Assembly: GCF_002563855.1 (NCBI RefSeq)
Contig: NZ_PDJQ01000001.1
Span: 2,356,001-2,420,000, forward strand
Length of the DNA stretch: 64,000 nucleotides
Direction: 5' to 3'
Source of the DNA: Tepidiforma thermophila
GTDB taxonomy: Bacteria; Chloroflexota; Dehalococcoidia; Tepidiformales; Tepidiformaceae
Below, in pieces: positions 1-64,000 of this stretch. Position numbers and translations under genes: made by a program. Within the stretch, counting starts at the first letter, position 1. The number at the start of each line of letters is the position of its first letter. The notes below the pieces were generated by a model. It was given only the letters and a program-made list of their open reading frames with translations, did not search any database and was not told where the DNA came from.

Positions 1-395
1 TTCACACGGCGAACTGGGCGTTCGAGCAGGGGCGGGACGTGTTCGCAGTGCCGGGGAGCATTTTCTCGCTGCAGAGCGCGGGAACGAACCAGCTGATTCG
101 CGAGAACACCGCGAAGCTGGTGGCAAGGCCGGAGCAGCTGGCGGAGGAGCTGAACCTGCTCCAAACCGGCGCCCAGCTGCCGCTCCCGGGCGGCACGGCG
201 TCTCCAGCGGCAGGGGCGGCAGCGGCGGCCAGTGACGACCCGATCCTGCAGCTGCTGGCCGCCGGTCCGCTGCACATCGATGAGCTGGTCCGGGCGCTCG
301 GGCGACCGGCGGCGGAGGTTTCAGGGGCGCTCGCCCTGCTGGAGATCGACGGGCTCGTGCGGCAGGCAGGGCCAATGACGTACGCCATCGCCTGA
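1..395 (+). CDS. dprA: DNA processing protein DprA, C-terminal part (cut by window start)
   Basis: This is the end of DprA, which loads RecA on single-stranded DNA during natural transformation. The reading frame is open from base 3, so the gene begins before the window. The residues HTANWAFEQGRDVFAVPGS and the following GTNQLI are the conserved end of the Rossmann-like DprA core. After a Pro/Ala linker comes a small winged-helix-like domain (DDPILQLLAAGPLHIDELVR) typical of the DprA C-terminus. The next gene is topA; dprA-topA neighbours are common in Gram-positive bacteria and Chloroflexota. Family assignment is firm, but only about 130 residues are visible. Confidence 0.9.
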   Translation, partial: HTANWAFEQGRDVFAVPGSIFSLQSAGTNQLIRENTAKLVARPEQLAEELNLLQTGAQLPLPGGTASPAAGAAAAASDDPILQLLAAGPLHIDELVRALGRPAAEVSGALALLEIDGLVRQAGPMTYAIA

Positions 396-515
396 GCCAG
401 CCGACGTTTCGAGACAACAGCGCGTCAAGCCCCTGTGCTGGACAGAGGGGCGACGGCATCACTACCTTGGAAAGTCCCGGCAGACCGGGAATCGAGGGGA
501 ACAGGCGAGTTCAAC

Positions 516-2984
516 GTGGCGACAGCGACAGCAACGCGACGGCGGCGGAAGACGGAAGCGGAGGCACCGGCCCCGGCAGGCGGGAGCGAGGCGACGCCCG
601 CGCGCGAGCGGAAAGGGCCGCGCTACCTGGTAGTGGTGGAGTCCCCGACGAAGGCGCGCACGCTCCAGAGCATCCTCGGCAGCGAGTACGAGGTGATTGC
701 ATCGCTCGGGCACGTGCGCGACCTGCCGACCTACGGCTACGGGGTGGAGAACGTTGAGCAGCTGGACTTCCGCCCGAAGTACGTGGTGGTGAAGGACCGC
801 AACTCGCGGGTCGATAAGGCGGAGGTTATCAAGGAGATTGCGGAGGCGGCGAAGCGGGCGGAACGGGTCTTCCTCAGCACGGATCCCGACCGGGAGGGCG
901 AGGCGATCGCCTGGCACATCAAAGAGGCGGCGGGCATCCCGGATGAGAAGGTGACCCGGGTGGTGTTCCATGAGATTACGCGCCCGGCGATCGAGGCGGC
1001 ATTTGCGGAGGCGCTGGGACAGGCGCCGGCTTCGGCGGAGCACAGCCGGCGGGAGCCCGGGAAGCTCGATATGCACCTCGTCGACGCGCAGCAGGCGCGG
1101 CGGGTGCTGGACCGGCTGATCGGCTACCCGCTGACGTGGTTCGTGCAGAAGAAGGTGAGCCGGGGCGCGAGCGCAGGGCGGGTGCAGAGCGTGGCGCTCG
1201 GGCTGATCGTGAAGCGGGAGCGGGAGATCCAGTCGTTTGTGCCGGTGGAGTACTGGACGATCGACGCGGAGGTTGCGAAGGAGGGCCGGGGATTCACGGC
1301 CGGGCTGGTGGCCTTTGAGGGGATGCCGAAGGGCGCAAAGATCCGGCCGGAGTTCGGCCCGGCCGGGCCGGCAATCCCGGATGAGGCGACGGCGAACCGG
1401 CTGGTGGAGGGGTTCCGCCGGGCGACCTTTACGGTTGAGGCGGTCAAGCAGGGGCAGCGGAAGGTGGCGCCGGCACCGCCGTTCACAACCAGCACCTTCC
1501 AGCAGGCGGCCGTGAACCGGCTGGGGATGAGCACGGCGCGGGCGATGAGCGTGGCGCAGGAGCTGTACGAAGGCGTCAACGGGATGCCCGGCCTGATTAC
1601 GTACATGCGCACCGATTCGGTGGCGGTTTCACCGGTGGCCCAGCAGCAGGCGCGGGCGTTTATCCGGGAGGCGTGGGGCGCGGACTTCGTGCCGGAAAAG
1701 CCGCGGGTGTACCGGACCCGGGCGCGCGGGGCGCAGGAAGCGCATGAGGCGATCCGGCCGACGAACCCGGCGCTGCGACCGGAGGAGCTGCGGCGGTCGC
1801 TCAGCCCGGAGCAGCTGAAGGTGTACGACCTCATCTGGCGGCGGTTCCTGGCCAGCCAGATGACCGATGCGGTCTACAAAACGGTCACGGTTGAGATTGC
1901 GGCGAAGGCCGAGGGTGCGCCCGCCGGGACGTTCCGGGCAACTGCGAGCACGCTGGTGTTCGAAGGTCATCTGAAGGTCTACGGGGCGGAGGCGGCCGAA
2001 GCGGACGAGAGCGGCGAGCAGGTGGTGGATGCCCTGCCGGAGCTGACCGCTGGCGAAGCGCTGGAGCGGCGGGGTGTGGAGGCGAAGCGGCATGAGACCC
2101 AGCCGCCGCCCCGCTACACGGAGGCGTCGCTGGTGCGCGCCCTGGAGGAGCTGGGCATCGGGCGGCCGAGCACATATGCAAGCATCGTCCAGACGGTGCT
2201 CAAGCGGGAGTACGTGCGGAAGGAGGGGCGCCAGCTGGTGCCGCAGGAGCTGGGCTTCATCGTGCACGACCTGCTCGAGCAGCACATGAAGAAGTATGTG
2301 GACGTGCCGTTCACGGGCGAGATGGAGGAGGAGCTCGACGAGGTTGCCTCGGGCGAGCGGGACTGGATGGAGGTGCTGCGCGAGTTCTGGCCGGAGTTCA
2401 AGGCAGAACTGGAGCGGGCGGAGGCCGAGGCGGAGAAGGAGCAGCAGCAGACCGACATCCCCTGCGAGGGATGCGGGCAGGCGAACCTCGTGATCAAGTG
2501 GGGCCGGAACGGGAAGTTCTTCGGGTGCCCGCGCTACCCGGAGTGCACGTTCACGCTGCCGATGGGCCCCGACGGCAAGCCGGTGAAGGCGAGCGCGCCG
2601 GAGGAGATCCCTTACCGGTGCCCGAAGGACGGCGGCAAGCTGCTCAAGAAGACGGGCCGGTTCGGCGCCTACATCGAGTGTGAGAACCGGGCGGGCGGTT
2701 CGTGCGACTTCCGGGCGGGGGTGCCGGTCGGGGTGCCGTGCCCGGAAGAGCCGGAGACAGGGCAGCTGGTGGAGAAGAGCTCGCGGCGGGGGACGTTCTA
2801 TGCGTGCTGGAACTACCCGAACTGCAGCTACACGACGAACAGCCTCGAGCCGGGGAAGATGACCCCGCCACGACCGCCGGAGGTCCGGGAAGAGGCGAAC
2901 CGGAAGCTGCTGGAGCGGAGCGCGCGGGGCAAAGCGGCCTTCGCAAAGCGCCGCGCCAATGCGGCGGCCCGCAAGGCGAGCTGA
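516..2984 (+). CDS. topA: DNA topoisomerase I (type IA)
   Basis: The enzyme relaxes negatively supercoiled DNA through a 5'-phosphotyrosine intermediate. The TOPRIM domain begins YLVVVESPTKARTLQSIL, and its acidic DxDxxGE motif is DPDREGEAIAW. The catalytic tyrosine lies in ITYMRTDS, near residue 363. The C-terminus carries three zinc-finger-like modules, of which the first (CEGCG...CPRYPEC) has four cysteines. I chose GTG 516 (about 822 residues), just before the Arg-rich leader VATATATRRRRK. A GTG at 435 in the same frame adds 27 unconvincing residues. xer follows after a short gap. Confidence 0.95.
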   Translation: MATATATRRRRKTEAEAPAPAGGSEATPARERKGPRYLVVVESPTKARTLQSILGSEYEVIASLGHVRDLPTYGYGVENVEQLDFRPKYVVVKDRNSRVDKAEVIKEIAEAAKRAERVFLSTDPDREGEAIAWHIKEAAGIPDEKVTRVVFHEITRPAIEAAFAEALGQAPASAEHSRREPGKLDMHLVDAQQARRVLDRLIGYPLTWFVQKKVSRGASAGRVQSVALGLIVKREREIQSFVPVEYWTIDAEVAKEGRGFTAGLVAFEGMPKGAKIRPEFGPAGPAIPDEATANRLVEGFRRATFTVEAVKQGQRKVAPAPPFTTSTFQQAAVNRLGMSTARAMSVAQELYEGVNGMPGLITYMRTDSVAVSPVAQQQARAFIREAWGADFVPEKPRVYRTRARGAQEAHEAIRPTNPALRPEELRRSLSPEQLKVYDLIWRRFLASQMTDAVYKTVTVEIAAKAEGAPAGTFRATASTLVFEGHLKVYGAEAAEADESGEQVVDALPELTAGEALERRGVEAKRHETQPPPRYTEASLVRALEELGIGRPSTYASIVQTVLKREYVRKEGRQLVPQELGFIVHDLLEQHMKKYVDVPFTGEMEEELDEVASGERDWMEVLREFWPEFKAELERAEAEAEKEQQQTDIPCEGCGQANLVIKWGRNGKFFGCPRYPECTFTLPMGPDGKPVKASAPEEIPYRCPKDGGKLLKKTGRFGAYIECENRAGGSCDFRAGVPVGVPCPEEPETGQLVEKSSRRGTFYACWNYPNCSYTTNSLEPGKMTPPRPPEVREEANRKLLERSARGKAAFAKRRANAAARKAS

Positions 2985-3059
2985 CGGACCTCACCGGCGG
3001 CGGCGCCGGAGCGCTTGGGAGGAGTTGCGCGGTCGGGCTTGACGGTTCAGCATGCCGTT

Positions 3060-4040
3060 ATGCCAACTCCGGCCCCGCATAAGACGGCCGAAGCGTTCCT
3101 CGAGGCGTACCTGCGCGAACTGGGCGCGGTGGCCGGCCGGTCGGCGTACACCATCCGGAACTACCGGAACGACATCGGCGCGTTCCTGCGGTGGTGCCGG
3201 GAGCGGGAACTCGAGCCGCTGGCGATTTCGCGGCAGGTGTTCCGGGAGTACCTCGGCGAGCTGAAGGAGGCCGGGATGGCGGCGGCCTCGCTGACCCGGC
3301 GGACGAGCACGGTGCACGGGTTCTACCGCTACCTGCAGCGGGAAGGTGCGACGGAGCGGGACCTGCTCCACGGGCTGGCGATGCCGAAGCGGCCGCGGCG
3401 GCTTCCGAAGGTGCTGGACCCGGGGGCGCTGGACCGGCTGCTCACGGCGCCGGACGTGGAGACGCCGCAGGGACTGCGCGACCGGGCGATGATGGAGCTG
3501 CTGTACGGGGGCGGGCTGCGCATTTCGGAGCTTGTGGCGCTCGATGTCGGGCAGGTGAACCTCGGGGAGGGGACGGCGATCGTCCACGGCAAGGGCGCGA
3601 AGGAGCGGCTTGTGCTCTTCGGGGAGCCGGCGATGCTGGCGCTGGAGCGGTACCTTGCCGAAGGACGGCCCGCGCTCGCCGCGGGAGCGAAACGCGGGCA
3701 GGGGTGCCCGGCGCTGTTTCTCAACCGGTTCGGCGGGAGGCTGACCGCCCGCTCGGTGCAGGGACTGGTACGGAGATACGCCGTTGCGGCGGGCATCCCG
3801 GCGGATGTGCATCCTCACCTGCTTCGGCACTCATTCGCGACCCATCTGCTGGACGGCGGGGCGGACCTGCGGATCGTGCAGGAACTGCTCGGGCATGCAT
3901 CGGCGGCGACAACCCAGATTTACACCCACGTGAGCCGGCAGCTCCAGGCGGAGCTGACCCGCTCGGCGTGGGAGCGGCTTGCGGAGGAAAGCCTCGAATC
4001 CGGGAGGCAGCGGCGGCGGAAGGCAGCGGGGATGGGGTGA
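3060..4040 (+). CDS. xerC: Tyrosine recombinase, XerC/XerD type
   Basis: This site-specific recombinase probably resolves chromosome dimers at dif. It has an N-terminal SAM-like DNA-binding domain (residues about 5-90) and a C-terminal catalytic domain. The catalytic set is visible: Arg in YGGGLRISEL, Lys in GKGAKERLV, H-x-x-R in HLLRHSFATHLL, His in LLGHAS and the nucleophile Tyr in TQIYTHVS. Length (326 residues) is close to the family norm. The start is ATG 3060; an in-frame GTG-type start at 3015 is possible. Context (topA upstream, aroQ downstream, no att repeats or phage genes) points to a housekeeping Xer protein. XerC and XerD cannot be told apart here. Confidence 0.85.
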   Translation: MPTPAPHKTAEAFLEAYLRELGAVAGRSAYTIRNYRNDIGAFLRWCRERELEPLAISRQVFREYLGELKEAGMAAASLTRRTSTVHGFYRYLQREGATERDLLHGLAMPKRPRRLPKVLDPGALDRLLTAPDVETPQGLRDRAMMELLYGGGLRISELVALDVGQVNLGEGTAIVHGKGAKERLVLFGEPAMLALERYLAEGRPALAAGAKRGQGCPALFLNRFGGRLTARSVQGLVRRYAVAAGIPADVHPHLLRHSFATHLLDGGADLRIVQELLGHASAATTQIYTHVSRQLQAELTRSAWERLAEESLESGRQRRRKAAGMG

Positions 4041-4074
4041 CAGGGGGAGCGGGGCGTCGGACAATCGCGAGGCG

Positions 4075-4515
4075 ATGTACCTCCTCCTCGCCCACGGCCC
4101 GAACCTGAACCTGCTCGGCGAGCGAAAGCCGGAGGTGTACGGCACGACGACGCTGGCGGACATCGAAGCGGAGGTTGCCGGCGTGGCGAATGGCCGCGGC
4201 GCGGCGGTCCTCTGCTTCCAGTCGAACCACGAAGGGGCGCTGATCGACGCGCTCCACAGCTACCGCCGGGTCGTCGACGGGGTGGTGCTGAACGCCGGGG
4301 CCTGGACCCATACGTCGGTCGCCCTGCGGGATGCCATCGAGGCGATCCAGCTGCCGGTGGTGGAGGTGCACCTTTCGAACACGCACCGGCGGGAGGCCTT
4401 CCGGCACCGGTCGCTCATCGCCGGGGTGTGCATCGGGCAGGTGACCGGGCTGGGACGCGACGGGTACCGGGTCGCCACGAATCTCCTGCTGGACTACCTC
4501 GAGGGGCGGCCGTGA
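4075..4515 (+). CDS. aroQ: 3-dehydroquinate dehydratase, type II
   Basis: This enzyme carries out the third step of the shikimate pathway, trans-dehydration of 3-dehydroquinate. The 146-residue length fits the type II dodecameric family. Diagnostic segments are HGPNLNLLGERKPEVYG (with the active-site Tyr), QSNHEGALID, LNAGAWTHTSVAL and the substrate-binding EVHLSNTHRREAFRHRS. ATG 4075 begins exactly at the conserved MYLLLAHGPN. A promoter-like GTGACA (4037-4042), 17-bp spacer and GACAAT (4060-4065) precede it. The stop overlaps the GTG start of the peptidase gene, which suggests coupled translation. Confidence 0.95.
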   Translation: MYLLLAHGPNLNLLGERKPEVYGTTTLADIEAEVAGVANGRGAAVLCFQSNHEGALIDALHSYRRVVDGVVLNAGAWTHTSVALRDAIEAIQLPVVEVHLSNTHRREAFRHRSLIAGVCIGQVTGLGRDGYRVATNLLLDYLEGRP

Positions 4516-5633
4516 CGGGGCGGCTGGAGCGACTCCGGGCGCTGCTGGAACGGGAAGGGCTCGACGGGCTCCTGATTTCTGCGCCGGGCGAGGAAGGGCC
4601 GGGCTGGGAATCGCGGGCGTACCTGAGCGGATTCACGGGATCGGCGGGGGTGCTGCTGGTGACCCGCTGGGCAGCGGTGCTGGCGGTGGATTCGCGCTAC
4701 TGGGAGCAGGCCGAGCAGGAGACTGCCGGGCGTGGCGTGCGGGTGCTGCGGGCGCAGGGTCCGCGGCAGGGCTGGCTCCGGGAGCTGGTTGGGGAGGCCG
4801 GGGCGGCGGGGAAGCGCATCGGGGTTTCGCCGCGCGACCTGACGTATGCGGCGTTCCTCGGGCTGACGGAGATGCTGGAGGCGCTGCCGCCGGGGGACCG
4901 GCCGGAGCTGGTGCCGGCGTTCGGGCTGGTGGAGGAGCTGCGCCGGGTGAAGGACCGGGAGGAGCTGGCGCTGCTGGAGGCGGCCATCGGCATCGCCGAT
5001 CGGGCGTTTGCGCGGCTTGCCAGCGAGCTGGAGCCGGGGATGACCGAAGACGAGGCGGCTGCGCGGTTCGAGCGGTACGTGCGGGAAGAAGGCGGGAGCG
5101 GGGTCTCGTTCCCAAGCATCGTTGCGGGCGGACCGTGGAGTGCACTGCCGCACGCGCAGCCGCGCCGCGAGCCGTTCGCGTCGGGGACGCCGATCGTCAT
5201 CGACGTTGGGGCGCGGTACCGCGGCTACTGCTCGGACCTGACGCGCACGGTGGTGCTGGGGGAGCCGGATGCGCGATTCCGGGAGGTGTACGAGGTTGTG
5301 CGGGCAGCGCAGGCAGCGGCGATCGCGGGGGTCGAGCCGGGGATGCGCGGCGCGGATGCGCAAGAGCTGGCGCACCGCGTGATCCGGGAGGCGGGCTACG
5401 GCGAGCAGTTCGGGCATGGGCTCGGGCACGGCGTCGGGCTGGCGGTGCACGAAGACCCGTATCTTGGTCCGTCATCGGACCATGTTCTCGAAGAGGGAAT
5501 GGTGTTTACCATTGAACCCGGCATCTACCTGCCCGGCTGGGGCGGGGTGCGCATCGAAGATATCGTCGTGCTCGAGGATGGCCGCGCGCGCGTCCTGAGC
5601 CACGCACCGAAACTGAACCTTGAGGGGGACTGA
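4512..5633 (+). CDS. Xaa-Pro aminopeptidase/dipeptidase (M24 family)
   Basis: This metallopeptidase cleaves X-Pro bonds. It has a creatinase-like N-terminal domain (about 1-130) and a pita-bread M24 catalytic domain. Metal ligands are visible as the Asp in VIDVGARYRGYCSDLTR, the His in GHGLGHGVGLAVHEDP, and the Glu residues in FTIEPGIY and GVRIEDIV. GTG 4512 overlaps the aroQ stop (GTGA). The product is 373 residues, normal for PepQ/PepP of Gram-positive type. The next gene, efp, starts 3 bases after the stop; the aroQ-pepP-efp order is widely seen in bacteria. Whether it acts on dipeptides or longer peptides is not visible. Confidence 0.9.
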   Translation: MTGRLERLRALLEREGLDGLLISAPGEEGPGWESRAYLSGFTGSAGVLLVTRWAAVLAVDSRYWEQAEQETAGRGVRVLRAQGPRQGWLRELVGEAGAAGKRIGVSPRDLTYAAFLGLTEMLEALPPGDRPELVPAFGLVEELRRVKDREELALLEAAIGIADRAFARLASELEPGMTEDEAAARFERYVREEGGSGVSFPSIVAGGPWSALPHAQPRREPFASGTPIVIDVGARYRGYCSDLTRTVVLGEPDARFREVYEVVRAAQAAAIAGVEPGMRGADAQELAHRVIREAGYGEQFGHGLGHGVGLAVHEDPYLGPSSDHVLEEGMVFTIEPGIYLPGWGGVRIEDIVVLEDGRARVLSHAPKLNLEGD

Positions 5634-5636
5634 CGC

Positions 5637-6197
5637 ATGATTTCGACAGGGGAGCTGAAGAAGGGCGCGACCATCGAGCTCGACGGGAAGCTGTATTCGA
5701 TCCTGGACTACGCGCACATCAAGATGGGGCGCGGGTCGGCGCAGGTGCGCATTAAGTTCCGGGACGTGCGGAGCGGGGCGATCATCGAGCAGACGTTCCA
5801 GGCGGGGACGAAGTTCCAGCGGGCGCGGGTCGAGCGCCGGGAGATGCAGTACCTGTACAACGACGGCGAGTTCTTCTACTTCATGAACACCGAGACGTTT
5901 GAGCAGATCCCGGTGGCGGCCGACAAGGTTGGGGACGCGGCGAAGTACCTGAAGGAGAACGACACCTGCGAGCTGGTGCTCTACGGCGACGAGGTGATCG
6001 GGGTGGAGCTGCCGATCACGGTGGAGCTGCTGGTGACCGACACGGAGCCGGGCTTCAAGGGGGACACGGCGACGGGCGGCACGAAGCCGGCGACGCTGGA
6101 GACCGGCCTGGTGGTTCAGGTCCCGCTGTTCGTGGAGCCAGGGACGAAGATCCGGGTGAACACGGAGACCGGGCAGTACATCGAGCGGGTGCAGTAG
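5637..6197 (+). CDS. efp: Translation elongation factor P
   Basis: EF-P relieves ribosome stalling at polyproline. The 186-residue product has the usual three beta-barrel domains: KOW-like N-domain, OB domain, and a C-terminal OB domain ending LVVQVPLFVEPGTKIRVNTETG. The tip of the N-domain loop, where E. coli has beta-lysylated Lys34, reads IKMGRGSAQVR, so the candidate modified residue is Arg32. EF-P proteins with Arg at this site are rhamnosylated by EarP in beta/gammaproteobacteria. No modification enzyme is seen in this window. The gene is 3 bp after the M24 peptidase and is likely co-transcribed with it. Confidence 0.96.
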   Translation: MISTGELKKGATIELDGKLYSILDYAHIKMGRGSAQVRIKFRDVRSGAIIEQTFQAGTKFQRARVERREMQYLYNDGEFFYFMNTETFEQIPVAADKVGDAAKYLKENDTCELVLYGDEVIGVELPITVELLVTDTEPGFKGDTATGGTKPATLETGLVVQVPLFVEPGTKIRVNTETGQYIERVQ

Positions 6198-6253
6198 GGT
6201 GCCGGGGCCGGCTGCTCGCCAGCGGGCGTGCGGCGGCGTAGCCTTGTCGGACG

Positions 6254-7447
6254 ATGGGACCGACTGACCAGGTACTGCCAGTTTCGGCAGTCGTGAGCTT
6301 CCTGCGGGAGTACGTGGAAGCCAGCGAGCTGCTCTCCGACCTCTGGATCACCGGCGAGGTTTCGAACTATTCGCAGAGCCAGCTGGGGCACCGGTATTTC
6401 ACGCTGCGTGACGCGAAGGCGGCGATCCGGTGCGTGATGTTCCGAGACCGGATGCCGCGGGGCTTCCAGCTGCAGGACGGCGACCGGATCATCGCGCACG
6501 GCCGGATCACGGTGTACATCCAGCGGGGCGAGCTGCAGTTCGATTGCGATTTCGCCCGGCCGGAGGGAGTGGGGGCGCTGGCGGCGAAGCTGGAGGAGCT
6601 GCGGCTCCGGCTGGAAGCCGAGGGGCTGTTCGACCCGGCGCGGAAGCGGCCGCTGCCGCGGTTTCCGATGCGGATCGGGCTCGTGACCTCGCCGGGGGGT
6701 GCGGCGCTGCACGATGTGCAGTTTGTGCTGCGCAAACGGTGGCCGCTGGCGACGCTGGTGTTCGCCCCGGCGATGGTCCAGGGCGAGCTGGCGCCCGGGC
6801 AGGTCGTCGCCGCGCTGCGGCGGCTGGCCGCCGAACCGGACCTGGACGTAATTCTCGTGGTGCGGGGCGGCGGCGCATCGGAGGACCTGCACGCCTTCAA
6901 CGACGAGCGGGTGGCGCGGGCGATCTACGCGTCACCGTACCCGGTGGTGACGGGCGTCGGGCACGAAACCGACGTGACGATTGCGGACCTCGTTGCGGAC
7001 GTGCGGGCAGCGACGCCGAGCGCAGCAGCCGAACGGGCCACGCCGGACATCGTGGCGGTGCGGCGAAACCTGGAGGTGCTCGACCGGGCGATGGCCTCGG
7101 CGGTGCGGCAGACGGCGGCGGGGCTGGCGGCCGACGTCGAGGCCGCGGCCGGGCGGCTGCGGCGGAGCGCACCCCGCGTCGCGGAGCTCCAGGCTGCTGT
7201 CCAGGCGCTGGCGCGGGACATGGAGGGCTGCATCGAGCGGCAGCTCCAGCGGGAGCGGGCGCGGTTCGAGACGATGGCGGCCCGGCTGGCAGCGCTCGAC
7301 CCGATGGCGACGCTCCGGCGGGGGTTTGCGATTGTGCAGCGCGAGGGCGGCCGGCAGCCGGTGGTCTCGTCGGTGCGGGGAGTCCGCGCGGGCGACCGGC
7401 TGCGGGTCGCGGTGAGCGACGGGGCATTCTGGACGGAGGTGCGGTGA
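6254..7447 (+). CDS. xseA: Exodeoxyribonuclease VII large subunit
   Basis: This is the catalytic subunit of exonuclease VII, which degrades single-stranded DNA from both ends. An N-terminal OB fold (residues about 8-105, including LWITGEVSNYSQS and HRYFTLRD) is followed by the catalytic core with IGLVTSPGGAALHD, VVRGGGASEDLHAFNDE and TGVGHETDVTIADL. Then comes a long alpha-helical segment and a short C-terminal beta domain. The start is ATG 6254. A TAGCCT motif at 6239-6244 could be a -10 element. The stop overlaps the xseB ATG by one base, so the two subunits are made from one transcript. Confidence 0.95.
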   Translation: MGPTDQVLPVSAVVSFLREYVEASELLSDLWITGEVSNYSQSQLGHRYFTLRDAKAAIRCVMFRDRMPRGFQLQDGDRIIAHGRITVYIQRGELQFDCDFARPEGVGALAAKLEELRLRLEAEGLFDPARKRPLPRFPMRIGLVTSPGGAALHDVQFVLRKRWPLATLVFAPAMVQGELAPGQVVAALRRLAAEPDLDVILVVRGGGASEDLHAFNDERVARAIYASPYPVVTGVGHETDVTIADLVADVRAATPSAAAERATPDIVAVRRNLEVLDRAMASAVRQTAAGLAADVEAAAGRLRRSAPRVAELQAAVQALARDMEGCIERQLQRERARFETMAARLAALDPMATLRRGFAIVQREGGRQPVVSSVRGVRAGDRLRVAVSDGAFWTEVR

Positions 7448-7713
7448 TGCCGAGCGAGGCGAGCGAGAGCTTCGAGGCGCTGTATGCGCAGCTCGAGGAG
7501 CACGCGCGGCGGCTGGAACAGGGGAACCTGCCGCTGGAGGAGTCGCTGAAGCTGTACGAAGAGGGCGCGGCGCTGGTGGACCGGCTGCGGGCGCTGCTCG
7601 AGGGTGCGGAGCTGAAGCTGCAGCATATCCAGCAGCGGCTGGAGGCGGACGAGGGCAGGCTGATGGAGATCGAGGAGGACTACGAGGCGGACGGCGACGA
7701 TGTCGAGTTCTGA
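7447..7713 (+). CDS. xseB: Exodeoxyribonuclease VII small subunit
   Basis: This is the 88-residue helical subunit that binds the long helices of XseA. The diagnostic stretch is SFEALYAQLEEHARRLEQG followed by LPLEESLKLYEEG. The C-terminal tail is very acidic (EIEEDYEADGDD). ATG 7447 overlaps the xseA stop (TGATG), and the end overlaps the next gene by 14 bases, which is strong evidence for translational coupling through the three genes. Confidence 0.94.
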   Translation: MPSEASESFEALYAQLEEHARRLEQGNLPLEESLKLYEEGAALVDRLRALLEGAELKLQHIQQRLEADEGRLMEIEEDYEADGDDVEF

Positions 7714-8515
7714 CCGGCTGCGGATCGCCTGGCTGACGTCCGGGCGCGGCCCCGGCTCGTACGGGGCGCTGGCATACCTGTTCGATGCGATCGGGCGGGG
7801 GCTGCCGGTGAACGTGGCGGTCGTCTTCGTGAACCGGGCCAGGGGCGAGGCCGAGCCAACGGATCGGCTCATCGCGATGGCGGAGGCGCATGGGGCGCCG
7901 GTGGAGCTGCTCTCCTCGGTGGCGTTCCGGAAGGAGCGCGGCGGAAAGGTCGGGAGGCCGGGCGAACCGCTCCAGCCGTGGCGGTACGAGTACGACGCCG
8001 AGGTCGCGCGGCGGCTGTCGCGGTACCGCTTCGACCTCGGAGTGATGTTCGGCTACATGCTCATTGCGACGGAACCGCTCTACGGGCGCTTCACGTTCCT
8101 GAACGACCACCCGGCGCTCCCGGACGGGCCGGTGGGGACGTACCAGGAGGTGATTGCCGAACTGATCCGGTCGGGTGCGGAGGAGTCGGGCTGCATGATG
8201 AACGTGGTGACGGGCGACGTGGACCGGGGGCCGGCGGTGAGCTTCTGCCGGTACGCCATCCGGGATGCGGCGAACGCGGCGCTCTGGGCAGAGCTTCCGC
8301 CGGAGCGGGCCGCAGGGATGGCTCTCGAGGCGGTGATGGCGACCCCGCTCTACGCAGACATCCGGGCGCGCGGGGTTGCGCGCGAACGGCCGTTCCTGGT
8401 CGAGACGCTGCGTGCCATCGCGGAGGGTCGGCTGGCGGTGCCCCCGCCGGAACCGGTCGACCTGACGGCGGAGGTCGAGCGGGCGCTCGCGGCGGAGCCC
8501 TCGGCCGTATACTGA
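7700..8515 (+). CDS. Formyltransferase-fold protein (PurN/Fmt-like), substrate unknown
   Basis: This 271-residue protein resembles formyl-tetrahydrofolate-dependent transferases. The N-terminus (RIAWLTSGRGPGSYGALAYL) looks like the start of a PurN-type Rossmann fold. Near residue 135 NDHPALPDGPVGTYQE matches the position of the catalytic N-x-H-P-S-L-L-P-x-F-x-G region. An Asn and a His are present (NDHPALP), and a possible catalytic Asp sits in VTGDVDRGP. It overlaps xseB by 14 bases on the same strand. I would not call it purN: it diverges from canonical PurN in the catalytic loop. Its acceptor is unknown. Confidence 0.65.
   Translation: MSSSDRLRIAWLTSGRGPGSYGALAYLFDAIGRGLPVNVAVVFVNRARGEAEPTDRLIAMAEAHGAPVELLSSVAFRKERGGKVGRPGEPLQPWRYEYDAEVARRLSRYRFDLGVMFGYMLIATEPLYGRFTFLNDHPALPDGPVGTYQEVIAELIRSGAEESGCMMNVVTGDVDRGPAVSFCRYAIRDAANAALWAELPPERAAGMALEAVMATPLYADIRARGVARERPFLVETLRAIAEGRLAVPPPEPVDLTAEVERALAAEPSAVY
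8508..8513 (+). promoter_or_regulatory. -10 element of a probably leaderless transcript
   Basis: TATACT lies seven bases before the ATG at 8521, so transcription would start at or next to the start codon. The element is inside the end of the upstream gene. No good -35 hexamer is visible at 17 bp. Confidence 0.45.
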
Positions 8516-8520
8516 GCGCC

Positions 8521-8946
8521 ATGACCGCGATCACTGCAGCCTGCCCGGATTGCAACGCGCACTATGAGCCTTCGGACAACTACTGCCGCAACTGCGGCAT
8601 GTACCTCGCTGCCCTGCGGGAGGTGGCCGTAGCACCGGCGGCGCCGGCTGTGCCGGCGCGGTACGAGCGGGAGCGGGCGTCGCTTCCGGCGCCGGTGAAG
8701 AAGGCGGTCACAGCCGTCGCGATCGGCACTGCGCTCCAGGTCGGGATGAGCCTGACCGGGAAGTACCTGGCGCGGCAGGCCGCGAAGCAGGCGGTGAACG
8801 CGGTCCGGGCGAAACCGAAGGGGCGGACAGCGCGGCAGAAGCCGGCCGAGGCGGCGCAGCAGGCTGTGCCGGTGGACGAGTACGCGGACGCAGCGGCGGT
8901 CAGCGAGACGGTAATCATCCGGCGGGTGTGGATCCGTCGCCCCTGA
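8521..8946 (+). CDS. Zinc-ribbon protein of unknown function
   Basis: This is a 141-residue hypothetical protein. Its N-terminus has a CxxC pair (ACPDCNAHY) and a second pair (YCRNCGMYL), forming a short zinc ribbon. A Pro/Ala linker follows, then a possible amphipathic or weak membrane segment (VTAVAIGTALQVGMSLTG). The rest is a Lys/Arg/Ala/Gln-rich region and the tail TVIIRRVWIRRP. There is no Shine-Dalgarno motif; a TATACT box seven bases upstream suggests a leaderless mRNA. It is convergent with argH. The function is not recognisable. Confidence 0.7.
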   Translation: MTAITAACPDCNAHYEPSDNYCRNCGMYLAALREVAVAPAAPAVPARYERERASLPAPVKKAVTAVAIGTALQVGMSLTGKYLARQAAKQAVNAVRAKPKGRTARQKPAEAAQQAVPVDEYADAAAVSETVIIRRVWIRRP

Positions 8947-8955
8947 GCCCGGACG

Positions 8956-10329
8956 TCAGCTGACGAGGGTGCGAAGTTCGCGCGCGGCTTCGCGGACGCG
9001 GCGCGGGGCGGTGCCGCCGGGGATATCCCGTGCGTCGAGGGCGGATTCGACGGTGATGGCGAGGACATCGGGCTCGAAGAGCGGGCTGGCGGCCCGGTAG
9101 ACCTCGAACGGGAGCTCGTTCAGCTCGCAGCCACGGGACTCAGCCTCGCGGACGAGGCCGCCGACGACGGCGTGGGCCTGGCGGAAGGGCATGCCCTTCT
9201 TCACGAGGTAGTCTGCGATATCAGTTGCGAGGGCGTAGCCCTGGCCGGCGGCTTCGTGCATGCGGGCGAGGTCGAACTGGAGGGCGGGCAGCATCGCAGC
9301 GAAGACCTGGAGGGTGGGAATGAGGGTGCGCCCCGCGGCGAGGTAGTAGGCCTTGTCTTCCTGGAGGTCGCGGTTGTAGGCGAGCGGCAGGCCTTTCAGC
9401 GTGGCGAGGATGCCGGTCAGCTCGCCGATGAGGCGGCCGGCGCGGCCGCGGGCGAGCTCGGCGACATCGGCGTTCTTCTTCTGGGGCATGATGCTGGAGC
9501 CGGTGGCGAAGGCGTCGGGGAGGCGGACGAAGGCGTATTCGCTGCTGGCCCAGAGGATGATCTCTTCGGCAAGGCGGGAGATGTGGACCTGCGTCATGGC
9601 GCAGGCGAAGCAGAACTCCGCGACGAAGTCGCGGTCGGCGGTGGCGTCGATGGAGTTGCGGGAGATGGCGTCGAAGCCGAGCTCGCGGGCGACCATCTCG
9701 CGGTCGAGGGGATACGGCGCGCCGGCGAGGGCACCGGAGCCGAGGGGCATGACGTTGACCCGGCGGCGGCAATCGAGGAAGCGGTCGCGGTCGCGGAGGA
9801 GCATTTCACCGTAGGCGAGGAGGTGGTGGCCGAGCGTGATGGGCTGTGCCCGCTGGACGTGGGTGTAGCCGGGCATTGGGTCGGCGGCGTGGCGCTCGGC
9901 GAGCTCGCAGATGACGAGGATGAGCTCACGGAGCGCGGCAGCGGCGTCGTCGCAGAGGGCGCGGACGGCCATGCGGTTGACGAGGGCGACCTGGTCGTTG
10001 CGGGAGCGGGCGGTGTGGAGGCGGCCGGCCGGGTCGCCGATGAGGTCGCGGAGAGCGGCTTCGATGTGGGTATGGATGTCTTCGAGTTCTGGATTCCAGG
10101 GGATTTCGCCGCGGCGGAACTTTTCGCGGACGGTTTCGAGGCCGGCGATGATGGCGTCGGCATCGGCGGCGGGGATGATGCCCTGGCGCCCAAGCATGCG
10201 GGCGTGGGCGATGGAGCCGGCGATATCGAACTCCCAGAGGTCGCGGTCCATGCCGGCGGTGTACTCGCGGGTGAGTTCGTGCATGCCGCCAGTGAAGCGG
10301 CCGCCCCAGGTTCGGCCTTCAGCGGACAC
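8956..10329 (-). CDS. argH: Argininosuccinate lyase
   Basis: This enzyme does the last step of arginine synthesis, splitting argininosuccinate into arginine and fumarate. The 457-residue product starts TWGGRFTGGMHELTREYTAG as usual for ArgH. It carries DIHTHIEAAL, HTARSRNDQVAL, GYTHVQRAQPITLGHHLLAY and the fumarase/lyase signature GSSIMPQKKNADVAELARG with the flexible catalytic loop. The start codon overlaps the 3' end of the upstream HAD gene by 11 bases, so they form a two-gene unit on the minus strand. No other arg gene is present here. Confidence 0.96.
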   Translation of the reverse strand: MSAEGRTWGGRFTGGMHELTREYTAGMDRDLWEFDIAGSIAHARMLGRQGIIPAADADAIIAGLETVREKFRRGEIPWNPELEDIHTHIEAALRDLIGDPAGRLHTARSRNDQVALVNRMAVRALCDDAAAALRELILVICELAERHAADPMPGYTHVQRAQPITLGHHLLAYGEMLLRDRDRFLDCRRRVNVMPLGSGALAGAPYPLDREMVARELGFDAISRNSIDATADRDFVAEFCFACAMTQVHISRLAEEIILWASSEYAFVRLPDAFATGSSIMPQKKNADVAELARGRAGRLIGELTGILATLKGLPLAYNRDLQEDKAYYLAAGRTLIPTLQVFAAMLPALQFDLARMHEAAGQGYALATDIADYLVKKGMPFRQAHAVVGGLVREAESRGCELNELPFEVYRAASPLFEPDVLAITVESALDARDIPGGTAPRRVREAARELRTLVS

Positions 10330-11068
10330 GGGCGGCCTCCGCGAGGAGCGACCAGTCGAGCAGTTCGCTGACGCGGTCGAAGGTGAAGTCGGGGACGACG
10401 CCGTCGGCGTCGGCGGCGGAGCGTTTCCATGCAGCGGGCATGCCGAGGCGCTGGGCCCCGGCGATATCTTCGGCGAGGGAGTTGCCGACCATCACGGCCT
10501 CGGCCGGGGCGAGCCCGAGCGCATCGAGGGCCGCACGGAAGAGGCTCGGGTGGGGTTTGAGATAGCCGACTTCGACGGAGACGGCGATGACGTCCCAGTC
10601 AATATCGAGGCCGGCCTCGCGGAGGTCGGCGCGGAAGCGTTCACCGCCGAAGGCGCGGTTGGTGACGATACCGAGGCGGAAGCCGCGTTCGCGGAGCGCC
10701 TTGAGGGTTGGGCGGGCATCGGGGTAGGCGACTTTGCCGCCTTCGGCCCCGGACACGTAGATGGCGTCGAGGAACTCAGCTGCAGCGGCACGGTCGAGCG
10801 GCACGCCGAGGGCGGCGGCCGCATCAGCGGCGACCCGGGGGTAATCGGGTTCGATGAGGTCGCCGGCGCGGGCCGCGCGCATGGCGGCTTCTATGGCATC
10901 CCAGCAGGCGCGGGCGAGGGCGGCCGGGTCGGCTGCAGGGAGTCCGCGGGCGCGAAGGAAGGCGGCCGCGCGCTCGGCGGCGCGGCGGCGGAATTCGGCG
11001 GGCGGCGGCGCCCCGGCGGCGTGCCAGAGGGTATCGCCGACATCGAAGAGGACCGCACGGACTGGCAT
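10319..11068 (-). CDS. HAD-superfamily hydrolase (phosphatase)
   Basis: This 249-residue haloacid-dehalogenase-type hydrolase has motif I in VRAVLFDVGDTLWH, motif II in LGIVTNRAFGG, the motif III Lys in VGYLKPHPSLF and motif IV in AVMVGNSLAEDIAGAQRLG. The second Asp of motif I (DxD) is replaced by Gly (DVGDT), as in many subfamily I enzymes. The helical cap lies between motifs I and II. Substrate is unknown. It is co-directional and overlapping with argH, and divergent from glgP. No clear ribosome-binding site precedes ATG 11068. Confidence 0.85.
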   Translation of the reverse strand: MPVRAVLFDVGDTLWHAAGAPPPAEFRRRAAERAAAFLRARGLPAADPAALARACWDAIEAAMRAARAGDLIEPDYPRVAADAAAALGVPLDRAAAAEFLDAIYVSGAEGGKVAYPDARPTLKALRERGFRLGIVTNRAFGGERFRADLREAGLDIDWDVIAVSVEVGYLKPHPSLFRAALDALGLAPAEAVMVGNSLAEDIAGAQRLGMPAAWKRSAADADGVVPDFTFDRVSELLDWSLLAEAARVR

Positions 11069-11176
11069 CGTTCGGGGCGACCTCGCGGCGGCTGCCGTGA
11101 GCTGATGATGGCAGAGGATGGGCCAACGGGACACCGGCGATCGCAGAGCGTTTACCGGCAAAGGGAGGAGCACGGG

Positions 11177-11182
11177 TAGAAT
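11177..11182 (+). promoter_or_regulatory. -10 element close to glgP start
   Basis: TAGAAT ends six bases before the glgP ATG at 11189, so the glgP mRNA probably has almost no leader. A weak TTTACC lies 19 bp upstream. Confidence 0.4.
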
Positions 11183-11188
11183 GGAAGG

Positions 11189-13741
11189 ATGCGACTTCGC
11201 CCTGCGCGGACGTTCATCGTCGAACCGAATCTGCCGGGGCCGCTGGAGCCCCTGCGGAAACTCTCCCGGAACCTGTACTGGACGTGGAATACGGACGCCG
11301 CCGCGCTGTTCGAACGGATCGACCGGGAGCTCTGGCGGGCGACGGACCACAACCCGGTGCGGCTGCTGCAGCTTGTCACGCCGGAGCGGCTGCATGAGCT
11401 GGCGGAGGATGCCGGGTTCCTGGAACACCAGCGGCGGGTGGCGGAGGCGCTCGAGGCGTACCTGAAGCGGCCTCCGATCCTGACAGTCGAGGGGCTGGAT
11501 CGGGGGGACGTCATCGCCTACTTCTCGCTGGAGTTTGCGCTGGCGGAGTGCCTGCCGAACTACTCGGGCGGGCTCGGGGTGCTGGCCGGCGACCACCTGA
11601 AGTCGGCGAGCGACCTCGGGCTGCCGCTGGTCGGCGTGGGGCTGTTCTACCACGAGGGGTATTTCCGGCAGGAGATCTCGCCGGACGGGTGGCAGCAGGA
11701 GGTGTATCTCGACCTCGACCCGGCAACGCTGCCGATGCAGCACGTGCTCGGAGCGGATGGCAAGCCCGTCGAGGTCAGCATCCCGTTCGACGGCCGGGAC
11801 GTATGGGCGCAGGCGTGGCGGATCGACGTCGGTAAGACGCCGCTGTATGTGCTTTCGACGAATATCGAACGGAATGCGCCGCCGGACCGGGAGATTACGG
11901 CGCGGCTGTACGGGGGTGACAACGAGACGCGCATTCAGCAGGAGATGGTGCTGGGGATCGGCGGGGTGCGCCTGCTGCAGGCGCTGGGGATCGAGCCGGC
12001 CGTCTGCCATATGAATGAGGGGCACTCGGCGCTGCTGGGCGTGGAGCGCATCCGGGCGGCGATGGAGCAGTTCGGGGCGACGTTTGCAGAAGCGCGGCTG
12101 CCGGTGACGGGGGCAACGGTGTTTACGACGCACACGGCGGTGGCGGCGGGCATCGACCTGTTTCCCCCGGACCTTGTGCGGCGGTACCTTGCGCACACCT
12201 GGCAGCGGCTCGGGCTCGACGACCGCGCCTTCCTCGACCTCGGGCGGACGCGCCCGGGGGACGACGGGGAGCCGTTCTCGATGGCGGTGCTGGGGCTGAA
12301 CCTGAGCGGCTACCGGAACGGCGTATCGAAACTGCACCGGGGCGTTTCGCAGCGGCTCTGGGAGACGGCGTGGCCGAATTTGCCGCGCGAACTCGTGCCA
12401 ATTGACGCCATCACCAACGGGGTGCACCTGCCGACGTGGGTGTCGCACGAGATGGGCGAACTGTTCGACCGGTACGTGGGCCCGGCGTGGCGGGACGACC
12501 CGGAGCGTGCGAACTGGATGGCGGTGTACGACATCCCGGACGAGGAGCTGTGGCGGGTGCACGAAGGCCAGCGCCAGCAGCTCGTTTTGCGGGCAAAGCA
12601 GCAGCATACGGAGGACCTGCTCCGGCGGGGCCTGCCGGCGCGGGAAATTGAAGGCGGGCGGACGCTGGACCCCGGGGCGCTGACGATTGGGTTTGCGCGG
12701 CGGTTTGCGGGCTATAAGCGGGCGACGCTGCTGCTGCGGGACCTCGACCGGCTGGCGCGGATTCTTGGGAATGCAGAGCGGCCGGTGCAGGTGCTGTTTT
12801 CGGGGAAGGCCCACCCCCGGGACGACGGCGCGAAGGCGCTCATTCGCGAGGTGGTGCAGGCGAGCCGCTCGCCGGAGTTCCGGGGCAGGCTGCTGCTGCT
12901 GGAGCGGTACGACGTGGAGCTGGGACGCCTGCTGGTGGCCGGCTCCGATGTGTGGCTGAACACGCCGCTGCGGCCGCTGGAGGCGAGCGGGACGAGCGGG
13001 ATGAAGGCGTGCGCGAACGGTGTGCTGCACATGAGCGTGCTGGACGGCTGGTGGTGGGAGGCGTACCGGCCGGGCACCGGCTGGGCGATCGGGCGGAACC
13101 GGGTGGACGACGACCCGGAGGCGCAGGACGCCTTCGACGCGGAGTCGCTCTACGGGCTGCTCGAGGACGAGGTCATCCCGCTGTTCTACGACCGCGACGC
13201 GCAGGGCGTGCCGCGGGAATGGGTGCGCCGGATGAAGGCCACGATCGTGACGTACGCGCCGCGCTTCAGCACGAACCGGATGGTTTCGGATTACGCGACG
13301 CGGGCGTATGCACCGGCGGCAGCGGCCTGGCACGCGCTGCGGGCGAACGGGCTGGAGCGGGCCCGCGAGGTAGCGGCATGGCTCGAGCGCGTGCGGGCCG
13401 GCTGGAACGCGGTGAAGGTGTACGCGGTGGAGGATGACGGCAGCGAGGTGCGGCCGGCGGGCGCGCCGGTGCGGGTGCGGGTGCAGCTGTACCCTGGCCC
13501 CCTCCAGCCGACAGACCTGAAGGTCGATATTGTGTACGGGCGCACCGGCGCGGGCCGGGAGCTGCAGATCGAGGCCGAGGCGCCGCTTGCTTTCCTTTCG
13601 CAGCAGGAGGACCGCCTGTGCCGCTACGAGGGCAGCTTCGCCCCGGACTCGGGCGGGCGGGTCGGCTACGCGGTGCGGGTGACGCCTTGCCACCCACACC
13701 TGCCCCCGGTGATCTGCACCGGGCTTGCGCACTGGGCTTGA
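11189..13741 (+). CDS. glgP: Alpha-glucan (glycogen) phosphorylase, GT35
   Basis: The enzyme releases glucose-1-phosphate from glycogen or maltodextrin using pyridoxal phosphate. At 850 residues it matches the 'short' thermophile-type phosphorylases. The N-terminal domain begins with NLYWTWNTDAAALF; HMNEGHSALLG and TTHTAVAAGIDLFP are conserved substrate-site segments. The PLP-lysine motif EASGTSGMKACANG is in the C-terminal half, and FAGYKRATLLLRDLDR precedes it. It is followed by GH57 and glgA on the same strand, so this is a storage-polysaccharide operon. The assignment is firm; the preferred chain length is unknown. Confidence 0.93.
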   Translation: MRLRPARTFIVEPNLPGPLEPLRKLSRNLYWTWNTDAAALFERIDRELWRATDHNPVRLLQLVTPERLHELAEDAGFLEHQRRVAEALEAYLKRPPILTVEGLDRGDVIAYFSLEFALAECLPNYSGGLGVLAGDHLKSASDLGLPLVGVGLFYHEGYFRQEISPDGWQQEVYLDLDPATLPMQHVLGADGKPVEVSIPFDGRDVWAQAWRIDVGKTPLYVLSTNIERNAPPDREITARLYGGDNETRIQQEMVLGIGGVRLLQALGIEPAVCHMNEGHSALLGVERIRAAMEQFGATFAEARLPVTGATVFTTHTAVAAGIDLFPPDLVRRYLAHTWQRLGLDDRAFLDLGRTRPGDDGEPFSMAVLGLNLSGYRNGVSKLHRGVSQRLWETAWPNLPRELVPIDAITNGVHLPTWVSHEMGELFDRYVGPAWRDDPERANWMAVYDIPDEELWRVHEGQRQQLVLRAKQQHTEDLLRRGLPAREIEGGRTLDPGALTIGFARRFAGYKRATLLLRDLDRLARILGNAERPVQVLFSGKAHPRDDGAKALIREVVQASRSPEFRGRLLLLERYDVELGRLLVAGSDVWLNTPLRPLEASGTSGMKACANGVLHMSVLDGWWWEAYRPGTGWAIGRNRVDDDPEAQDAFDAESLYGLLEDEVIPLFYDRDAQGVPREWVRRMKATIVTYAPRFSTNRMVSDYATRAYAPAAAAWHALRANGLERAREVAAWLERVRAGWNAVKVYAVEDDGSEVRPAGAPVRVRVQLYPGPLQPTDLKVDIVYGRTGAGRELQIEAEAPLAFLSQQEDRLCRYEGSFAPDSGGRVGYAVRVTPCHPHLPPVICTGLAHWA

Positions 13742-13754
13742 GGAAGGAGCCGCG

Positions 13755-14978
13755 ATGATCTGCTGGGCGCTGCTGCTGCATTTCTACCAGCCGCCGACGC
13801 AAACGCATGACGTGCTCGTCAAGGTGGCGGAGGAGTCGTACCGGCCGCTCATCAGGGTATTGCGAGCGCATGAGAACGCGCGGGTGGCGGTCAACCTCCA
13901 GGGCGTGTTGACGGACCTGCTGCTGGAGCACGGGCTCGGCGACGTCGTTGCCGGGCTGCGGGAGCTGGCGGAGGCCGGGCGGGTGGAGTTCGTCGGGAGC
14001 GGGAAGTACCACCCGATCCTGCCGCTCATCCCGGAGGCGGAGCGGAAGCGGCAGATCCAGGAGAACGCGAGGACGAACCGCGCCGCGCTTGGCCGGGCCT
14101 GGAATCCGCGGGGGTTCTTCCCGCCGGAGATGTGCTATTCGCGGGAGATTCTGCCGGCTATCAACGCAAGCGGCCACGAGTGGGTGATTGTCAGCGGGGT
14201 GGCCTGCCCGGTCGACTGGCCAACGGACGTGATTTGCCGCGTGCCGGTGAACGGCAACCACCTGCGCGTGCTGTTCCGCGATGACATCCGGAGCAACCGC
14301 ATCTCGTTCCGGGAGACCAACCCGGAGGCGTTTTTGCGGGACCTGGCCGGTGTGGGGGGCGGCAAGGATGCCTACGTGGTGACCGCTATGGACGCGGAGA
14401 CCTACGGGCACCACATCCGGGACTGGGAGCGGGAGTTCCTCGGGGCGACGCTTGAGCTGCTCGCCGCGAACGGGAACGGCGTGCAGATGGTCTTCCCGAG
14501 CGAGCTGCTCGAGCTGTTCCCCGACGGGCCGGTGATTGAGCCGTACGCATCGAGCTGGAGCACGAGCCGGGACGACCTGGCGGCACACAACCCGTTCCCG
14601 CTGTGGAAGTCGCCGGGGAACCGGCTGCATGAGCTGCAGTGGGAGTATGTGGACCACTGCCTTGACCTGGTGGCGGTCGCGCGGCGGTACGCGACGACGG
14701 CGGAGGCGAAGGAGTTTGCGGCGGCCGCGTATGAGCGGCTCGGGCCGGCGCTGCACAGCTGCCAGTTCTGGTGGGCGAGCCGGCGGCCGATGTGGAGCAT
14801 CCCGATGATCTACCGGGGGTTCCTGCTGCTGAACCAGGTGGCGACGTACGCTGCGCATGCGATCGCGGTCGGCGACGCTTCGGAGCCGGTGAAGCGGGAG
14901 GCGCGGTGGCGGCTGGCGGCGGCGAACGAGACGCGCCTCGAGCTGGAACGGGAGCTCATCGGGAGCAGGGCACCGTGA
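13755..14978 (+). CDS. Glycoside hydrolase family 57 protein
   Basis: This 407-residue protein has the GH57 layout: an opening LLLHFYQPPTQTHDVL (motif 1 His), the nucleophile Glu in RGFFPPEMCYS, and the acid/base Asp in VVTAMDAETYGHH. A helical C-terminal region follows. GH57 enzymes act on alpha-glucans as amylases, 4-alpha-glucanotransferases or branching enzymes. A strong AGGAAGGAG precedes ATG 13755. The stop overlaps the glgA GTG start, and glgP is immediately upstream, so a role in glycogen or maltodextrin remodelling is likely. It could provide the branching activity, since no GH13 branching enzyme is seen here. Confidence 0.85.
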   Translation: MICWALLLHFYQPPTQTHDVLVKVAEESYRPLIRVLRAHENARVAVNLQGVLTDLLLEHGLGDVVAGLRELAEAGRVEFVGSGKYHPILPLIPEAERKRQIQENARTNRAALGRAWNPRGFFPPEMCYSREILPAINASGHEWVIVSGVACPVDWPTDVICRVPVNGNHLRVLFRDDIRSNRISFRETNPEAFLRDLAGVGGGKDAYVVTAMDAETYGHHIRDWEREFLGATLELLAANGNGVQMVFPSELLELFPDGPVIEPYASSWSTSRDDLAAHNPFPLWKSPGNRLHELQWEYVDHCLDLVAVARRYATTAEAKEFAAAAYERLGPALHSCQFWWASRRPMWSIPMIYRGFLLLNQVATYAAHAIAVGDASEPVKREARWRLAAANETRLELERELIGSRAP

Positions 14979-16354
14979 GGATCCTGTTCGCTTCGGCGGA
15001 GGTCGACCCGTTCGCGAAGGTCGGCGGACTGGCGGACGTGGCGGCATCGCTGCCGCAGCGGCTGAAGGAGATCGGGCACGACGTGCGGGTGGTGACACCG
15101 TGCCATGCCTCCGGGAAGGCGGCGCACGCAGCGTCGCGGCAGCACCGTCTGCTGACGGTGCAGAGCCCCGGCAAACCGCGGGATGTCGACATTGCGACGG
15201 TCGAGGGGATTGGCGGGGTGCCGGTCGAGCTGGTCGCCGACGAGCACTACTTCCTGCGGCCGAACGTGTACGGGGAGCCGGATGACCTGCTCCGGTACCA
15301 GTTCTTCTGCCGGGTCATCATCGAGATGCTGCGGGCGGACGAGTGGGTGCCGGACATTCTTCACCTGAACGACTGGCACACGGCGCCGCTGGCGTTCGGG
15401 CTGCGGAACCAGGCCTGGTCGAACCCGCGGCTGCGCGGGGTGGCGAGCGTGTTTACGATTCACAACCTGCGCTACCGGGGACCGGATGAGCTGAACGACT
15501 TCCTGGCGCAGGCGATTTACTATGCCGACGTTGTGACGACCGTGAGCCCGACGTATGCGCGCGAGATTCTGACGCGGGAGTACGGCGAAGGGCTCGAGGC
15601 GCTGCTCGGGCTGCGGGGCAATGCGCTGCTGGGCATCCTGAACGGGCTGAACTACGACCTGTTCAACCCGCGGACGGACCCGCACGTGCGCCACCACTAC
15701 GACCTTGCCACGGTGGAGCAGCGCTGGCCGAACCGCGATGCCCTGCGCGAGGAGCTCGGCCTGCCGAAAACGGACGGCCCGATTGCGGCGATGGTGACCC
15801 GGCTGACCGAGCAGAAGGGCGTGGACCTGGCGATTCAGATTGTGCCGGAGATGGTGCTGGCGGGCGGGCAGTTCGTGGTCCTGGGGGATGGCGACGCCTG
15901 GCTGAAGGAGGAGCTGCGGCGGCTGGCTGCGGAGTACCCCGACCATGTCCGGCTGGCGCCTCGGCATGACCCCGGGCTCGCCCAGCGGATTTATGCCGGG
16001 TGCGACCTCTTCCTGATGCCCTCACGGTACGAGCCGTGCGGGCTGGGGCAGCTGATTGCGATGCGATACGGTGCGGTGCCAGTCGGGCGCCGCACGGGCG
16101 GGCTGGCAGATACGATTCTCGACCTCGACGAGCACCCGGAGACGGGGACTGGGTTCCTTTTCGACGAATTCAGCCAGTTTGCGCTTGCTTCGGCGTACGA
16201 GCGGGCGGTGCGGGCGTTCCGGGAGCCGGAGACGTGGCTGCGGCTGCAACGGAACGGGATGAGCCGCGACTATTCGTGGCGGGCCTCGGCGACCTACTAC
16301 ATTGAGGCGTATACGCAGGCCCTGCGGGCGCGAGGGATTGTCCCGCTGGAGTAG
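14975..16354 (+). CDS. glgA: Glycogen synthase, GT5
   Basis: The enzyme elongates alpha-1,4-glucan from ADP-glucose or another nucleotide sugar. GTG 14975 overlaps the GH57 stop (GTGA). The N-terminus reads ILFASAEVDPFAKVGGLADV with the KxGGL nucleotide-sugar site. HLNDWHTAPLAF, ILNGLNYDLFNPRTD, AMVTRLTEQKGVDLA and LMPSRYEPCGLGQLIAMRYG are typical GT5 segments. The last includes the conserved acidic E of the E-x7-E pair; the second E position is not conserved as Glu. Length is 459 residues, normal for the family. The operon order is glgP-GH57-glgA. Confidence 0.93.
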   Translation: MRILFASAEVDPFAKVGGLADVAASLPQRLKEIGHDVRVVTPCHASGKAAHAASRQHRLLTVQSPGKPRDVDIATVEGIGGVPVELVADEHYFLRPNVYGEPDDLLRYQFFCRVIIEMLRADEWVPDILHLNDWHTAPLAFGLRNQAWSNPRLRGVASVFTIHNLRYRGPDELNDFLAQAIYYADVVTTVSPTYAREILTREYGEGLEALLGLRGNALLGILNGLNYDLFNPRTDPHVRHHYDLATVEQRWPNRDALREELGLPKTDGPIAAMVTRLTEQKGVDLAIQIVPEMVLAGGQFVVLGDGDAWLKEELRRLAAEYPDHVRLAPRHDPGLAQRIYAGCDLFLMPSRYEPCGLGQLIAMRYGAVPVGRRTGGLADTILDLDEHPETGTGFLFDEFSQFALASAYERAVRAFREPETWLRLQRNGMSRDYSWRASATYYIEAYTQALRARGIVPLE

Positions 16355-16412
16355 GGGCCGGGGCAGGCTGCCGTGCTATTCTCCCGGGGATGATGAACAT
16401 CGAGCGGGTCGA

Positions 16413-17855
16413 ATGATGGACGGGGGCGAGGTCCGGGTCCACATCGTCGGGCTGGGGCCGGGCGACGCCGGGCTGCTCACGCGTGATGCGGAGCGCCTGC
16501 TGGGGTCGGGGCTTCCGGTCATTCTGCGGACGCGGCACCACCCGACCGTCGCGGCGCTGACGTTCGCGGGGCGCGTGACGGACTGCGACGACCTGTACGC
16601 GACGGGCGGGCGGTTCGAGGAGGTGTATGCCGCGGTCGCGGAGCGGGTGGTTGGGGCAGCGGAGGTGGGGCCGGTGGTGTTTGCGGTGCCGGGGCACCCG
16701 CTGGTTGCCGAGCAGAGCGTGCAGGCGGTGCTCGCGCTGGCGGCGGAGCGCGGACTGGGGGTGCGGGTGTACCCGGGGGTGAGCTTTGTGGACGCGGCGC
16801 TCCCGGCGCTGGGCATCGACGGCGCCGACCTGCAGGTGTGCGATGCCCACGCGGTGCGGGTCGACACGTGGCGGCCGGCGCTCATCGGGCAGGTGTACAG
16901 CCGTGACATCGCGTCGGAGCTGAAGCTGCGCCTGCTGGAGTGGTACCCCGCAGACCACCGGGTGCGGGTCTGTTCGCGGCTGGGGACGGAGGCAGCGAGG
17001 GTGGAGGAGCTGCCGCTGGCGGAGCTGGACCACCGGCCGTTCGGCTACCTCGACGCGGTGTTCGTGCCGCCGCTGGAGCCTGTGGACGACGTGCGGCGCT
17101 TCGACGGGCTGGAGTACGTCGTGCGGCGGCTGCATGCGCCCGACGGGTGCCCGTGGGACCGGGAGCAGACCCACGCGACGCTCCGGCCACACCTGCTCGA
17201 GGAGGCGTACGAGGCGCTGGAGGCGATCGACCGGGGCGACCCCGCGGCGCTGGAAGAGGAGCTGGGCGACCTTCTGTTGCAGGTGCTGATGCACGCTGCC
17301 GTGGCGGAGCGGGAGGGGGAGTTCGTGCTCGGCGACGTGTTTGAGCAGATCACGCGGAAACTGGTGCGGCGGCACCCGCACGTATTCGGGGAGGAGGAGG
17401 CGCACACTGCGGAGGAGGTGTACCGCAACTGGGAGGCCCTCAAGCAGGCCGAGAAGCCGCGGACCTCCATCCTCGATGGTGTGCCGCGCACGCTGCCGGC
17501 GCTGGCGGCGTCCCAGGCGATCCAGGGGCGGGCGCGGCGGGTAGGGTTCGACTGGCCGGATATCGACGGACCGCTGGAGAAGCTGCGGGAGGAGATCGGG
17601 GAGCTGGCCCGGGCGGGTGACGGCGCCGCCCGCGAGGAGGAGTTCGGCGACATCCTCTTCACGCTGGTGAACATCGCCGATCGGCTGGGCGTGAACGCCG
17701 AGCAGGCGCTGCGAGGCGCCAACGAGAAGTTCCGGGAGCGGTTCGGCGCGGTCGAGCGGCTGGCGGCGGCACGGGGGCTGGACCTGCGGGAGCTCGACCT
17801 CGAAGCGCTCGATCGGCTGTGGGAGGAGGCGAAGGCCGGCGGCGGGGCGTTGTGA
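16413..17855 (+). CDS. mazG: Tetrapyrrole-methylase-like domain fused to MazG pyrophosphohydrolase (YabN type)
   Basis: This 480-residue two-domain protein resembles B. subtilis YabN. Residues about 5-215 form a tetrapyrrole (corrin/porphyrin) methylase-like fold, with VHIVGLGPGDAGLLT, VVFAVPGHPLVAEQS and PGVSFVDAALPALGI. Residues about 230-480 hold MazG, with PWDREQTHATLRPHLLEEAY, EEELGDLLLQVLMH and a second EEFGDILFTLVN metal-binding helix. MazG hydrolyses non-canonical NTPs to NMP plus PPi. ATG 16413 is followed by a second ATG. A nine-codon mini-ORF (ATG 16390, product MMNIERVE) ends overlapping this start, so translation may be coupled. Confidence 0.9.
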   Translation: MMDGGEVRVHIVGLGPGDAGLLTRDAERLLGSGLPVILRTRHHPTVAALTFAGRVTDCDDLYATGGRFEEVYAAVAERVVGAAEVGPVVFAVPGHPLVAEQSVQAVLALAAERGLGVRVYPGVSFVDAALPALGIDGADLQVCDAHAVRVDTWRPALIGQVYSRDIASELKLRLLEWYPADHRVRVCSRLGTEAARVEELPLAELDHRPFGYLDAVFVPPLEPVDDVRRFDGLEYVVRRLHAPDGCPWDREQTHATLRPHLLEEAYEALEAIDRGDPAALEEELGDLLLQVLMHAAVAEREGEFVLGDVFEQITRKLVRRHPHVFGEEEAHTAEEVYRNWEALKQAEKPRTSILDGVPRTLPALAASQAIQGRARRVGFDWPDIDGPLEKLREEIGELARAGDGAAREEEFGDILFTLVNIADRLGVNAEQALRGANEKFRERFGAVERLAAARGLDLRELDLEALDRLWEEAKAGGGAL

Positions 17856-17914
17856 AGCGGGGGCCGGCCGCGTAGGCTGGTGTGTTGCAAGTGGCAACCT
17901 ACGGGAGGCAGGCG

Positions 17915-18556
17915 ATGACGCAGGCGAAGGAATCGGTGATTACGCTCGAGCGATTCAAGCGGGGGAAGACGTTCTGGGAGTACCTGGACTCGGGCATCCG
18001 GAACCGGGAGCTGTTCCTGGAGAATTACGAGAACACGAAGCTGACGCCGGAGCAGGAAGCGGCGCTGAAGGAGCTGGCGGCGCGGCCGGACGGCCCGCAC
18101 CACATCGTGGTGATCGGCGAGGACTGGTGCCCGGATGTGTACCGGGGCACGGGGGTGGCGCAGCGGATGGCGGAGGCGATGGGCGCGGAGCTGCGGTTCT
18201 TCGAGCGCGACCAGAACAAGGACATGATGGCCGAGTACCTGAAGGACGGCGAGTTCGAGTCGATCCCGGTCTTTATCTTTTATGACAAAGACCACCGGGA
18301 GATCGCCCATTTCATCGAGCGGCCGCAGCTGGCCAACGAGCAGCTGCATCTGACGCGCGATGTCATCGGCGACACGTCGCCGGAGGGGATCGCGAAGCAG
18401 CTCGGGCACGAGCCCTCGGAGGAGGAGCTGAAGGCGGCGCGCGCAGCGGCCCGGGAGCGGTACCTGGCCTGGCAGAAGGGCGAGATCTGGGCCGGCTGGC
18501 GGGTGGCGACGGTCGACGAGTGCATCGAGCTGCTCCGATCGAAGCTGGGCGGCTGA
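17915..18556 (+). CDS. Thioredoxin-fold protein
   Basis: This 213-residue protein carries IVVIGEDWCPDVYRGTG near residues 65-80, which sits where thioredoxins have W-C-x-x-C; the second Cys is replaced (CPDV), so only one active-site Cys remains. IPVFIFYDKDHREIAHFIERP corresponds to the cis-Pro strand and following beta strand. It resembles the 'thioredoxin family protein' group with EDWCPD found in Bacilli and Chloroflexota. GGGAGG lies ahead of ATG 17915; a TAGGCT -10-like box is at 17873-17878. The physiological partner is unknown. Confidence 0.7.
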   Translation: MTQAKESVITLERFKRGKTFWEYLDSGIRNRELFLENYENTKLTPEQEAALKELAARPDGPHHIVVIGEDWCPDVYRGTGVAQRMAEAMGAELRFFERDQNKDMMAEYLKDGEFESIPVFIFYDKDHREIAHFIERPQLANEQLHLTRDVIGDTSPEGIAKQLGHEPSEEELKAARAAARERYLAWQKGEIWAGWRVATVDECIELLRSKLGG

Positions 18557-18627
18557 GCGCGCCGGCCGCCAAACGGGTGGCCGGGGCGGCACTTGTCGCG
18601 CCGGCGGTAAGCCGGTGAAATGCGGCG

Positions 18628-18993
18628 GTGTCAACGATGGAGCGGGAACCACGACGTGGTGGAGGGCGGGCGTGGCTCGCCCTCCTGCTCTTTGGGGTGC
18701 TGGTGGCCGGGTATCTCGGCGCGCTCCGGGCGACGATTGGGGTCACGGAGGTCCATTCGGACCGGGATGCAGCGACCCGGGACCAGGTGTACCTGGTGCT
18801 CCACGGGGGGCTGCTGCTCATCGCCTCGGTCTCGGGGTTTGCTGCCGGGCGGTGGATCAACGGGCTGGGGCTGGCCTGGGCGACGCTGCTGGTGATTGCG
18901 CTGGCGGTGGCGATGGTGGCGGTGCAGGTGGCGTCGTTTGAGCTTGCCTGCTCGGCCGGCCAGAACGGGCTGGTTCGGCACTGGCACTGTTGA
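18628..18993 (+). CDS. Small integral membrane protein, unknown
   Basis: This 121-residue hypothetical protein may start at GTG 18628 or ATG 18637. It has about three hydrophobic segments: WLALLLFGVLVAGYLGAL, VYLVLHGGLLLIASVSGFA and LAWATLLVIALAVAMVAVQV. There is one Cys before the C-terminal region and one at the last residue (HWHC). It ends 100 bases before crtB on the same strand. It could be a membrane component linked to the carotenoid operon, but nothing in the sequence shows a function. Confidence 0.6.
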   Translation: MSTMEREPRRGGGRAWLALLLFGVLVAGYLGALRATIGVTEVHSDRDAATRDQVYLVLHGGLLLIASVSGFAAGRWINGLGLAWATLLVIALAVAMVAVQVASFELACSAGQNGLVRHWHC

Positions 18994-19079
18994 TGCCGGC
19001 TGCGCGGGGCGGCCTGCGCGGAGGCGGTCGGGCAGCCGGCCAGTTGAGCAGCTTACTGGCGGGCGGGCTCCGCGGGCGG

Positions 19080-19085
19080 TAGCGT
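19080..19085 (+). promoter_or_regulatory. -10 element of the carotenoid operon
   Basis: TAGCGT ends seven bases before the crtB GTG start at 19093, matching the spacing seen at other apparently leaderless genes in the window. No convincing -35 is present. Confidence 0.35.
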
Positions 19086-19092
19086 AAGCGGA

Positions 19093-20076
19093 GTGAACCC
19101 GGCAACCAGTGCAGCGGAGGCGATGGAGGGCTGGGAGCTTGCGCTCCTGGCACTGGCCCGCGGGGAGGGCGGTACCGCGCTGGCCGGGCAGGCCCGCGGC
19201 GCACACGCCCCTGGCGACCTGGATGCCGCCTTCGCGCGGTGCGCGGCGGTCACGAAAGAGCACAGCCGGACGTTCTACACGGCCACGCGGCTGCTGCCGG
19301 CCGAGAAGCGGCGCGCCGTGCGGGCGCTGTACGCCTTTTGCCGGGTTGCCGACGATATCGTTGACGAGCCGGGCGAGGAGCGGGAGGCCCGGCTCAGACA
19401 GTGGGGGCAGGCAGGGACGGGTGCGGCGCCGGCGGGAGACGACCCGGTCCTGCAAGCCTGGGCTGCCACGCGCGATGCGTACGGCATCCCGGCGCACTTT
19501 GCCGGGCAGCTCGTGGATGCCCTGGCGGATGACCTCGGCCACCGGGGGTACGACACCTTCGACGAGCTGGCCCGTTACTGCTACGGGGTGGCGTCGACCG
19601 TCGGCCTGATGTCCATGCGGATTATCGGCTGGTCGGGCGACCCTTCGCTCTACGCGATTCGGCTGGGCGTGGCGATGCAGCTGACGAACATCCTGCGGGA
19701 CGTGGCGGAGGACTGGCGCAACGGCCGGGTGTACCTGCCGCGGGAGGACCTGGAACGGTTCGGCGTGACGGATGACCAGATTGGGGCCGGGAGAGTGGAT
19801 GACCGCTGGCGGGCGCTGATGCAGTTCCAGGTGGCGCGAGCGCGCCGGCTGTACACCGGGGCGCGGCCGGGCGTTGGGCTGCTCCATCGCGACGGGCGGC
19901 TGGCGGTAACGGCGGCGCTCGAGCTGTATTCGCGGATCCTCGACGAGATTGAACGCCGGGATTATGACGTGTTCACGGGCCGGGCGAGCGTGCCCGGGTG
20001 GCGACGGGTTGCCCTGCTGCCGCTGGTCGCGTGGCGCGCGTACCGGGCGAAGCCGCCGAAAGGAGCAGAAGCGTGA
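19093..20076 (+). CDS. crtB: Phytoene synthase
   Basis: This enzyme joins two geranylgeranyl diphosphates into phytoene, the first committed step of C40 carotenoids. The first aspartate-rich motif is in [18 protein letters not shown]. The second region includes [18 protein letters not shown], then [21 protein letters not shown] with the second D-x-x-x-D. Length of 327 residues is normal. GTG 19093 has no SD and sits seven bases after a TAGCGT box. The stop overlaps the crtI GTG (GTGA). Squalene synthase is the related alternative, but linkage to crtI makes phytoene synthase much more likely. Confidence 0.93.
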
Positions 20077-21569
20077 CGCGCACGGTGGTGATCGGCAGCG
20101 GCTTCGGGGGGCTGGCGGCGGCGGTCCGGATGGCCGCCCGGGGCGACGCCGTCACGCTGGTGGAGAAGCAGCCGAAAGCGGGCGGGCGGGCTGCTCCGGT
20201 CGAGGTGGACGGGTTCCGCTTCGACGGCGGCCCGACGGTGATCACGGCGCCATTTCTCTTCGAGGAGCTGTTCGAGCTGGCGGGCCGGCGGTTCGAGGAC
20301 TACGCGACGCTGCTGCCGGTCGACCCGTTCTACCGGATCTTCGACGCCCGCGGGCGGTGGTTCGAGTACAACGGGAACTTCGACGATGTGGCCCGGCAGA
20401 TAGAGCGGTGGAACCCGGCAGACATCGAGGGGTATCGGCGGTTTCTTGAGGCGAGCCGTGCGATTTTCCAAAAAGGGTTCGTGGAGCTGGCGGATGCGCC
20501 GTTCCTGCACGTGACCGACATGCTCAAGGTGGCGCCGGACCTGCTGCGGCTGCAGTCGTACCGGTCCGTGTACGGCTTTGTTTCGAAGTACATCCAAGAC
20601 CCGTTTTTGCGGCGGTGCTTTACGTTCCACCCGCTGCTGATCGGCGGGAACCCGTTCGTGGCCTCGTCGATTTACGCGATGATCCATCACCTCGAGCGCG
20701 AGTGGGGCGTTTGGTACGCGAAAGGGGGGACCGGGGCGCTGGTTGATGCGCTGGTGCGGCTGCTCCAGGAGCTTGGCGGCGAGGTGCGGCTGGGGTGCGA
20801 GGTGACGCGCATCCGCGTGCGGGGGCGCCGGGCAACCGCGGTGGAGCTGGCGGACGGGGACGTGCTGGAAGCCGACCGCGTGATCTGCAACGGGGACGTC
20901 CCGCAGGCGTACCTCTCGCTCATCGACCCGGAACACCGGAGCTGGCGGAATTCGGACCTTCGCTACCGGAAGCTGACGGCGTACAGCATGTCGCTGTTTG
21001 TGGTGTATTTCGGGACGGACCGGCTCTACCGCGATACGCCGCTGGTGCACCACAACATCATCCTGAGCGAGCGGTACAAGGGGCTGATCCGGGACATCTT
21101 CCGGGCGAAGGGGCTGCCGCGGGACTTCTCGCTGTACGTGCATGTGCCGACGATAACTGACCCGAGCGGGGCGCCCCCAGGGCACGAGGCGTTCTACGCG
21201 CTTTCACCGGTGCCGCACCTTGGTTCTCCGACCGACTGGGAGCGGATGGCGCCGAAGTACCGCGAGCTGATTCTCGAATTCCTCGAACGGGAGTACCTGC
21301 CGGGGCTGCGGAGCCACATCGTTGCGGAGCACACGGTCGACCCGCGGCACTTCCGCGACAACCTGAATACCTACCTCGGGACGGGGTTCAGTGTGCAGCC
21401 GACGCTCTGGCAGTCGGCGTGGTTCCGGCCGCATAACCGGTCGGAGGACATCGACAACCTCTATTTCGTCGGCGCGGGGACGCACCCGGGCGCGGGCGTG
21501 CCGGGGGTAATGTCGTCGGCGAAGGTTGTCGAACGGATTATCGCGGAGGAGGAGGGGTGGCAGGCCTGA
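20073..21569 (+). CDS. crtI: Phytoene desaturase (CrtI type)
   Basis: This FAD-dependent enzyme converts phytoene to lycopene. The 498-residue protein opens [20 protein letters not shown] (dinucleotide-binding fold) and ends with the CrtI signature [21 protein letters not shown] 20073 overlaps the crtB stop and has AAAGGAG about 7 bases upstream. CrtI enzymes are peripheral membrane proteins acting on lipid-dissolved phytoene. One CrtI is enough for four desaturations to lycopene, which the downstream cyclase could then use. The number of desaturations cannot be read from sequence. Confidence 0.93.
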
Positions 21570-21606
21570 GTTGCACGAGGACGCGGAGGGCTCGACGCTG
21601 AGCGGC

Positions 21607-22917
21607 ATGGCAGAGACGCAGCCGGCCGCGGCGGACCTGCCGCGGACCGACCAGCTTTCGCCGCGGGACGGCTTCCGCGCCCTCTGGACACTGCGGCACG
21701 GGACTGCAGGGCTGTATGAGGCGCTGGAGGTTGCGCGGAGGGGATTGGGGCCGGTGTTCGAGCTGGGCTTCGGACGGTTCCGGCCGGTGGTCGTGGCCTC
21801 CCCGGGCGGGCTGCGGGAGGCGCTGGTCGAGCAGAGGGAGGCTTTTTCGTGGCGGCCGGAGGGCGACCCGGTGGCCCGGCTGTTCCGGCGGAGCATCCTC
21901 GTGACGGACGGGGAGGAGCACGACCGGGCGCGCCAGGCGATGGCGCCGGCGTTTGAGCCGGCGCGGCTGCGGGAGCAGGCCGGGGCAATCCTGGCGATTG
22001 TCGACGAGGAGGTGCGGCGGTGGCCCGCGGAGGGATGGATTGAGCCGGTCGAGGCGATGCGGCGGATTGCGTGGCGGGTATTCGAGCAGGTGTTCTTCGG
22101 CTACCGGCTCGGGCAGGAAGAGCTGGAGGCGACGCTGCCCGGGCTCCACGCGGCGCTGCGCTACATCGGGCCGGGGCTGTGGGTGCTGCGAGGGCGGGCC
22201 GGGGCGCCGCCGCGCAGGGCCGCCCTGCTGGAGGAGCATGTCCGGCGGGTGATCGCGTGGCGTGGGGAGCACGGCGAGCCCGGCGCGACGCTCCTCGACC
22301 TGCTGCTGGCGGAGTTCGCTACCGAACGGGTGCGTGACCACGCGCTGACGATGCTGATCGCGGGGCACGATACCAGCACGGCGCAGCTTTCGTGGGCACT
22401 CCATCTGCTGGCGCGGCACCCGGAATGGCTGGCGCGGGCGACGCGCGAGGCGCGGGCGGCGCCGGCCGGGGAGGGGCTCGCGGCACTCAGGGGTGACGGG
22501 CTGCCGGTCATCGATGCGGTGTTGAAAGAGGTGCTGCGGCTCTGGCCGCCGATTCACGTTGGGGGCCGGCGGACAGTGCGGGAGGTGGAGATCGACGGCT
22601 ACCGGCTGGCTGCCGGGCAGCGGGTGATGCTCTCGTACCTGCTGGTCCAGCGGGACCCGGCAACATGGGCGCGGGCAGACGTGTTCGACCCGGGGCGGTG
22701 GCTGGACGGGGGAGCGCCGGGCCCGTTTACGTATGTGCCATTCGGCGGAGGCCCGCGGAACTGCATCGGCGCAGGGTTCGCGAACCTGGAGGGGCGGCTC
22801 GTCCTGGCACGCATCCTTCAGCTGGTCGACGTTGCGGTGACACGGCGCCCGCTGCGGGGGGCGATGGGCGCGACGCTGGAGCCTCGGGGCGGGCGGCTGA
22901 AGGTGCGGCGGCGATGA
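21607..22917 (+). CDS. Cytochrome P450, likely carotenoid hydroxylase
   Basis: This 436-residue heme monooxygenase has all P450 landmarks: I-helix MLIAGHDTSTAQLSW, the ExxR motif in VLKEVLRLWPP, and the heme loop YVPFGGGPRNCIGAGFANLE with the axial Cys near residue 386. ATG 21607 is chosen; an in-frame TTG at 21571, right after a GGAGGAGGGG, would add 12 residues. The stop overlaps the cyclase ATG. Thermus CYP175A1 is a beta-carotene hydroxylase encoded next to crtB, and the position here suggests the same role (beta-carotene to zeaxanthin). That function is inference from context. Confidence 0.88.
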   Translation: MAETQPAAADLPRTDQLSPRDGFRALWTLRHGTAGLYEALEVARRGLGPVFELGFGRFRPVVVASPGGLREALVEQREAFSWRPEGDPVARLFRRSILVTDGEEHDRARQAMAPAFEPARLREQAGAILAIVDEEVRRWPAEGWIEPVEAMRRIAWRVFEQVFFGYRLGQEELEATLPGLHAALRYIGPGLWVLRGRAGAPPRRAALLEEHVRRVIAWRGEHGEPGATLLDLLLAEFATERVRDHALTMLIAGHDTSTAQLSWALHLLARHPEWLARATREARAAPAGEGLAALRGDGLPVIDAVLKEVLRLWPPIHVGGRRTVREVEIDGYRLAAGQRVMLSYLLVQRDPATWARADVFDPGRWLDGGAPGPFTYVPFGGGPRNCIGAGFANLEGRLVLARILQLVDVAVTRRPLRGAMGATLEPRGGRLKVRRR

Positions 22918-23702
22918 CGTACGGGGCGTTCCTGGGGCTGTTCCTGCTGCCGCCGATCGCGGTGCTGCTGGCCGCGCATCTCCGGCGGCCGGCAACGGTG
23001 CCGCGGCGGGAACTGGCGGGCGGCATCGCGCTGCTGGCGGTGGTCGCGGTGGCGTACACGACGCCGTGGGACAACTACCTGGTGGCCTCGGGAGCGTGGA
23101 CGTACCCGGAGGAGCGGACCTGGGGTATCCGGCTGGGGTGGGTGCCGCTGGAGGAGTACTGTTTCTTCGTGCTGCAGACGGTGATGACGGGACTGTGGGT
23201 GGGACTGCTGCTGCGCCGGCCGGGGCCCGCCGGCAGCAATCCTGCCGGCAGCGGCGCGGGGCTTCGCTGGACAGGGGCGGGGGCGCTGCTGGCGGTGGCG
23301 CTGGGCGGCGGCGTTGCGCTTGCGGGACCGGAGTCGCTCCAGTATCTCGGCCTCATCCTGGCGTGGGCGGCACCACCGCTGGCGCTGCAGGCGGGGTTCG
23401 GTGCCGAAATCCTGGCGCGGCGGTGGAGGGTCGTCCTGCCGGGGTTCGGCGTGCCCACGCTCTACCTCGCGGCGGCCGACACCATCGCGATCAGGGACGG
23501 GATTTGGCATATCACGGAAGCGACATCGACGGAGATCTTCCTGCCGGGCGGGCTGCCGGTTGAAGAGTTTGTGTTTTTCCTGGTCACGAACATGCTCGTG
23601 ACGTGGGGGCTGACGCTGCTGCTGGTGAGCGAGGGCCGGGGGCGCGCACGGGCGATGCTGGCTGGCATGCGCGGCGGATCTCCGGAGGCGCGCGGGGCAT
23701 GA
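22914..23702 (+). CDS. crtY: Lycopene cyclase, fused CrtYc-CrtYd type
   Basis: This 262-residue multi-helix membrane protein holds two copies of the heterodimeric-type lycopene cyclase domain. Copy one has TTPWDNYLVASGAWTY and WVPLEEYCFFVLQT. Copy two has DTIAIRDGIWHI and LPVEEFVFFLVTNMLV. In actinobacteria these are separate genes (crtYc, crtYd); fused forms occur in archaea, fungi and some Chloroflexota. The expected reaction is cyclisation of lycopene ends to beta- (possibly epsilon-) rings. ATG 22914 overlaps the P450 stop, and the stop overlaps the next start (ATGAG), so the operon is tightly coupled. Confidence 0.88.
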   Translation: MTYGAFLGLFLLPPIAVLLAAHLRRPATVPRRELAGGIALLAVVAVAYTTPWDNYLVASGAWTYPEERTWGIRLGWVPLEEYCFFVLQTVMTGLWVGLLLRRPGPAGSNPAGSGAGLRWTGAGALLAVALGGGVALAGPESLQYLGLILAWAAPPLALQAGFGAEILARRWRVVLPGFGVPTLYLAAADTIAIRDGIWHITEATSTEIFLPGGLPVEEFVFFLVTNMLVTWGLTLLLVSEGRGRARAMLAGMRGGSPEARGA

Positions 23703-24273
23703 GGGGAGGGTGGGTCCTCGCCGGGTACGCGCTGGGAGCGCTCCCATTTGCGGCATGGGCGGCGCGGCTGCGCGGCGCGGATATCCGGGCAGTGGGCGAC
23801 GGCAACCCGGGAGCGGCGAACGTTTGGAAGGGCAGCGGCCGGCTGGCCGGGGCGGCGGTGGCGGTTGCCGACTGGGCGAAAGCGGCAGCCCCGGTGGCGC
23901 TGGCGCTGCGCCGGGGGCCCGGGGAACGGAGCTGGTGTCAGCGGCCCTGGCGCCGATTATCGGGCACCGGACGAGCCCGCTCCTGGGCGGCCGCGGAGGC
24001 AAGGGGCTGGCTGCGACCTTTGGCGCGTGGACGGCCCTGGGCGGGCCGTGGGCGGCAGTGACCTACGGGGCTGCGCTGGCGATCGGGTTCGGGGTGTTGC
24101 GGCTGCGCGAAGGGTGGGCGGTGCTGGCGGGAGCACCGGCATTGCTGGGAGCAGCGCTGATCAATCGGCCGGGGCGGCGCGCGGAGTCGATTGCTGCATG
24201 GGTGCTAACCACGGCCTCGCTGGCGTGGGCGTACCGGGCGCGGTTCGGCTGGCCGCCCGTGCGGGAGCGATGA
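23699..24273 (+). pseudogene. plsY: PlsY-like acyltransferase, frameshifted
   Basis: Two frames together give a complete PlsY-like membrane acyltransferase. Frame one (from ATG 23699) supplies ALPFAAWAARLRGADIRAVG, DGNPGAANVWKGSGR and ADWAKA. At about 23913-23924 (GGGGGCCCGGGG) the homology moves to the -1 frame, which supplies ALAPIIGHRTSPLLGGRGGKG and the C-terminal membrane helices, ending at 24273. One extra G would restore a 191-residue protein, the normal PlsY length. As written, frame one stops at 24061 after 120 residues. PlsY acylates glycerol-3-phosphate from acyl-phosphate. Here, between a cyclase and a glycosyltransferase, it may acylate a carotenoid glycoside. A homopolymer sequencing error is quite possible. 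Confidence 0.8.
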
Positions 24274-25445
24274 TCGCCCGGGCTGGAAGGTACGTGCTTC
24301 GCCTGGCGGCGCGGGCGCTGCGGGACGACCGCGGGGTGCTGGCGTATCTCGCCGGGGTGTGTGCGAACGCGGCCTGGAATTTGCGGAACACGCCAGTGCT
24401 TGCCGATGGGAGCCGCCCGGAGCGGTGGCGACCGGCGGTTGCGGTGCTGGTGCCGGCTCGCAACGAGGAACGTGGGATCGAGCGGTGCGTTCGCTCGCTG
24501 CTGGCGCAGGAGTGGGAGGCGCTGCGCGTGATCGTTATCGACGACGGGTCGACCGACGGAACGGCGGACGTCCTCGCGCGGATCCAGCAGGAGGACGGAC
24601 GGCTGACCGTGCTTCGCGGGAGCCCGCTGCCCGACGGGTGGCTGGGGAAACCGTGGGCCTGCGCCCAGCTGGCAGAGGCCGCAGCCGATGCGGAGCTGCT
24701 CGTCTTCGCGGACGCGGACACGTGGCACGGGCCGGGCATGCTCGCAGCAGTCGCGGCGGTGATGGAGCGGCAGCGGCTGGACATGCTTTCGGTGGTGCCG
24801 CGGCAGGAGCTGGGCGGGATGTGGGAGCGGTGGACGGTGCCTATCATCCCGTGGGCGCTGATGACCCACCTCTCGCCGGCTGCAGCGCAGCGGTTCGGGC
24901 TGGCACTGGCGGCGGGGGCGGTCGGGCAGGTGCTCGCGTTTCGGCGGGAGGCGTACGAGCGGCTTGGCGGCCACAGGGCTGTCCGGGGCGAGGCGGCCGA
25001 GGACGTCGCGTTCGCACGGGGCGCAACGCGGATGGGTCTGCGCTGGCGGGTGGCGTCGGGCCGCGAGGTGAGCGCGTGCCGGATGTACCAGGGCCGGAGC
25101 GAGGCGCTGGCGGGACTGGAGAAGAACCTGTTCCCGGCGATGGGCGGGCGGACGGTGCCCTACGTGCTGGCCTGGACCTGGCTGCTGCGAGCGTTCACCT
25201 GGCCGGCGCTCGCACTGGTTAGCGGCGGATTGGCCGGGCGGAGACGGGCCACAGCGGCGGCGGGCGCCGAGCTCATCCTCGGGGCGGCCACGTGGCTGGC
25301 CGTCGCGCGGAAGTTCGGGCTGCCGCTGCGGCTGGCGGCCGAGGGACCGGTGGTCGTGGCTGCGGGAGCGTTTGCAGCCGCGCGGTCGCTGGCGGCGTGG
25401 CGTACGGGCAGGGCGGCGTGGAAGGGGCGGCGGCTGGCGGGGTAG
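24270..25445 (+). CDS. Family 2 glycosyltransferase, probable carotenoid glycosyltransferase
   Basis: This 391-residue GT2 enzyme has an N-terminal catalytic domain starting VAVLVPARNEERGIERCVRS, with the nucleotide-binding VIVIDDGSTDGTADVL, the DxD-like LVFADADTWHGPGML, and an acidic GEAAEDVAFARG further on. Hydrophobic segments near the C-terminus anchor it to the membrane. It resembles CruC/CrtQ/HpnB-type glycosyltransferases that modify carotenoids or hopanoids. ATG 24270 overlaps the stop of the acyltransferase gene. As the last gene of the crt operon it most likely glucosylates a hydroxycarotenoid; the sugar and acceptor are inference. It converges on the sortase gene, 9 bases away. Confidence 0.8.
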   Translation: MIARAGRYVLRLAARALRDDRGVLAYLAGVCANAAWNLRNTPVLADGSRPERWRPAVAVLVPARNEERGIERCVRSLLAQEWEALRVIVIDDGSTDGTADVLARIQQEDGRLTVLRGSPLPDGWLGKPWACAQLAEAAADAELLVFADADTWHGPGMLAAVAAVMERQRLDMLSVVPRQELGGMWERWTVPIIPWALMTHLSPAAAQRFGLALAAGAVGQVLAFRREAYERLGGHRAVRGEAAEDVAFARGATRMGLRWRVASGREVSACRMYQGRSEALAGLEKNLFPAMGGRTVPYVLAWTWLLRAFTWPALALVSGGLAGRRRATAAAGAELILGAATWLAVARKFGLPLRLAAEGPVVVAAGAFAAARSLAAWRTGRAAWKGRRLAG

Positions 25446-25454
25446 CGGGTGCGG

Positions 25455-26159
25455 TCAGTCGGTCCGTTCGGCGAGGACGACCGTGCGGAAGGCGTACTCG
25501 CCTTCGTTCGCCGGGCCGCTGCAGGTCATGAGGACAACGCTCTCGCGGCCCTCGAGGCCGCGGAGGATGGCGCCCATATCGATGGCAGCGAGGGGGTAGT
25601 CTACGACGGAGACGACGCGGTAGGCGTGAATCGAGCCGTCGGTGAGGGTGACCTCGACGCGGTCGCCGGGGCGGAGCGCGGTGAGGCGGGCGAAGACCCC
25701 GGGGCGGCCAAGGTATTCGAAGTGTGCAGCGAAGAAGGTGCTGCCGCCGGTGCCGGGCAGAGCGGTGTACGCCGGGTTCCAGCCGACGGTGACGATGTCC
25801 TGGGGGACATCGAGCCGGCCGTAGGCATCGAGGCCGAAGCGGCGGACGGGAGCGCTGTCGATGCCGATGGCCGGGATGGCGAGCGTTGCGATATCGACCG
25901 GGCCGGGCGGCGGGGGCGGGACCGGCTCGCCGGCATCTTTGCCGTAGCGTTCGACGGCGCGCTCAACAGCGGCGATGAACCGGTCATCGACCCGGTCGGG
26001 AAGGCCGGTGAGGGGATCGCGGCCGATGTAACGCAGCGCGGCTGCGAAGGGGGGCGCATCTGGAGGTTCAGCCGTTGCGGGCCAGGCGGGAGGGTGCACG
26101 CCGGCAGTGAGCGCCGTCAAGAGGACGAAGGCAGCAGCGCACGCGGCCCGGGGCACCAC
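25455..26159 (-). CDS. Sortase (class E/F-like transpeptidase)
   Basis: This 234-residue exported protein has an N-terminal signal/anchor (AACAAAFVLLTALTAGV), a Pro-rich linker (PVPPPPPGPVD) and a sortase beta-barrel. The catalytic triad is visible as His in TFFAAHFEYLG, Cys in VVLMTCSG and Arg in YAFRTVVL. LAIPAIGIDSAPVRRFG is the usual sortase entry strand. Sortases join LPxTG-like proteins to cell envelope or to pilins, but no substrate with a sorting signal is in the window. The start is uncertain: GTG 26159 or GTG 26156, with no SD. It converges on the GT2 gene. Confidence 0.82.
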   Translation of the reverse strand: MVPRAACAAAFVLLTALTAGVHPPAWPATAEPPDAPPFAAALRYIGRDPLTGLPDRVDDRFIAAVERAVERYGKDAGEPVPPPPPGPVDIATLAIPAIGIDSAPVRRFGLDAYGRLDVPQDIVTVGWNPAYTALPGTGGSTFFAAHFEYLGRPGVFARLTALRPGDRVEVTLTDGSIHAYRVVSVVDYPLAAIDMGAILRGLEGRESVVLMTCSGPANEGEYAFRTVVLAERTD

Positions 26160-26239
26160 AAGGAGGAGTCTACCCGGGGTGCGGCGGCGGAGCGTCGAGG
26201 CATGCCGTGCGGGCTCATTCAGTGGTCAAGATTTGTGGC

Positions 26240-26269
26240 TTGCCGACGGTAACCTTTTGGTGGTACGGT
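26240..26269 (+). promoter_or_regulatory. Possible sigma-70 promoter of the 26.3-kb small ORF
   Basis: TTGCCG (26240-26245), 18-bp spacer and TACGGT (26264-26269). It lies between the divergent sortase start and a small ORF with its own terminator. The match is moderate. Confidence 0.35.
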
Positions 26270-26293
26270 CGTTGTTACCTTCCAGAAGGCGAC

Positions 26294-26380
26294 ATGACGC
26301 CGCAGGAGACGATGATGACCAAGAAGACGATTTTGAGCTCGCCGCGTCATGATGTTCGCACGAGTGGACTTCTGACCTAG
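26294..26380 (+). CDS. Small ORF of 28 (or 22) codons, unknown
   Basis: A short reading frame starts at ATG 26294 (28 residues) or ATG 26312 (22 residues, beginning MMTKKTILSSPRHDV) and ends with TAG at 26380. Both starts have purine-rich sequence ahead (AGAAGG; AGGAGA about four bases before 26312). A promoter-like pair lies upstream and a strong hairpin with T-tract follows 25 bases after the stop, so this is a self-contained transcription unit. It could encode a peptide, a leader peptide or merely sit inside a small RNA. No family is recognised. Confidence 0.4.
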   Translation: MTPQETMMTKKTILSSPRHDVRTSGLLT

Positions 26381-26404
26381 TATTCCGCAACGGCAACACG
26401 GCAG

Positions 26405-26438
26405 AGCGCCGTACCGCCAGCGGTACGGCGCTTTTCTT
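26405..26438 (+). terminator. Rho-independent terminator
   Basis: The inverted repeat GCGCCGTACCG / CGGTACGGCGC (26406-26416 and 26421-26431) has a 4-base loop and is followed by TTTTCTTTC. It ends the short unit containing the small ORF at 26294-26380. The stretch 26439-26556 after it holds nothing I recognise. Confidence 0.85.
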
Positions 26439-26556
26439 TCTCATTCAAAGCGGACTGATCCGTCTCAGCCTTTTCTCCACCATGAGGTGGAATAGCTCAC
26501 GGTGCAGTGGTCTGCATCGGACAGTGCTGCCAAGTTCTGCGGGCAGGAGGGGCGTA

Positions 26557-26778
26557 GTGTTGCATCCAATACTCGGCAATTCCGTTGAAGAGACAGCCTG
26601 GGTGACAGGGAAGCCGCTCGGAGACTGGCTTGTTCGTCAGCCGGGTTTCATCCACCGGGTCGCCCTGGCGGCGATCCGGCGGGGGGAGCGGTCACGCCGG
26701 CTCCGGCTCCGGTGGCGGCCACGACGCGCCGGCGGCGATCGGCGCCAGCGGGCATCGGCAGATGCGAAAGGATGGTGA
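26557..26778 (+). CDS. Small hypothetical protein, Arg-rich tail
   Basis: A 73-residue frame starts at GTG 26557, 9 bases after AGGAGGGG. The first half looks globular (GNSVEETAWVTGKPLGDWLV), while the last 35 residues are dominated by Arg (SRRLRLRWRPRRAGG). The stop overlaps an ATG of the next small gene (ATGGTGA), which suggests a coupled pair. Nothing similar is recognised, and a spurious frame in GC-rich DNA cannot be excluded, though the SD is strong. Confidence 0.4.
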   Translation: MLHPILGNSVEETAWVTGKPLGDWLVRQPGFIHRVALAAIRRGERSRRLRLRWRPRRAGGDRRQRASADAKGW

Positions 26779-27002
26779 CAGTGATGTTCCAGTATCCATT
26801 TGAGCCGCGTGGGCATGGGCTTGCAGCGACGCACGACGGGCGGCTGTTCGCGACGGGGCTGCCGGAGCCGGCGTGGCTGCGGCGGCGGTTCGAACAGGCG
26901 GAGGCCCTGAAGGGCGGCGGCTCCGCAGCAGACCAGGGCGCCCCTGCGCAGGCAACGGCGGGGCGCTGGGCACGGCTGCGGTCGGTGTTCGGCGTCCGCT
27001 GA
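26772..27002 (+). CDS. Small hypothetical protein
   Basis: A 76-residue frame starts at ATG 26772, overlapping the previous stop (a second ATG at 26784 gives 72 residues). The product begins MFQYPFEPRGHGLAATHDGR after the first codons, has a helical middle (PAWLRRRFEQAEALKGG) and ends RSVFGVR. It converges on the minus-strand ferritin-like gene. No domain is recognised. Codon use is typical of the window (third-position G/C). Confidence 0.5.
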   Translation: MVTVMFQYPFEPRGHGLAATHDGRLFATGLPEPAWLRRRFEQAEALKGGGSAADQGAPAQATAGRWARLRSVFGVR

Positions 27003-27090
27003 CGCGCGTGAGTGCGGTGCGTGTTCGTTCCGCGCCGCCGGGAGCTCTCCTGGCGGGGGCGCCGGTTCCTTTCCGGCGGTGTGGCGAGGC

Positions 27091-28311
27091 TCAGGCCTGG
27101 ACGGCCTGCTCCAGCCGGCCGTTGATGTGCTTGCGGATAAAGGTGGCCTGGCGGAGGTGTTCGAGGTAGTTGTCGACCTGGGCCTTGCGGAGCTCCCGCA
27201 GCTTCTCGCGGCCGCGGGCGATGTTGTCGACACTGCCGCCGAGGAGGATCGCGAGGGGTTCGCTGACGGCAGGAACAAGCCACTCTTTGCCCATGCGGGA
27301 TTCGGCTTTGTTGAAGTAGAGGTTCTGCTCGTCGCGGCGGTCGGGGAGCTTGAAGAGCATGTGCTTCAGCCGCTCGATGTGGTAGTCGAGCATGCGCTTA
27401 CGGTCGCGGGCGACGAGGCGATAGAGGTCGCGCTCGAGCTGGTTCTGGGCGAAGGCGTCGCCGTGGGAGAAGAGGGTGTAGAGCATGCTGTCCTGGACGA
27501 AGAGGATGGCAGCGAGTTCGGGGAAGGTGCGGGCCTCGCGGGCGACGCGGGAGAAGTCGGTCGGCGCCTGGAGGCCGAGGCCACCGCCGTTGGCGAGGGC
27601 GCGCTTGCGGAAGGCCTCGCTGTGGCGGGCGAGGTCGTAGATCACCGTGGAGAGGAAGAGCTTGAGTTCGAGGAAGCCGTAGGAGATTTCGGGGAGCCAG
27701 CCTGACCACAGGGCGCCGGCGACGTAGGCGCGCTCGGACTGCTCGGTCATGAACTGGCAGACGGCGCGCTCGATGTCGTGCGGGAGGGGCTCGAGGCTGT
27801 TCCAGTTGAGGTCGGTGGCAGAGACCCAGCGGTCCCGGATGGCTTCTTCGTAGAGGGGGATGCAGCAGTCGGCCCAGACGAGGGCTTTTTCGAAGATGGT
27901 GTACCCCATGTCTTCGACGACGGGGTTGGGGTAGGAACCGCGGGCGATTTCGGAGCGGTTGGTCCAAACGTCGGGGACGTCGCCGTAGGTGCCGATCATG
28001 AGGTCGGCGATGGTGAGACCCATGGCGGGGTCTTTGGGGCGTGCGCGGATGCCCCACTCGGTGGGGACGTGCATCCAGGAGAGGTCGCGGGGGATGGCGG
28101 CCTGGCCGCCCTGGAGGAATTCTTTGGCGCGCTTCCCGTCGACGCCGCCGCGGAGGGCCTGCCAGATGACCTGGAGGCTGTGGCCCTTGGCGAGGGCGAG
28201 TTCGATGAGGCCCTCTTCCCAGCCGAGTTCACGGACACGGTCGCGGGCTTCCTGGGGGATCTCGACCTGGGCGGCCTGGGCGGCGCGGGCGAGGGCTTCT
28301 CCGGTCGACAT
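27091..28311 (-). CDS. Ferritin-like (RNR R2-like) paralogue lacking diiron ligands
   Basis: This 406-residue protein is clearly homologous to the neighbour at 28385-29428, sharing CIPLYEEAIRDRW, LEPLPHDIERAVCQF, RKRALANGGGLGLQ and LLGGSVD. Of the six diiron ligand positions seen in the neighbour, only one His is kept (His230 in IYDLARH). The others are replaced: Glu to Ala195, Glu to Leu227, Glu to Ser275, Glu to Arg304 and His to Met307. It has an extra N-terminal helical region of about 75 residues. GGAGG lies ahead of ATG 28311. It is the second gene of a two-gene unit and probably forms a non-catalytic partner subunit. Confidence 0.8.
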   Translation of the reverse strand: MSTGEALARAAQAAQVEIPQEARDRVRELGWEEGLIELALAKGHSLQVIWQALRGGVDGKRAKEFLQGGQAAIPRDLSWMHVPTEWGIRARPKDPAMGLTIADLMIGTYGDVPDVWTNRSEIARGSYPNPVVEDMGYTIFEKALVWADCCIPLYEEAIRDRWVSATDLNWNSLEPLPHDIERAVCQFMTEQSERAYVAGALWSGWLPEISYGFLELKLFLSTVIYDLARHSEAFRKRALANGGGLGLQAPTDFSRVAREARTFPELAAILFVQDSMLYTLFSHGDAFAQNQLERDLYRLVARDRKRMLDYHIERLKHMLFKLPDRRDEQNLYFNKAESRMGKEWLVPAVSEPLAILLGGSVDNIARGREKLRELRKAQVDNYLEHLRQATFIRKHINGRLEQAVQA

Positions 28312-28384
28312 GGGGGTACCTCCGGGCGGGCTTGGAAGGGCGGGGCAGGCCGCCCCGCTGGGATGGACAGGCGATGGGCCGGGG

Positions 28385-29428
28385 TTAGGCCGGGTCGAGG
28401 AACTGGGCCATGAGCGGTCCGAGGCGCTGGCGGCGGTCGCCGAGGCCGGCGACGGTGAGGCGGTGGACGTACTCGTTGATCTGCCGTTTGCGGAGGAGGA
28501 GGAACTTCTGAAGGCCTTCGTCGAACTTATCGACGCCGCCCCCGAGGAGGATGCAGAGGGCTTCGAAGACGGGCGGGAAGGTGACGTCACCGGAGCCGCC
28601 GCCGGCTGCGTCGCCTTCGGCCTTATCGAGGTAGTGGTGGATTTCTTCGCGGCGCTCCGGTTCGGTGTCGAGCACGTACTTGAGGTGCATGACGCCGAAG
28701 GCGAGGTGGCGGGACTCGTCCTGGGCGCTCATGCGGAAGATGCGCTTGTCGGCCTCAGTCTGGCCGATGAGTTCGCCCATGCGGAACATGGACTGGACGA
28801 AGCCTTCGGCCTGGACGTGCATGAGGACGGACATTTCGGTGAAGTCGCGGGCCTCGATGAGGGTGCGGAGGCCGAGGCCGGCGCCCTGGGCGAGGAGGCC
28901 GCCGCCGTTGGCAAGCGCGCGCTTGCGGAAGACGTCGGTGTGGCGGGCCTCGTCCATGATCTGGGTCATGAGGAAGAGGCCGGCTTCGAAGTCCTGGGCG
29001 GAGACGAACGGCATCCACTGGCCGGGGACGTCGCCGGCGATGAACTCGACTTCGGTGAGCATGGTGGCGAGCTGGCACATGGCGCGCTCGAGCTCGTCGG
29101 GCAGGGGCTCGAGGGTATCCCAGGGGATGTCGCGGGCGGAGCTCCACTGGCGCTGGGTGGCCTCTTCGTAGAGCATGAGGCAGTTTTCGGCCCAGACGTC
29201 GGCCTTGGACTGGTAGTTGGGGCCGAAGCGCTGGGCGCCGGGGCGCGGGATGGCGCCGCGCATCCGGTAGGTCATGTCGCCGGCTCCGCGGGCGGTATCG
29301 GCGTAGCGGCCGAGGTTGATTTCTTTGAGGGTGAGGCCCTTTTTGCCGGGCTCGGCGGAGGTGGCGTCCTCGTAGAGGTTGAGCCAGGACAGGTCGAGGC
29401 TGGATTCGGTGGCGGGATTGGCTGCCAT
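28385..29428 (-). CDS. Ferritin-like diiron oxidase/oxygenase (RNR R2-like)
   Basis: This 347-residue helical protein has a full carboxylate-bridged diiron set: Glu126/128 (TEVEF), Glu160 and His163 (MDEARHTDVF), Glu208 (HVQAEGF), and Glu238 and His241 (QDESRHLAFG). The spacing is that of R2-like ferritins such as R2lox and AurF-type oxygenases. Annotation pipelines often call this group 'ribonucleotide-diphosphate reductase beta', but no class I alpha subunit is here and the window has a class II enzyme, so an oxidase or N-/C-oxygenase role is more likely. ATG 29428 has GGAGAC upstream. A palindrome near 29502 may control it. Confidence 0.82.
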   Translation of the reverse strand: MAANPATESSLDLSWLNLYEDATSAEPGKKGLTLKEINLGRYADTARGAGDMTYRMRGAIPRPGAQRFGPNYQSKADVWAENCLMLYEEATQRQWSSARDIPWDTLEPLPDELERAMCQLATMLTEVEFIAGDVPGQWMPFVSAQDFEAGLFLMTQIMDEARHTDVFRKRALANGGGLLAQGAGLGLRTLIEARDFTEMSVLMHVQAEGFVQSMFRMGELIGQTEADKRIFRMSAQDESRHLAFGVMHLKYVLDTEPERREEIHHYLDKAEGDAAGGGSGDVTFPPVFEALCILLGGGVDKFDEGLQKFLLLRKRQINEYVHRLTVAGLGDRRQRLGPLMAQFLDPA

Positions 29429-29501
29429 GGGGGTCTCCTGGGGCCGGCGTCTATGCTCGCGATAGCCTACATCTTGGTGTGCAGGGGCGGAAGGGCCGGA
29501 A

Positions 29502-29515
29502 TTACCGGCGGGTAA
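29502..29515. promoter_or_regulatory. Inverted repeat, candidate operator of the diiron pair
   Basis: TTACC-GGCG-GGTAA, a 5-bp inverted repeat around 4 bases, sits 74-87 bp before the diiron start codon, between divergent genes. PadR and DtxR regulator genes are nearby. This is sequence-only evidence. Confidence 0.3.
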
Positions 29516-29625
29516 ATTTGGTCGAGGCGAAGCTTCGAAACCGGGGCGCAGGTGGACTGGCGTCACCTCTTATCAACCGGGACGCGGCTGCCGATACCTG
29601 TGGTAGAAACCGGGAGGACACGAGC

Positions 29626-29811
29626 ATGACCAGGATGGAGAAAGCCTGTCCCTTTACGGCAGCGACGCGTGCAGCCCACTGCGAGCGGTGCTGGACGGCG
29701 CACGGCGGGGTGCCGCCGTGTGTGGCGGCGTACCTCGGCGGCAACCCGGCGGCCGAGGGCGTGATCCGGCTGGAGGTCCTGGAGCGCGCTGCGACCAGGC
29801 GGGCGGCCTAG
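29626..29811 (+). CDS. Small Cys-rich protein, possible metal-binding
   Basis: This 61-residue protein starts at ATG 29626 after GGGAGGAC. Four Cys residues fall in the first half (ACPFTAATR, HCERCWTAH, PPCVAAYL), a pattern C-x(11)-C-x2-C-x(9)-C that could bind zinc or an iron-sulphur cluster. The second half is plain helix (GVIRLEVLERAATRRAA). It is divergent from the diiron pair and convergent with a PadR regulator. Its function is unknown, and the link to the diiron genes is only positional. Confidence 0.6.
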   Translation: MTRMEKACPFTAATRAAHCERCWTAHGGVPPCVAAYLGGNPAAEGVIRLEVLERAATRRAA

Positions 29812-29838
29812 GGGCGCCCAGGAAGCGAGGGCCGCAGG

Positions 29839-30399
29839 TCAGGGCGCCGGCCGGGATGCGGCTCTGGCGCGGAGGATGCGCTCGGCCTCGTCGGCCCAGG
29901 CGAGGAACGCCTCGATGAACTGGATGCCTGCGCGAAGGGTAAGGTAGGGACCGAGGAACGCGGTCGGGACGGCCGCGGGGTCGGCGCCTTCGAACGCGGC
30001 TTCGATGGCGCGGTAGGCTGCGAGGCGCTCCTCCTGCTGGCGGCGGTGCGTTGCGAGGGCCTCGATGGCGCGCTGCGGTTCGACGAGGCCGTAGCTCCAG
30101 ACTTTGACGAGGAACTCGTCTTTCGTAAGGGTGAGCGGAGACGGGGTGAGCACCCAGTCGGCGAGGTGAGCGAGGCCCCGGGCGGTGATGGTATAGACGC
30201 GTTTGTCGGGCTTGCCGACCTGGGGGACGGCGCGGCCGGCCACGAGCCCTTCGGATTCGAGGCGGGCGAGCTCGGGGTAGATCTGCTGGGCGCGGGCGTG
30301 CCAGAAATAGCCCACGGACTGTTCGAAGCGACGGGCGATCTCGTAGCCGGACAGTTCGCCGGCCGTCAGGAGGCCGAGGATGGCGAAGCGCAGCGACAT
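29839..30399 (-). CDS. PadR-family transcriptional regulator
   Basis: This 186-residue repressor has an N-terminal winged helix (LRFAILGLLTAGELSGYEIA, then IYPELARLESEGLVAGRAV and KRVYTITARGLAHLADW) and a helical C-terminal dimerisation domain (PADR C-terminal type). PadR proteins sense phenolics or stress and often control adjacent genes. I chose ATG 30399, giving MSLRFAIL; an upstream in-frame ATG at 30462 would add 21 atypical residues. It is divergent from the DtxR gene, sharing an 80-bp control region, and convergent with the small Cys-rich gene. Confidence 0.85.
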   Translation of the reverse strand: MSLRFAILGLLTAGELSGYEIARRFEQSVGYFWHARAQQIYPELARLESEGLVAGRAVPQVGKPDKRVYTITARGLAHLADWVLTPSPLTLTKDEFLVKVWSYGLVEPQRAIEALATHRRQQEERLAAYRAIEAAFEGADPAAVPTAFLGPYLTLRAGIQFIEAFLAWADEAERILRARAASRPAP

Positions 30400-30479
30400 C
30401 TCCGCGAGTTTCGCGGGTGTGGGCCCGATGCGCCAGCAGAATTTCCCGGGAGCGGGCGGCATGCCATGATCGGCGTGCC

Positions 30480-31178
30480 ATGCCGAAACAGGTCAGGAAT
30501 GTTGCCAGCGACGATTATTTGACAGCGATTTACCGGATGAGCCACGACGAGGGCCAGGACGTCATCGCCGTGCGGCTTGCGGACCGGCTGGAGATCACGC
30601 CGCCGTCGGTTGCGGGGATGCTGAAGCGGCTGATGCGGGACGGGCTGGTGCACATCGATGCGAAGAAGGTGATTCACCTGACGCCCGAGGGGTTTCGGAG
30701 AGCGGAGCAGATGGTGCGGCGGCATCGCCTTGCGGAGTGCCTGCTGACCGATGTGCTGAAGGTGGACTGGTGGCGGGCGTACGAGGAGGCGCACCTCCTG
30801 GAGCATGGGATTTCGGACATCACGGAGCGGAACCTGTACGAGATGCTTGGGCGGCCGAAGAAAAGCCCGTTCGGCTATCCGATACCGGGGCCGGGCGCGC
30901 CGCAGAAGCTTTCGATGGTCACGCTGGGCGACCTGAAGGAGGGGCAGGAGGCGGAGATCGACCGGGTGTTTGAAGAGGATGAGCAGCTTCTGCGGTTCTT
31001 CGACGAGGAGGGGATTCGCCCGGGGGTGAAGGTCGTCATCGAAGAGGTTGCGCCCTACCGCGGGACGATTACGGTGCGGGTGGGCGAGCGGAGGATTGTG
31101 CTGGGCACCCCGGTGGCCAACAAGATCTGGGTGGTGCAGCCGGCGCGGGCGGGAACTTCGGCCGAAACGCGGCGTTAA
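30480..31178 (+). CDS. DtxR/MntR-family metal-dependent regulator
   Basis: This 232-residue protein has an N-terminal winged-helix (YLTAIYRMSHDEGQDVIAVR, then LEITPPSVAGMLKRLMRDG) followed by the metal-binding and dimer domain (QMVRRHRLAECLLTDVLK, EEAHLLEHGISD) and a C-terminal FeoA/SH3-like domain (about 150-222: LGDLKEGQEAEIDRV). Such proteins repress iron or manganese uptake when metal is abundant. ATG 30480 starts at PKQVRNVASDDYLTAI as in homologues. It is divergent from PadR. The metal (Fe or Mn) cannot be decided from sequence. Confidence 0.9.
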   Translation: MPKQVRNVASDDYLTAIYRMSHDEGQDVIAVRLADRLEITPPSVAGMLKRLMRDGLVHIDAKKVIHLTPEGFRRAEQMVRRHRLAECLLTDVLKVDWWRAYEEAHLLEHGISDITERNLYEMLGRPKKSPFGYPIPGPGAPQKLSMVTLGDLKEGQEAEIDRVFEEDEQLLRFFDEEGIRPGVKVVIEEVAPYRGTITVRVGERRIVLGTPVANKIWVVQPARAGTSAETRR

Positions 31179-31252
31179 CGCTTCATGCCAGCCGGCTATC
31201 AGCCGACAACCAAGGCGTGGAACTGACGCACTGGCGGGAGCCGCGGGGAACG

Positions 31253-32764
31253 ATGCGGGTCCTCGTGGTGGAGGATGACCCGGCGCTTGGGCGCCTCATT
31301 CAGCTCGTCCTCGGACAGCACCTTGCGGAGGTCCGGCTGGCGCGGTCGGGCGCGGAGGCGATTGCTGAGCTCGCGACGGGCCAGTTCGATGCCATTGCGT
31401 CGGATATCAGCCTGCCCGACATGTCGGGGCTGGACGTGATTGCGGAGGCGCGGCAGAGGGCGCCGGCTGCCGGGATTGTGGCGATTACCGGTTTCGTCGA
31501 CGTCGACACGGCGGTGCGGTCGATGAAGGCCGGGGCCGACGACTTCCTCGGGAAGCCGTTTGATGCGGAGATTCTCTGGCATGTGCTGAACAAGGCGGCC
31601 GACAACCGTGCGCGGCAGATTGCGGCGGAGCAGGCTGCGGTGTACCGGCAGCTGGCCTACACGGACGCGTTGACGGGGTGTCCGAACCGCCGGTTCATCG
31701 ACGAGTTCCTGGCCGACGCGGTCTTCCGGGCGCGGGAGGAGGGCAGGCAGCTTTCGGTGGCGTACCTCGACATCGACAACTTCAAGCTGCTGAACGACTT
31801 CGTGGGGCACGAAGAGGGTGACCGGGTGCTCCAGCGGGTGGTGCGAACGCTGGAGCGGCACGTGGAGCCGCCGGCACAGTTCGCCCGTTTCGGCGGCGAC
31901 GAGTTCGTGGTGGTGCTGCCGGGCTGGACGGAGGAGCGTGCGCGGCGGCTGATGGAGCGGGTGCGGCGGGCCATCGGGCAGATCGAGGTGGTGAACGGGG
32001 CTCGGGTCACGCTGCCGACGCGGATTTCGGTGGGCGTGGCGAGCCTGCGTGAGGGGCAGTCGCCACGCGACCTGGTCGCAGAGGCGGAGGATGCGATGTA
32101 CCTCGACAAGGCCGTCTCGCCGGCGATGGTGACGGCGGCGATGGAACGGGCAATCACACAGGAGGATGCGCTGCTGAAGGCTGGGAACATCAAAGCGCTG
32201 CGGAACCTGGTGAAGGCGATTGACCGGCGGGATTCGTATACGCGGTTCCACAGCGACCACGCGACCCAGCTGGCCATCCGGCTTGGCACGGAACTGGGAC
32301 TGGACGACGGGGCGATGCAGGCGCTGGCGATCGGGGGGCCGATTCACGACCTCGGGAAGATCGTGGTGCCGGACGAGATCCTGCGGAAGCCGGGGCCGCT
32401 GACGCTCGAAGAGCGCAGGGCGATGGAGGAGCACCCGGTGATGGGAGCGGCCATCACTGCGGCGGTTACGGACCTCGACTCGGTGGTAAACCTCGTGCGG
32501 CACCACCACGAACGGTACGACGGCGAGGGGTACCCGGGACGGCTGAAGGGAACCGAAGTGCCGCTGGCGACCCGGCTGTTCACCCTGGCGGACGCGTATT
32601 CGGCGATGACGACCGACCGGCCGTACCGGAAGGGGCTGACACTGGAGATGGCGGTCGAGGAGATCCTGCGCGGGCGGGGGACGCAATTCGACCCTGAGCT
32701 GGCGGAGGCATTCGTCAGCATGATCGAGCGGGCAGCCAGGGAGAACGCGGAGCGGGCCGCATGA
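31253..32764 (+). CDS. Response regulator with GGDEF and HD-GYP domains
   Basis: This 503-residue protein both may make and break cyclic di-GMP. Residues 1-120 are a receiver (VLVVEDDPALGRL, phospho-acceptor Asp in SDISLPDMSG, Lys in DDFLGKPF). Residues about 140-290 are a diguanylate cyclase with an intact FGGDEF near 213. Residues about 320-495 are an HD-GYP phosphodiesterase with PIHDLGKIVVPDE and RHHHERYDGEGYPGRLKG. ATG 31253 is chosen over GTG 31217, which would add 12 residues. No histidine kinase is next to it. The 53-codon gene that follows overlaps its stop. Confidence 0.92.
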   Translation: MRVLVVEDDPALGRLIQLVLGQHLAEVRLARSGAEAIAELATGQFDAIASDISLPDMSGLDVIAEARQRAPAAGIVAITGFVDVDTAVRSMKAGADDFLGKPFDAEILWHVLNKAADNRARQIAAEQAAVYRQLAYTDALTGCPNRRFIDEFLADAVFRAREEGRQLSVAYLDIDNFKLLNDFVGHEEGDRVLQRVVRTLERHVEPPAQFARFGGDEFVVVLPGWTEERARRLMERVRRAIGQIEVVNGARVTLPTRISVGVASLREGQSPRDLVAEAEDAMYLDKAVSPAMVTAAMERAITQEDALLKAGNIKALRNLVKAIDRRDSYTRFHSDHATQLAIRLGTELGLDDGAMQALAIGGPIHDLGKIVVPDEILRKPGPLTLEERRAMEEHPVMGAAITAAVTDLDSVVNLVRHHHERYDGEGYPGRLKGTEVPLATRLFTLADAYSAMTTDRPYRKGLTLEMAVEEILRGRGTQFDPELAEAFVSMIERAARENAERAA

Positions 32765-32922
32765 GACGGCTGGGGATCCTCGCTTCGGGCGGGATGCTGG
32801 TTTGGTGCGCCCTGGAAATCGGCCTTCGGGCCGCGACAGGGACCCTCGATGGCGCTGGGTCGGCCCTGTCTGCCGGTGCCGCGGCGTCCGTGAGCACCCT
32901 GCTGCTGTGGCGCGCAGGCTGA
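32761..32922 (+). CDS. Small membrane peptide, 53 residues
   Basis: ATG 32761 overlaps the stop of the GGDEF/HD-GYP gene (ATGA), and the frame ends with TGA at 32922. The product starts MRRLGILASGGMLVWCALEI and has two weakly hydrophobic segments with small residues (Ala/Gly/Ser) between, ending VSTLLLWRAG. The positive N-terminus followed by a hydrophobic helix suggests a membrane peptide. It is likely co-translated with the upstream regulator. No homology is recognised. Confidence 0.5.
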   Translation: MRRLGILASGGMLVWCALEIGLRAATGTLDGAGSALSAGAAASVSTLLLWRAG

Positions 32923-32986
32923 TCGGGGTCCGAGGAAGCGGGTACACTCCGCGCGTGGCCGGACACCGGCCCGTACGGAGGAACGG

Positions 32987-33535
32987 ATGGCGCGACTGCC
33001 GTTTGTCACGAGGGAAGACCTGCCGGAGGAGCTGCGGTATGTGTGGGACCGGAACGCGGTCGGCCGGGAGGTGCCGAACATCTTCCGGACGATGGCGAAT
33101 AACCCGGAGGTGTGGCGCGCCTACCTGCGGCTCGGCAACGGGCTGTGGAATCACTGCGGCCTGGACGTTGGGACGCGCGAGCTGGTGATCCTGCGGACGG
33201 CGATCCTGCACCACAGCCAGTACGAGTGGCACCAGCACGTGCGGATTGGGCGGCAGGCAGGCCTGAGCGACGCAAAGATCGTGGCGCTCCACCACTGGAA
33301 GACGAGCGACCTGTTCAGCGAGGTGGAGCGGGCCATCCTGGAATATGTCGACGCGGTGAACGCATCGGGCCACCCCGGGCAGGAGGTGCATGACCGGCTG
33401 GCCGCGCTCGTTGCGCCGGGGACACTGGTGGGCGTCAACCTGCTGACGGGGTTTTACGGGATGACCGCGCGGTTTCTCTCGGCGATGGAGGTTGAGCTGG
33501 AGGAGCCGTTCGTGGGCTGGCAGCTGAACGGATAA
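32987..33535 (+). CDS. Carboxymuconolactone decarboxylase (AhpD-like) family protein
   Basis: This 182-residue all-helical protein has the CMD core, DVGTRELVILRTAILHHSQY followed by EWHQHVRIGRQAGLSD. It resembles the large group of CMD proteins with Y-E-W-x-x-H, not AhpD itself, because no C-x-x-C pair is present. Substrate is unknown; relatives include 4-carboxymuconolactone decarboxylases and peroxidase-related proteins. GGAGGA precedes ATG 32987, and a TACACT box lies at 32943-32948. It stands alone between the c-di-GMP regulator and the phosphatase-like gene. Confidence 0.85.
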   Translation: MARLPFVTREDLPEELRYVWDRNAVGREVPNIFRTMANNPEVWRAYLRLGNGLWNHCGLDVGTRELVILRTAILHHSQYEWHQHVRIGRQAGLSDAKIVALHHWKTSDLFSEVERAILEYVDAVNASGHPGQEVHDRLAALVAPGTLVGVNLLTGFYGMTARFLSAMEVELEEPFVGWQLNG

Positions 33536-33558
33536 CACGTCATTCACGGCCGGGGCGG

Positions 33559-35541
33559 ATGGTGGCCGATGCGCGCAGTATGCGACAGGGGGTTCGGGCC
33601 ATGCAGAGTGCGATGACGGCAGCAGCGGTCGGGCCGGAGCGGCCGGGCGGACAGGGGCTCGACCCGCACCAGGAGGAGTCGGGGAACCTGGCCATCCACA
33701 AGCTGCTCACGACCGACGACGGCCGGGCGTGGACCGATTTCGTGGCCACGGTGCGGCAGGGGCGGGACGGGTCGTGGAGCTATGAGGCGTGGGCGCTGCG
33801 GGGGATGGTGCGCTGGATACGCCGGTACGCGCCGGAAGGCGGATACGTGCACGAGGTGGTCGAGGTCATCGGCGAAAACCCGCTGGAGCGGCAGGACTAC
33901 CGGGCGCTCGCGACCTACGACGAGGAGATGGCGGCGGCAGGGAACCCGGCGGACGTGCAGCAGGCGTACATCGAGCCGGAGCGGCTGACCTACCCGTACG
34001 CATACGAGCGGATCTCGCAGCTGTTCGACAGCCCGAACGCGCCGGACCTCATCGTCAACCCGAAGAGCTATGCCTACGGGCGGCAGCCGGGCCAGCACGG
34101 GGCGCTGGATGTGGTGCAGTCCCGGTCGCCGCTGGTGTTTTCCGGGCCGGGGGCGAAGCGCGGGGCGGTGGTTGATGCGCCGGCAAAGCAGGTGGATATT
34201 GCGCCGACGATTGCGCGGCTGATGGGCTTCCCGCTGATCGACGGGCGGGACATCACCGGGCGGACGTCGAGTGAGCGGGGATGCCCGCCGGACGTGTACC
34301 TGAAGCGGCAGGACGGCAGGGTGCTGGAGGAGATGCTGGACGACTCGACGGGCCGCCCGGAGCGGGTCTATATCCTGCTACTGGACGGGCAGTCGCATAC
34401 GGAGCTGCTCTACCGGCTCGAACGAGAGCCGGATGCGATCCCGAATCTGCGGCGGCTGATTGCACGCGGGTGTCTGCTCCGGTACGGGAGCATCACGAAC
34501 TTCCCGAGCATCACGTGGCCGAGCCACAACGCTATCGGGACGGGGGCATGGAGCGGGCACCACGACATCGTGAACCCGACCTACTTCCTGCGGGCGACGC
34601 GCGAACTCGTCTCTCCGCAGGGGCAGCAGTTCGACACGGCGCGGTTCCTGAATCCGGAGGTGGAGACGCTTTTCGAAGCGTTCAAGCGGGTGCTGGGGGA
34701 TGGGGTGTTTACGGCGTCGATCAACGAGCCGTGCACGCGGGGGGCGGACCATGCGTCGCTCGAGCGGCGGCTGGTCGGCGACCGGGGCCGGCTGATTGCC
34801 CTGACGAAGGAGACGGAGCATGAGATTAACCCGCGCTGGTACGAGGAGCTGGAGGAGGAGGGGCACCGGCTGCAGGGCCAGATCGACAACCGGGGGCTCG
34901 CGCAGGCGCGGCTGCTCTTCCTGGATGAGAGCCACCCGGCGCCGGTCTTCGTCTACCACGAGTTCGCACAGCCGGACAGCTCGGCGCACGACTACGGGCC
35001 GCACCACGAGGGAGCCCGGGCCGCGCTGGATGAGACGGACCGCCGGATAGGGCACATCCTGCGAACGCTCGAGGAACGTGGGCTGTTCGAGACGACGCTG
35101 TTCGTGATTACGACGGACCACGGCATGGCAACGCAGAACATCGAGCTGCGGGCGAACCCGGCGCGGATTCCGCAGCGAGACGGGATGGCAGCGGTAACGG
35201 CAGAGCCGTGCATCTACCTCCGCGACCTGCGCGTGGAGGTGGAGGTGACGCACGACGGCCGGAGCGCGCGCTTTTTCGTGGCCGATAACGACCCGGATGA
35301 GCGCGGGGAGCACCCGCCGGTGCCCGGGGCGACGATCGTGGTCACCGACCGGAAGGATGGGCTGGTTGCCCGGGTGGCCACCGATACGAACGGGCTGGCG
35401 GCGTGCGCTGTGCCGGCGGAGCTGGAGCCGGGCGAGCTGCTGGCGGCGGTGCACGCGGAGGGGTTCAACCCGCGCCACCTGCGGCTGGACGGGACAAATG
35501 TGTGCATCGACCTGCGAGAGGTGCTCTACGGGCAGGGGTAA
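33559..35541 (+). CDS. Alkaline-phosphatase-superfamily enzyme (nucleotide pyrophosphatase-like), apparently permuted
   Basis: This 660-residue protein has most of an NPP-type phosphodiesterase in its second half: metal Asp276 (LLLDG), nucleophile Thr319 (NFPSITWPSHNAIGTG), Asp473/His477 (QPDSSAHDYGP) and Asp520/His521 (TTDHGM). The last metal His, normally after DHGM near the C-terminus, is not there. Instead residues about 150-240 at the N-terminus look like a typical C-terminal third: GQHGALDVV (His180), SPLVFSGPGAKRG and DIAPTIARLMGFP. The C-terminus (about 570-650) is a carboxypeptidase-regulatory-like beta domain (VPGATIVVTDRKDG). Start may be 33559, 33580 or 33601. No signal peptide is visible. 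Confidence 0.75.
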   Translation: MVADARSMRQGVRAMQSAMTAAAVGPERPGGQGLDPHQEESGNLAIHKLLTTDDGRAWTDFVATVRQGRDGSWSYEAWALRGMVRWIRRYAPEGGYVHEVVEVIGENPLERQDYRALATYDEEMAAAGNPADVQQAYIEPERLTYPYAYERISQLFDSPNAPDLIVNPKSYAYGRQPGQHGALDVVQSRSPLVFSGPGAKRGAVVDAPAKQVDIAPTIARLMGFPLIDGRDITGRTSSERGCPPDVYLKRQDGRVLEEMLDDSTGRPERVYILLLDGQSHTELLYRLEREPDAIPNLRRLIARGCLLRYGSITNFPSITWPSHNAIGTGAWSGHHDIVNPTYFLRATRELVSPQGQQFDTARFLNPEVETLFEAFKRVLGDGVFTASINEPCTRGADHASLERRLVGDRGRLIALTKETEHEINPRWYEELEEEGHRLQGQIDNRGLAQARLLFLDESHPAPVFVYHEFAQPDSSAHDYGPHHEGARAALDETDRRIGHILRTLEERGLFETTLFVITTDHGMATQNIELRANPARIPQRDGMAAVTAEPCIYLRDLRVEVEVTHDGRSARFFVADNDPDERGEHPPVPGATIVVTDRKDGLVARVATDTNGLAACAVPAELEPGELLAAVHAEGFNPRHLRLDGTNVCIDLREVLYGQG

Positions 35542-35569
35542 CGCCAAGGTCGGACCGGAGGGCCCGTGG

Positions 35570-35575
35570 TAGGAT
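35570..35575 (+). promoter_or_regulatory. -10 element close to the coiled-coil gene start
   Basis: TAGGAT ends six bases before GTG 35582, matching the leaderless pattern seen elsewhere in the window. Confidence 0.35.
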
Positions 35576-35581
35576 TGATGC

Positions 35582-36628
35582 GTGGCATTCACGGTTGAGG
35601 ATGTGCAGGACCTGATCCGCCTGCTGGCCGAGCGGCCGGAGTGGCGGGCGCAGCTGCGCCCGCTGATCCTCGGGGACGAATTCGACCGGCTGCCGCGGAT
35701 TGTGGCGGAGCTGGCGGAGGCCCAGCGGCGGACGGAACAGCGGCTCGAAGAACTCGGGCGGCGCGTGGACGAGCTTGCCGAGGCCCAGCGGCGCACCGAG
35801 CAGCGGCTTGAAGAGCTCGGGCAGCGGGTCGAGGAGCTGGCGGAGGCCCAGCGGCGGACGGAACAGCGGCTCGAAGAACTCGGGCGGCGCGTGGACGAGC
35901 TTGCTGAGGCCCAGCGGCGCACCGAGCAGCGGCTCGAAGAACTCGGGCGGCGCGTAGACGAGCTTGCTGAGGCCCAGCGGCGCACCGAGCAACGGCTCGA
36001 AGAACTCGGGCGGCGCGTGGACGAGCTTGCTGAGGCCCAGCGGCGCACCGAGCAACGCGTCGATGAACTTGCTGCGCGGCTTGAGGAGCTGACCGCGCGC
36101 GTCGACCAGCTGACCGCGCGCGTCGACCAGCTGACCGCGCGCGTCGACGAGCTGGTCCAGGCGGTCGGCGTGATGCGCGTGGATATCAACCGGGCGCATC
36201 AGCGGCTCGACGCGGAGCTCGGCTACCTCTACGAGATGCGATTCGAGCGAAAGGCGCCGTCACTCTTTGGCAACTGGCTGCGGAAGCCGAGGGTGGTGAC
36301 CCTCAGCGATCTCGACCTGGTCGATGAGGCGGAGGATGCGGGCAAACTCGATGAACGGGAGCTGCTGGAGCTGCGGGCGCTCGACCTGATCATCGAGGGG
36401 CGGGACCGGTCCGACCCGGCCCAGCGTCCCCTGCTGCTTGCAGTGGAGATTTCGCGGACAATTGATGCCGACGATGTGAGCCGCGCCGTGACCAGGGCGA
36501 AGGCGCTGGAGAAGGCGGGCTACCGGGCACGGGCCGCGGTCGGCGGGCGGGCGATCGACGAGCGGGCGCGGGTGCTCGCTGAGGCGGCCGGCGTGCTGGT
36601 GCGGGTGGCGGACGACGTGGCGGCGTAA
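35582..36628 (+). CDS. Coiled-coil repeat protein with PD-(D/E)XK-like C-terminal domain
   Basis: This 348-residue protein has three parts. Residues 1-42 are a short helical head. Residues 43-190 are a continuous coiled coil made of six 21-residue units (ELAEAQRRTEQRLEELGRRV plus one residue), then three 7-residue units (LTARVDQ). Residues about 200-348 form an alpha/beta domain with RPLLLAVEISRTIDADDVSR and RAKALEKAGYRARAAVGG. That part resembles the restriction-endonuclease-like domain of DUF3782-type proteins, with Glu in VEIS as a candidate catalytic acid. It starts with GTG 35582. Function is unknown. Confidence 0.7.
   Translation: MAFTVEDVQDLIRLLAERPEWRAQLRPLILGDEFDRLPRIVAELAEAQRRTEQRLEELGRRVDELAEAQRRTEQRLEELGQRVEELAEAQRRTEQRLEELGRRVDELAEAQRRTEQRLEELGRRVDELAEAQRRTEQRLEELGRRVDELAEAQRRTEQRVDELAARLEELTARVDQLTARVDQLTARVDELVQAVGVMRVDINRAHQRLDAELGYLYEMRFERKAPSLFGNWLRKPRVVTLSDLDLVDEAEDAGKLDERELLELRALDLIIEGRDRSDPAQRPLLLAVEISRTIDADDVSRAVTRAKALEKAGYRARAAVGGRAIDERARVLAEAAGVLVRVADDVAA
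35708..36085 (+). repeat. Six tandem 63-bp in-frame repeats
   Basis: Units begin at 35708, 35771, 35834, 35897, 35960 and 36023, each encoding 21 residues (three heptads). Units 2-6 differ at only a few bases over most of their length, and the last diverges near its end. In-frame length preserves the coiled coil. Confidence 0.9.
36089..36151 (+). repeat. Three tandem 21-bp in-frame repeats
   Basis: CTGACCGCGCGCGTCGACCA(G) occurs at 36089, 36110 and 36131 (the third ends GAG). Each encodes the heptad LTARVDQ/E and continues the coiled coil. Confidence 0.88.
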
Positions 36629-36735
36629 CTGGTCGCTTGCCTCACCTTGACGTTCACGGTAGACATTGACGTTGCACGTTCGCAGCCGGGACCGGAAAGC
36701 GGCCCGGACTCTTCGTCATACAGGAAGGCACAGGG

Positions 36736-37149
36736 TTGCACGATTACTCCAAGGTTCTCCCGCAGGCCACGCCGGAGACCCAGCCGTTTTGGGATGGGTT
36801 GAAGGAGGGCAAGTTGATGCTCCAGCGGAACAAGGCGACGGGGAAGGCGTACTTTCCGCCGCGGCCGTTCGACCCCCGCGACCCGTTCGCGGAGGTGGAG
36901 TGGTTTGAGGCGAGCGGTAAGGGGCGGCTGCTGAGCTACGTCATCAGCCACCGGCCGCCGCCGGGGTTCGAGGCGCCGTTCGCGATCGCGGTTGTCGAGA
37001 CGGACGAGGGCATCAAGATGATGACGAACATCATCGATTGCCCGCAGACGCCGGAAGCGCTCCAGCTGGACATGCGGCTCGAACTGGCGCCGACGAAGGT
37101 GAATGACGAGATCACGCTGCCGACCTGGCGGCCGGCGAGGGAGGCGTAG
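36736..37149 (+). CDS. DUF35 OB-fold protein (thiolase partner) without zinc ribbon cysteines
   Basis: This 137-residue protein pairs with a thiolase-like enzyme. DUF35 proteins have an N-terminal rubredoxin-like zinc ribbon and a C-terminal OB fold. Here the ribbon region reads LQRNKATGKAYFPPRPF then DPRDPFAEVEW, with every Cys position replaced, while the OB fold (GRLLSYVISHRPPPGFEAPF) is intact. The likely start is TTG 36736, 7-8 bases after AGGAAGG. It ends two bases before the thiolase start. DUF35-thiolase pairs act in acyl-CoA degradation, for example as steroid side-chain retro-aldolases; the substrate here is unknown. Confidence 0.82.
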   Translation: MHDYSKVLPQATPETQPFWDGLKEGKLMLQRNKATGKAYFPPRPFDPRDPFAEVEWFEASGKGRLLSYVISHRPPPGFEAPFAIAVVETDEGIKMMTNIIDCPQTPEALQLDMRLELAPTKVNDEITLPTWRPAREA

Positions 37150-37151
37150 CC

Positions 37152-38300
37152 ATGCCGAAACCGGGAAGTGTTGCCATTGTGGGCGCGGCGGAGGTGGTTT
37201 CGCCGGAGGGGCGGTTCCCCAATCTTTCGCAGCTGGGGCTGCATGCCCGGGCAGCAATCCTCGCCATGCAGGAGGCCGGGCTGAAGCCGTCGGACATCGA
37301 CGGTGTGGCCTGTGCGGGTGCGAGCCCGACCGAGGTCGCGTTCTACCTGGGCATCACGCCGACGTACGTGGACGGTACGGCCGTGGGCGGGTGTTCGTTT
37401 ATGATCCATGTGCGGCACGCGGTGGCGGCGATCGAAACGGGCCTTGCGAAGACCGTGCTGATTACGCACGGGGAGAGCGGCCGGTCGGGCATCGGGCGGG
37501 GCGGATTCGGCTTCGCGCGGCAGTCGCTGAATGCCCAGTTCGAAGGCTGGACCGGGCCGATGGGTCCGCCGACGCTCTTCACGGTGCCCGTGCTGCGGTA
37601 CATGAAGACGTACGGGGTCACCGAGGAGCACCTGGCGATGGTGGCGGTGGTCCAGCGCGAGTATGCGGCGCGCAACCCGAACGCCATGATGAAGGACCCA
37701 ATCACCGTCGAGGATGTGCTGAACTCGCGGATGATTGCGTATCCGTTCCGGCTGCTGATGTGCTGCCTGGTGACGGACGGCGGCGGGGCGCTCATCCTGA
37801 CCTCGGCGGACCGGGCGAAGGACTTCCCGACGAAGCCGGTGTACGTCCTCGGGACGGGCGAGAGCGTGGAGACCCCGATGGTGAGCCAGATGGAGGATTT
37901 CACGAGCTCGCGGGCGTTCCGGGTTGCGGGGCCGCGGGCCTTCCAGGAGGCGGGGATCACGCACGACGACGTCGACCACCTGATGATTTATGACGCGTTC
38001 GCGCACCTGCCGCTCTACGGGCTCGAGGACCTCGGGTTCGTGGGCCGGGGCGAAGCGGCGCAGTTCATCTGGGAAGGGAACACCCGGGCGAATGGCAAGC
38101 TTCCGCTGAACACCAACGGCGGGGGCCTGAGCTACACCCACTCGGGGATGTACGGGATGTACGCGCTGCAGGAGAGCGTCCGGCAGTGCCGCGGGACGGC
38201 GCCCGCGCAGATTCCCGGCGTGAAGGTGAGCGTTGCGCACGGGGTCGGCGGGATGTTCGGCGCATCCGGGACGGTGGTGCTTTCGAACGAGCGGCCGTAA
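37152..38300 (+). CDS. Thiolase-like acetyl-CoA acetyltransferase (SCP2 type)
   Basis: This 382-residue non-decarboxylating thiolase relative begins VAIVGAAEVVSPEGRF. The nucleophile-position Cys is in AVGGCSFMIHVRHAV, YDAFAHLPLYGLEDLGF corresponds to the second catalytic block, and LNTNGGGLSYTHSGMYGM carries a conserved His. The final block VAHGVGGMFGASG lacks the usual C-x-G Cys, as in SCP2/Ltp-type thiolases that act as aldolases. It follows the DUF35 gene by two bases, so the two products likely form a complex. Reaction may be thiolysis or retro-aldol cleavage of a CoA ester. Confidence 0.85.
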   Translation: MPKPGSVAIVGAAEVVSPEGRFPNLSQLGLHARAAILAMQEAGLKPSDIDGVACAGASPTEVAFYLGITPTYVDGTAVGGCSFMIHVRHAVAAIETGLAKTVLITHGESGRSGIGRGGFGFARQSLNAQFEGWTGPMGPPTLFTVPVLRYMKTYGVTEEHLAMVAVVQREYAARNPNAMMKDPITVEDVLNSRMIAYPFRLLMCCLVTDGGGALILTSADRAKDFPTKPVYVLGTGESVETPMVSQMEDFTSSRAFRVAGPRAFQEAGITHDDVDHLMIYDAFAHLPLYGLEDLGFVGRGEAAQFIWEGNTRANGKLPLNTNGGGLSYTHSGMYGMYALQESVRQCRGTAPAQIPGVKVSVAHGVGGMFGASGTVVLSNERP

Positions 38301-38324
38301 GGTTCGCCGGGAATGATGCGATTG

Positions 38325-38354
38325 ACGGGGCGGGCCGGCGCCGGCCCGCCCCGT
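38325..38354 (+). terminator. Perfect 30-bp inverted repeat after the thiolase gene
   Basis: ACGGGGCGGGCCGGC meets its exact complement with no loop at 38325-38354; only TT follows, so it is a strong hairpin without a T-tract. It could act as a terminator or RNA-stabilising element before coaE. Confidence 0.5.
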
Positions 38355-38377
38355 TCCCATGCTGAAGGAGGACGGAG

Positions 38378-39100
38378 ATGCCGCTCGTGATTGGACTTGC
38401 GGGGACGATTGCCGCCGGGAAATCCACGGTGGCGCAGCTGCTGGTGGAGCGCGGGGCGCACCACTGCGATGCCGACAAGCTGGTGCACCGGCTGTACGAC
38501 CCGGGCACGCCCGGGTTCGCGCGGGTGGTGGAGGCCTTCGGCGAGGAGATTATCGGGCCGGACGGCTCTATCGACCGGAAGGTGCTGGGGGCGAAGGTCT
38601 TCGGGAAGCCGGAGGAGATGAACCGGCTGACGCGGGCGATCGGCTCGATTACGGAGGCGGTGAAGGGCGTCATCGATGGGTGGCGGGCCGAGCTGGGCGA
38701 CGACGCGATTTGCGTGATGGAGGCGGTGAACCTGATGGAGCCGGGGTACGCGCGCTGGTGCGACCAGACGTGGCTCATCGGGGTCGATGATGCGATTGCG
38801 CGCCGGCGGCTGATTGAGACCCGCGGCATGAGCGAGGAGGAGGCGAACCAGCGGCTGGCGAGCATGGTGCCGCTCGAGGTTCGCGCGCCGGGCGCCGACT
38901 GGGTGTACCGGAACAACGGGACGCTGGAGGAGCTGCGTGAGGCCGTCTACGGGGAGCTGGACCGGCTGCTGACGAAGCGGGCGGCCGGCGAGCCGCTGGA
39001 GTCGAGGTTCCCGGCGTGGTGGGCGGCCTTCCTTGAGCGGAACCGGGAGCGGCTGAAGGCGACCGGGGTGACGATCCCGGAGCAGGCAGCAGGCAGCTGA
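38378..39100 (+). CDS. coaE: Dephospho-CoA kinase-like protein
   Basis: CoaE phosphorylates dephospho-CoA at the ribose 3'-OH, the last step of CoA synthesis. The 240-residue protein has a P-loop in IGLAGTIAAGKSTVA, HHCDADKLVHRLYDPGTPG (CoA-binding region), and a lid RRLIETRGMSEEEANQRL followed by GADWVYRNNGTLEELREAV, all typical of CoaE. It is about 40 residues longer than usual because of a C-terminal extension (FPAWWAAFLERNRERLKATG). Some divergence means it may be a CoaE paralogue. AAGGAGGACGGAG precedes ATG 38378. It lies between a thiolase and two MaoC genes. Confidence 0.82.
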   Translation: MPLVIGLAGTIAAGKSTVAQLLVERGAHHCDADKLVHRLYDPGTPGFARVVEAFGEEIIGPDGSIDRKVLGAKVFGKPEEMNRLTRAIGSITEAVKGVIDGWRAELGDDAICVMEAVNLMEPGYARWCDQTWLIGVDDAIARRRLIETRGMSEEEANQRLASMVPLEVRAPGADWVYRNNGTLEELREAVYGELDRLLTKRAAGEPLESRFPAWWAAFLERNRERLKATGVTIPEQAAGS

Positions 39101-39177
39101 TGCCCGGGCTGCATGGCGGGAGCGGGCGGCCTCGGGTAGGATGCGCCCGCACATTCTTCGCACCGAGGAGGCTTGCG

Positions 39178-39657
39178 ATGGCTGATGAAGGCTTCGAGTT
39201 CCCGGTCGACCGGACGCAGGTGATGCTGTTCGCGCGGTCGCTCCTGGACATCCGGCCGGAGTACTGGGACCCGAACGACCCGGCGACGAAGGCGATCGGG
39301 GGCATTACGGTGCCGCCCACCTTCGTGCAGTGCAGCGCGCACTGGCAGCCGGATTATCCGCTCGACCTGACCCGCCCGCGGAAGGAGCCGCGCCAGCCGC
39401 GGCCGGAGGGGCAGGGCGGCGGGGGCCTCGGCCGCGGCCTGCATGCGGAGCAGCACTACGAGTACCATCACCCGATTTTTGTCGGGGATACGCTGACGGT
39501 GACGACCAGGCCGGGGCGGCGCTGGGAGAAGGAGGGCCGCCGCGGCGGGCGTCTCCAGTTCTCGGAGACGATTACGGAGTACCGGAACCAGGACGGGGTG
39601 CTGTGCGTGACGGCGATCAGCGTGGGCGTGCAGACCGAGAAGGCTGTGGAGCAGTAG
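39178..39657 (+). CDS. MaoC-like dehydratase, HadA-type N-terminal hot-dog protein
   Basis: This 159-residue hot-dog protein resembles FAS1-type dehydratase subunit HadA/HadC or N-terminal MaoC domains. It begins EFPVDRTQVMLFARSLLD, has GITVPPTFVQCSAHW, and LHAEQHYEYHHPIFVGDTL. It lacks the full catalytic D-x-N-P-x-H-x-D hydratase motif, which is carried by the next gene, so the two likely form an A/B heterodimer. GAGGAGG precedes ATG 39178, and a TAGGAT lies upstream at about 39137. The partner begins 10 bases after its stop. Confidence 0.83.
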   Translation: MADEGFEFPVDRTQVMLFARSLLDIRPEYWDPNDPATKAIGGITVPPTFVQCSAHWQPDYPLDLTRPRKEPRQPRPEGQGGGGLGRGLHAEQHYEYHHPIFVGDTLTVTTRPGRRWEKEGRRGGRLQFSETITEYRNQDGVLCVTAISVGVQTEKAVEQ

Positions 39658-39667
39658 GAGGAGCGAG

Positions 39668-40066
39668 ATGCCGCTGCAGGTTGGCGATACGCGCGAGCAG
39701 GTGGTGATCGAAAAGATCAACCGAACGCACATCGTGAAGTACGCGGGGGCGAGCGGGGACTTCAACCCGATCCACCACGACGAGGTGTTCGCGAAGGAGG
39801 TTGCCGGCTACCCGTCCGTGTTCGCCCACGGAATGCTCTCGATGGGGCTCACGGGCCGGGCGCTTACGGACTGGCTCGGGGTGATGGCCCTGAAGCGGTA
39901 CGGCGTCCGGTTCACGCGGCAGGTGTGGCCGGGCGACACGCTGACGGCAAAGTTTGAAGTCACGAAGGTGGAGGATGGCCTCGCGACCATCAAGGTGGTC
40001 ACTGTGAACCAGAACGGCGAGACGGTGATCGAGGGCGAGGCCGTCGCAAAGGCGGACGCCGTCTAA
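39668..40066 (+). CDS. MaoC-like (R)-hydratase, HadB-type catalytic subunit
   Basis: This 132-residue hot-dog enzyme has the hydratase-2 motif GASGDFNPIHHDEVFAKEVA with the catalytic Asp and His, then SVFAHGMLSMGLTGRAL. It would hydrate 2-enoyl-CoA or dehydrate 3-hydroxyacyl-CoA (or -ACP) together with the preceding subunit. AGGAGGAGCG lies ahead of ATG 39668. With the DUF35/thiolase pair and CoaE upstream, the region looks devoted to acyl-CoA chemistry. A bidirectional terminator follows and separates it from thrS on the other strand. Confidence 0.87.
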   Translation: MPLQVGDTREQVVIEKINRTHIVKYAGASGDFNPIHHDEVFAKEVAGYPSVFAHGMLSMGLTGRALTDWLGVMALKRYGVRFTRQVWPGDTLTAKFEVTKVEDGLATIKVVTVNQNGETVIEGEAVAKADAV

Positions 40067-40084
40067 GCGGCCCGGGCGATGAGC

Positions 40085-40125
40085 AAAACCGGGCAGGCGC
40101 CGCGCGGCGCCTGCCCGGTTTTTCT
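40085..40125. terminator. Bidirectional rho-independent terminator (MaoC gene / thrS)
   Basis: AACCGGGCAGGCGCC (40087-40101) pairs with GGCGCCTGCCCGGTT (40106-40120) around a GCGC loop. TTTTTCTTC follows on the plus strand and a shorter TTTT on the minus strand, so it can end both converging transcripts. Confidence 0.9.
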
Positions 40126-40143
40126 TCCCGGTTGGACGGGGAG

Positions 40144-41967
40144 TCAGCCGCCTGCCGCGGGGGCAGGGGCTGCTGGATGCACACCCGGGACGAGGAGGCG
40201 TTCATCACGCTCGCGGCGGAGCCGCTCGACGACCTCGGCGAGGGGGACGGAGCCCTGGTCGCCTTCGCCGCGGACGCGGAGGGAGACGGCGCGGGCCTCA
40301 GCTTCGCGGTCGCCAACGATGAGCATGTAGGGCACCTTCTGGAGCTGGGCGTCGCGGATCTTGGCGTTCATGCGCTCGTTCCGGTCGTCGACCTCGACGC
40401 GGAGGCGGTACTGGCGGAGCGCCCCGGCGACCTCGCGGGCGTAGGGCTGATGGCGGTCGGCGATCGGGATGACGACGGCCTGGACGGGGGCGAGCCAGAG
40501 GGGAAAGTTGCCTTCGTACTCCTCGATGAGGAGGGCGACCATGCGCTCGAGGGTGGAGATGACGCCGCGGTGGACGATGATGGGCTGGTGCCGCTCGCCG
40601 TCCTCGCCGATGTACTCGAGGCCGAACTGGCGGGGGAAGTGGAAGTCGACCTGGATGGTGGAGAGGGTCTCCTCCTTGCCGGCGGCGGTCATGAACTGGA
40701 CATCGATCTTGGGGCCGTAGAAGGCGGCTTCGCCGACGGCGGGGAAGTAGTTGAGGCCGAGGCGATCCAGGACGCGGCGGAGGAGGGCCTCGCCCTGCTG
40801 CCACATCTCGGGGTTATCGACGTACTTCTCCTTATCGTCGGGGTCGGCGAGTGAGAGGCGGTAGCGGTAGTTGCGCAGGCCCAGGACGCCGTAGGCGTGC
40901 TCCATGAGGCGGAGGACCCCTTCGACTTCGGCTTCGACCATGGCGGGGTCGGTGCAGAAGATGTGGGCGTCGTTGAGCGTCATGATGCGGACGCGGCTCA
41001 TGCCGGAGACCTGGCCACTCTTCTCCCAGCGATGCATGTTGCCGAACTCGGCAATGCGGATGGGGAATTCTCGGTAGGAGTGGAGCTCGGAGGCGAAGAC
41101 CATGATGTGGGACGGGCAGTTCATGGGGCGGAGGACATATTCTTCGCCTTCGCGCTCCATGACGGGGTACATGGCGTCGTGGAAGTGGTCCCAGTGGCCG
41201 GATTTGACGTAGAGCTGGCGCTTGGAGACGGCAGGGGTGACGACGTGGCGGTAGCCGCGCTCGAGCTCGAGGTCTTCCATCCAGCGCTGGAGTTCGCGGC
41301 GGATGGTGGCGCCGTTGGGGAGCCAGACGACGTGGCCGGGGCCGGTTTCATCGAAGAGCTCGAAGATTTTGAGCTCTTTGCCGATGCGACGGTGGTCGCG
41401 CCGGCGGGCCTCTTCGAGCTGGCGTTCGTAGGCGGCGAGCTCTTCCTCGGTTTCGAAGAGGGCGCCGTAGACGCGCTGCAGCTGGGGGTTTTTCTCGGAG
41501 CCGCGCCAGTAGGCGCCGGCGACGGAGGTGAGCTTGAAGGCGCCGATTTCTCCGGTGTGGTTGACATGGCCGCCCTTGCAGAGGTCGGTGAAGTTGCCGT
41601 GGGTGCACTGGGTGATGGCGCCGTCTTCGAGGTCTTTAAGGAGGTCGAGCTTGAAGGGCTGGTTCTTCCAGCGTTCGAGGGCTTCTTCGCGGGAGATGCT
41701 GGCCATCTGGAAGGGGAGCCTGCGGGCGACGCTCTCGCGCATGCGGTTTTCGAGCCATGCGAGGTCCTCGGGGGTGAGGGAGCGCGGGAGGCGGAAGTCG
41801 TAGTAGAAGCCGGTATCGATGGGCGGGCCGATGCCGAGTTCGGCATCGGGGAAGAGCTCGAGCATCGCCTCAGCGAGGAGATGGGCGGCGGAATGGCGCA
41901 TGCGCGCAAGCCGCTCTTCTTTCGGGAGGGAGGCGAGGTCGACGTGGGTTTCGATTGGCGTTGCCAT
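40144..41967 (-). CDS. thrS: Threonyl-tRNA synthetase (no TGS domain)
   Basis: This class II synthetase charges tRNA-Thr. The 607-residue protein begins almost directly with the editing domain (HSAAHLLAEAM, then CKGGHV with the Cys and His of the deacylation site). It lacks the N-terminal TGS domain of E. coli ThrS. The catalytic core carries motif 2-like RPMNCPSHIMVF and SGMSRVRIMTLNDAHIFC with the zinc ligands, and motif 3 in HRGVISTLERMVALLIEEY. A C-terminal anticodon-binding domain follows (APVQAVVIPIADRHQPYA). ATG 41967 has GGAGG upstream. Expression is controlled by a T-box leader. Confidence 0.95.
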   Translation of the reverse strand: MATPIETHVDLASLPKEERLARMRHSAAHLLAEAMLELFPDAELGIGPPIDTGFYYDFRLPRSLTPEDLAWLENRMRESVARRLPFQMASISREEALERWKNQPFKLDLLKDLEDGAITQCTHGNFTDLCKGGHVNHTGEIGAFKLTSVAGAYWRGSEKNPQLQRVYGALFETEEELAAYERQLEEARRRDHRRIGKELKIFELFDETGPGHVVWLPNGATIRRELQRWMEDLELERGYRHVVTPAVSKRQLYVKSGHWDHFHDAMYPVMEREGEEYVLRPMNCPSHIMVFASELHSYREFPIRIAEFGNMHRWEKSGQVSGMSRVRIMTLNDAHIFCTDPAMVEAEVEGVLRLMEHAYGVLGLRNYRYRLSLADPDDKEKYVDNPEMWQQGEALLRRVLDRLGLNYFPAVGEAAFYGPKIDVQFMTAAGKEETLSTIQVDFHFPRQFGLEYIGEDGERHQPIIVHRGVISTLERMVALLIEEYEGNFPLWLAPVQAVVIPIADRHQPYAREVAGALRQYRLRVEVDDRNERMNAKIRDAQLQKVPYMLIVGDREAEARAVSLRVRGEGDQGSVPLAEVVERLRRERDERLLVPGVHPAAPAPAAGG

Positions 41968-41984
41968 CGCGGGGAAACCTCCGG

Positions 41985-42262
41985 CGGGATGCGGGGAGCG
42001 CCGCAAGGCCGGGACGAGCGGCGCGCTCGTGGTTCCACCCGGCTTTTCCGCGCGGAGGCACGGACTCCTTGGCGGCCGATAACGGGGCCATCCGCGCGAC
42101 CTTATCGCCCGGGCGGGCGCTTCGGAGCGGGCTCGCGGGGGGTGTTCGCCTGCCTGGGGCCGCGCTTTCAGCCGGTGGCGCGGCTCTCTGTCAGGGGGTC
42201 GGCGGGCTACTCGTCCCGGTCGTCGCCTGTTGGCGGACGCGGCTGTGTCCGTTGGTAGTGGT
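41985..42262 (-). promoter_or_regulatory. T-box riboswitch leader of thrS
   Basis: On the minus strand the T-box GGGTGGAACCAC (plus-strand complement at 42029-42040) lies inside an antiterminator, GCCGGG-TGGAACC-ACGAGCG...CGCTCGT-CCCGGC, with the classical bulge. Upstream are stem I landmarks GACGAGTAG and CAGAGAGCCG, and a candidate specifier ACC (Thr) in GCGAACACCCC (complement of 42141-42143). Uncharged tRNA-Thr would stabilise this form and switch thrS on. A competing GCGCCGC/GCGGCGC stem lies just downstream, without a T-tract, so control could be at translation start. Confidence 0.85.
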
Positions 42263-42269
42263 CGGGAGG

Positions 42270-42278
42270 AGTATAGCA
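42270..42278 (-). promoter_or_regulatory. Extended -10 promoter of thrS
   Basis: Minus-strand TGCTATACT, an extended -10, precedes the T-box leader. No clear -35 is seen, as expected for extended -10 promoters. It is back-to-back with the rpoD promoter. Confidence 0.5.
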
Positions 42279-42307
42279 CCGGGGTGCGCACGGGGCCGGC
42301 CGGGGGC

Positions 42308-42335
42308 TTGTCCTTCTCCGAAAACTTGCTATGAT
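42308..42335 (+). promoter_or_regulatory. Sigma-70-type promoter of rpoD
   Basis: TTGTCC (42308-42313), 16-bp spacer and TATGAT (42330-42335), followed by the rpoD start at 42404 with a leader of about 60 bases. Confidence 0.65.
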
Positions 42336-42403
42336 GGAAAAGGCGCATTCTGCCCTGCGCGACTTGAGATATCCCGAGAGGGAGAGGGAGCAGTAAGCTG
42401 AGC

Positions 42404-43990
42404 ATGACCGACGATGTCCTGGCCGATTCGACCATCACGAGCGATGACTCCGTCCTGGACGGGGTCCTGAGCCGCCTTTCCTCGTACGACGATGCCGAGG
42501 CGGCTGAGGATGACCTTGCCGGCCTGGCCGTCGAGGAAGAGGAGAGCCCGCTCGACGAAGAAGAGGAGGACGAAGAGGCGAGCATCGCGCTGCTGACCGA
42601 GGAGTCGGAGGGAATCGACGACCCGGTCAGGATGTACCTGCGCGAAATCGGGAAGGTGTACCTGCTGACGGCGGATGACGAGAAGCATCTTGCCCGGCAG
42701 ATGGAGCACGGGCTTCACATCGATGCGATTGTGAAGGAGTACGTGGAGAACTACGGGCATCCGCCATCGGCCGGGCGGATTGCGGTGCGGCTGCTGGAGC
42801 AGTGGGCTGCGCTCCTTCCGGTGTACAAGGAGGCGAAGCGCTTCATCGACGACTTTGACAAGTTTGTCAAGCCTGCCGCCGAGGGCGAGCCGACGGTTGT
42901 CCGGAAGTGGCGGGACCCGAACGGGCGGAAGCTGAAGAACCTGAGCTACAGCGAGGTTATCGGCGACCCACAGTTCCGCGGGCTGGTCGACGGCGAAATC
43001 GACCCGGATTTCAAGCAGCACATCGTCAACAAGCTGAAGATTTCGGACGAGGACGCTCATCAGCGGATTGTGCAGCTCTCCATTGTGACGGCGGTGCTGA
43101 CGCCCGAGCTGATGCGGGAGATGGCCGAGGAGGCCGGCGGCGAGGATCAGCTGGTGCCGCCCGCTCCGGATTTGATCGAGAAGCTGGCGCCGCTGGAGGA
43201 GAAGCTGCGGTACCACTTCGACACCATCATGCGGAACGGCCAGAAGGCGCAGCGGCGGCTGACGGAGGCGAACCTCCGGCTTGTGGTGTCGGTTGCGAAG
43301 AAGTACATCGGCCGGGGGATGTCGCTGCTGGACCTGATCCAGGAAGGGAACATCGGCCTGATCCGGGCGGTCGAGAAGTTCGACTACCGGAAGGGGTTCA
43401 AGTTCTCGACCTATGCGACGTGGTGGATCCGGCAGGCGATTACCCGGGCGATCGCGGACCAGGCGCGGACGATCCGCATCCCGGTCCATATGGTGGAGAC
43501 GATCAACAAGCTGGTGCGGGTGAGCCGCCGGCTGGTGCAGGAGTACGGGCGCGAGCCGACGAGCGAGGAGATTGCGCGGGGGATGAGCGAATCGGGCAAG
43601 GGCGATGCGGCGCTGTTCACGCCGGAGCGGATCCGCGAGATCCAGAAGGTTTCGCAGGAGCCGGTGTCGCTCGAGACGCCGATCGGCGAGGAGGAGGACA
43701 GCCACCTCGGTGACTTCCTCGAGGACCCAGGCGCGCTCTCGCCAGCCGAGGCGGCGAGCCAGCAGCTGCTGCGCGAGCAGGTGGAGGATGTGCTGGCGAG
43801 CCTGACGGCGCGGGAGCGGCGGGTGCTCCAGCTGCGGTTTGGGCTGGAGGATGGCCGGAGCCGGACGCTGGAGGAGGTTGGCCGGGAGTTCGGTGTGACG
43901 CGCGAGCGGATCCGGCAGATCGAGGCGAAGGCGCTGCGCAAGCTGCGGCACCCGAGCCGGAGCAAGAAGCTGCGCGACTACCTGGAGTAA
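42404..43990 (+). CDS. rpoD: Primary RNA polymerase sigma factor (RpoD/SigA)
   Basis: This 528-residue group 1 sigma factor has an acidic N-terminal region 1.1 substitute (many Glu/Asp, residues 1-75) and region 1.2 ([17 protein letters not shown]). A non-conserved insert follows. Regions 2.1-2.4 contain [20 protein letters not shown] and [20 protein letters not shown]. Region 3 begins [16 protein letters not shown], and region 4.2 has the helix-turn-helix [20 protein letters not shown]. It is divergent from thrS. A terminator follows. This is likely the housekeeping sigma, so the -10 boxes listed here are presumably its targets. Confidence 0.96.
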
Positions 43991-44019
43991 TTCGGCAGCC
44001 GGTCTGCTGCATGCCGGGC

Positions 44020-44054
44020 GGGGCGGCCCCCTCTGCGGGCCGCCCTGCTGTTTT
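44020..44054 (+). terminator. Terminator after rpoD
   Basis: GGGCGGCCC (44021-44029) pairs with GGGCCGCCC (44037-44045), followed after CTGCTG... by TTTT. Confidence 0.65.
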
Positions 44055-44079
44055 GCTGCCGGGCTGCCGGGGGGCGGCG

Positions 44080-44108
44080 TCGACGGTTCGGGCGGGATGG
44101 CTGAGAAT
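44080..44108 (+). promoter_or_regulatory. Promoter of the Nudix gene, probably leaderless
   Basis: TCGACG (44080-44085), 17-bp spacer, GAGAAT (44103-44108), then exactly seven bases to ATG 44116. Confidence 0.45.
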
Positions 44109-44115
44109 CGGCGGG

Positions 44116-44658
44116 ATGGCTGACCCGCGCGTGGTATCGATCGAGACGGTGTACCGCGGCCGCCTGTTCGATGTGGAGCTGGCGACGCTGGAGATGGACG
44201 GCGGCGTGGTAGCGCGGCGGGAGACGATCCGGCACCCGGGCGCGGTGTGCATGGTGCCGGTCCTGGCGGACGGGTCGCTGCTGCTGGTAACGCAGTACCG
44301 GTACGCCGCGGGGCGGCGGCTGCTCGAACTGCCGGCGGGAACGCTCGAGGCCGGGGAGGCGCCGGAGGCGGCGGTGGCGCGTGAACTGCAGGAGGAGGTG
44401 GGGCAGGTGCCGGGCCGGGTGATTCCGCTCGGGGGGTTTTACGTGGCGCCGGGGTATACGAGCGAGTACATCCACCTCTTCGCCTGCCTGGAGCTTCAGC
44501 CGTCCCGGCTGGCCGGCGACGAGGACGAGGACATCGAAGTGGAGCGGCGGACACTGGCCGAGGCGCTGGCTGCGGTAGAGGCGGGGGAGATTTGCGATGC
44601 GAAGTCGGTCATCGGGGTGCTTCGCTGGGCGCGAATGGTTGAATCATCGAATCGATAG
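44116..44658 (+). CDS. Nudix hydrolase, ADP-ribose pyrophosphatase type
   Basis: This 180-residue protein has a complete Nudix box, GTLEAGEAPEAAVARELQEE followed by VG, preceded by RRLLELPAG. Its strand pattern (VSIETVYRGRLFDVELATLE, ETIRHPGAVCMVPVLADG) matches ADP-ribose pyrophosphatases (NudF). The likely reaction is ADP-ribose to AMP plus ribose-5-phosphate. The C-terminal loop with acidic EDEDIEVERRTLAEAL is also as in NudF. ATG 44116 lies seven bases after a -10 box, with no SD. It is alone between rpoD and sdhCAB. Confidence 0.88.
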   Translation: MADPRVVSIETVYRGRLFDVELATLEMDGGVVARRETIRHPGAVCMVPVLADGSLLLVTQYRYAAGRRLLELPAGTLEAGEAPEAAVARELQEEVGQVPGRVIPLGGFYVAPGYTSEYIHLFACLELQPSRLAGDEDEDIEVERRTLAEALAAVEAGEICDAKSVIGVLRWARMVESSNR

Positions 44659-44697
44659 ATGGGCGAATGTTCTATAGCTGGGATGTATGACGGCTGA

Positions 44698-44727
44698 TTG
44701 AACGGCCGGCGGAGTGGGTCGTAGGAT
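44698..44727 (+). promoter_or_regulatory. Candidate promoter of sdhCAB
   Basis: TTGAAC (44698-44703), 18-bp spacer and TAGGAT (44722-44727), about 100 bases before sdhC. Confidence 0.45.
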
Positions 44728-44834
44728 TCGCGGGGAACTGCAGCAGGCGTGACGGTGCGGGAATCGCCGGGGGCAGGACCTGGTCGCCCGGGAAACTTGC
44801 CACGGCCGGGCGAGCGACGTCCAAGGAGGGGGGC

Positions 44835-45575
44835 ATGCTCTCAGGGACACGGGCGCGCGGCGTTCAGCCGCTGCGGCAACGGCGCGTGAGGCCACGCATC
44901 TGGATTCTTGATTTCTACGGCTCGGCGGTCGGCAAGAAGGCAGTGATGGCGGTCACGGGCATTGTGCTGCTCGGCTTTGTGCTCGTGCATATGCTCGGCA
45001 ACCTGCACCTGTATGAGGGTGCCGAGAAGATGAACTGGTACGGCGAGTACCTGCGCGAGATTGGCGAGCCGATTTTGCCCCGCACGGGGCTGCTCTGGAT
45101 TGTGCGGAGCGTGCTGATCGTTGCGTTCGCTCTGCACATCCATGCGGCGGTGACGTTGACGCTGATGAACCGGCAGTCGCGGCAGACGAAGTACCAGGGC
45201 GGGCGAGACTACCTCGCGGCGAACTATGCGGCCCGGACGATGCGGTGGAGCGGCGTCATTGTCGGCCTGTTCGTCATCTACCACCTGATGGACCTGACCT
45301 GGGGCATGGGCGGCGCCGAGTTCACGAAAGGACAGCCGTACGAGAACGTGGTGGCGAGCCTTTCGCGCGCGCCGGTGGCGGGGGTGTACATCGTGGCGAA
45401 CCTGCTGCTGGGGATGCACATCTACCACGGGGCGTGGAGCCTCTTCCAGTCGCTGGGGTGGTCGCACCCGCGGTTCAACCACTGGCGGCGGTGGTTCGCG
45501 GTGGCGTTCGCGGCCGTTATCGTCATCGGCAATGTGTCGTTCCCGGTCGCCGTGCTGACCGGCATCGTGGAGTAG
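44835..45575 (+). CDS. sdhC: Succinate dehydrogenase cytochrome b subunit
   Basis: This 246-residue membrane anchor belongs to the single-subunit, diheme (type B) family. Five hydrophobic segments are visible, including [40 protein letters not shown] and [16 protein letters not shown]. Candidate heme His ligands are in [23 protein letters not shown] and MHIYHGAW. It transfers electrons between the SdhAB head and menaquinone. AAGGAGGGGGG precedes ATG 44835. sdhA begins 10 bases after the stop. Gene order C-A-B is typical of type B operons. Confidence 0.92.
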
Positions 45576-45585
45576 GGGGAGGGCA

Positions 45586-47495
<1,910 letters not shown>

Positions 47496-47499
<4 letters not shown>

Positions 47500-48287
47500 G
47501 GACGCTGAACCTGACGCTGAAGGTGTGGCGGCAGTCGGGGCCGAACGACCCGGGCCGCTTCGAGGTGTACGAGGCGCGGGACATCAACGAGGACAGCTCG
47601 TTCCTCGAAATGCTGGACGTGGTGAACGAGCGGCTCATTGCGGAGAACAAGGAGCCGATCGCCTTCGACCACGACTGCCGGGAGGGGATCTGCGGGTCGT
47701 GCGGGATGGTGATCAACGGGGTCCCGCACGGGCCGAAGAAGTTGACGACGACCTGCCAGCTGCATATGCGGAACTTCAAGGACGGCGACACGATTGTGGT
47801 GGAGCCGTTCCGGGCGACGGCCTTCCCGGTGATCAAAGACCTGGTGGTGGACCGCTCGGCGTTCGACAAGATTATCCAGGCGGGCGGGTACATTACGGCG
47901 CCGACGGGTGCTGCGCGGGACGCGAACAGCATCCTGATCCCGAAACCGGTTGCGGACCGGGCGTTCGATGCGGCGGCGTGCATCGGCTGCGGCGCGTGCG
48001 TGGCGGCGTGCCCGAACGGGGCGGCGCAGCTGTTTACGGCGGCGAAGCTCGCCCACCTGAACCTGCTGCCGCAGGGGCAGCCGGAGCGGTGGAGCCGGAC
48101 GGTCGCGATGGTCGACACGATGGAGGAGTACTTCGGCAGCTGCACGAACTATGCCGAGTGCGAGGCGGTGTGCCCGAAGGGGATCAGCATCGAGTTCATC
48201 GCGAAGATGAACCGCGACTACCTGAAGGCGAAGTTCAAGGACCGGCGAGAAGTCGTGAAGGTCGATATGACTGAAGCGGCAGGCTGA
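47496..48287 (+). CDS. sdhB: Succinate dehydrogenase iron-sulphur subunit
   Basis: This 263-residue subunit carries three Fe-S centres. The [2Fe-2S] Cys residues are in [15 protein letters not shown] and TTTCQLHM. The next cluster uses [17 protein letters not shown], and the third uses [18 protein letters not shown] 47496 overlaps the sdhA stop (ATGA). Electrons pass from FAD through these clusters to the SdhC quinone site. Downstream is a chemoreceptor gene on the same strand, probably separately controlled. Confidence 0.95.
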
Positions 48288-48394
48288 GCCATTCCTAAGG
48301 AGTTACCTCGGCCAGCCTAGGGTCTTCTCCCGATTTGGAACATGGCGGTGGCCTCCGAGACTGAGAGCGACGCATCTCACCCGGGGGTCGCTTC

Positions 48395-50029
48395 ATGTCC
48401 GAGACCGGTACTTTGCGGGCGCTCACGCGCCTCTCTGTCGCGAACCTGCTGCTGGCTGCATGCCTGGGAACGGTCGCGCTCATTGTGGTCATGGGCGTGC
48501 TGGGCTACACGTTCCTTTCTGACGCTGGTGAAGCGGGGCGGGCACGCCTGATCGCCGGAATCGCTATCGTGGCGAGCGCAGGCGCGGTGGCCGCCGGGTT
48601 CTGGCTGTGGGCGCAGATTCGCGCTGGTTCGGCGCCGGTGGTGCGCGCGGCACGGGAGCTTTCGCACGGGGAGCTGCCGGCCGAACTCCCGGAGGGCGGT
48701 GTCGGGGAGTTCGCCGAGCTGGCGGCGTCGTTTGCGGCGGCGATTCGCCACCTCAAGGAGCTGAGCGCGGTGGCGGAGAAGGTTGCTGCCGGCGACCTCA
48801 CCACCGCAGTTCCCAAGGCGTCCGAGGGCGACGTGCTCGGCACCGCGATGCAGCGGATGGTGGATGACCTGCGGGAAGTGGTGGGGACGCTGCTTTCGGG
48901 GACGAAGCGGCTGGTCGATGCCTCGGCCGAGATGCACCAGTCGTCGGAGATGATGCGCAGCGCGTCGCAGGAGATTGCGATGGCGATCGGCGACGTCAGC
49001 GCGTCGTCGGTGCACCTGGCGGAGCTGGCGGCGAATTCGGACCGGCATTCGAACGAGCTGACGGACGTGCTCGAGATGATGGTCGAAACGGCGCGGGAGA
49101 ACGCGGCCTCGGCGCGGGAGGCGCGGAACGAAGCTGAGGCGATCGGGGCCAGGGTGACGGAGATGGCGGCGCGGGCCTCGCGGGTGGCGAGCGAAGCGGC
49201 CCACAGCCAAGAGGTGGCGACGGAGGGGTACGAGGCAGTGCAGCGGGCGATCCGGGCGATCGACGGGCTGGCGGCGTCAGTGGAGGCGACCGCGCGGACG
49301 GTTGACGAGCTCGGGACGTTCGGGGAGCAGATCGGGGACATTGTGCGGACGATCGACGAGATTGCGGGGCAGACGAACCTGCTGGCGCTGAACGCGGCGA
49401 TTGAGGCGGCGCGGGCCGGCGAGCAGGGACGCGGGTTCGCCGTGGTGGCCGATAGCGTGCGGGCGCTGGCGGAGCGGTCGTCGGCAGCGACGAAGGAGAT
49501 TGCGGCGCTGGTAGCGCGCGTGCAGGAAGGGACCCAGCAGGCGGTGGCAGCGATGACTGCGGGCGTGGCGCAGGCCGAGGAGGGCCGGACCGTCTCGGCG
49601 CGGGCAGGGGAATCGCTGCGGGCGATCATTGATGCAGTGCGGAATTCGACGGAGCACATCCAGGCGATTGCCGTCGAGGTGGGCGACCTGCGGAACGGCG
49701 CGGAGCGGATCGTGGCGGCGGTGACGTCGATCGCGGAGGCGGCTGACCAGAACGCAGGGCGAGCAGCGGAGACGGCGCGGTCGGCGGCGGCGCTGCGAAG
49801 CGCCGTGCTGCAGGTTGCGGCCACGAGCGAGGAGAATTCGGCTGCGGCGGAAGAGGTCGCTGCCTCGACGGAAGAGCTGACCGCGCATGCGGACCGGCTA
49901 AACCAGACGGCAGTTCAGATGCAGGGGCTGGCCAGCGAGCTGCGGGCGGCGTCGGAACGGTTTGCATGGGAGCGCCGGAAGACGAACGTCCCGGTCGCGG
50001 TGGACCGGCGGAAGCGGCCGGCGGCCTGA
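48395..50029 (+). CDS. Methyl-accepting chemotaxis protein without periplasmic sensor domain
   Basis: This 544-residue chemoreceptor has two close membrane segments near the N-terminus ([20 protein letters not shown] and [20 protein letters not shown]) separated by only about 15 residues, so there is no extracellular ligand domain. A HAMP region follows (about 75-150, with [19 protein letters not shown]), then a long helical hairpin whose tip reads [20 protein letters not shown] and [20 protein letters not shown]. It would signal to CheA/CheW on the cytoplasmic side, sensing membrane or cytosolic cues. No che genes are in the window. Confidence 0.92.
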
Positions 50030-50068
50030 GGGGCCAAGGCAACCCCGGGAACGCACCACGCACTTCGG

Positions 50069-50094
50069 GCGCCCGCCGGGAAACCGGCGGGCGC
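50069..50094 (+). terminator. Strong hairpin after the chemoreceptor gene
   Basis: GCGCCCGCCGG-GAAA-CCGGCGGGCGC (11-bp stem, GNRA-type loop) without a real T-tract; a likely intrinsic terminator of GC-rich type. Confidence 0.55.
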
Positions 50095-50121
50095 GTTGCC
50101 TCCCGGGCAACGGGGCCGGGC

Positions 50122-50150
50122 CTGACAGGCGGAGGCAGGTGCGGTACGGT
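50122..50150 (+). promoter_or_regulatory. Promoter with leaderless spacing
   Basis: CTGACA (50122-50127), 17-bp spacer and TACGGT (50145-50150), then seven bases to ATG 50158. Confidence 0.55.
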
Positions 50151-50157
50151 ACCGGGC

Positions 50158-50538
50158 ATGGGGCGCAGGCGGAGCAGGAAGGCCGAGCGGCGCCAGCAGC
50201 GCCGGGAGTGGACCGGGACGTGGCGGGAGGACCCCGGCCCACTGGCAGCCTGGGAGCATCTCGAGGCGCGACGGGACGGGGAGACAGCCTGGCGGGTGCC
50301 GTTCGGGAGCAGCGATGACGCGCTGTGGGCGGCATTCGCGACGGGGGCGGCGGAGCCAGCGCGGCCGGAAGCGGCAGCGGCGCGCACCTGCGGCGGGTGC
50401 AGGGAGTTCGTGGAAGACGGCGACCTTGGCCGGGGGACCTGCCTGCACCCGGGGAGCGGGGTGCTGCACCCGTGGACGGACACACCGGCGTGCGCGTTTT
50501 GGAGCCGCGGGCGGCGCGACGAGCTTTGGCGCCGGTAG
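50158..50538 (+). CDS. Hypothetical protein with C-terminal Cys motif
   Basis: This 126-residue protein has a very basic N-terminus (MGRRRSRKAERRQQRREW), an acidic/Trp-rich middle (DDALWAAFATGAAEPARPEA) and a C-terminal Cys cluster: CGGCREFVEDG, GTCLHPG and TPACAFWSRG. Four Cys in the arrangement CxxC...C...C could bind a metal. The last part resembles the short Cys-rich tails of small proteins in Chloroflexota, but I do not recognise a family. Start codon follows a -10 box by seven bases, with no SD. The next unit is nrdR. Confidence 0.6.
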   Translation: MGRRRSRKAERRQQRREWTGTWREDPGPLAAWEHLEARRDGETAWRVPFGSSDDALWAAFATGAAEPARPEAAAARTCGGCREFVEDGDLGRGTCLHPGSGVLHPWTDTPACAFWSRGRRDELWRR

Positions 50539-50552
50539 GCGGGGCGGCAGAT

Positions 50553-50574
50553 CTGCCACAAGATCTTGTGGCAG
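50553..50574. promoter_or_regulatory. Distal NrdR box within a 22-bp perfect palindrome
   Basis: CTGCCACAAGA/TCTTGTGGCAG is a perfect inverted repeat. Its core CCACAAGATCTTGTGG (50556-50571) matches the 16-bp NrdR-box pattern acaCwAtATaTwGtgt at 12 positions, including C4, A6, A8, T9, T11 and G13. Confidence 0.6.
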
Positions 50575-50578
50575 CCCC

Positions 50579-50608
50579 TTGACAGGCTACTAGATATTGG
50601 GGCAGTAT
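50579..50608 (+). promoter_or_regulatory. nrdR-nrdJ promoter
   Basis: A consensus -35 TTGACA (50579-50584) with 18-bp spacer and CAGTAT (50603-50608). The second NrdR box fills the spacer. Confidence 0.6.
50587..50602. promoter_or_regulatory. Proximal NrdR box
   Basis: CTACTAGATATTGGGG matches the NrdR box pattern at 11 of 16 positions. Its centre is 31 bp (three helical turns) from the distal box, the spacing known for paired NrdR boxes, and it lies between -35 and -10. Confidence 0.55.
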
Positions 50609-50667
50609 TTGCCGGCGCCGGCAGGGAACTGCGCAGGCGCCTACACCGTTCAGGAGTTGTTGCCGCG

Positions 50668-51234
50668 GTGCGCTGCCCCTACTGCCACTACCGGGATTCG
50701 CGGGTAACGGACAGCCGTTCGACCGACGACGGGATCCGGCGGCGCCGGCAGTGCATCCGCTGCGGCGAACGGTTTACGACGGTGGAGGTCGTGCAGGTTT
50801 CGACGGTGCAGATTGTGAAGCGGGACGGGCGCCGGGAGGAGTTCTCGCGGGAGAAGCTGCTGCGGGGGCTGCGTGCGGCGTGTGCGAAGCGCTCGATTTC
50901 GGTTGCGCAGCTGGAAGGCATCGTGGCCGAGATTGAGGCGAAGGTGCTGGCTGACGGCCGCGCCGAGGTGCCATCGCAGGTAGTGGGAGAACTTGCGATG
51001 GATGCGCTGCGGAAGCTGGACCACATCGCCTATATCCGTTTCGCCTCGGTCTACCGGTCGTTTGCTGACATTGAATCGCTGAAGGAGGCGGTGGAGCAGC
51101 TGGAGCAGGGCCGCATTCCGACGTTCGAAGAGCGGACCCTGCAGCTGGCGCTCCCGGAGCCCGAGCCGACCGACCTGCGGGCAGTCCGGGCGAGCCGCGA
51201 TCAAGCAACGCCGCTGGCGGAACCGGCACGGTAG
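50668..51234 (+). CDS. nrdR: Transcriptional repressor NrdR
   Basis: NrdR represses ribonucleotide reductase genes when dATP is high. The 188-residue protein begins with a zinc ribbon (RCPYCHYRDSRVTDSR, then CIRCGERFTTVE) and continues with an ATP-cone (VKRDGRREEFSREKLLRGL, VSQ-like VPSQVVGELAM, YIRFASVYRSF). A C-terminal extension of about 35 residues is poorly conserved. GTG 50668 follows CAGGAG. Two NrdR-box-like sites overlap the promoter, which implies autoregulation together with nrdJ. A small gene lies between it and nrdJ. Confidence 0.95.
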   Translation: MRCPYCHYRDSRVTDSRSTDDGIRRRRQCIRCGERFTTVEVVQVSTVQIVKRDGRREEFSREKLLRGLRAACAKRSISVAQLEGIVAEIEAKVLADGRAEVPSQVVGELAMDALRKLDHIAYIRFASVYRSFADIESLKEAVEQLEQGRIPTFEERTLQLALPEPEPTDLRAVRASRDQATPLAEPAR

Positions 51235-51238
51235 CGCC

Positions 51239-51562
51239 GTGAAGATCTGGGAGGTGCACGCCAGCCTGGGGCATGGCCCCATCCGGACGACGCCGGACGG
51301 CGACGCGGATGTGGGCGGGCTGCTGCTCTCGGAGAAGGCGTACCTGCTGGTGATGCGGGCGCTCCGCCCGCAGGAGCTGACGGCGCTGGTCGCGACCGAA
51401 GGTCCCGCCGGGGCTGCGGAGCGGCTTATCGCGCAGTTTGCCGCGTTTGATGGCGACAGCACGGGGCGGGCCCTGGCGCTGGGGCGGACGCGCCTCGGCG
51501 AGCCGATTCTGCGGCGGAACGACGAGGTGCCGCTGGCCGAAGCCGGCCGGTGGAGCCCCTAG
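51239..51562 (+). CDS. Small hypothetical protein between nrdR and nrdJ
   Basis: This 107-residue protein starts at GTG 51239, only 4 bases after the nrdR stop. It reads WEVHASLGHGPIRTTPDGDA, then LLLSEKAYLLVMRALRPQEL and a segment LGRTRLGEPILRRNDEVPLA. There is no obvious metal-binding or membrane motif. Its place in the nrdR-nrdJ unit suggests a role linked to nucleotide metabolism, but this is positional only. A putative LexA box follows its stop. Confidence 0.6.
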   Translation: MKIWEVHASLGHGPIRTTPDGDADVGGLLLSEKAYLLVMRALRPQELTALVATEGPAGAAERLIAQFAAFDGDSTGRALALGRTRLGEPILRRNDEVPLAEAGRWSP

Positions 51563-51569
51563 GCAAGCG

Positions 51570-51588
51570 GAACATTTGTTCGTACACT
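51570..51588. promoter_or_regulatory. LexA/SOS-box-like palindrome at the nrdJ promoter
   Basis: GAACATTTGTTCG (51570-51582) resembles the Gram-positive SOS box CGAACRNRYGTTYG with one central mismatch. A -10-like TACACT follows at 51583-51588, so a bound LexA would block a promoter inside the operon, directly before nrdJ. Confidence 0.4.
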
Positions 51589-51630
51589 ACGGTCCCACCC
51601 CGCGGACCGCGAAACACAGGGAGGAATACC

Positions 51631-54024
51631 ATGGTCACCACCACGCACGACATTCCCGGGCTCGGGGGCGACTTTCAGCCGGCGGAGCTTTCGCACAATG
51701 CAAAGGTGGTGATCGAGCGCCGCATCGCCAAGCGGAACGAGCAGGGCGATGCGGTTGAGACGCCGGACGAGGTGTTTCGGCGGGTTGCGCGGAACCTGGC
51801 TGAGGCGGAGCTTCGGTTCGGCGGGACGGAGCAGGACCGGGCCGCGGCGGAGGAGTCGTTCTACCGGCTGATGGCGTCGCTTGATTTCCTGCCGAACTCG
51901 CCGACGCTGGTGAATGCCGGGCGGGAGCTGCAGCAGCTCTCGGCGTGCTTCGTGCTGCCGGTGCCGGATTCGATCGAGGGCATCTTCGAGGCGATCAAGC
52001 AGACGGCGATCATCCACAAGTCGGGCGGCGGGACCGGCTTTTCGTTCTCGCGCCTGCGGCCGGCGAACGCGAAGGTGAAGACGACGATGGGCGTGGCGAG
52101 CGGGCCGGTCTCGTTCATGAAGGTGTTTGATGCGGCCACGGAGGCGATTAAGCAGGGCGGGACGCGCCGGGGCGCGAATATGGGCATCCTGCGGGTCGAC
52201 CACCCGGACATCGACGAGTTCATCGAGATGAAGGCGGACATGACCACGCTGACGAACTTCAACATCAGCGTGGCGGTGACCGAGGCGTTCATGAAGGCGC
52301 TGGAGGCGGGGACGACCTACGACATCATCGACCCGCAGACAGGCGCAGCGGTCGCGAAGCGGGACGCCCGCGAGGTGTGGGAGAAGATGGTGCGGAACGC
52401 CTGGAAGAACGGGGACCCCGGGGTGATTTTCATCGACCGGATCAACGCGAGCCGGGCGAACCCGGTGCCGAAGCGGGGGCCGGTGGAGTCGACGAATCCG
52501 TGCGGCGAGCAGCCGCTCTACCCGCACGACTCGTGCAACCTTGGTTCGATCAACCTGAAGCACTTCACGAAGGGGGAGCCCGGGGCGAAGACGGTTGATT
52601 TCGAGCGGCTGCGGACGACGGTCTGGCGGGCGGTGCACCTGCTCGACAACGTGATCGAGATGAACCAGTACCCGATCCCGGAGATTGCGGAGGTTTCGCA
52701 CGCGATCCGGCGGATCGGGCTCGGGGTGATGGGCTGGGCCGACATGCTGATCGACCTGCGCATCCCGTACAACTCGGAGGAGGCGCTGCGGCTGGCGCGT
52801 GAGGTGATGTCCTTCATTCAGAAGGAGGCGGACGCGGCGAGCGAGCAGCTGGCGCGGGTGCGGGGGAACTTCCCGGACTGGGCCGATTCGATCTATGGGC
52901 CGAAGGGGCCTGAGGGGCCGCGGCCGATGCGGAATGCGACGCGGACGACCATTGCGCCGACGGGCACGCTGAGCATTATTGCGAACTGCTCGGGCGGGAT
53001 TGAGCCGGTGTTTGCGCTGGCCTTCATCCGCTCGCACTACCTGGACAAGAACGACCCGACGAAGCGAACCGAGCTGACGGAAGTGAACGAACAGTTCGAG
53101 GCCGTCGCGAAGGCGGAGGGCTTCTACAGCGAGGAGCTGATGCGGTTCCTGGCCGAGGGCGGGCACCTGTCGGAGCGGCCGGAGGTTCCGAAGTGGGTGA
53201 AGGACGTGTTCGTGACGGCGCACGAGATTTCGCCGGAGTGGCACGTGCGGATGCAGGCAGCCTTCCAGGAGTTCACGGACAACGCGGTTTCGAAGACGAT
53301 CAACTTCCCGAACTCGGCGACGGTCGATGATGTGCGGATTTCGTACGAGCTGGCGTACCGGACGGGGTGCAAGGGAATCACCATCTACCGGGACGGCTCG
53401 CGCGAGTTCCAGGTGCTGAAGCACGCGGAGAAGTCGGACGCGGAGAAGGCGGTCGAGGCGGCGCAGGCGATTGTGGCGCAGGCTGCGGGACCGGTGCGGC
53501 GGCGGCTGCCGGACGAGCGGCAGGCGATCACGCACAAGTTCCGGGTCGGCGAGCAGGAAGGGTACATGACGGTGGGCCTGTTCGAGGACGGGACGCCGGG
53601 CGAGGTGTTCATCAATGTCTCGAAGCAGGGCTCGACGGTCTCGGGGCTGATGGACACGGTGGCGATGCTGACGAGCTACGCGCTGCAGTATGGCGTGCCG
53701 CTTTCGGAGCTGGCTTCGAAGCTGAAGAACACGCGGTTCGAGCCGAGCGGCCCGACGAGCAACAAGGAGATCCCGATCGCGACGAGCATCGTGGACTATG
53801 TGTTCCGGTGGCTCGAGCTGAAGTTCGGCGGCTCGAAGGCGGCGGCCCAGCCGGCGCTCATCCCGCCAGACCTGGTGGTCGAGAGCACGGGCGCGAACGT
53901 GGCCGCGAAGCTGCACAGCGACGCGGTCGCCAGCGGGGTCGGGTGTCCGGAGTGCGGCGCGGTGCTGTACTACGCGGAGGGCTGCCTCGTCTGCCACAAC
54001 TGCTTCTACAACAAGTGCGGCTGA
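51631..54024 (+). CDS. nrdJ: Adenosylcobalamin-dependent (class II) ribonucleotide reductase
   Basis: This 797-residue enzyme makes deoxyribonucleotides from ribonucleotides without oxygen dependence, using B12. The thiyl-radical site is in STNPCGEQPLYPHDSCNLGS (Cys291, Glu293; redox partner Cys302), and the other redox Cys106 is in LSACFVLPVPDS. NATRTTIAPTGTLSIIANCS and YRTGCKGITIYRDGS are typical of NrdJ. The C-terminus has a TSCPD domain and a Cys-rich tail (CPECG, GCLVCHNCFYNKCG) for re-reduction. GGGAGGA lies ahead of ATG 51631. It is downstream of nrdR and is probably the only RNR needed here. Confidence 0.95.
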   Translation: MVTTTHDIPGLGGDFQPAELSHNAKVVIERRIAKRNEQGDAVETPDEVFRRVARNLAEAELRFGGTEQDRAAAEESFYRLMASLDFLPNSPTLVNAGRELQQLSACFVLPVPDSIEGIFEAIKQTAIIHKSGGGTGFSFSRLRPANAKVKTTMGVASGPVSFMKVFDAATEAIKQGGTRRGANMGILRVDHPDIDEFIEMKADMTTLTNFNISVAVTEAFMKALEAGTTYDIIDPQTGAAVAKRDAREVWEKMVRNAWKNGDPGVIFIDRINASRANPVPKRGPVESTNPCGEQPLYPHDSCNLGSINLKHFTKGEPGAKTVDFERLRTTVWRAVHLLDNVIEMNQYPIPEIAEVSHAIRRIGLGVMGWADMLIDLRIPYNSEEALRLAREVMSFIQKEADAASEQLARVRGNFPDWADSIYGPKGPEGPRPMRNATRTTIAPTGTLSIIANCSGGIEPVFALAFIRSHYLDKNDPTKRTELTEVNEQFEAVAKAEGFYSEELMRFLAEGGHLSERPEVPKWVKDVFVTAHEISPEWHVRMQAAFQEFTDNAVSKTINFPNSATVDDVRISYELAYRTGCKGITIYRDGSREFQVLKHAEKSDAEKAVEAAQAIVAQAAGPVRRRLPDERQAITHKFRVGEQEGYMTVGLFEDGTPGEVFINVSKQGSTVSGLMDTVAMLTSYALQYGVPLSELASKLKNTRFEPSGPTSNKEIPIATSIVDYVFRWLELKFGGSKAAAQPALIPPDLVVESTGANVAAKLHSDAVASGVGCPECGAVLYYAEGCLVCHNCFYNKCG

Positions 54025-54057
54025 CCTGAGCCGCGGACGGGGCACGCACGACGAAGG

Positions 54058-54081
54058 GGGGCAGGCCAGTGAGCCTGCCCC
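54058..54081 (+). terminator. Hairpin after nrdJ
   Basis: GGGGCAGGC (54058-54066) pairs with GCCTGCCCC (54073-54081) around CAGTGA, followed by TCTGT. A weak intrinsic terminator just ahead of the next promoter. Confidence 0.55.
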
Positions 54082-54090
54082 TCTGTCCGT

Positions 54091-54119
54091 TCGACAGGGA
54101 GCGATGCCGCGGCCACAAT
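54091..54119 (+). promoter_or_regulatory. Promoter of the yggS-proC operon, leaderless spacing
   Basis: TCGACA (54091-54096), 17-bp spacer and CACAAT (54114-54119), then seven bases to ATG 54127. Confidence 0.5.
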
Positions 54120-54126
54120 CGGAGGC

Positions 54127-54390
54127 ATGGGGTTCTACTACGGGCCGAGCCAGCCGCAGGACGACCCCCCGCCAGGCTCCTGGCGGGAGACACTGCTGAT
54201 CATCTGGGTGGTATTCAAGGCGCTGGCGCTGCCGCTCGGGCTGCTGTTTGGGGCAATTCTCGGGTTCGTGCTCATCCTGTGGGCCTTCCTGACCTCGCCG
54301 TGGCTGGGGCTCGCACTCCTCGGGCTTGCGGTCGCAGCGGTAGTGGCGCGGGGAATTTGGGAGGCCCGCCACCCGCCGGACCTGCCATGA
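54127..54390 (+). CDS. Small membrane protein, 87 residues
   Basis: This hypothetical protein has a polar, Pro-rich N-terminus (GPSQPQDDPPPGSWRE) and two strong hydrophobic helices (FKALALPLGLLFGAILGFVL and LGLALLGLAVAAVVARGIW). The stop overlaps the yggS ATG (ATGA), so it leads the yggS-proC-yggT unit. A -10 box seven bases before ATG suggests a leaderless transcript, though GGAGG at 54121-54125 is also close to the start. Function is unknown. Confidence 0.65.
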   Translation: MGFYYGPSQPQDDPPPGSWRETLLIIWVVFKALALPLGLLFGAILGFVLILWAFLTSPWLGLALLGLAVAAVVARGIWEARHPPDLP

Positions 54391-55079
54391 CGGCGGCGGC
54401 TGGCAGCATCGCAGAGCGAGTCGCGGCGGTGCGCGAGCGGATCGCCGGGGCCTGTGCCCGGGCCGGGCGAAACCCGGCATCGGTGCGGCTGGTCGCGGTG
54501 AGCAAGACCTTCGGGCCGGAAACGGTGGCGGAGGCGCTCGCGGCGGGCATCCACGAATTCGGCGAGAACCGGGTGCAGGAGGCGCTGGCCAAGGTCCCGG
54601 CGGTGGCGGAGCTGGCGGCGCAGCGGGGGCTCCCGGTGCCGACGTGGCACCTGGTGGGGCACCTCCAGACGAACAAGGCGCGGGCCGCTGCGGGGGCCTT
54701 TGCTATACTCCACGGCATCGATTCGACCCGGCTCCTCCAGGTGCTCGACCGTGCTGCAGCGGCCCCTGTGCGGGTGCTGCTGGAGGTGAATGTCGCCGGC
54801 GAGCCGAGCAAGTTCGGATTCGCGCCGGAGGACGTAGCCGGCGCCGTGGCGCTGGCGCAGACCCTCCCGCACATCGAAGTGGCCGGGTTGATGACCGTCG
54901 CGCCGCGGGCGGATGACCCCGAGGACGTGCGGCCGGTGTTCCGGCGGCTGGCGAAGCTGGCCCGGGGCCTGGGCCTGCCCGAGCTGTCGATGGGCATGAC
55001 CGAGGATTTTGAGGTCGCCATTGAGGAAGGGGCCACCATGGTGCGGATCGGCCGGGCGATATTTGGAGAACGCGGATGA
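54387..55079 (+). CDS. yggS: PLP homeostasis protein, YggS/YlmE family
   Basis: This 230-residue protein has the alanine-racemase-like TIM barrel that binds pyridoxal phosphate but has no known catalysis. The PLP Lys is in VRLVAVSKTFGPE; EFGENRVQEALAK, WHLVGHLQTNKAR and LSMGMTEDFEVAIEEGATMV followed by RIGRAIFG are family signatures. It controls PLP and amino-acid balance. It overlaps both neighbours by four bases (ATGA), and the yggS-proC-yggT order is the classic ylm arrangement near division genes. Confidence 0.93.
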   Translation: MTAAAGSIAERVAAVRERIAGACARAGRNPASVRLVAVSKTFGPETVAEALAAGIHEFGENRVQEALAKVPAVAELAAQRGLPVPTWHLVGHLQTNKARAAAGAFAILHGIDSTRLLQVLDRAAAAPVRVLLEVNVAGEPSKFGFAPEDVAGAVALAQTLPHIEVAGLMTVAPRADDPEDVRPVFRRLAKLARGLGLPELSMGMTEDFEVAIEEGATMVRIGRAIFGERG

Positions 55080-55867
55080 AGGTCGCAATCGTCGGCGGCG
55101 GCGTGATGGGCGAGGCGATCCTCGCCGGGGCGCTCGACCGGGGCGTGTTCGAGCCGCAGGATGTCACGGTCATCGAGAAGGTCGATGCGCGCCGGACGCA
55201 GTTACGGGCGGCCTACGGCGTGGAGGCCACGGCCGAGTTCGGGCCGATGGGCGATGCCGGGCTCGTGGTGCTGGCGGTGAAGCCGCAGGAGCTGGCGACG
55301 GTGAAGGGGCGGGTGCGCCCGGGTGCGCTGATCCTGTCGATTATGGCCGGGGTGCGGATCGCGACCATCCAGGAGGCGTTCGACCACCCGTTTGTGGTGC
55401 GGGCGATGCCGAACACGCCGGCGGCGATTCGGGCCGGGATGACTGCGTGGACGGCGGCGCCGACGGTGACGGTGGAGCAGCGGAGCATTGCGCGGCGGCT
55501 GCTGGGGGCCATCGGGCGGGAGCTGTACGTCGACGACGAGCGGAAGATTGACATGGCGACGGCCGTCAGCGGCAGCGGGCCGGCCTATGTGTTCCTGTTC
55601 ATCGAGGCGCTGATCGAAGGGGCGGTGAACGTTGGGCTGCCGCGAGCGCAGGCGGAGGAGCTGGTGGTCCAAACGGTCGTGGGCTCGGCGCAGTATCTCC
55701 AGGAGAGCGGGAAGAGCGCCGCTGAGCTCCGGGCGATGGTGACGTCGCCGGCGGGGACGACCGCGGCGGGGCTGCTCGAGATGGAGCGCGCGGCGCTCAG
55801 GGCGGCGATTATCGAGGGCGTCCGGGCGGCGTACGCCCGGGCGGTCGAGCTGGGCGGGCCGGCATGA
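55076..55867 (+). CDS. proC: Pyrroline-5-carboxylate reductase
   Basis: The enzyme reduces pyrroline-5-carboxylate to proline with NAD(P)H. The 263-residue protein begins VAIVGGGVMGEAILAG (Rossmann fold) and carries VVLAVKPQELATVKGRVRPG, VRAMPNTPAAIRAGMTAW and the C-terminal signature VTSPAGTTAAGLLEMERAAL. ATG 55076 overlaps yggS; the stop overlaps yggT. Normal length, no missing parts. Confidence 0.95.
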   Translation: MKVAIVGGGVMGEAILAGALDRGVFEPQDVTVIEKVDARRTQLRAAYGVEATAEFGPMGDAGLVVLAVKPQELATVKGRVRPGALILSIMAGVRIATIQEAFDHPFVVRAMPNTPAAIRAGMTAWTAAPTVTVEQRSIARRLLGAIGRELYVDDERKIDMATAVSGSGPAYVFLFIEALIEGAVNVGLPRAQAEELVVQTVVGSAQYLQESGKSAAELRAMVTSPAGTTAAGLLEMERAALRAAIIEGVRAAYARAVELGGPA

Positions 55868-56124
55868 ACGACACTGTGGCGTCGCTGTTCACGCTGTTCC
55901 TGTGGCTGCTGATCCTGGCGGTCTTCCTGCGGTCGCTGTTGAGCTGGTTTCCCATTAGCCAGGAGAACGAGGCAGCCCGGCTGCTGTACCGCATCACCGA
56001 GCCGCTGCTGGAGCCGGTGCGCCGGGTGCTGCCACGGACCGGGATAATCGATTTCTCGGGCATGGTGGTCATCATCCTGCTCTACGTGATGATCGAAGTG
56101 GTCCGGCGCGCGGCTGCCCAGTAA
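55864..56124 (+). CDS. yggT: YggT family membrane protein (first copy)
   Basis: This 86-residue protein of the YggT/YlmG family has one hydrophobic segment at each end, LFTLFLWLLILAVFLRSLLS and MVVIILLYVMIEVVRRA, around the family core SWFPISQENEAARLLYRITE followed by PLLEPVRRVLP. It overlaps proC by four bases. YlmG-type proteins influence cell or plastid division and nucleoid arrangement. A second, similar copy follows 68 bp downstream. Confidence 0.9.
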   Translation: MNDTVASLFTLFLWLLILAVFLRSLLSWFPISQENEAARLLYRITEPLLEPVRRVLPRTGIIDFSGMVVIILLYVMIEVVRRAAAQ

Positions 56125-56192
56125 GGGCTCCTGACGGGGGCCGATGCTGCCGATCTGCTAAGCTGAAGGGAGCGACGCCGGGAGGACGAGCC

Positions 56193-56456
56193 ATCAATCC
56201 GTATGTTGCCCAGCTGACGTTTACCTTCCTGAACATCCTGACCTGGGCGATTATCGCGCGGGCATTGTTGAGCTGGCTGCCGATCGACCAGTCGAGTCCG
56301 CTGTATCAGCTGCTGTTCCGCGTGACGGAGCCGATCATCGACCCGTTCCGGCGGGTGATCCCGCGGGCGGGCATGATCGACCTCTCGCCGATGATGGCGA
56401 TCCTCGCGCTGCTGGTGATGCAGCAGCTGGTCGCCATGCTGGTGGTACCGGCGTAG
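56193..56456 (+). CDS. YggT family membrane protein (second copy), apparent ATC start
   Basis: This 87-residue paralogue of the preceding gene shows SWLPIDQSSPLYQLLFRVTE then PIIDPFRRVIPRAGMIDLSP. Counting back from the Pro of SW(F/L)P, both copies have exactly 30 residues, which puts the start at ATC 56193, six bases after GGGAGGA. No ATG, GTG or TTG is nearby in frame until TTG 56265, which would remove the first membrane helix (FTFLNILTWAIIARALL). The ATC may be a genuine rare start codon or a sequence error for ATG. Confidence 0.75.
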   Translation: MNPYVAQLTFTFLNILTWAIIARALLSWLPIDQSSPLYQLLFRVTEPIIDPFRRVIPRAGMIDLSPMMAILALLVMQQLVAMLVVPA

Positions 56457-56523
56457 GCGCCGACGGCGGCCTGTGCCGGCCCGGTCACTCGATCCAGCAC
56501 CGCCGGGATGTGACACTGGGCGT

Positions 56524-57444
56524 GTGAGCAGCGCGGTCGTTGCGGAGGGTGTCCGGCGGCAATACGGTGAGCGGGTCGCCCTGGACGGTTTTTCGCTTGA
56601 AGTACCGGAGGGGAGCGTGTTCGGGGTGCTCGGCCCAAATGGGAGCGGCAAGAGCACCTTTCTCGCGCTGGTTGCCGGCGCTGAACGGCCGCCGGAGGGC
56701 TCGCTGACGATCCTCGGGGGGCCGCCGACGCGCAGCGTGCGCGCCCGGATCGGCACCGTGTTCCAGGAGAACGCATCGGACCCGCTGATGACGCCGCTGG
56801 AGTACCTGCTCTTCGCCGCGGGGCTGTTCGGGGTGACCGGGCGGGCGGCGCGGGAGCGGTCGGCGGACCTGCTCGAGCGATTTGGGCTTGCAGCGCGGGC
56901 GAACGACCCGATTTCGACCCTCTCGGGCGGAATGCGGCGGCGGCTGGAGGTTGCGCGGGCGTTGCTGCACCGACCTGCGCTGCTGCTGCTGGATGAGCCG
57001 ACGACCGGCGTGGACCCGGAGGAGCGGAAACTGCTCTGGGAGACGGTGCTGGCGGAGCGGGGCGGTGCGACGGTGCTGCTGGCGACCAACGACCTTCACG
57101 AGGCTGACGCGGTGTGCGACCTGGTGGCGTTCGTCCAGGCGGGGCGGGTCGTGGCGACGGGCTCGCCGGCTGAGCTGAAGCGGAACTTGCGGAAGCAGAC
57201 GGTGCGGGTCGAGCTGCACAGCGCGAGCAGCGAGGTCGAGGCGCGGATTGCGGAGCTGGCCGGGGCCGACAACGTGGCTGCAGCGAACGGCGAGCTGCTG
57301 CTTACGACGGATGACGCTCCGGCGCTGGCCGCCCAGCTGCTCGCAGCGGTCGGTACGGCGATCCGCGGCCTGCGCATTGACGAAGCCTCGCTCGAGGACG
57401 CGTATTTCCAGTTCGTGCAGCGACGCATGGAGGCCGTGCGATGA
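56524..57444 (+). CDS. ABC transporter ATP-binding protein
   Basis: This 306-residue ATPase has Walker A in VLGPNGSGKSTFLALVAG, the signature in STLSGGMRRRLEVARALL, Walker B in ALLLLDEPTTGVDPEE and a switch His replaced by Asn in VLLATNDLHEADAV (usually H). The C-terminal part (about 215-306) resembles the regulatory domain of DrrA-type exporters. GTG 56524 starts at VSSAVVAEGV. The stop overlaps the permease start (ATGAG), so the pair makes an ABC-2 exporter of unknown substrate. Confidence 0.9.
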   Translation: MSSAVVAEGVRRQYGERVALDGFSLEVPEGSVFGVLGPNGSGKSTFLALVAGAERPPEGSLTILGGPPTRSVRARIGTVFQENASDPLMTPLEYLLFAAGLFGVTGRAARERSADLLERFGLAARANDPISTLSGGMRRRLEVARALLHRPALLLLDEPTTGVDPEERKLLWETVLAERGGATVLLATNDLHEADAVCDLVAFVQAGRVVATGSPAELKRNLRKQTVRVELHSASSEVEARIAELAGADNVAAANGELLLTTDDAPALAAQLLAAVGTAIRGLRIDEASLEDAYFQFVQRRMEAVR

Positions 57445-58295
57445 GCCAAACAACGTCAGCCGCGGCAGGGGCGGCGGTGCGCCCGGCGGCGCGGGGCAGC
57501 GGCGCGATGGACGGCGCCCGGGTGGCGGCAGCGATCGCGCTCCGGGACCTGCGGGCGGTGGCGCGGGCGCGGTCGCAGCTGTACTCCTCGGTGCTGACGC
57601 CGCTGATGCTGCTGGTGTTTCTTGGGAACGGGGTGTCGCAGGGGCTGGAGCCGTCGCGGCTGCCGGCCGGCGACTTCACCGCCTACCTGGTCGCGGGGAC
57701 GGTGGTGATGACATCGGTATTCTCTTCGACGTTTTCGTCGGCGTCGTATTACCGGGACCGGGACAGCGGATTCCTCCGTCTGCTGCTTTCGAGCCCGCAC
57801 GACCCGCGGACGGTGCTGTTGGGGAAGTCGCTAGCGGCGCTGCTGATCGGCGCGGCCCAGGCGTTCCTGGTGCTGGCGGTGGCGGCCCCGTTCGTCGATT
57901 TCGGCTGGCAGCACGGGATGGCCGCAGGATTTGGGCTGGCACTGCTGACGGTGGTGCTGCTGAACCTGATGCTGACCGGGCTGGCGCAGGCGCTGGCGAC
58001 CCGGGTGCACTCGATGCAGGGGTTTCACCTGGTTATGAACCTGGCGCTCTTTCCGCTGCTGTTTTTCTCGGGGGCGTTCTTCCCGGTCGATGGGCTGCCG
58101 GCCTGGATGAAGGTGCTGGCGTACGTGAACCCGCTGACCTACGCGGTCGATGCGCTGCAGCTGGCCACGTATGCGACCGGGAGCGAGGGGTTCATCGGGT
58201 ACGGCGTGGATTTTGCGGTGCTGGCCGTGCTTGGTGCGGCAGTGTACGCGCTGGGCTTCAGCCGGCTGCCGACGCTGACCTGGTCGGGGCAGTAG
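57441..58295 (+). CDS. ABC-2 type transporter permease
   Basis: This 284-residue membrane protein has six hydrophobic segments (for example LTPLMLLVFLGNGVSQGL, LVAGTVVMTSVFSSTFSSAS and LVMNLALFPLLFFSGAFFPV) and the ABC-2 signature NLALFPLLFFSGAFFPVDGL followed by PAWMKVLAYVNPLTYAVDAL. It belongs to the DrrB/NodJ-like group that exports drugs, lipids or polysaccharide. ATG 57441 overlaps the ATPase stop. Its short N-terminal Ala-rich tail is unusual but unimportant. A hairpin follows, between it and rplT. Confidence 0.9.
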   Translation: MSQTTSAAAGAAVRPAARGSGAMDGARVAAAIALRDLRAVARARSQLYSSVLTPLMLLVFLGNGVSQGLEPSRLPAGDFTAYLVAGTVVMTSVFSSTFSSASYYRDRDSGFLRLLLSSPHDPRTVLLGKSLAALLIGAAQAFLVLAVAAPFVDFGWQHGMAAGFGLALLTVVLLNLMLTGLAQALATRVHSMQGFHLVMNLALFPLLFFSGAFFPVDGLPAWMKVLAYVNPLTYAVDALQLATYATGSEGFIGYGVDFAVLAVLGAAVYALGFSRLPTLTWSGQ

Positions 58296-58339
58296 CGCAG
58301 GGAGCAGCGGGGCCCTAGCGGCGGTGAAGCATACGAAAC

Positions 58340-58366
58340 GGGGCGGCGCCGGAATGGCGCCGCCCC
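58340..58366. terminator. Hairpin between the ABC exporter and rplT
   Basis: GGGGCGGCGCC / GGCGCCGCCCC with a 5-base loop; on the minus strand it is followed by GTTTCG. It probably ends both converging transcripts. Confidence 0.55.
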
Positions 58367-58388
58367 GCAGTTGCTGCGGCCGGGAGAG

Positions 58389-58748
58389 TCAGGTTGCGAG
58401 TGCCGCGCGGGCCTTCTCGGCGAGCTGCGAGAAGGCGTCGGGCCGGGTGACCGCGAGGTCGGCGAGGACCTTGCGATCGAGCTCGATGCCGGCTTTTTTG
58501 AGGCCGTTGATGAAGCGGCTGTAGCTGAGGCCGTTGAGGCGGGCTGCTGCGTTGATGCGGACGATCCAGAGCTCGCGGAAGTCGCCCTTGCGGTCGCGCC
58601 GGTTTTCGTAGCTGTAGCGCAGCGCGTGGAGCATGCTCTCGTTGGCGCGGCGGAAGAGCCGGTGGCGCTGACCGGCGTGACCCTTCGTGAGGGCGAGGAC
58701 CTTTTTATGTCGGCGGTGGGCGGTGACGCCCCGCTTGACGCGGCTCAT
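58389..58748 (-). CDS. rplT: 50S ribosomal protein L20
   Basis: This 119-residue protein assembles early on 23S r[43 protein letters not shown] and [20 protein letters not shown] are highly conserved L20 segments. It is last in the infC-rpmI-rplT operon on the minus strand. L20 can repress its own operon in other bacteria; no leader mimic was identified. Confidence 0.97.
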
Positions 58749-58768
58749 GCGGTGCCTCCTGGGTTAGC

Positions 58769-58969
58769 TCAGCCCTGACCGGCCAGGAGCCGGCGAACGA
58801 GCTTCGTGTGGGATGGCGCGACCTCGACCGTGCGACTGTACAGCGCATTGACGGCCGTCCGCTTCTTGCGGCGGAAGTTGTTGCGGCTGCCGTACATCCG
58901 CATGATCTTGCCGCCGCCGGTTACGCGGAAGCGTGCGGCGGCGCCTTTGTGCGTCTTGAGCTTGGGCAT
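58769..58969 (-). CDS. rpmI: 50S ribosomal protein L35
   Basis: This 66-residue ribosomal protein begins PKLKTHKGAAARFRVTGGGK and contains SRNNFRRKKRTAVNALYS. It lies 3 bases after infC and 20 bases before rplT, in the classic operon order. Confidence 0.97.
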   Translation of the reverse strand: MPKLKTHKGAAARFRVTGGGKIMRMYGSRNNFRRKKRTAVNALYSRTVEVAPSHTKLVRRLLAGQG

Positions 58970-58972
58970 CGG

Positions 58973-59680
58973 TTACTCCTCTTCGGCGTCGTCGCCGTCG
59001 TCGTCATCGCTGTTGATGTCGTCGTCGCCGACGACGGGTGCTGCTGCGGCAGCGGCGGCTATGGCCTCGTCCTCCTCCTCGGCGGCCGATGCCTCGGCCT
59101 GCTTTTGCGCGGAGGCCTTGGCCAGGGCGGCCAGCTTTTTCTTATCGGGGGCGAGGATGACCGTCATGTGACGGCCTTCGAGCATGGCTTCCTTCTCGAC
59201 GAGGGCGATGTGCTCAAGGCTTTTGACCACCCGGTCGAGCAGGGCCTTGCCGATCTGGGGGTGGGTAATTTCACGGCCACGGAACATGACCGTGATCTTG
59301 ACCTTGTCCCCTTCTTTCAGGAGCTTGGCCGCAGTCCGCGTTTTGAAGTCGATGTCGTGATCGTCGATCTTCGGTTTCATGCGGACTTCGCGCAGCTGGA
59401 CATTCGCCTGGTGCTTGCGGGCCTCGCGCTCTTTCTTCGATTGTTCGTATTTGTAGCGGCCGAAATCCATGAGCCGCGCGACAGGCGGGCTGGCCTGGGC
59501 TGCGACCTCGACGAGGTCGACGTCGCGCTGCCGCGCCATGGCGAGCGCCTCGGACGTTTTGACGATGCCGATCTGGCGCCCTTCTTCGTCGATGAGCCGG
59601 ACTTCGGGAACGCGGATGCGTTCGTTGATCCGGGGCTCCGGCGGTGCCGGCCGTGGTGGAACCTTAGGTCGTCTCCTCAA
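58973..59680 (-). CDS. infC: Translation initiation factor IF-3 with acidic tail
   Basis: IF-3 splits the 70S ribosome and checks start codons. The N-domain starts PRINERIRVPEVRLIDEEGR, the linker and C-domain have LMDFGRYKYEQSKKEREARK, QLREVRMKPKIDDHDIDFKT and EGDKVKITVMFRGREITHPQ. Beyond about residue 195 there is an Ala/Asp/Glu tail (EEDEAIAAAAAA, DDDDGDDAEEE) absent from most IF-3. The start has no ATG: TTG 59680, with ATT directly before it at 59683, in frame after GGGGAG. E. coli infC uses ATT for autoregulation. Confidence 0.94.
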   Translation of the reverse strand: MRRRPKVPPRPAPPEPRINERIRVPEVRLIDEEGRQIGIVKTSEALAMARQRDVDLVEVAAQASPPVARLMDFGRYKYEQSKKEREARKHQANVQLREVRMKPKIDDHDIDFKTRTAAKLLKEGDKVKITVMFRGREITHPQIGKALLDRVVKSLEHIALVEKEAMLEGRHMTVILAPDKKKLAALAKASAQKQAEASAAEEEDEAIAAAAAAAPVVGDDDINSDDDDGDDAEEE

Positions 59681-59763
59681 AATGCTCCCCGTAAGAGATT
59701 CGGACAGCTTCTCATCCTAGCAAGGGCGGCGTGTTCTGTATATCCGGTAACGATGCAGGGGCC

Positions 59764-59769
59764 TAGGAT
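59764..59769 (+). promoter_or_regulatory. -10 element before galU
   Basis: TAGGAT lies nine bases before ATG 59779, leaving only a few leader bases. No convincing -35. Confidence 0.3.
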
Positions 59770-59778
59770 CGAGGGCGT

Positions 59779-60669
59779 ATGGTGCAGCCGGTTACCACGG
59801 CAGTCATCCTCGCGGCTGGGCTGGGGACGCGGATGCTCCCGGCGACGAAGGCGGTGCCGAAGGAGATGCTTCCGCTGGTGGACCGGCCGCTCATCGACTG
59901 GTGCGTCGACGAGGCGGTTGCGGCGGGGATTACGCGGATTGTGTTCGTGATTGCGGAGGGGAAGGAGTCGATCCTGGAGCACTTCCGCGCGGGGGCGCGG
60001 GTGGAGACGGCGCTGCGGGAGACAGGGAACCAGGCGCTGGCAGATTCGCTGGCGGCGATCGCGGCGAAGGCGGAGTTCCATGCGGTGTACCAGCCGAAGC
60101 AGCTGGGCATCGCCCATGCGGTGGCGTGCGCCCGGGAGTTCGTTGAGGGACAGCCGTTCGCGCTGCTCTTCCCGGATGACGTCATTCTCGGACGGCAGTC
60201 GTGCACGGCGCAGCTGGTGGAGGCGTACGCCGCGACGGGGGGGACGGTGATCGCGGTGGAGCAGGTGGCCGACGCGGACGTGCCGCAGTACGGGATTGTG
60301 GACCCCGCGGATGACGGGAACCCTGCGCGGCTGCGGCGGGTCGTTGAGAAGCCGCGGCTGGAGGAGGCGCCCTCGCGGCTGGGCATCGTGGGGCGGTACG
60401 TGCTTTCGGAGACGATTCTCGCGCACATCGATGCGACGCCGCCGGGGAAGAACGGCGAACTGCAGATTACCGATGCGATTGCCCGGCAGATTGCAGCGGG
60501 CGAGCCGGTTTCGGCGCTGCGGTTCGAGGGCCGGCGGTACGATACGGGGCGGCCCCTGGGGTATATCGTCGCGAATGTTGCTGCCGCGCTCGCGCGGCCG
60601 GAGCTGGCGGGGCCGCTGCGGGAACGACTGGCGCCGCTGCTGAACGAGGAGGAGCCGTGCGCATCCTGA
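59779..60669 (+). CDS. galU: UTP-glucose-1-phosphate uridylyltransferase
   Basis: The enzyme makes UDP-glucose for glycosylation and envelope sugars. The 296-residue protein begins AVILAAGLGTRMLPATKAVP (nucleotide-binding), then KEMLPLVDRPLIDWCVDEAV, and has LLFPDDVILG and GVVDP-like YGIVDPADDG. The acceptor-side Glu/Lys is in RVVEKPRLEEAPS. ATG 59779 follows a TAGGAT box. It overlaps the next gene by 13 bases. UDP-glucose made here could serve the GT2 of the carotenoid operon, but that is inference. Confidence 0.94.
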   Translation: MVQPVTTAVILAAGLGTRMLPATKAVPKEMLPLVDRPLIDWCVDEAVAAGITRIVFVIAEGKESILEHFRAGARVETALRETGNQALADSLAAIAAKAEFHAVYQPKQLGIAHAVACAREFVEGQPFALLFPDDVILGRQSCTAQLVEAYAATGGTVIAVEQVADADVPQYGIVDPADDGNPARLRRVVEKPRLEEAPSRLGIVGRYVLSETILAHIDATPPGKNGELQITDAIARQIAAGEPVSALRFEGRRYDTGRPLGYIVANVAAALARPELAGPLRERLAPLLNEEEPCAS

Positions 60670-62015
60670 GCATTTCGTTCCCGCTGCCGAATGTGGCGAT
60701 CGACAACTACAACCCGCTGACGGCGCCGAATTACAACGACTACGACGCGCTGATTATCGACCCGGCGGGCATCGACCGGGTGGTGCGGGAGGTCATCGAG
60801 GAGGGGAAGGAGTTCGAGGCGTTTGACGGGCGCCCGGTGCTGAATGTGCCGGGTTCGGCCACGGTGGCCGGGATTGCCGAACAGCTCCGGCGGCGGCTGG
60901 AGGAGACGCGGCGGCTGCTGGAGGCCGGCGGACTGGTGGTGGTGCTGGCACGTCCGGATGCGTTCCAGGCCGGGGTGGTCGGCTTCGAAGGTTGTGACCG
61001 GTATCACTGGCTGCCGGCCCCGGGCGGGATGAGCTGGTCGACGCCCTGGCTGCGGGCGGGCGAAGGGAAGACGGTCCGGATCGCCGATGAGCACCATCCG
61101 ATGAGCGCGGTGCTGCGGGAGTTCCGGAGCGAGGTGGGCTGGCGGGCGTGGTTTGATGAGCGGCAGGCGGAGTTTCGGCGGCACGGGCGGCCGATTGCGC
61201 TCGGCGGCTCGGGCGTGCCGATAGCGGCGGATTTCGAGGTGCTGGGCGGACGCGTGGTGTTTATTCCCGCGATGTCAGAGGCGTACGGTACGCCCCGCAC
61301 AAACCTGGCGCAGGCGCTGGTCGATGCCTGTCGGCAGATGGCCGGCGTGGACACGGGGGCCGAGGCGCCGTACTGGGTGCGGTCGGTGGCGGTGCCGGGG
61401 CTCGAACAGGTAGAAGCGGAACTGGAGGAGGCGGCGGCGGCCGAGGCAGCGGCGCGGGAGCGGCTTGCGGCGGTGCGTGAGCGACATGATGCGCTGGCCC
61501 GCCACCGCGGCTTGCTCTGGAAGGACGGACCCGGCTACGGGGAGGCTGCCCGTGCGGCACTCCAGGCGCTGGGCTTTGCGGTGGTTTCGCGGCCGGGCGA
61601 GCCGCTGGCGGTCCAGAGCGAGGATGTGCTGGCGTTCGTGGAGCTGGAGAGCGCGAGCGGGCAGGTGGTGGAATGGCCGTACATCCGGCTGCAGCGGCGG
61701 ATCGAGGCGGAGCTGCTGGCCGGGCGGCCGGCGCCGCGGGGGCTGATCATCGCGAACGGGTACCGCGACCGGGAGCCGGAACAGCGAAGCGGCGAGCTCA
61801 GCGAGCCGCTCGTGCGCGCCTGCGAGAACTACCGGTACGCGCTGGTGACCGCCCGGACCCTGTTTGAACTGGTCCGCCGGGCGCTCGGGGGCGCGGACGA
61901 AGCAGCGCTCCTGGGCATGCGGAGGCGGCTGCTGAACGGCGCTGGGCTGCTCGAGGCGCCGAAGCTGCTGGGGCTGGAAGACGAGGAGGCGCCCGAAACG
62001 GGCCCGATTTTCTGA
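60657..62015 (+). CDS. Protein of unknown function with nuclease-like C-terminal domain
   Basis: This 452-residue protein is not a family I recognise. GTG 60657 overlaps galU. The N-terminal part (about 1-240) has Rossmann-like strands (ALIIDPAGIDRVV, LVVVLARPDAFQAG). A short Ala/Glu coiled coil follows (VEAELEEAAAAEAAARERLA). The C-terminal part (about 280-440) reads LAVQSEDVLAFVELESASGQ, then VVEWPYIRLQRRIEAEL and RGLIIANGYRDREPEQRSGE. That layout resembles the restriction-endonuclease-like fold seen in some archaeal and bacterial coiled-coil proteins. It may bind or cut nucleic acid. Confidence 0.55.
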   Translation: MRILSISFPLPNVAIDNYNPLTAPNYNDYDALIIDPAGIDRVVREVIEEGKEFEAFDGRPVLNVPGSATVAGIAEQLRRRLEETRRLLEAGGLVVVLARPDAFQAGVVGFEGCDRYHWLPAPGGMSWSTPWLRAGEGKTVRIADEHHPMSAVLREFRSEVGWRAWFDERQAEFRRHGRPIALGGSGVPIAADFEVLGGRVVFIPAMSEAYGTPRTNLAQALVDACRQMAGVDTGAEAPYWVRSVAVPGLEQVEAELEEAAAAEAAARERLAAVRERHDALARHRGLLWKDGPGYGEAARAALQALGFAVVSRPGEPLAVQSEDVLAFVELESASGQVVEWPYIRLQRRIEAELLAGRPAPRGLIIANGYRDREPEQRSGELSEPLVRACENYRYALVTARTLFELVRRALGGADEAALLGMRRRLLNGAGLLEAPKLLGLEDEEAPETGPIF

Positions 62016-62089
62016 CCGGTCGGACGCCGGCGTTACCCCGCCAGTGCCGTACGCTTCACCTGTCACGACTCTGACGCGGAGGTGCCTGT

Positions 62090-63049
62090 ATGAAGCGGAC
62101 GAAGGCGATCATCGACTGCGACCCGGGCCACGACGATGCGGTGGCCATCCTGCTGGCGGCGCGGCATTTCGACCTGCTGGGTGTCACGACGGTGGGCGGC
62201 AATGCGCCGGCCTGGCAGGTGACAGAGAACGCGCTGCGCGTGCTGGAGCTCATCGGCCGCCCGGAGGTGCCGGTGGCCCGCGGGGCCGCCGAGCCGATCA
62301 TTGGGAGCCTGCCACGGGCGGGCGAGCGGGTGCACGGGGCGACCGGGCTCGATGGCGCGGAGCTGCCGCGCGGTTCGAACCGGGTTATCACCAGGGGCGC
62401 GGTTGAGTTCCTGGTTGACACGGTGATGGCGAACGCGGGCACGGTGGTGATTGCGACGGGACCCCTGACAAATGTTGCGCTGGCGATGCGGGTGGAGCCG
62501 AGGCTGGCGAAGAGCATCGCGCGGCTGAGCATCATGGGCGGGTCGGCGACGTGGGGGAACGTTACCGCCGCGGCGGAGTTCAACGCGTGGGCGGACCCGG
62601 AGGCGGCGCATATTGTGTTTTCATCAGGGGCGCGGATCACGATGTGCGGGCTCGACCTGACGCGGCAGGCGGCGGTGGGGGCTGAGACGATTGCGAGGTT
62701 CCGCGCAGCCGGGACGCGAACCGCGAGCGTCGTGGCGGACCTGCTGGAGCACTACCGCGCGTCAGCGGAGCGGGTCTACGGCACGCCCACGGTGCCGCTG
62801 CACGACCCCTGTGCGGTGGCTGCCCTGGCGGCGCCGGAGCTGTTCGAGCTCACTGAGGCGCACGTTGCGGTGGAGCTGCGGGGCGAGGAGACGCGGGGGA
62901 TGACGGTGGTCGACCACCGGTACATCGGTGCGAGCGAGGAGCTGCGACGGTCGGCCGGCGCACCGGAGCCGAACTGCCGGCTGGCGACGAAGGTGGATGC
63001 CGGGGGGCTCTTCCGCCTCATCGAGGAGGCGCTGGCGGCCTGCCCGTAG
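62090..63049 (+). CDS. Inosine/uridine-preferring nucleoside hydrolase
   Basis: This 319-residue enzyme cleaves the N-glycosidic bond of nucleosides. The metal and ribose site is at IIDCDPGHDDAVAILLAARH; conserved later segments are GVTTVGGNAPAWQVTENALR, VIATGPLTNVALAMRVEPRL, IMGGSATWGNVTAAAEFNAW with ADPEAAHIVF, and LHDPCAVAALAAPELF. These support an IunH-type purine/pyrimidine salvage enzyme. GGAGG precedes ATG 62090. It stands alone; the precise base preference is not visible. Confidence 0.93.
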   Translation: MKRTKAIIDCDPGHDDAVAILLAARHFDLLGVTTVGGNAPAWQVTENALRVLELIGRPEVPVARGAAEPIIGSLPRAGERVHGATGLDGAELPRGSNRVITRGAVEFLVDTVMANAGTVVIATGPLTNVALAMRVEPRLAKSIARLSIMGGSATWGNVTAAAEFNAWADPEAAHIVFSSGARITMCGLDLTRQAAVGAETIARFRAAGTRTASVVADLLEHYRASAERVYGTPTVPLHDPCAVAALAAPELFELTEAHVAVELRGEETRGMTVVDHRYIGASEELRRSAGAPEPNCRLATKVDAGGLFRLIEEALAACP

Positions 63050-63054
63050 GTGTC

Positions 63055-63303
63055 TCAGCGTGCGCCGGCTGTCTCGGGGAAGGTGACGCAGGTCGTGGTG
63101 CTTTCGATGCCCTCGATGGCGCGGATGTGGCGCGAGATGACCGCCGGGACGTCGGTGAGGTTCGGGACCTCGACGACGGCGACGATGTCGTAGGGACCCA
63201 TGACCTGGTAGACCTCGGAGATGCCTTCGACGGCGCGGAGCTTTTCGTAGACCTCAATGGTTTTGGCGGGGTCGACGACGATGAGGACGAAGGCTTTCAC
63301 CAT
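63055..63303 (-). CDS. Stand-alone Lrp/AsnC ligand-binding (RAM) domain protein
   Basis: This 82-residue protein is only the alpha-beta RAM domain of Lrp/AsnC regulators (KAFVLIVVDPAKTIEVYEKL, VEGISEVYQVMGPYDIVAVV, IRAIEGIESTTTCVTF) and has no DNA-binding helix-turn-helix. Such single-domain relatives form octamers and may bind amino acids as modulators. It converges on the nucleoside hydrolase gene with 5 bases between. A TTTCGAA-like AT-rich stretch upstream may hold its promoter. Confidence 0.88.
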   Translation of the reverse strand: MVKAFVLIVVDPAKTIEVYEKLRAVEGISEVYQVMGPYDIVAVVEVPNLTDVPAVISRHIRAIEGIESTTTCVTFPETAGAR

Positions 63304-63392
63304 GAACGGCGCTCCACGTGGTTCGGCACGGTGTGCCGGGATTGAAGAAGGTTAACAGGCCCGGATTTCGAACGGATTACGGGCGGCGCTGG

Positions 63393-64000
63393 TCACTCCC
63401 TGAGGCGGAGGACGGCCATGAAGGCTTCCTGGGGGATTTCGACGCTGCCGACGCGCTTCATCTTCTTCTTGCCTTCGGCCTGCTTTTCGAGGAGCTTCCG
63501 CTTGCGGGTGACGTCGCCGCCGTAGCACTTGGCGAGGACGTTTTTGCGCATGGCGCGGATGGTCTCGCGGGCGATGATTTTGCCGCCGACAGCCGCCTGG
63601 ATGGGGACTTCGAAGAGCTGGCGAGGGATGAGGTCTTTGAGTTTGGTTACGAGAGCGCGGCCGACTTTTTCGGCGTTGCTGGCATGGGTGATGACCGAGA
63701 GGGCATCGACCGGGACTCCGTTAACGAGGATGTCGACCTTGACGAGCCGGGCAGGCCGGTATTCCTTGACCTGGTAATCGAGGCTGGCGTAGCCGGAGGT
63801 GGAGCTCTTCAGCTGGTCGTAGAAGTCGACGAGGATTTCGGCCATCGGGACGTCGTATTCGAGGAGGACGCGGGCCTCCCCGGGGGCGAGTTCGTTCTCC
63901 GCTTCGAGGAATTCCATGCGGAGGAACTGGCCGCGCCGGCTGGTGACGAGGTCCATGACCTGGCCGATGTAGCGGCTGGGGGTGATGACATCGATTTTCG
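63393..64000 (-). CDS. lepA: Elongation factor 4 (LepA), C-terminal part (cut by window end)
   Basis: LepA is a translational GTPase that back-translocates or assists ribosomes under stress. Only the end is present: domain V and the unique C-terminal domain, with [40 protein letters not shown] and [20 protein letters not shown]. The frame is open to the window edge ([13 protein letters not shown] upstream), so the gene starts beyond 64000. The C-terminal end [19 protein letters not shown] is complete. Confidence 0.95.

Follow-up and report, generated by a model that had tools for sequence, protein, structure and literature searches.

In bacterial multicomponent monooxygenases, the hydroxylase is built from a catalytic alpha subunit and a paralogous beta subunit that lacks the metal ligands, and yeast ribonucleotide reductase combines an active R2 protein (Rnr2) with a paralogue (Rnr4) which has lost its iron ligands and has Lys/Arg residues in the site. 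To our knowledge R2lox is a single-gene enzyme, and we know of no degenerate paralogue in the group of VlmB azoxy synthase and aldehyde-deformylating oxygenase (ADO). The Rnr2-Rnr4 complex of yeast ribonucleotide reductase has been described (PMC4245953), and the principle of an active subunit with a metal-less twin is already known from phenylacetyl-CoA epoxidase, in which the catalytic diiron subunit PaaA, insoluble on its own, is accompanied by PaaC, a subunit of the same fold that is thought to be structural (PMC4498308). Known active/metal-less heteromers of ferritin-like proteins can have diverged so far (17% identity for PaaA/PaaC) that it is difficult to trace how they arose.

The 64,000 nt window analysed here, a stretch of the genome (2.74 Mb, single contig) of the thermophilic Chloroflexota bacterium Tepidiforma thermophila, contains two co-directional genes on the minus strand, here named A and B, with B located 73 nt downstream of A (Table 1). 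The initial annotation had assigned a full R2-like diiron set to A, and all six ligands were confirmed; its statement that the sequence around the lost ligands of B stays similar was borne out by BLASTP (38% identity over 319 columns, E 3e-68). The residues it had placed opposite the ligands of A were also found, with the exception of Ser275: as a result of a one-residue gap in the A/B alignment it is Asp274 that faces Glu208, leaving B with one exact ligand (His230) and one carboxylate (Asp274). Besides this alignment, the initial annotation had lacked the second A/B pair, the SCP2-like protein C, the N-terminal domain confined to B and the shared putative operator. Pfam and NCBIfam scans of A and B gave no family above cut-off. 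In Tepidiforma flava (NZ_CP115149, L079, 5776-7039), A is split into three frames next to an intact B, and sequencing errors are the likely cause, since a nearby HD-GYP gene is broken as well.

Table 1. Features of the A/B locus and of related loci; positions are those of the window unless the chromosome is named.
Feature	Position	Strand	Remark
Gene A, R2-like (ferritin-like) metal oxidase, 347 aa	28385..29428	-	full ligand set
A Glu128, helix B ligand	29045..29047	-	
A Glu160xxHis163, ligands	28940..28951	-	
A Glu208, ligand	28805..28807	-	
A Glu238xxHis241, ligands	28706..28717	-	
Gene B, paralogue without metal site, 406 aa	27091..28311	-	
B N-terminal helical extension, ~70 aa, not in A	28102..28311	-	profile matches
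B Ala195, opposite A Glu128	27727..27729	-	alignment
B Leu227xxHis230, opposite A Glu160/His163	27622..27633	-	alignment
B Asp274, opposite A Glu208	27490..27492	-	alignment
B Arg304xxMet307, opposite A Glu238/His241	27391..27402	-	alignment
Inverted repeat TTACC-N4-GGTA(A), putative operator	29502..29515	.	74-87 nt upstream of A
PadR-type regulator	29839..30462	-	lies between A and DtxR; seen at this place in Tepidiforma and in one further lineage (L035)
DtxR/IdeR/MntR-type metal-dependent regulator with FeoA domain	30480..31178	+	upstream of the pair, opposite strand
Second A/B pair	chromosome (G000) 167296-169546		same chromosome; equals L084 6267-8577
Gene C, SCP2-like	chromosome 751682-752104		single copy in the Tepidiforma genome; unlinked to both A/B pairs

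AlphaFold models of the monomers, built from these alignments, were of moderate confidence (pLDDT 77 for A and 80 for B), and Foldseek returned R2lox as the closest fold for both (E 1e-4 for A, 6e-4 for B). With VIA-align, the two models matched VlmB/protein 60 with Z 23, ADO and R2lox with Z 21-22 and MMOH with Z 20-21; the best match of A was to 8wvr and 6d9f (Z 23.2) of the VlmB/ADO group, which also contains the nearest PDB sequence to A (profile E 2.7e-4), with R2lox within about 2 Z units. In these models, B retains the bundle fold over the whole core.

One genome from each of 84,980 bacterial and archaeal species was scanned, an approach which reaches close relatives only. The 60 loci obtained all belong to Chloroflexota MAGs, to Tepidiforma or to bacteria without a phylum in the record; matches were present in 38/61 near relatives, mostly as an adjacent A/B pair, and many genomes contain several genes of the A/B family, with up to nine matches. 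A plasmid search gave only one distant ferritin-like protein, from Xenorhabdus (27% over half of the query). The co-occurrence of the two genes, on which the initial annotation had made its reading depend, was strong: there are 42 distinct adjacent A/B pairs, with junctions of -3 to 941 nt (many <15 nt), and although A stands without a neighbouring B at many loci, B was found elsewhere in 17/17 such genomes tested, so that unpaired A genes were dropped as evidence against the pair. The distances within A and B correlate with a mirror-tree r of 0.93, a value which includes shared species history (maximum of 2000 permutations 0.23). A genetic partnership of A and B is very likely, and a physical A/B heteromer is probable.

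Directly behind B at many loci, and behind a lone B at others, is a gene for a divergent SCP2-like protein of approximately 147 aa (C); in L085, L122 and L123, C comes after the unduplicated oxidase. Protein C has no direct Pfam match (PF02036), its profile finds SCP2 proteins (5.8e-7 per genome; SCP2 3.4e-14), and C was missed when the Tepidiforma genome was searched with the SCP2 family itself. Of 400 Chloroflexota genomes, the same 17 gave strong matches to C and to the A/B family; two further genomes have only a distant A relative. Shared ancestry may partly account for this co-occurrence, and is not an obvious full explanation since the 17 genomes span seven families. The ferredoxin gene located behind C in L085 possibly encodes an electron donor. 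Approximately 7 kb from the A/B pair, the window contains DUF35-like, thiolase-like and MaoC-like genes (36736-40066, plus strand, judged by eye), and DUF35-like and thiolase-like genes are also found behind C in L111.

The linkage of a lone B to C only, unlinked from A (L105-L107), is one of three observations that could suit a different role, in which B is a separate moonlighting pseudoenzyme, for instance a ligand sensor or regulator acting via its N-terminal domain, and controls the expression or activity of A without a fixed heterodimer; the others are that this small helical domain is present in B alone, and that A genes outnumber B genes in several genomes. We consider such a role unlikely, since co-inheritance and co-divergence are as tight as for subunits, the gene junctions are very short or overlapping, and the modelled fold of B is kept across the whole core.

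Scanning for palindromes upstream of A was at first unproductive; the inverted repeat TTACC-N4-GGTAA was first spotted by eye in promoters and then tested. In the window, 0.02 occurrences of TTACC-N4-GGTA(A) are expected by shuffling, and the repeat is found at the same place upstream of A in many Tepidiformaceae loci. Within 1.14 Mb of collected loci, 12/14 occurrences were upstream of A, some of these 12 being from loci closely related to each other, and including four that were scored as "off" by the script because the gene caller had missed A there. Genome-wide, the pattern gave 16 strand-matches versus 4 for the control, a moderate enrichment. Other copies are few and at least one is inside a gene; among them are copies in front of a ferredoxin-P450 operon, of the genes for two acyl-CoA dehydrogenases and of those for an SDR and an ABC binding protein. 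At 183000-185206 of the chromosome (L165), TTACC-N4-GGTAA precedes two P450 genes together with a gene for a single-cluster ferredoxin. A short cysteine-containing ORF (CPFTAATRAAHCERCWTAHGG...) is present upstream of A on the opposite strand (29479-29811, plus strand), and similar sequence is also found upstream of A in several relatives. Elsewhere in the window, a run of genes resembling carotenoid biosynthesis was noted by eye (19123-25445, plus strand; phytoene synthase, desaturase-like proteins and a glycosyltransferase).

The DtxR-type gene divergently adjoins the pair in those Tepidiformaceae clade 1 loci that hold this flank, where its product may add metal control; it is confined to this clade, and was rejected as a member of the core system. 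Its position could also suit an A/B pair that is a device for metal homeostasis or oxidative stress (an R2-like ferroxidase or a Mn/Fe sensor) instead of a lipid oxygenase, but this is improbable, since no DtxR regulator is found beside the second pair or in other families, and the SCP2-like companion, the ferredoxin and the acyl-catabolism promoters point to oxidation of an organic substrate.

The ligand set E-E-H-E-E-H was intact in 72/72 A-type sequences of the non-redundant set, and none of the 54 B-type sequences of that set had more than two exact ligands (none in 3, one in 36 and two in 15), so that ligand loss in B is not due to chance. The patterns at the ligand positions of B are clade-specific: A-L-H-D-R-L/M in the clade of the window, G-A-K-K-S-H in the second pair, and N-A-H-D-K-H, G-A-Q-N-V-Q and others elsewhere. 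The position of Glu238 was Arg or Lys in 31/54, with Asp at the Glu208 position in 29 of these 31, and another 9 of the 54 had Lys at both the His163 and Glu208 positions. The Arg/Lys-Asp pair looks like a salt bridge replacing the metal, and we infer by extension from yeast Rnr4, where a salt bridge takes the place of the metal, that B may be filled in the same manner. Use of other residues as ligands, which the initial annotation had named as the point on which its reading could fail, was not supported: there is no substitute ligand set, and no compensating invariant Glu, Asp or His is common to the three B clades examined. The absence of such a set and the strong co-occurrence of A and B uphold the initial view of B as a partner that has kept the fold and lost the metal as regards fold and ligand loss, whereas the structural or regulatory role it attached to B can be put forward conditionally. 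It is very improbable that B binds a different or mononuclear metal through its remaining His/Asp and new ligands; the clade of the window does keep His230 and Asp274, and another clade has two His and an Asp, but the retained positions vary from clade to clade without any set common to all, and the Arg and Lys substitutions listed above speak against a metal at this site.

When the ligand columns were left out of the tree, A formed one clade (bootstrap 99, SH-aLRT 93) and B another (100/100), and the two were sisters, which places their origin in a single ancient duplication and therefore indicates that metal function was lost once, after which the freed positions drifted. The profile of the N-terminal domain of B was matched by 82/83 B-type genes, and among A-type genes it was matched only in L085 and L123 (E 1e-6 to 1e-7), the closest unduplicated relatives, whose ligand set is complete as well; the other unduplicated relatives L122 and L108 lack the domain. 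Since the nearest unduplicated relatives hold both metal site and N-terminal domain, the simplest reading suggests reciprocal loss after the duplication, with B losing the metal site and A the N-terminal domain. The states before and after duplication, together with split and multiplied forms, all survive in one phylum, and the path from a homodimer to a catalytic subunit and a pseudo-subunit with reciprocal loss is therefore directly testable. Locus L111 (5832-8764) has an A-like gene, a partner and C in a row, the partner being degenerate (Q-Y-H-N-T-H) and falling outside the B clade; this is possibly a second, independent origin, although the branch is long and the placement unsure.

The pairwise dN/dS of B was 0.40 (NG86, approximate), which indicates constraint and, against 0.17 for A, a faster evolution than that of A. 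That B is a decaying duplicate heading for loss by ordinary pseudogenisation, as its higher dN/dS and the varied substitutions at the ligand positions might imply, is hardly credible, since dN/dS is well below 1 and B has remained unbroken in 33 non-redundant tree lineages after a single old duplication and was retained wherever A is present in the genomes tested. On this record of its sequence, B is an old, conserved pseudo-subunit and not a decaying gene.

The reading of A and B as a heteromeric, two-subunit R2-like oxygenase, with C in the same system and a lipid or acyl substrate, is as a whole reasonably likely. Subunit A would bind a dinuclear metal centre (diiron or Mn/Fe) and activate O2. 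Subunit B, with the same R2-like fold, an empty site often filled by the Arg/Lys-Asp pair and the N-terminal domain lost from A, would stabilise A and stand in for the second protomer of the ancestral homodimer; docking of a partner is a probable further function. Protein C probably carries or presents the lipid or acyl substrate, electrons would come from a ferredoxin, and the TTACC-N4-GGTAA site may link expression of the pair to that of genes for acyl-chain catabolism. Fatty acids and their derivatives are considered important for cultured Tepidiforma, which are strict aerobes (PMC10284905). We give the lipid role of the A/B system an even chance, and hydroxylation or desaturation is our best guess for the reaction. 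A more specific version can be offered tentatively, in which the system is a three-part lipid oxygenase consisting of the metal subunit A, an obligate metal-less twin B with the ancestral docking domain, and C as a dedicated SCP2-type lipid carrier; within a cell, a single C would then serve several A/B pairs that differ in substrate range. Counting against the oxygenase reading are the unpaired A at many loci (despite a B elsewhere in those genomes), the location of C away from both pairs in Tepidiforma, the lack of a direct Pfam match for C, the possible share of ancestry in its co-occurrence with A and B, the small number and moderate enrichment of the other operator sites, the moderate confidence of the models and the faster evolution of B. 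Should the link to the SCP2-like protein be true, this would be an unrecognised lipid-oxidising system in Chloroflexota; among open-access papers, we found none that describes the A/B family, and nothing relevant that joins ferritin-like proteins, SCP2 and an oxygenase.

Compared with the described systems, A and B are closest in fold to R2lox and have weak NCBIfam matches to it, but the assignment of A to R2lox was rejected, as its best NCBIfam hit (32.5 bits) was far below the cut-off of 194. In R2lox the cross-linking Tyr precedes the fourth Glu ligand by about 5 residues, and A residues 194-208 (RDFTEMSVLMHVQAE), which cover the 14 residues before Glu208, contain no Tyr. With VlmB and ADO, A shares only approximately 20% identity over the bundle. 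The multicomponent monooxygenases resemble A in the fold match to MMOH, but A has 347 aa versus approximately 510, and there was no Phenol_Hydrox/MMOH Pfam match and no regulatory or reductase gene beside A. A class I RNR R2 was rejected as well (PF00268 E 0.2, 11.4 bits versus a cut-off of 33.6); A has Phe167 at the position of the radical tyrosine, and no PF00268 match was found anywhere in the genome. The likeness to Rnr2/Rnr4 lies in the combination of an active subunit and a paralogue without metal ligands. The comparison with PaaA/PaaC made in the initial annotation is a fair analogy: here too, catalytic and ligand-less subunits of the same fold are encoded together, and the ligand spacing of A (32/48/30) resembles that of the PaaA ligands E42, E72, H75, D126, E155 and H158 (PMC4498308). 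The analogy does not extend to kinship, as neither A nor B has a PaaA_PaaC Pfam match; no paaB or paaE gene was recognised in the neighbourhood, the family having the SCP2-like companion instead of PaaB/PaaE, and A and B are 38% identical versus 17% for PaaA and PaaC. By analogy, the A/B family is best read as working like PaaA/PaaC or Rnr2/Rnr4, while being a member of neither.
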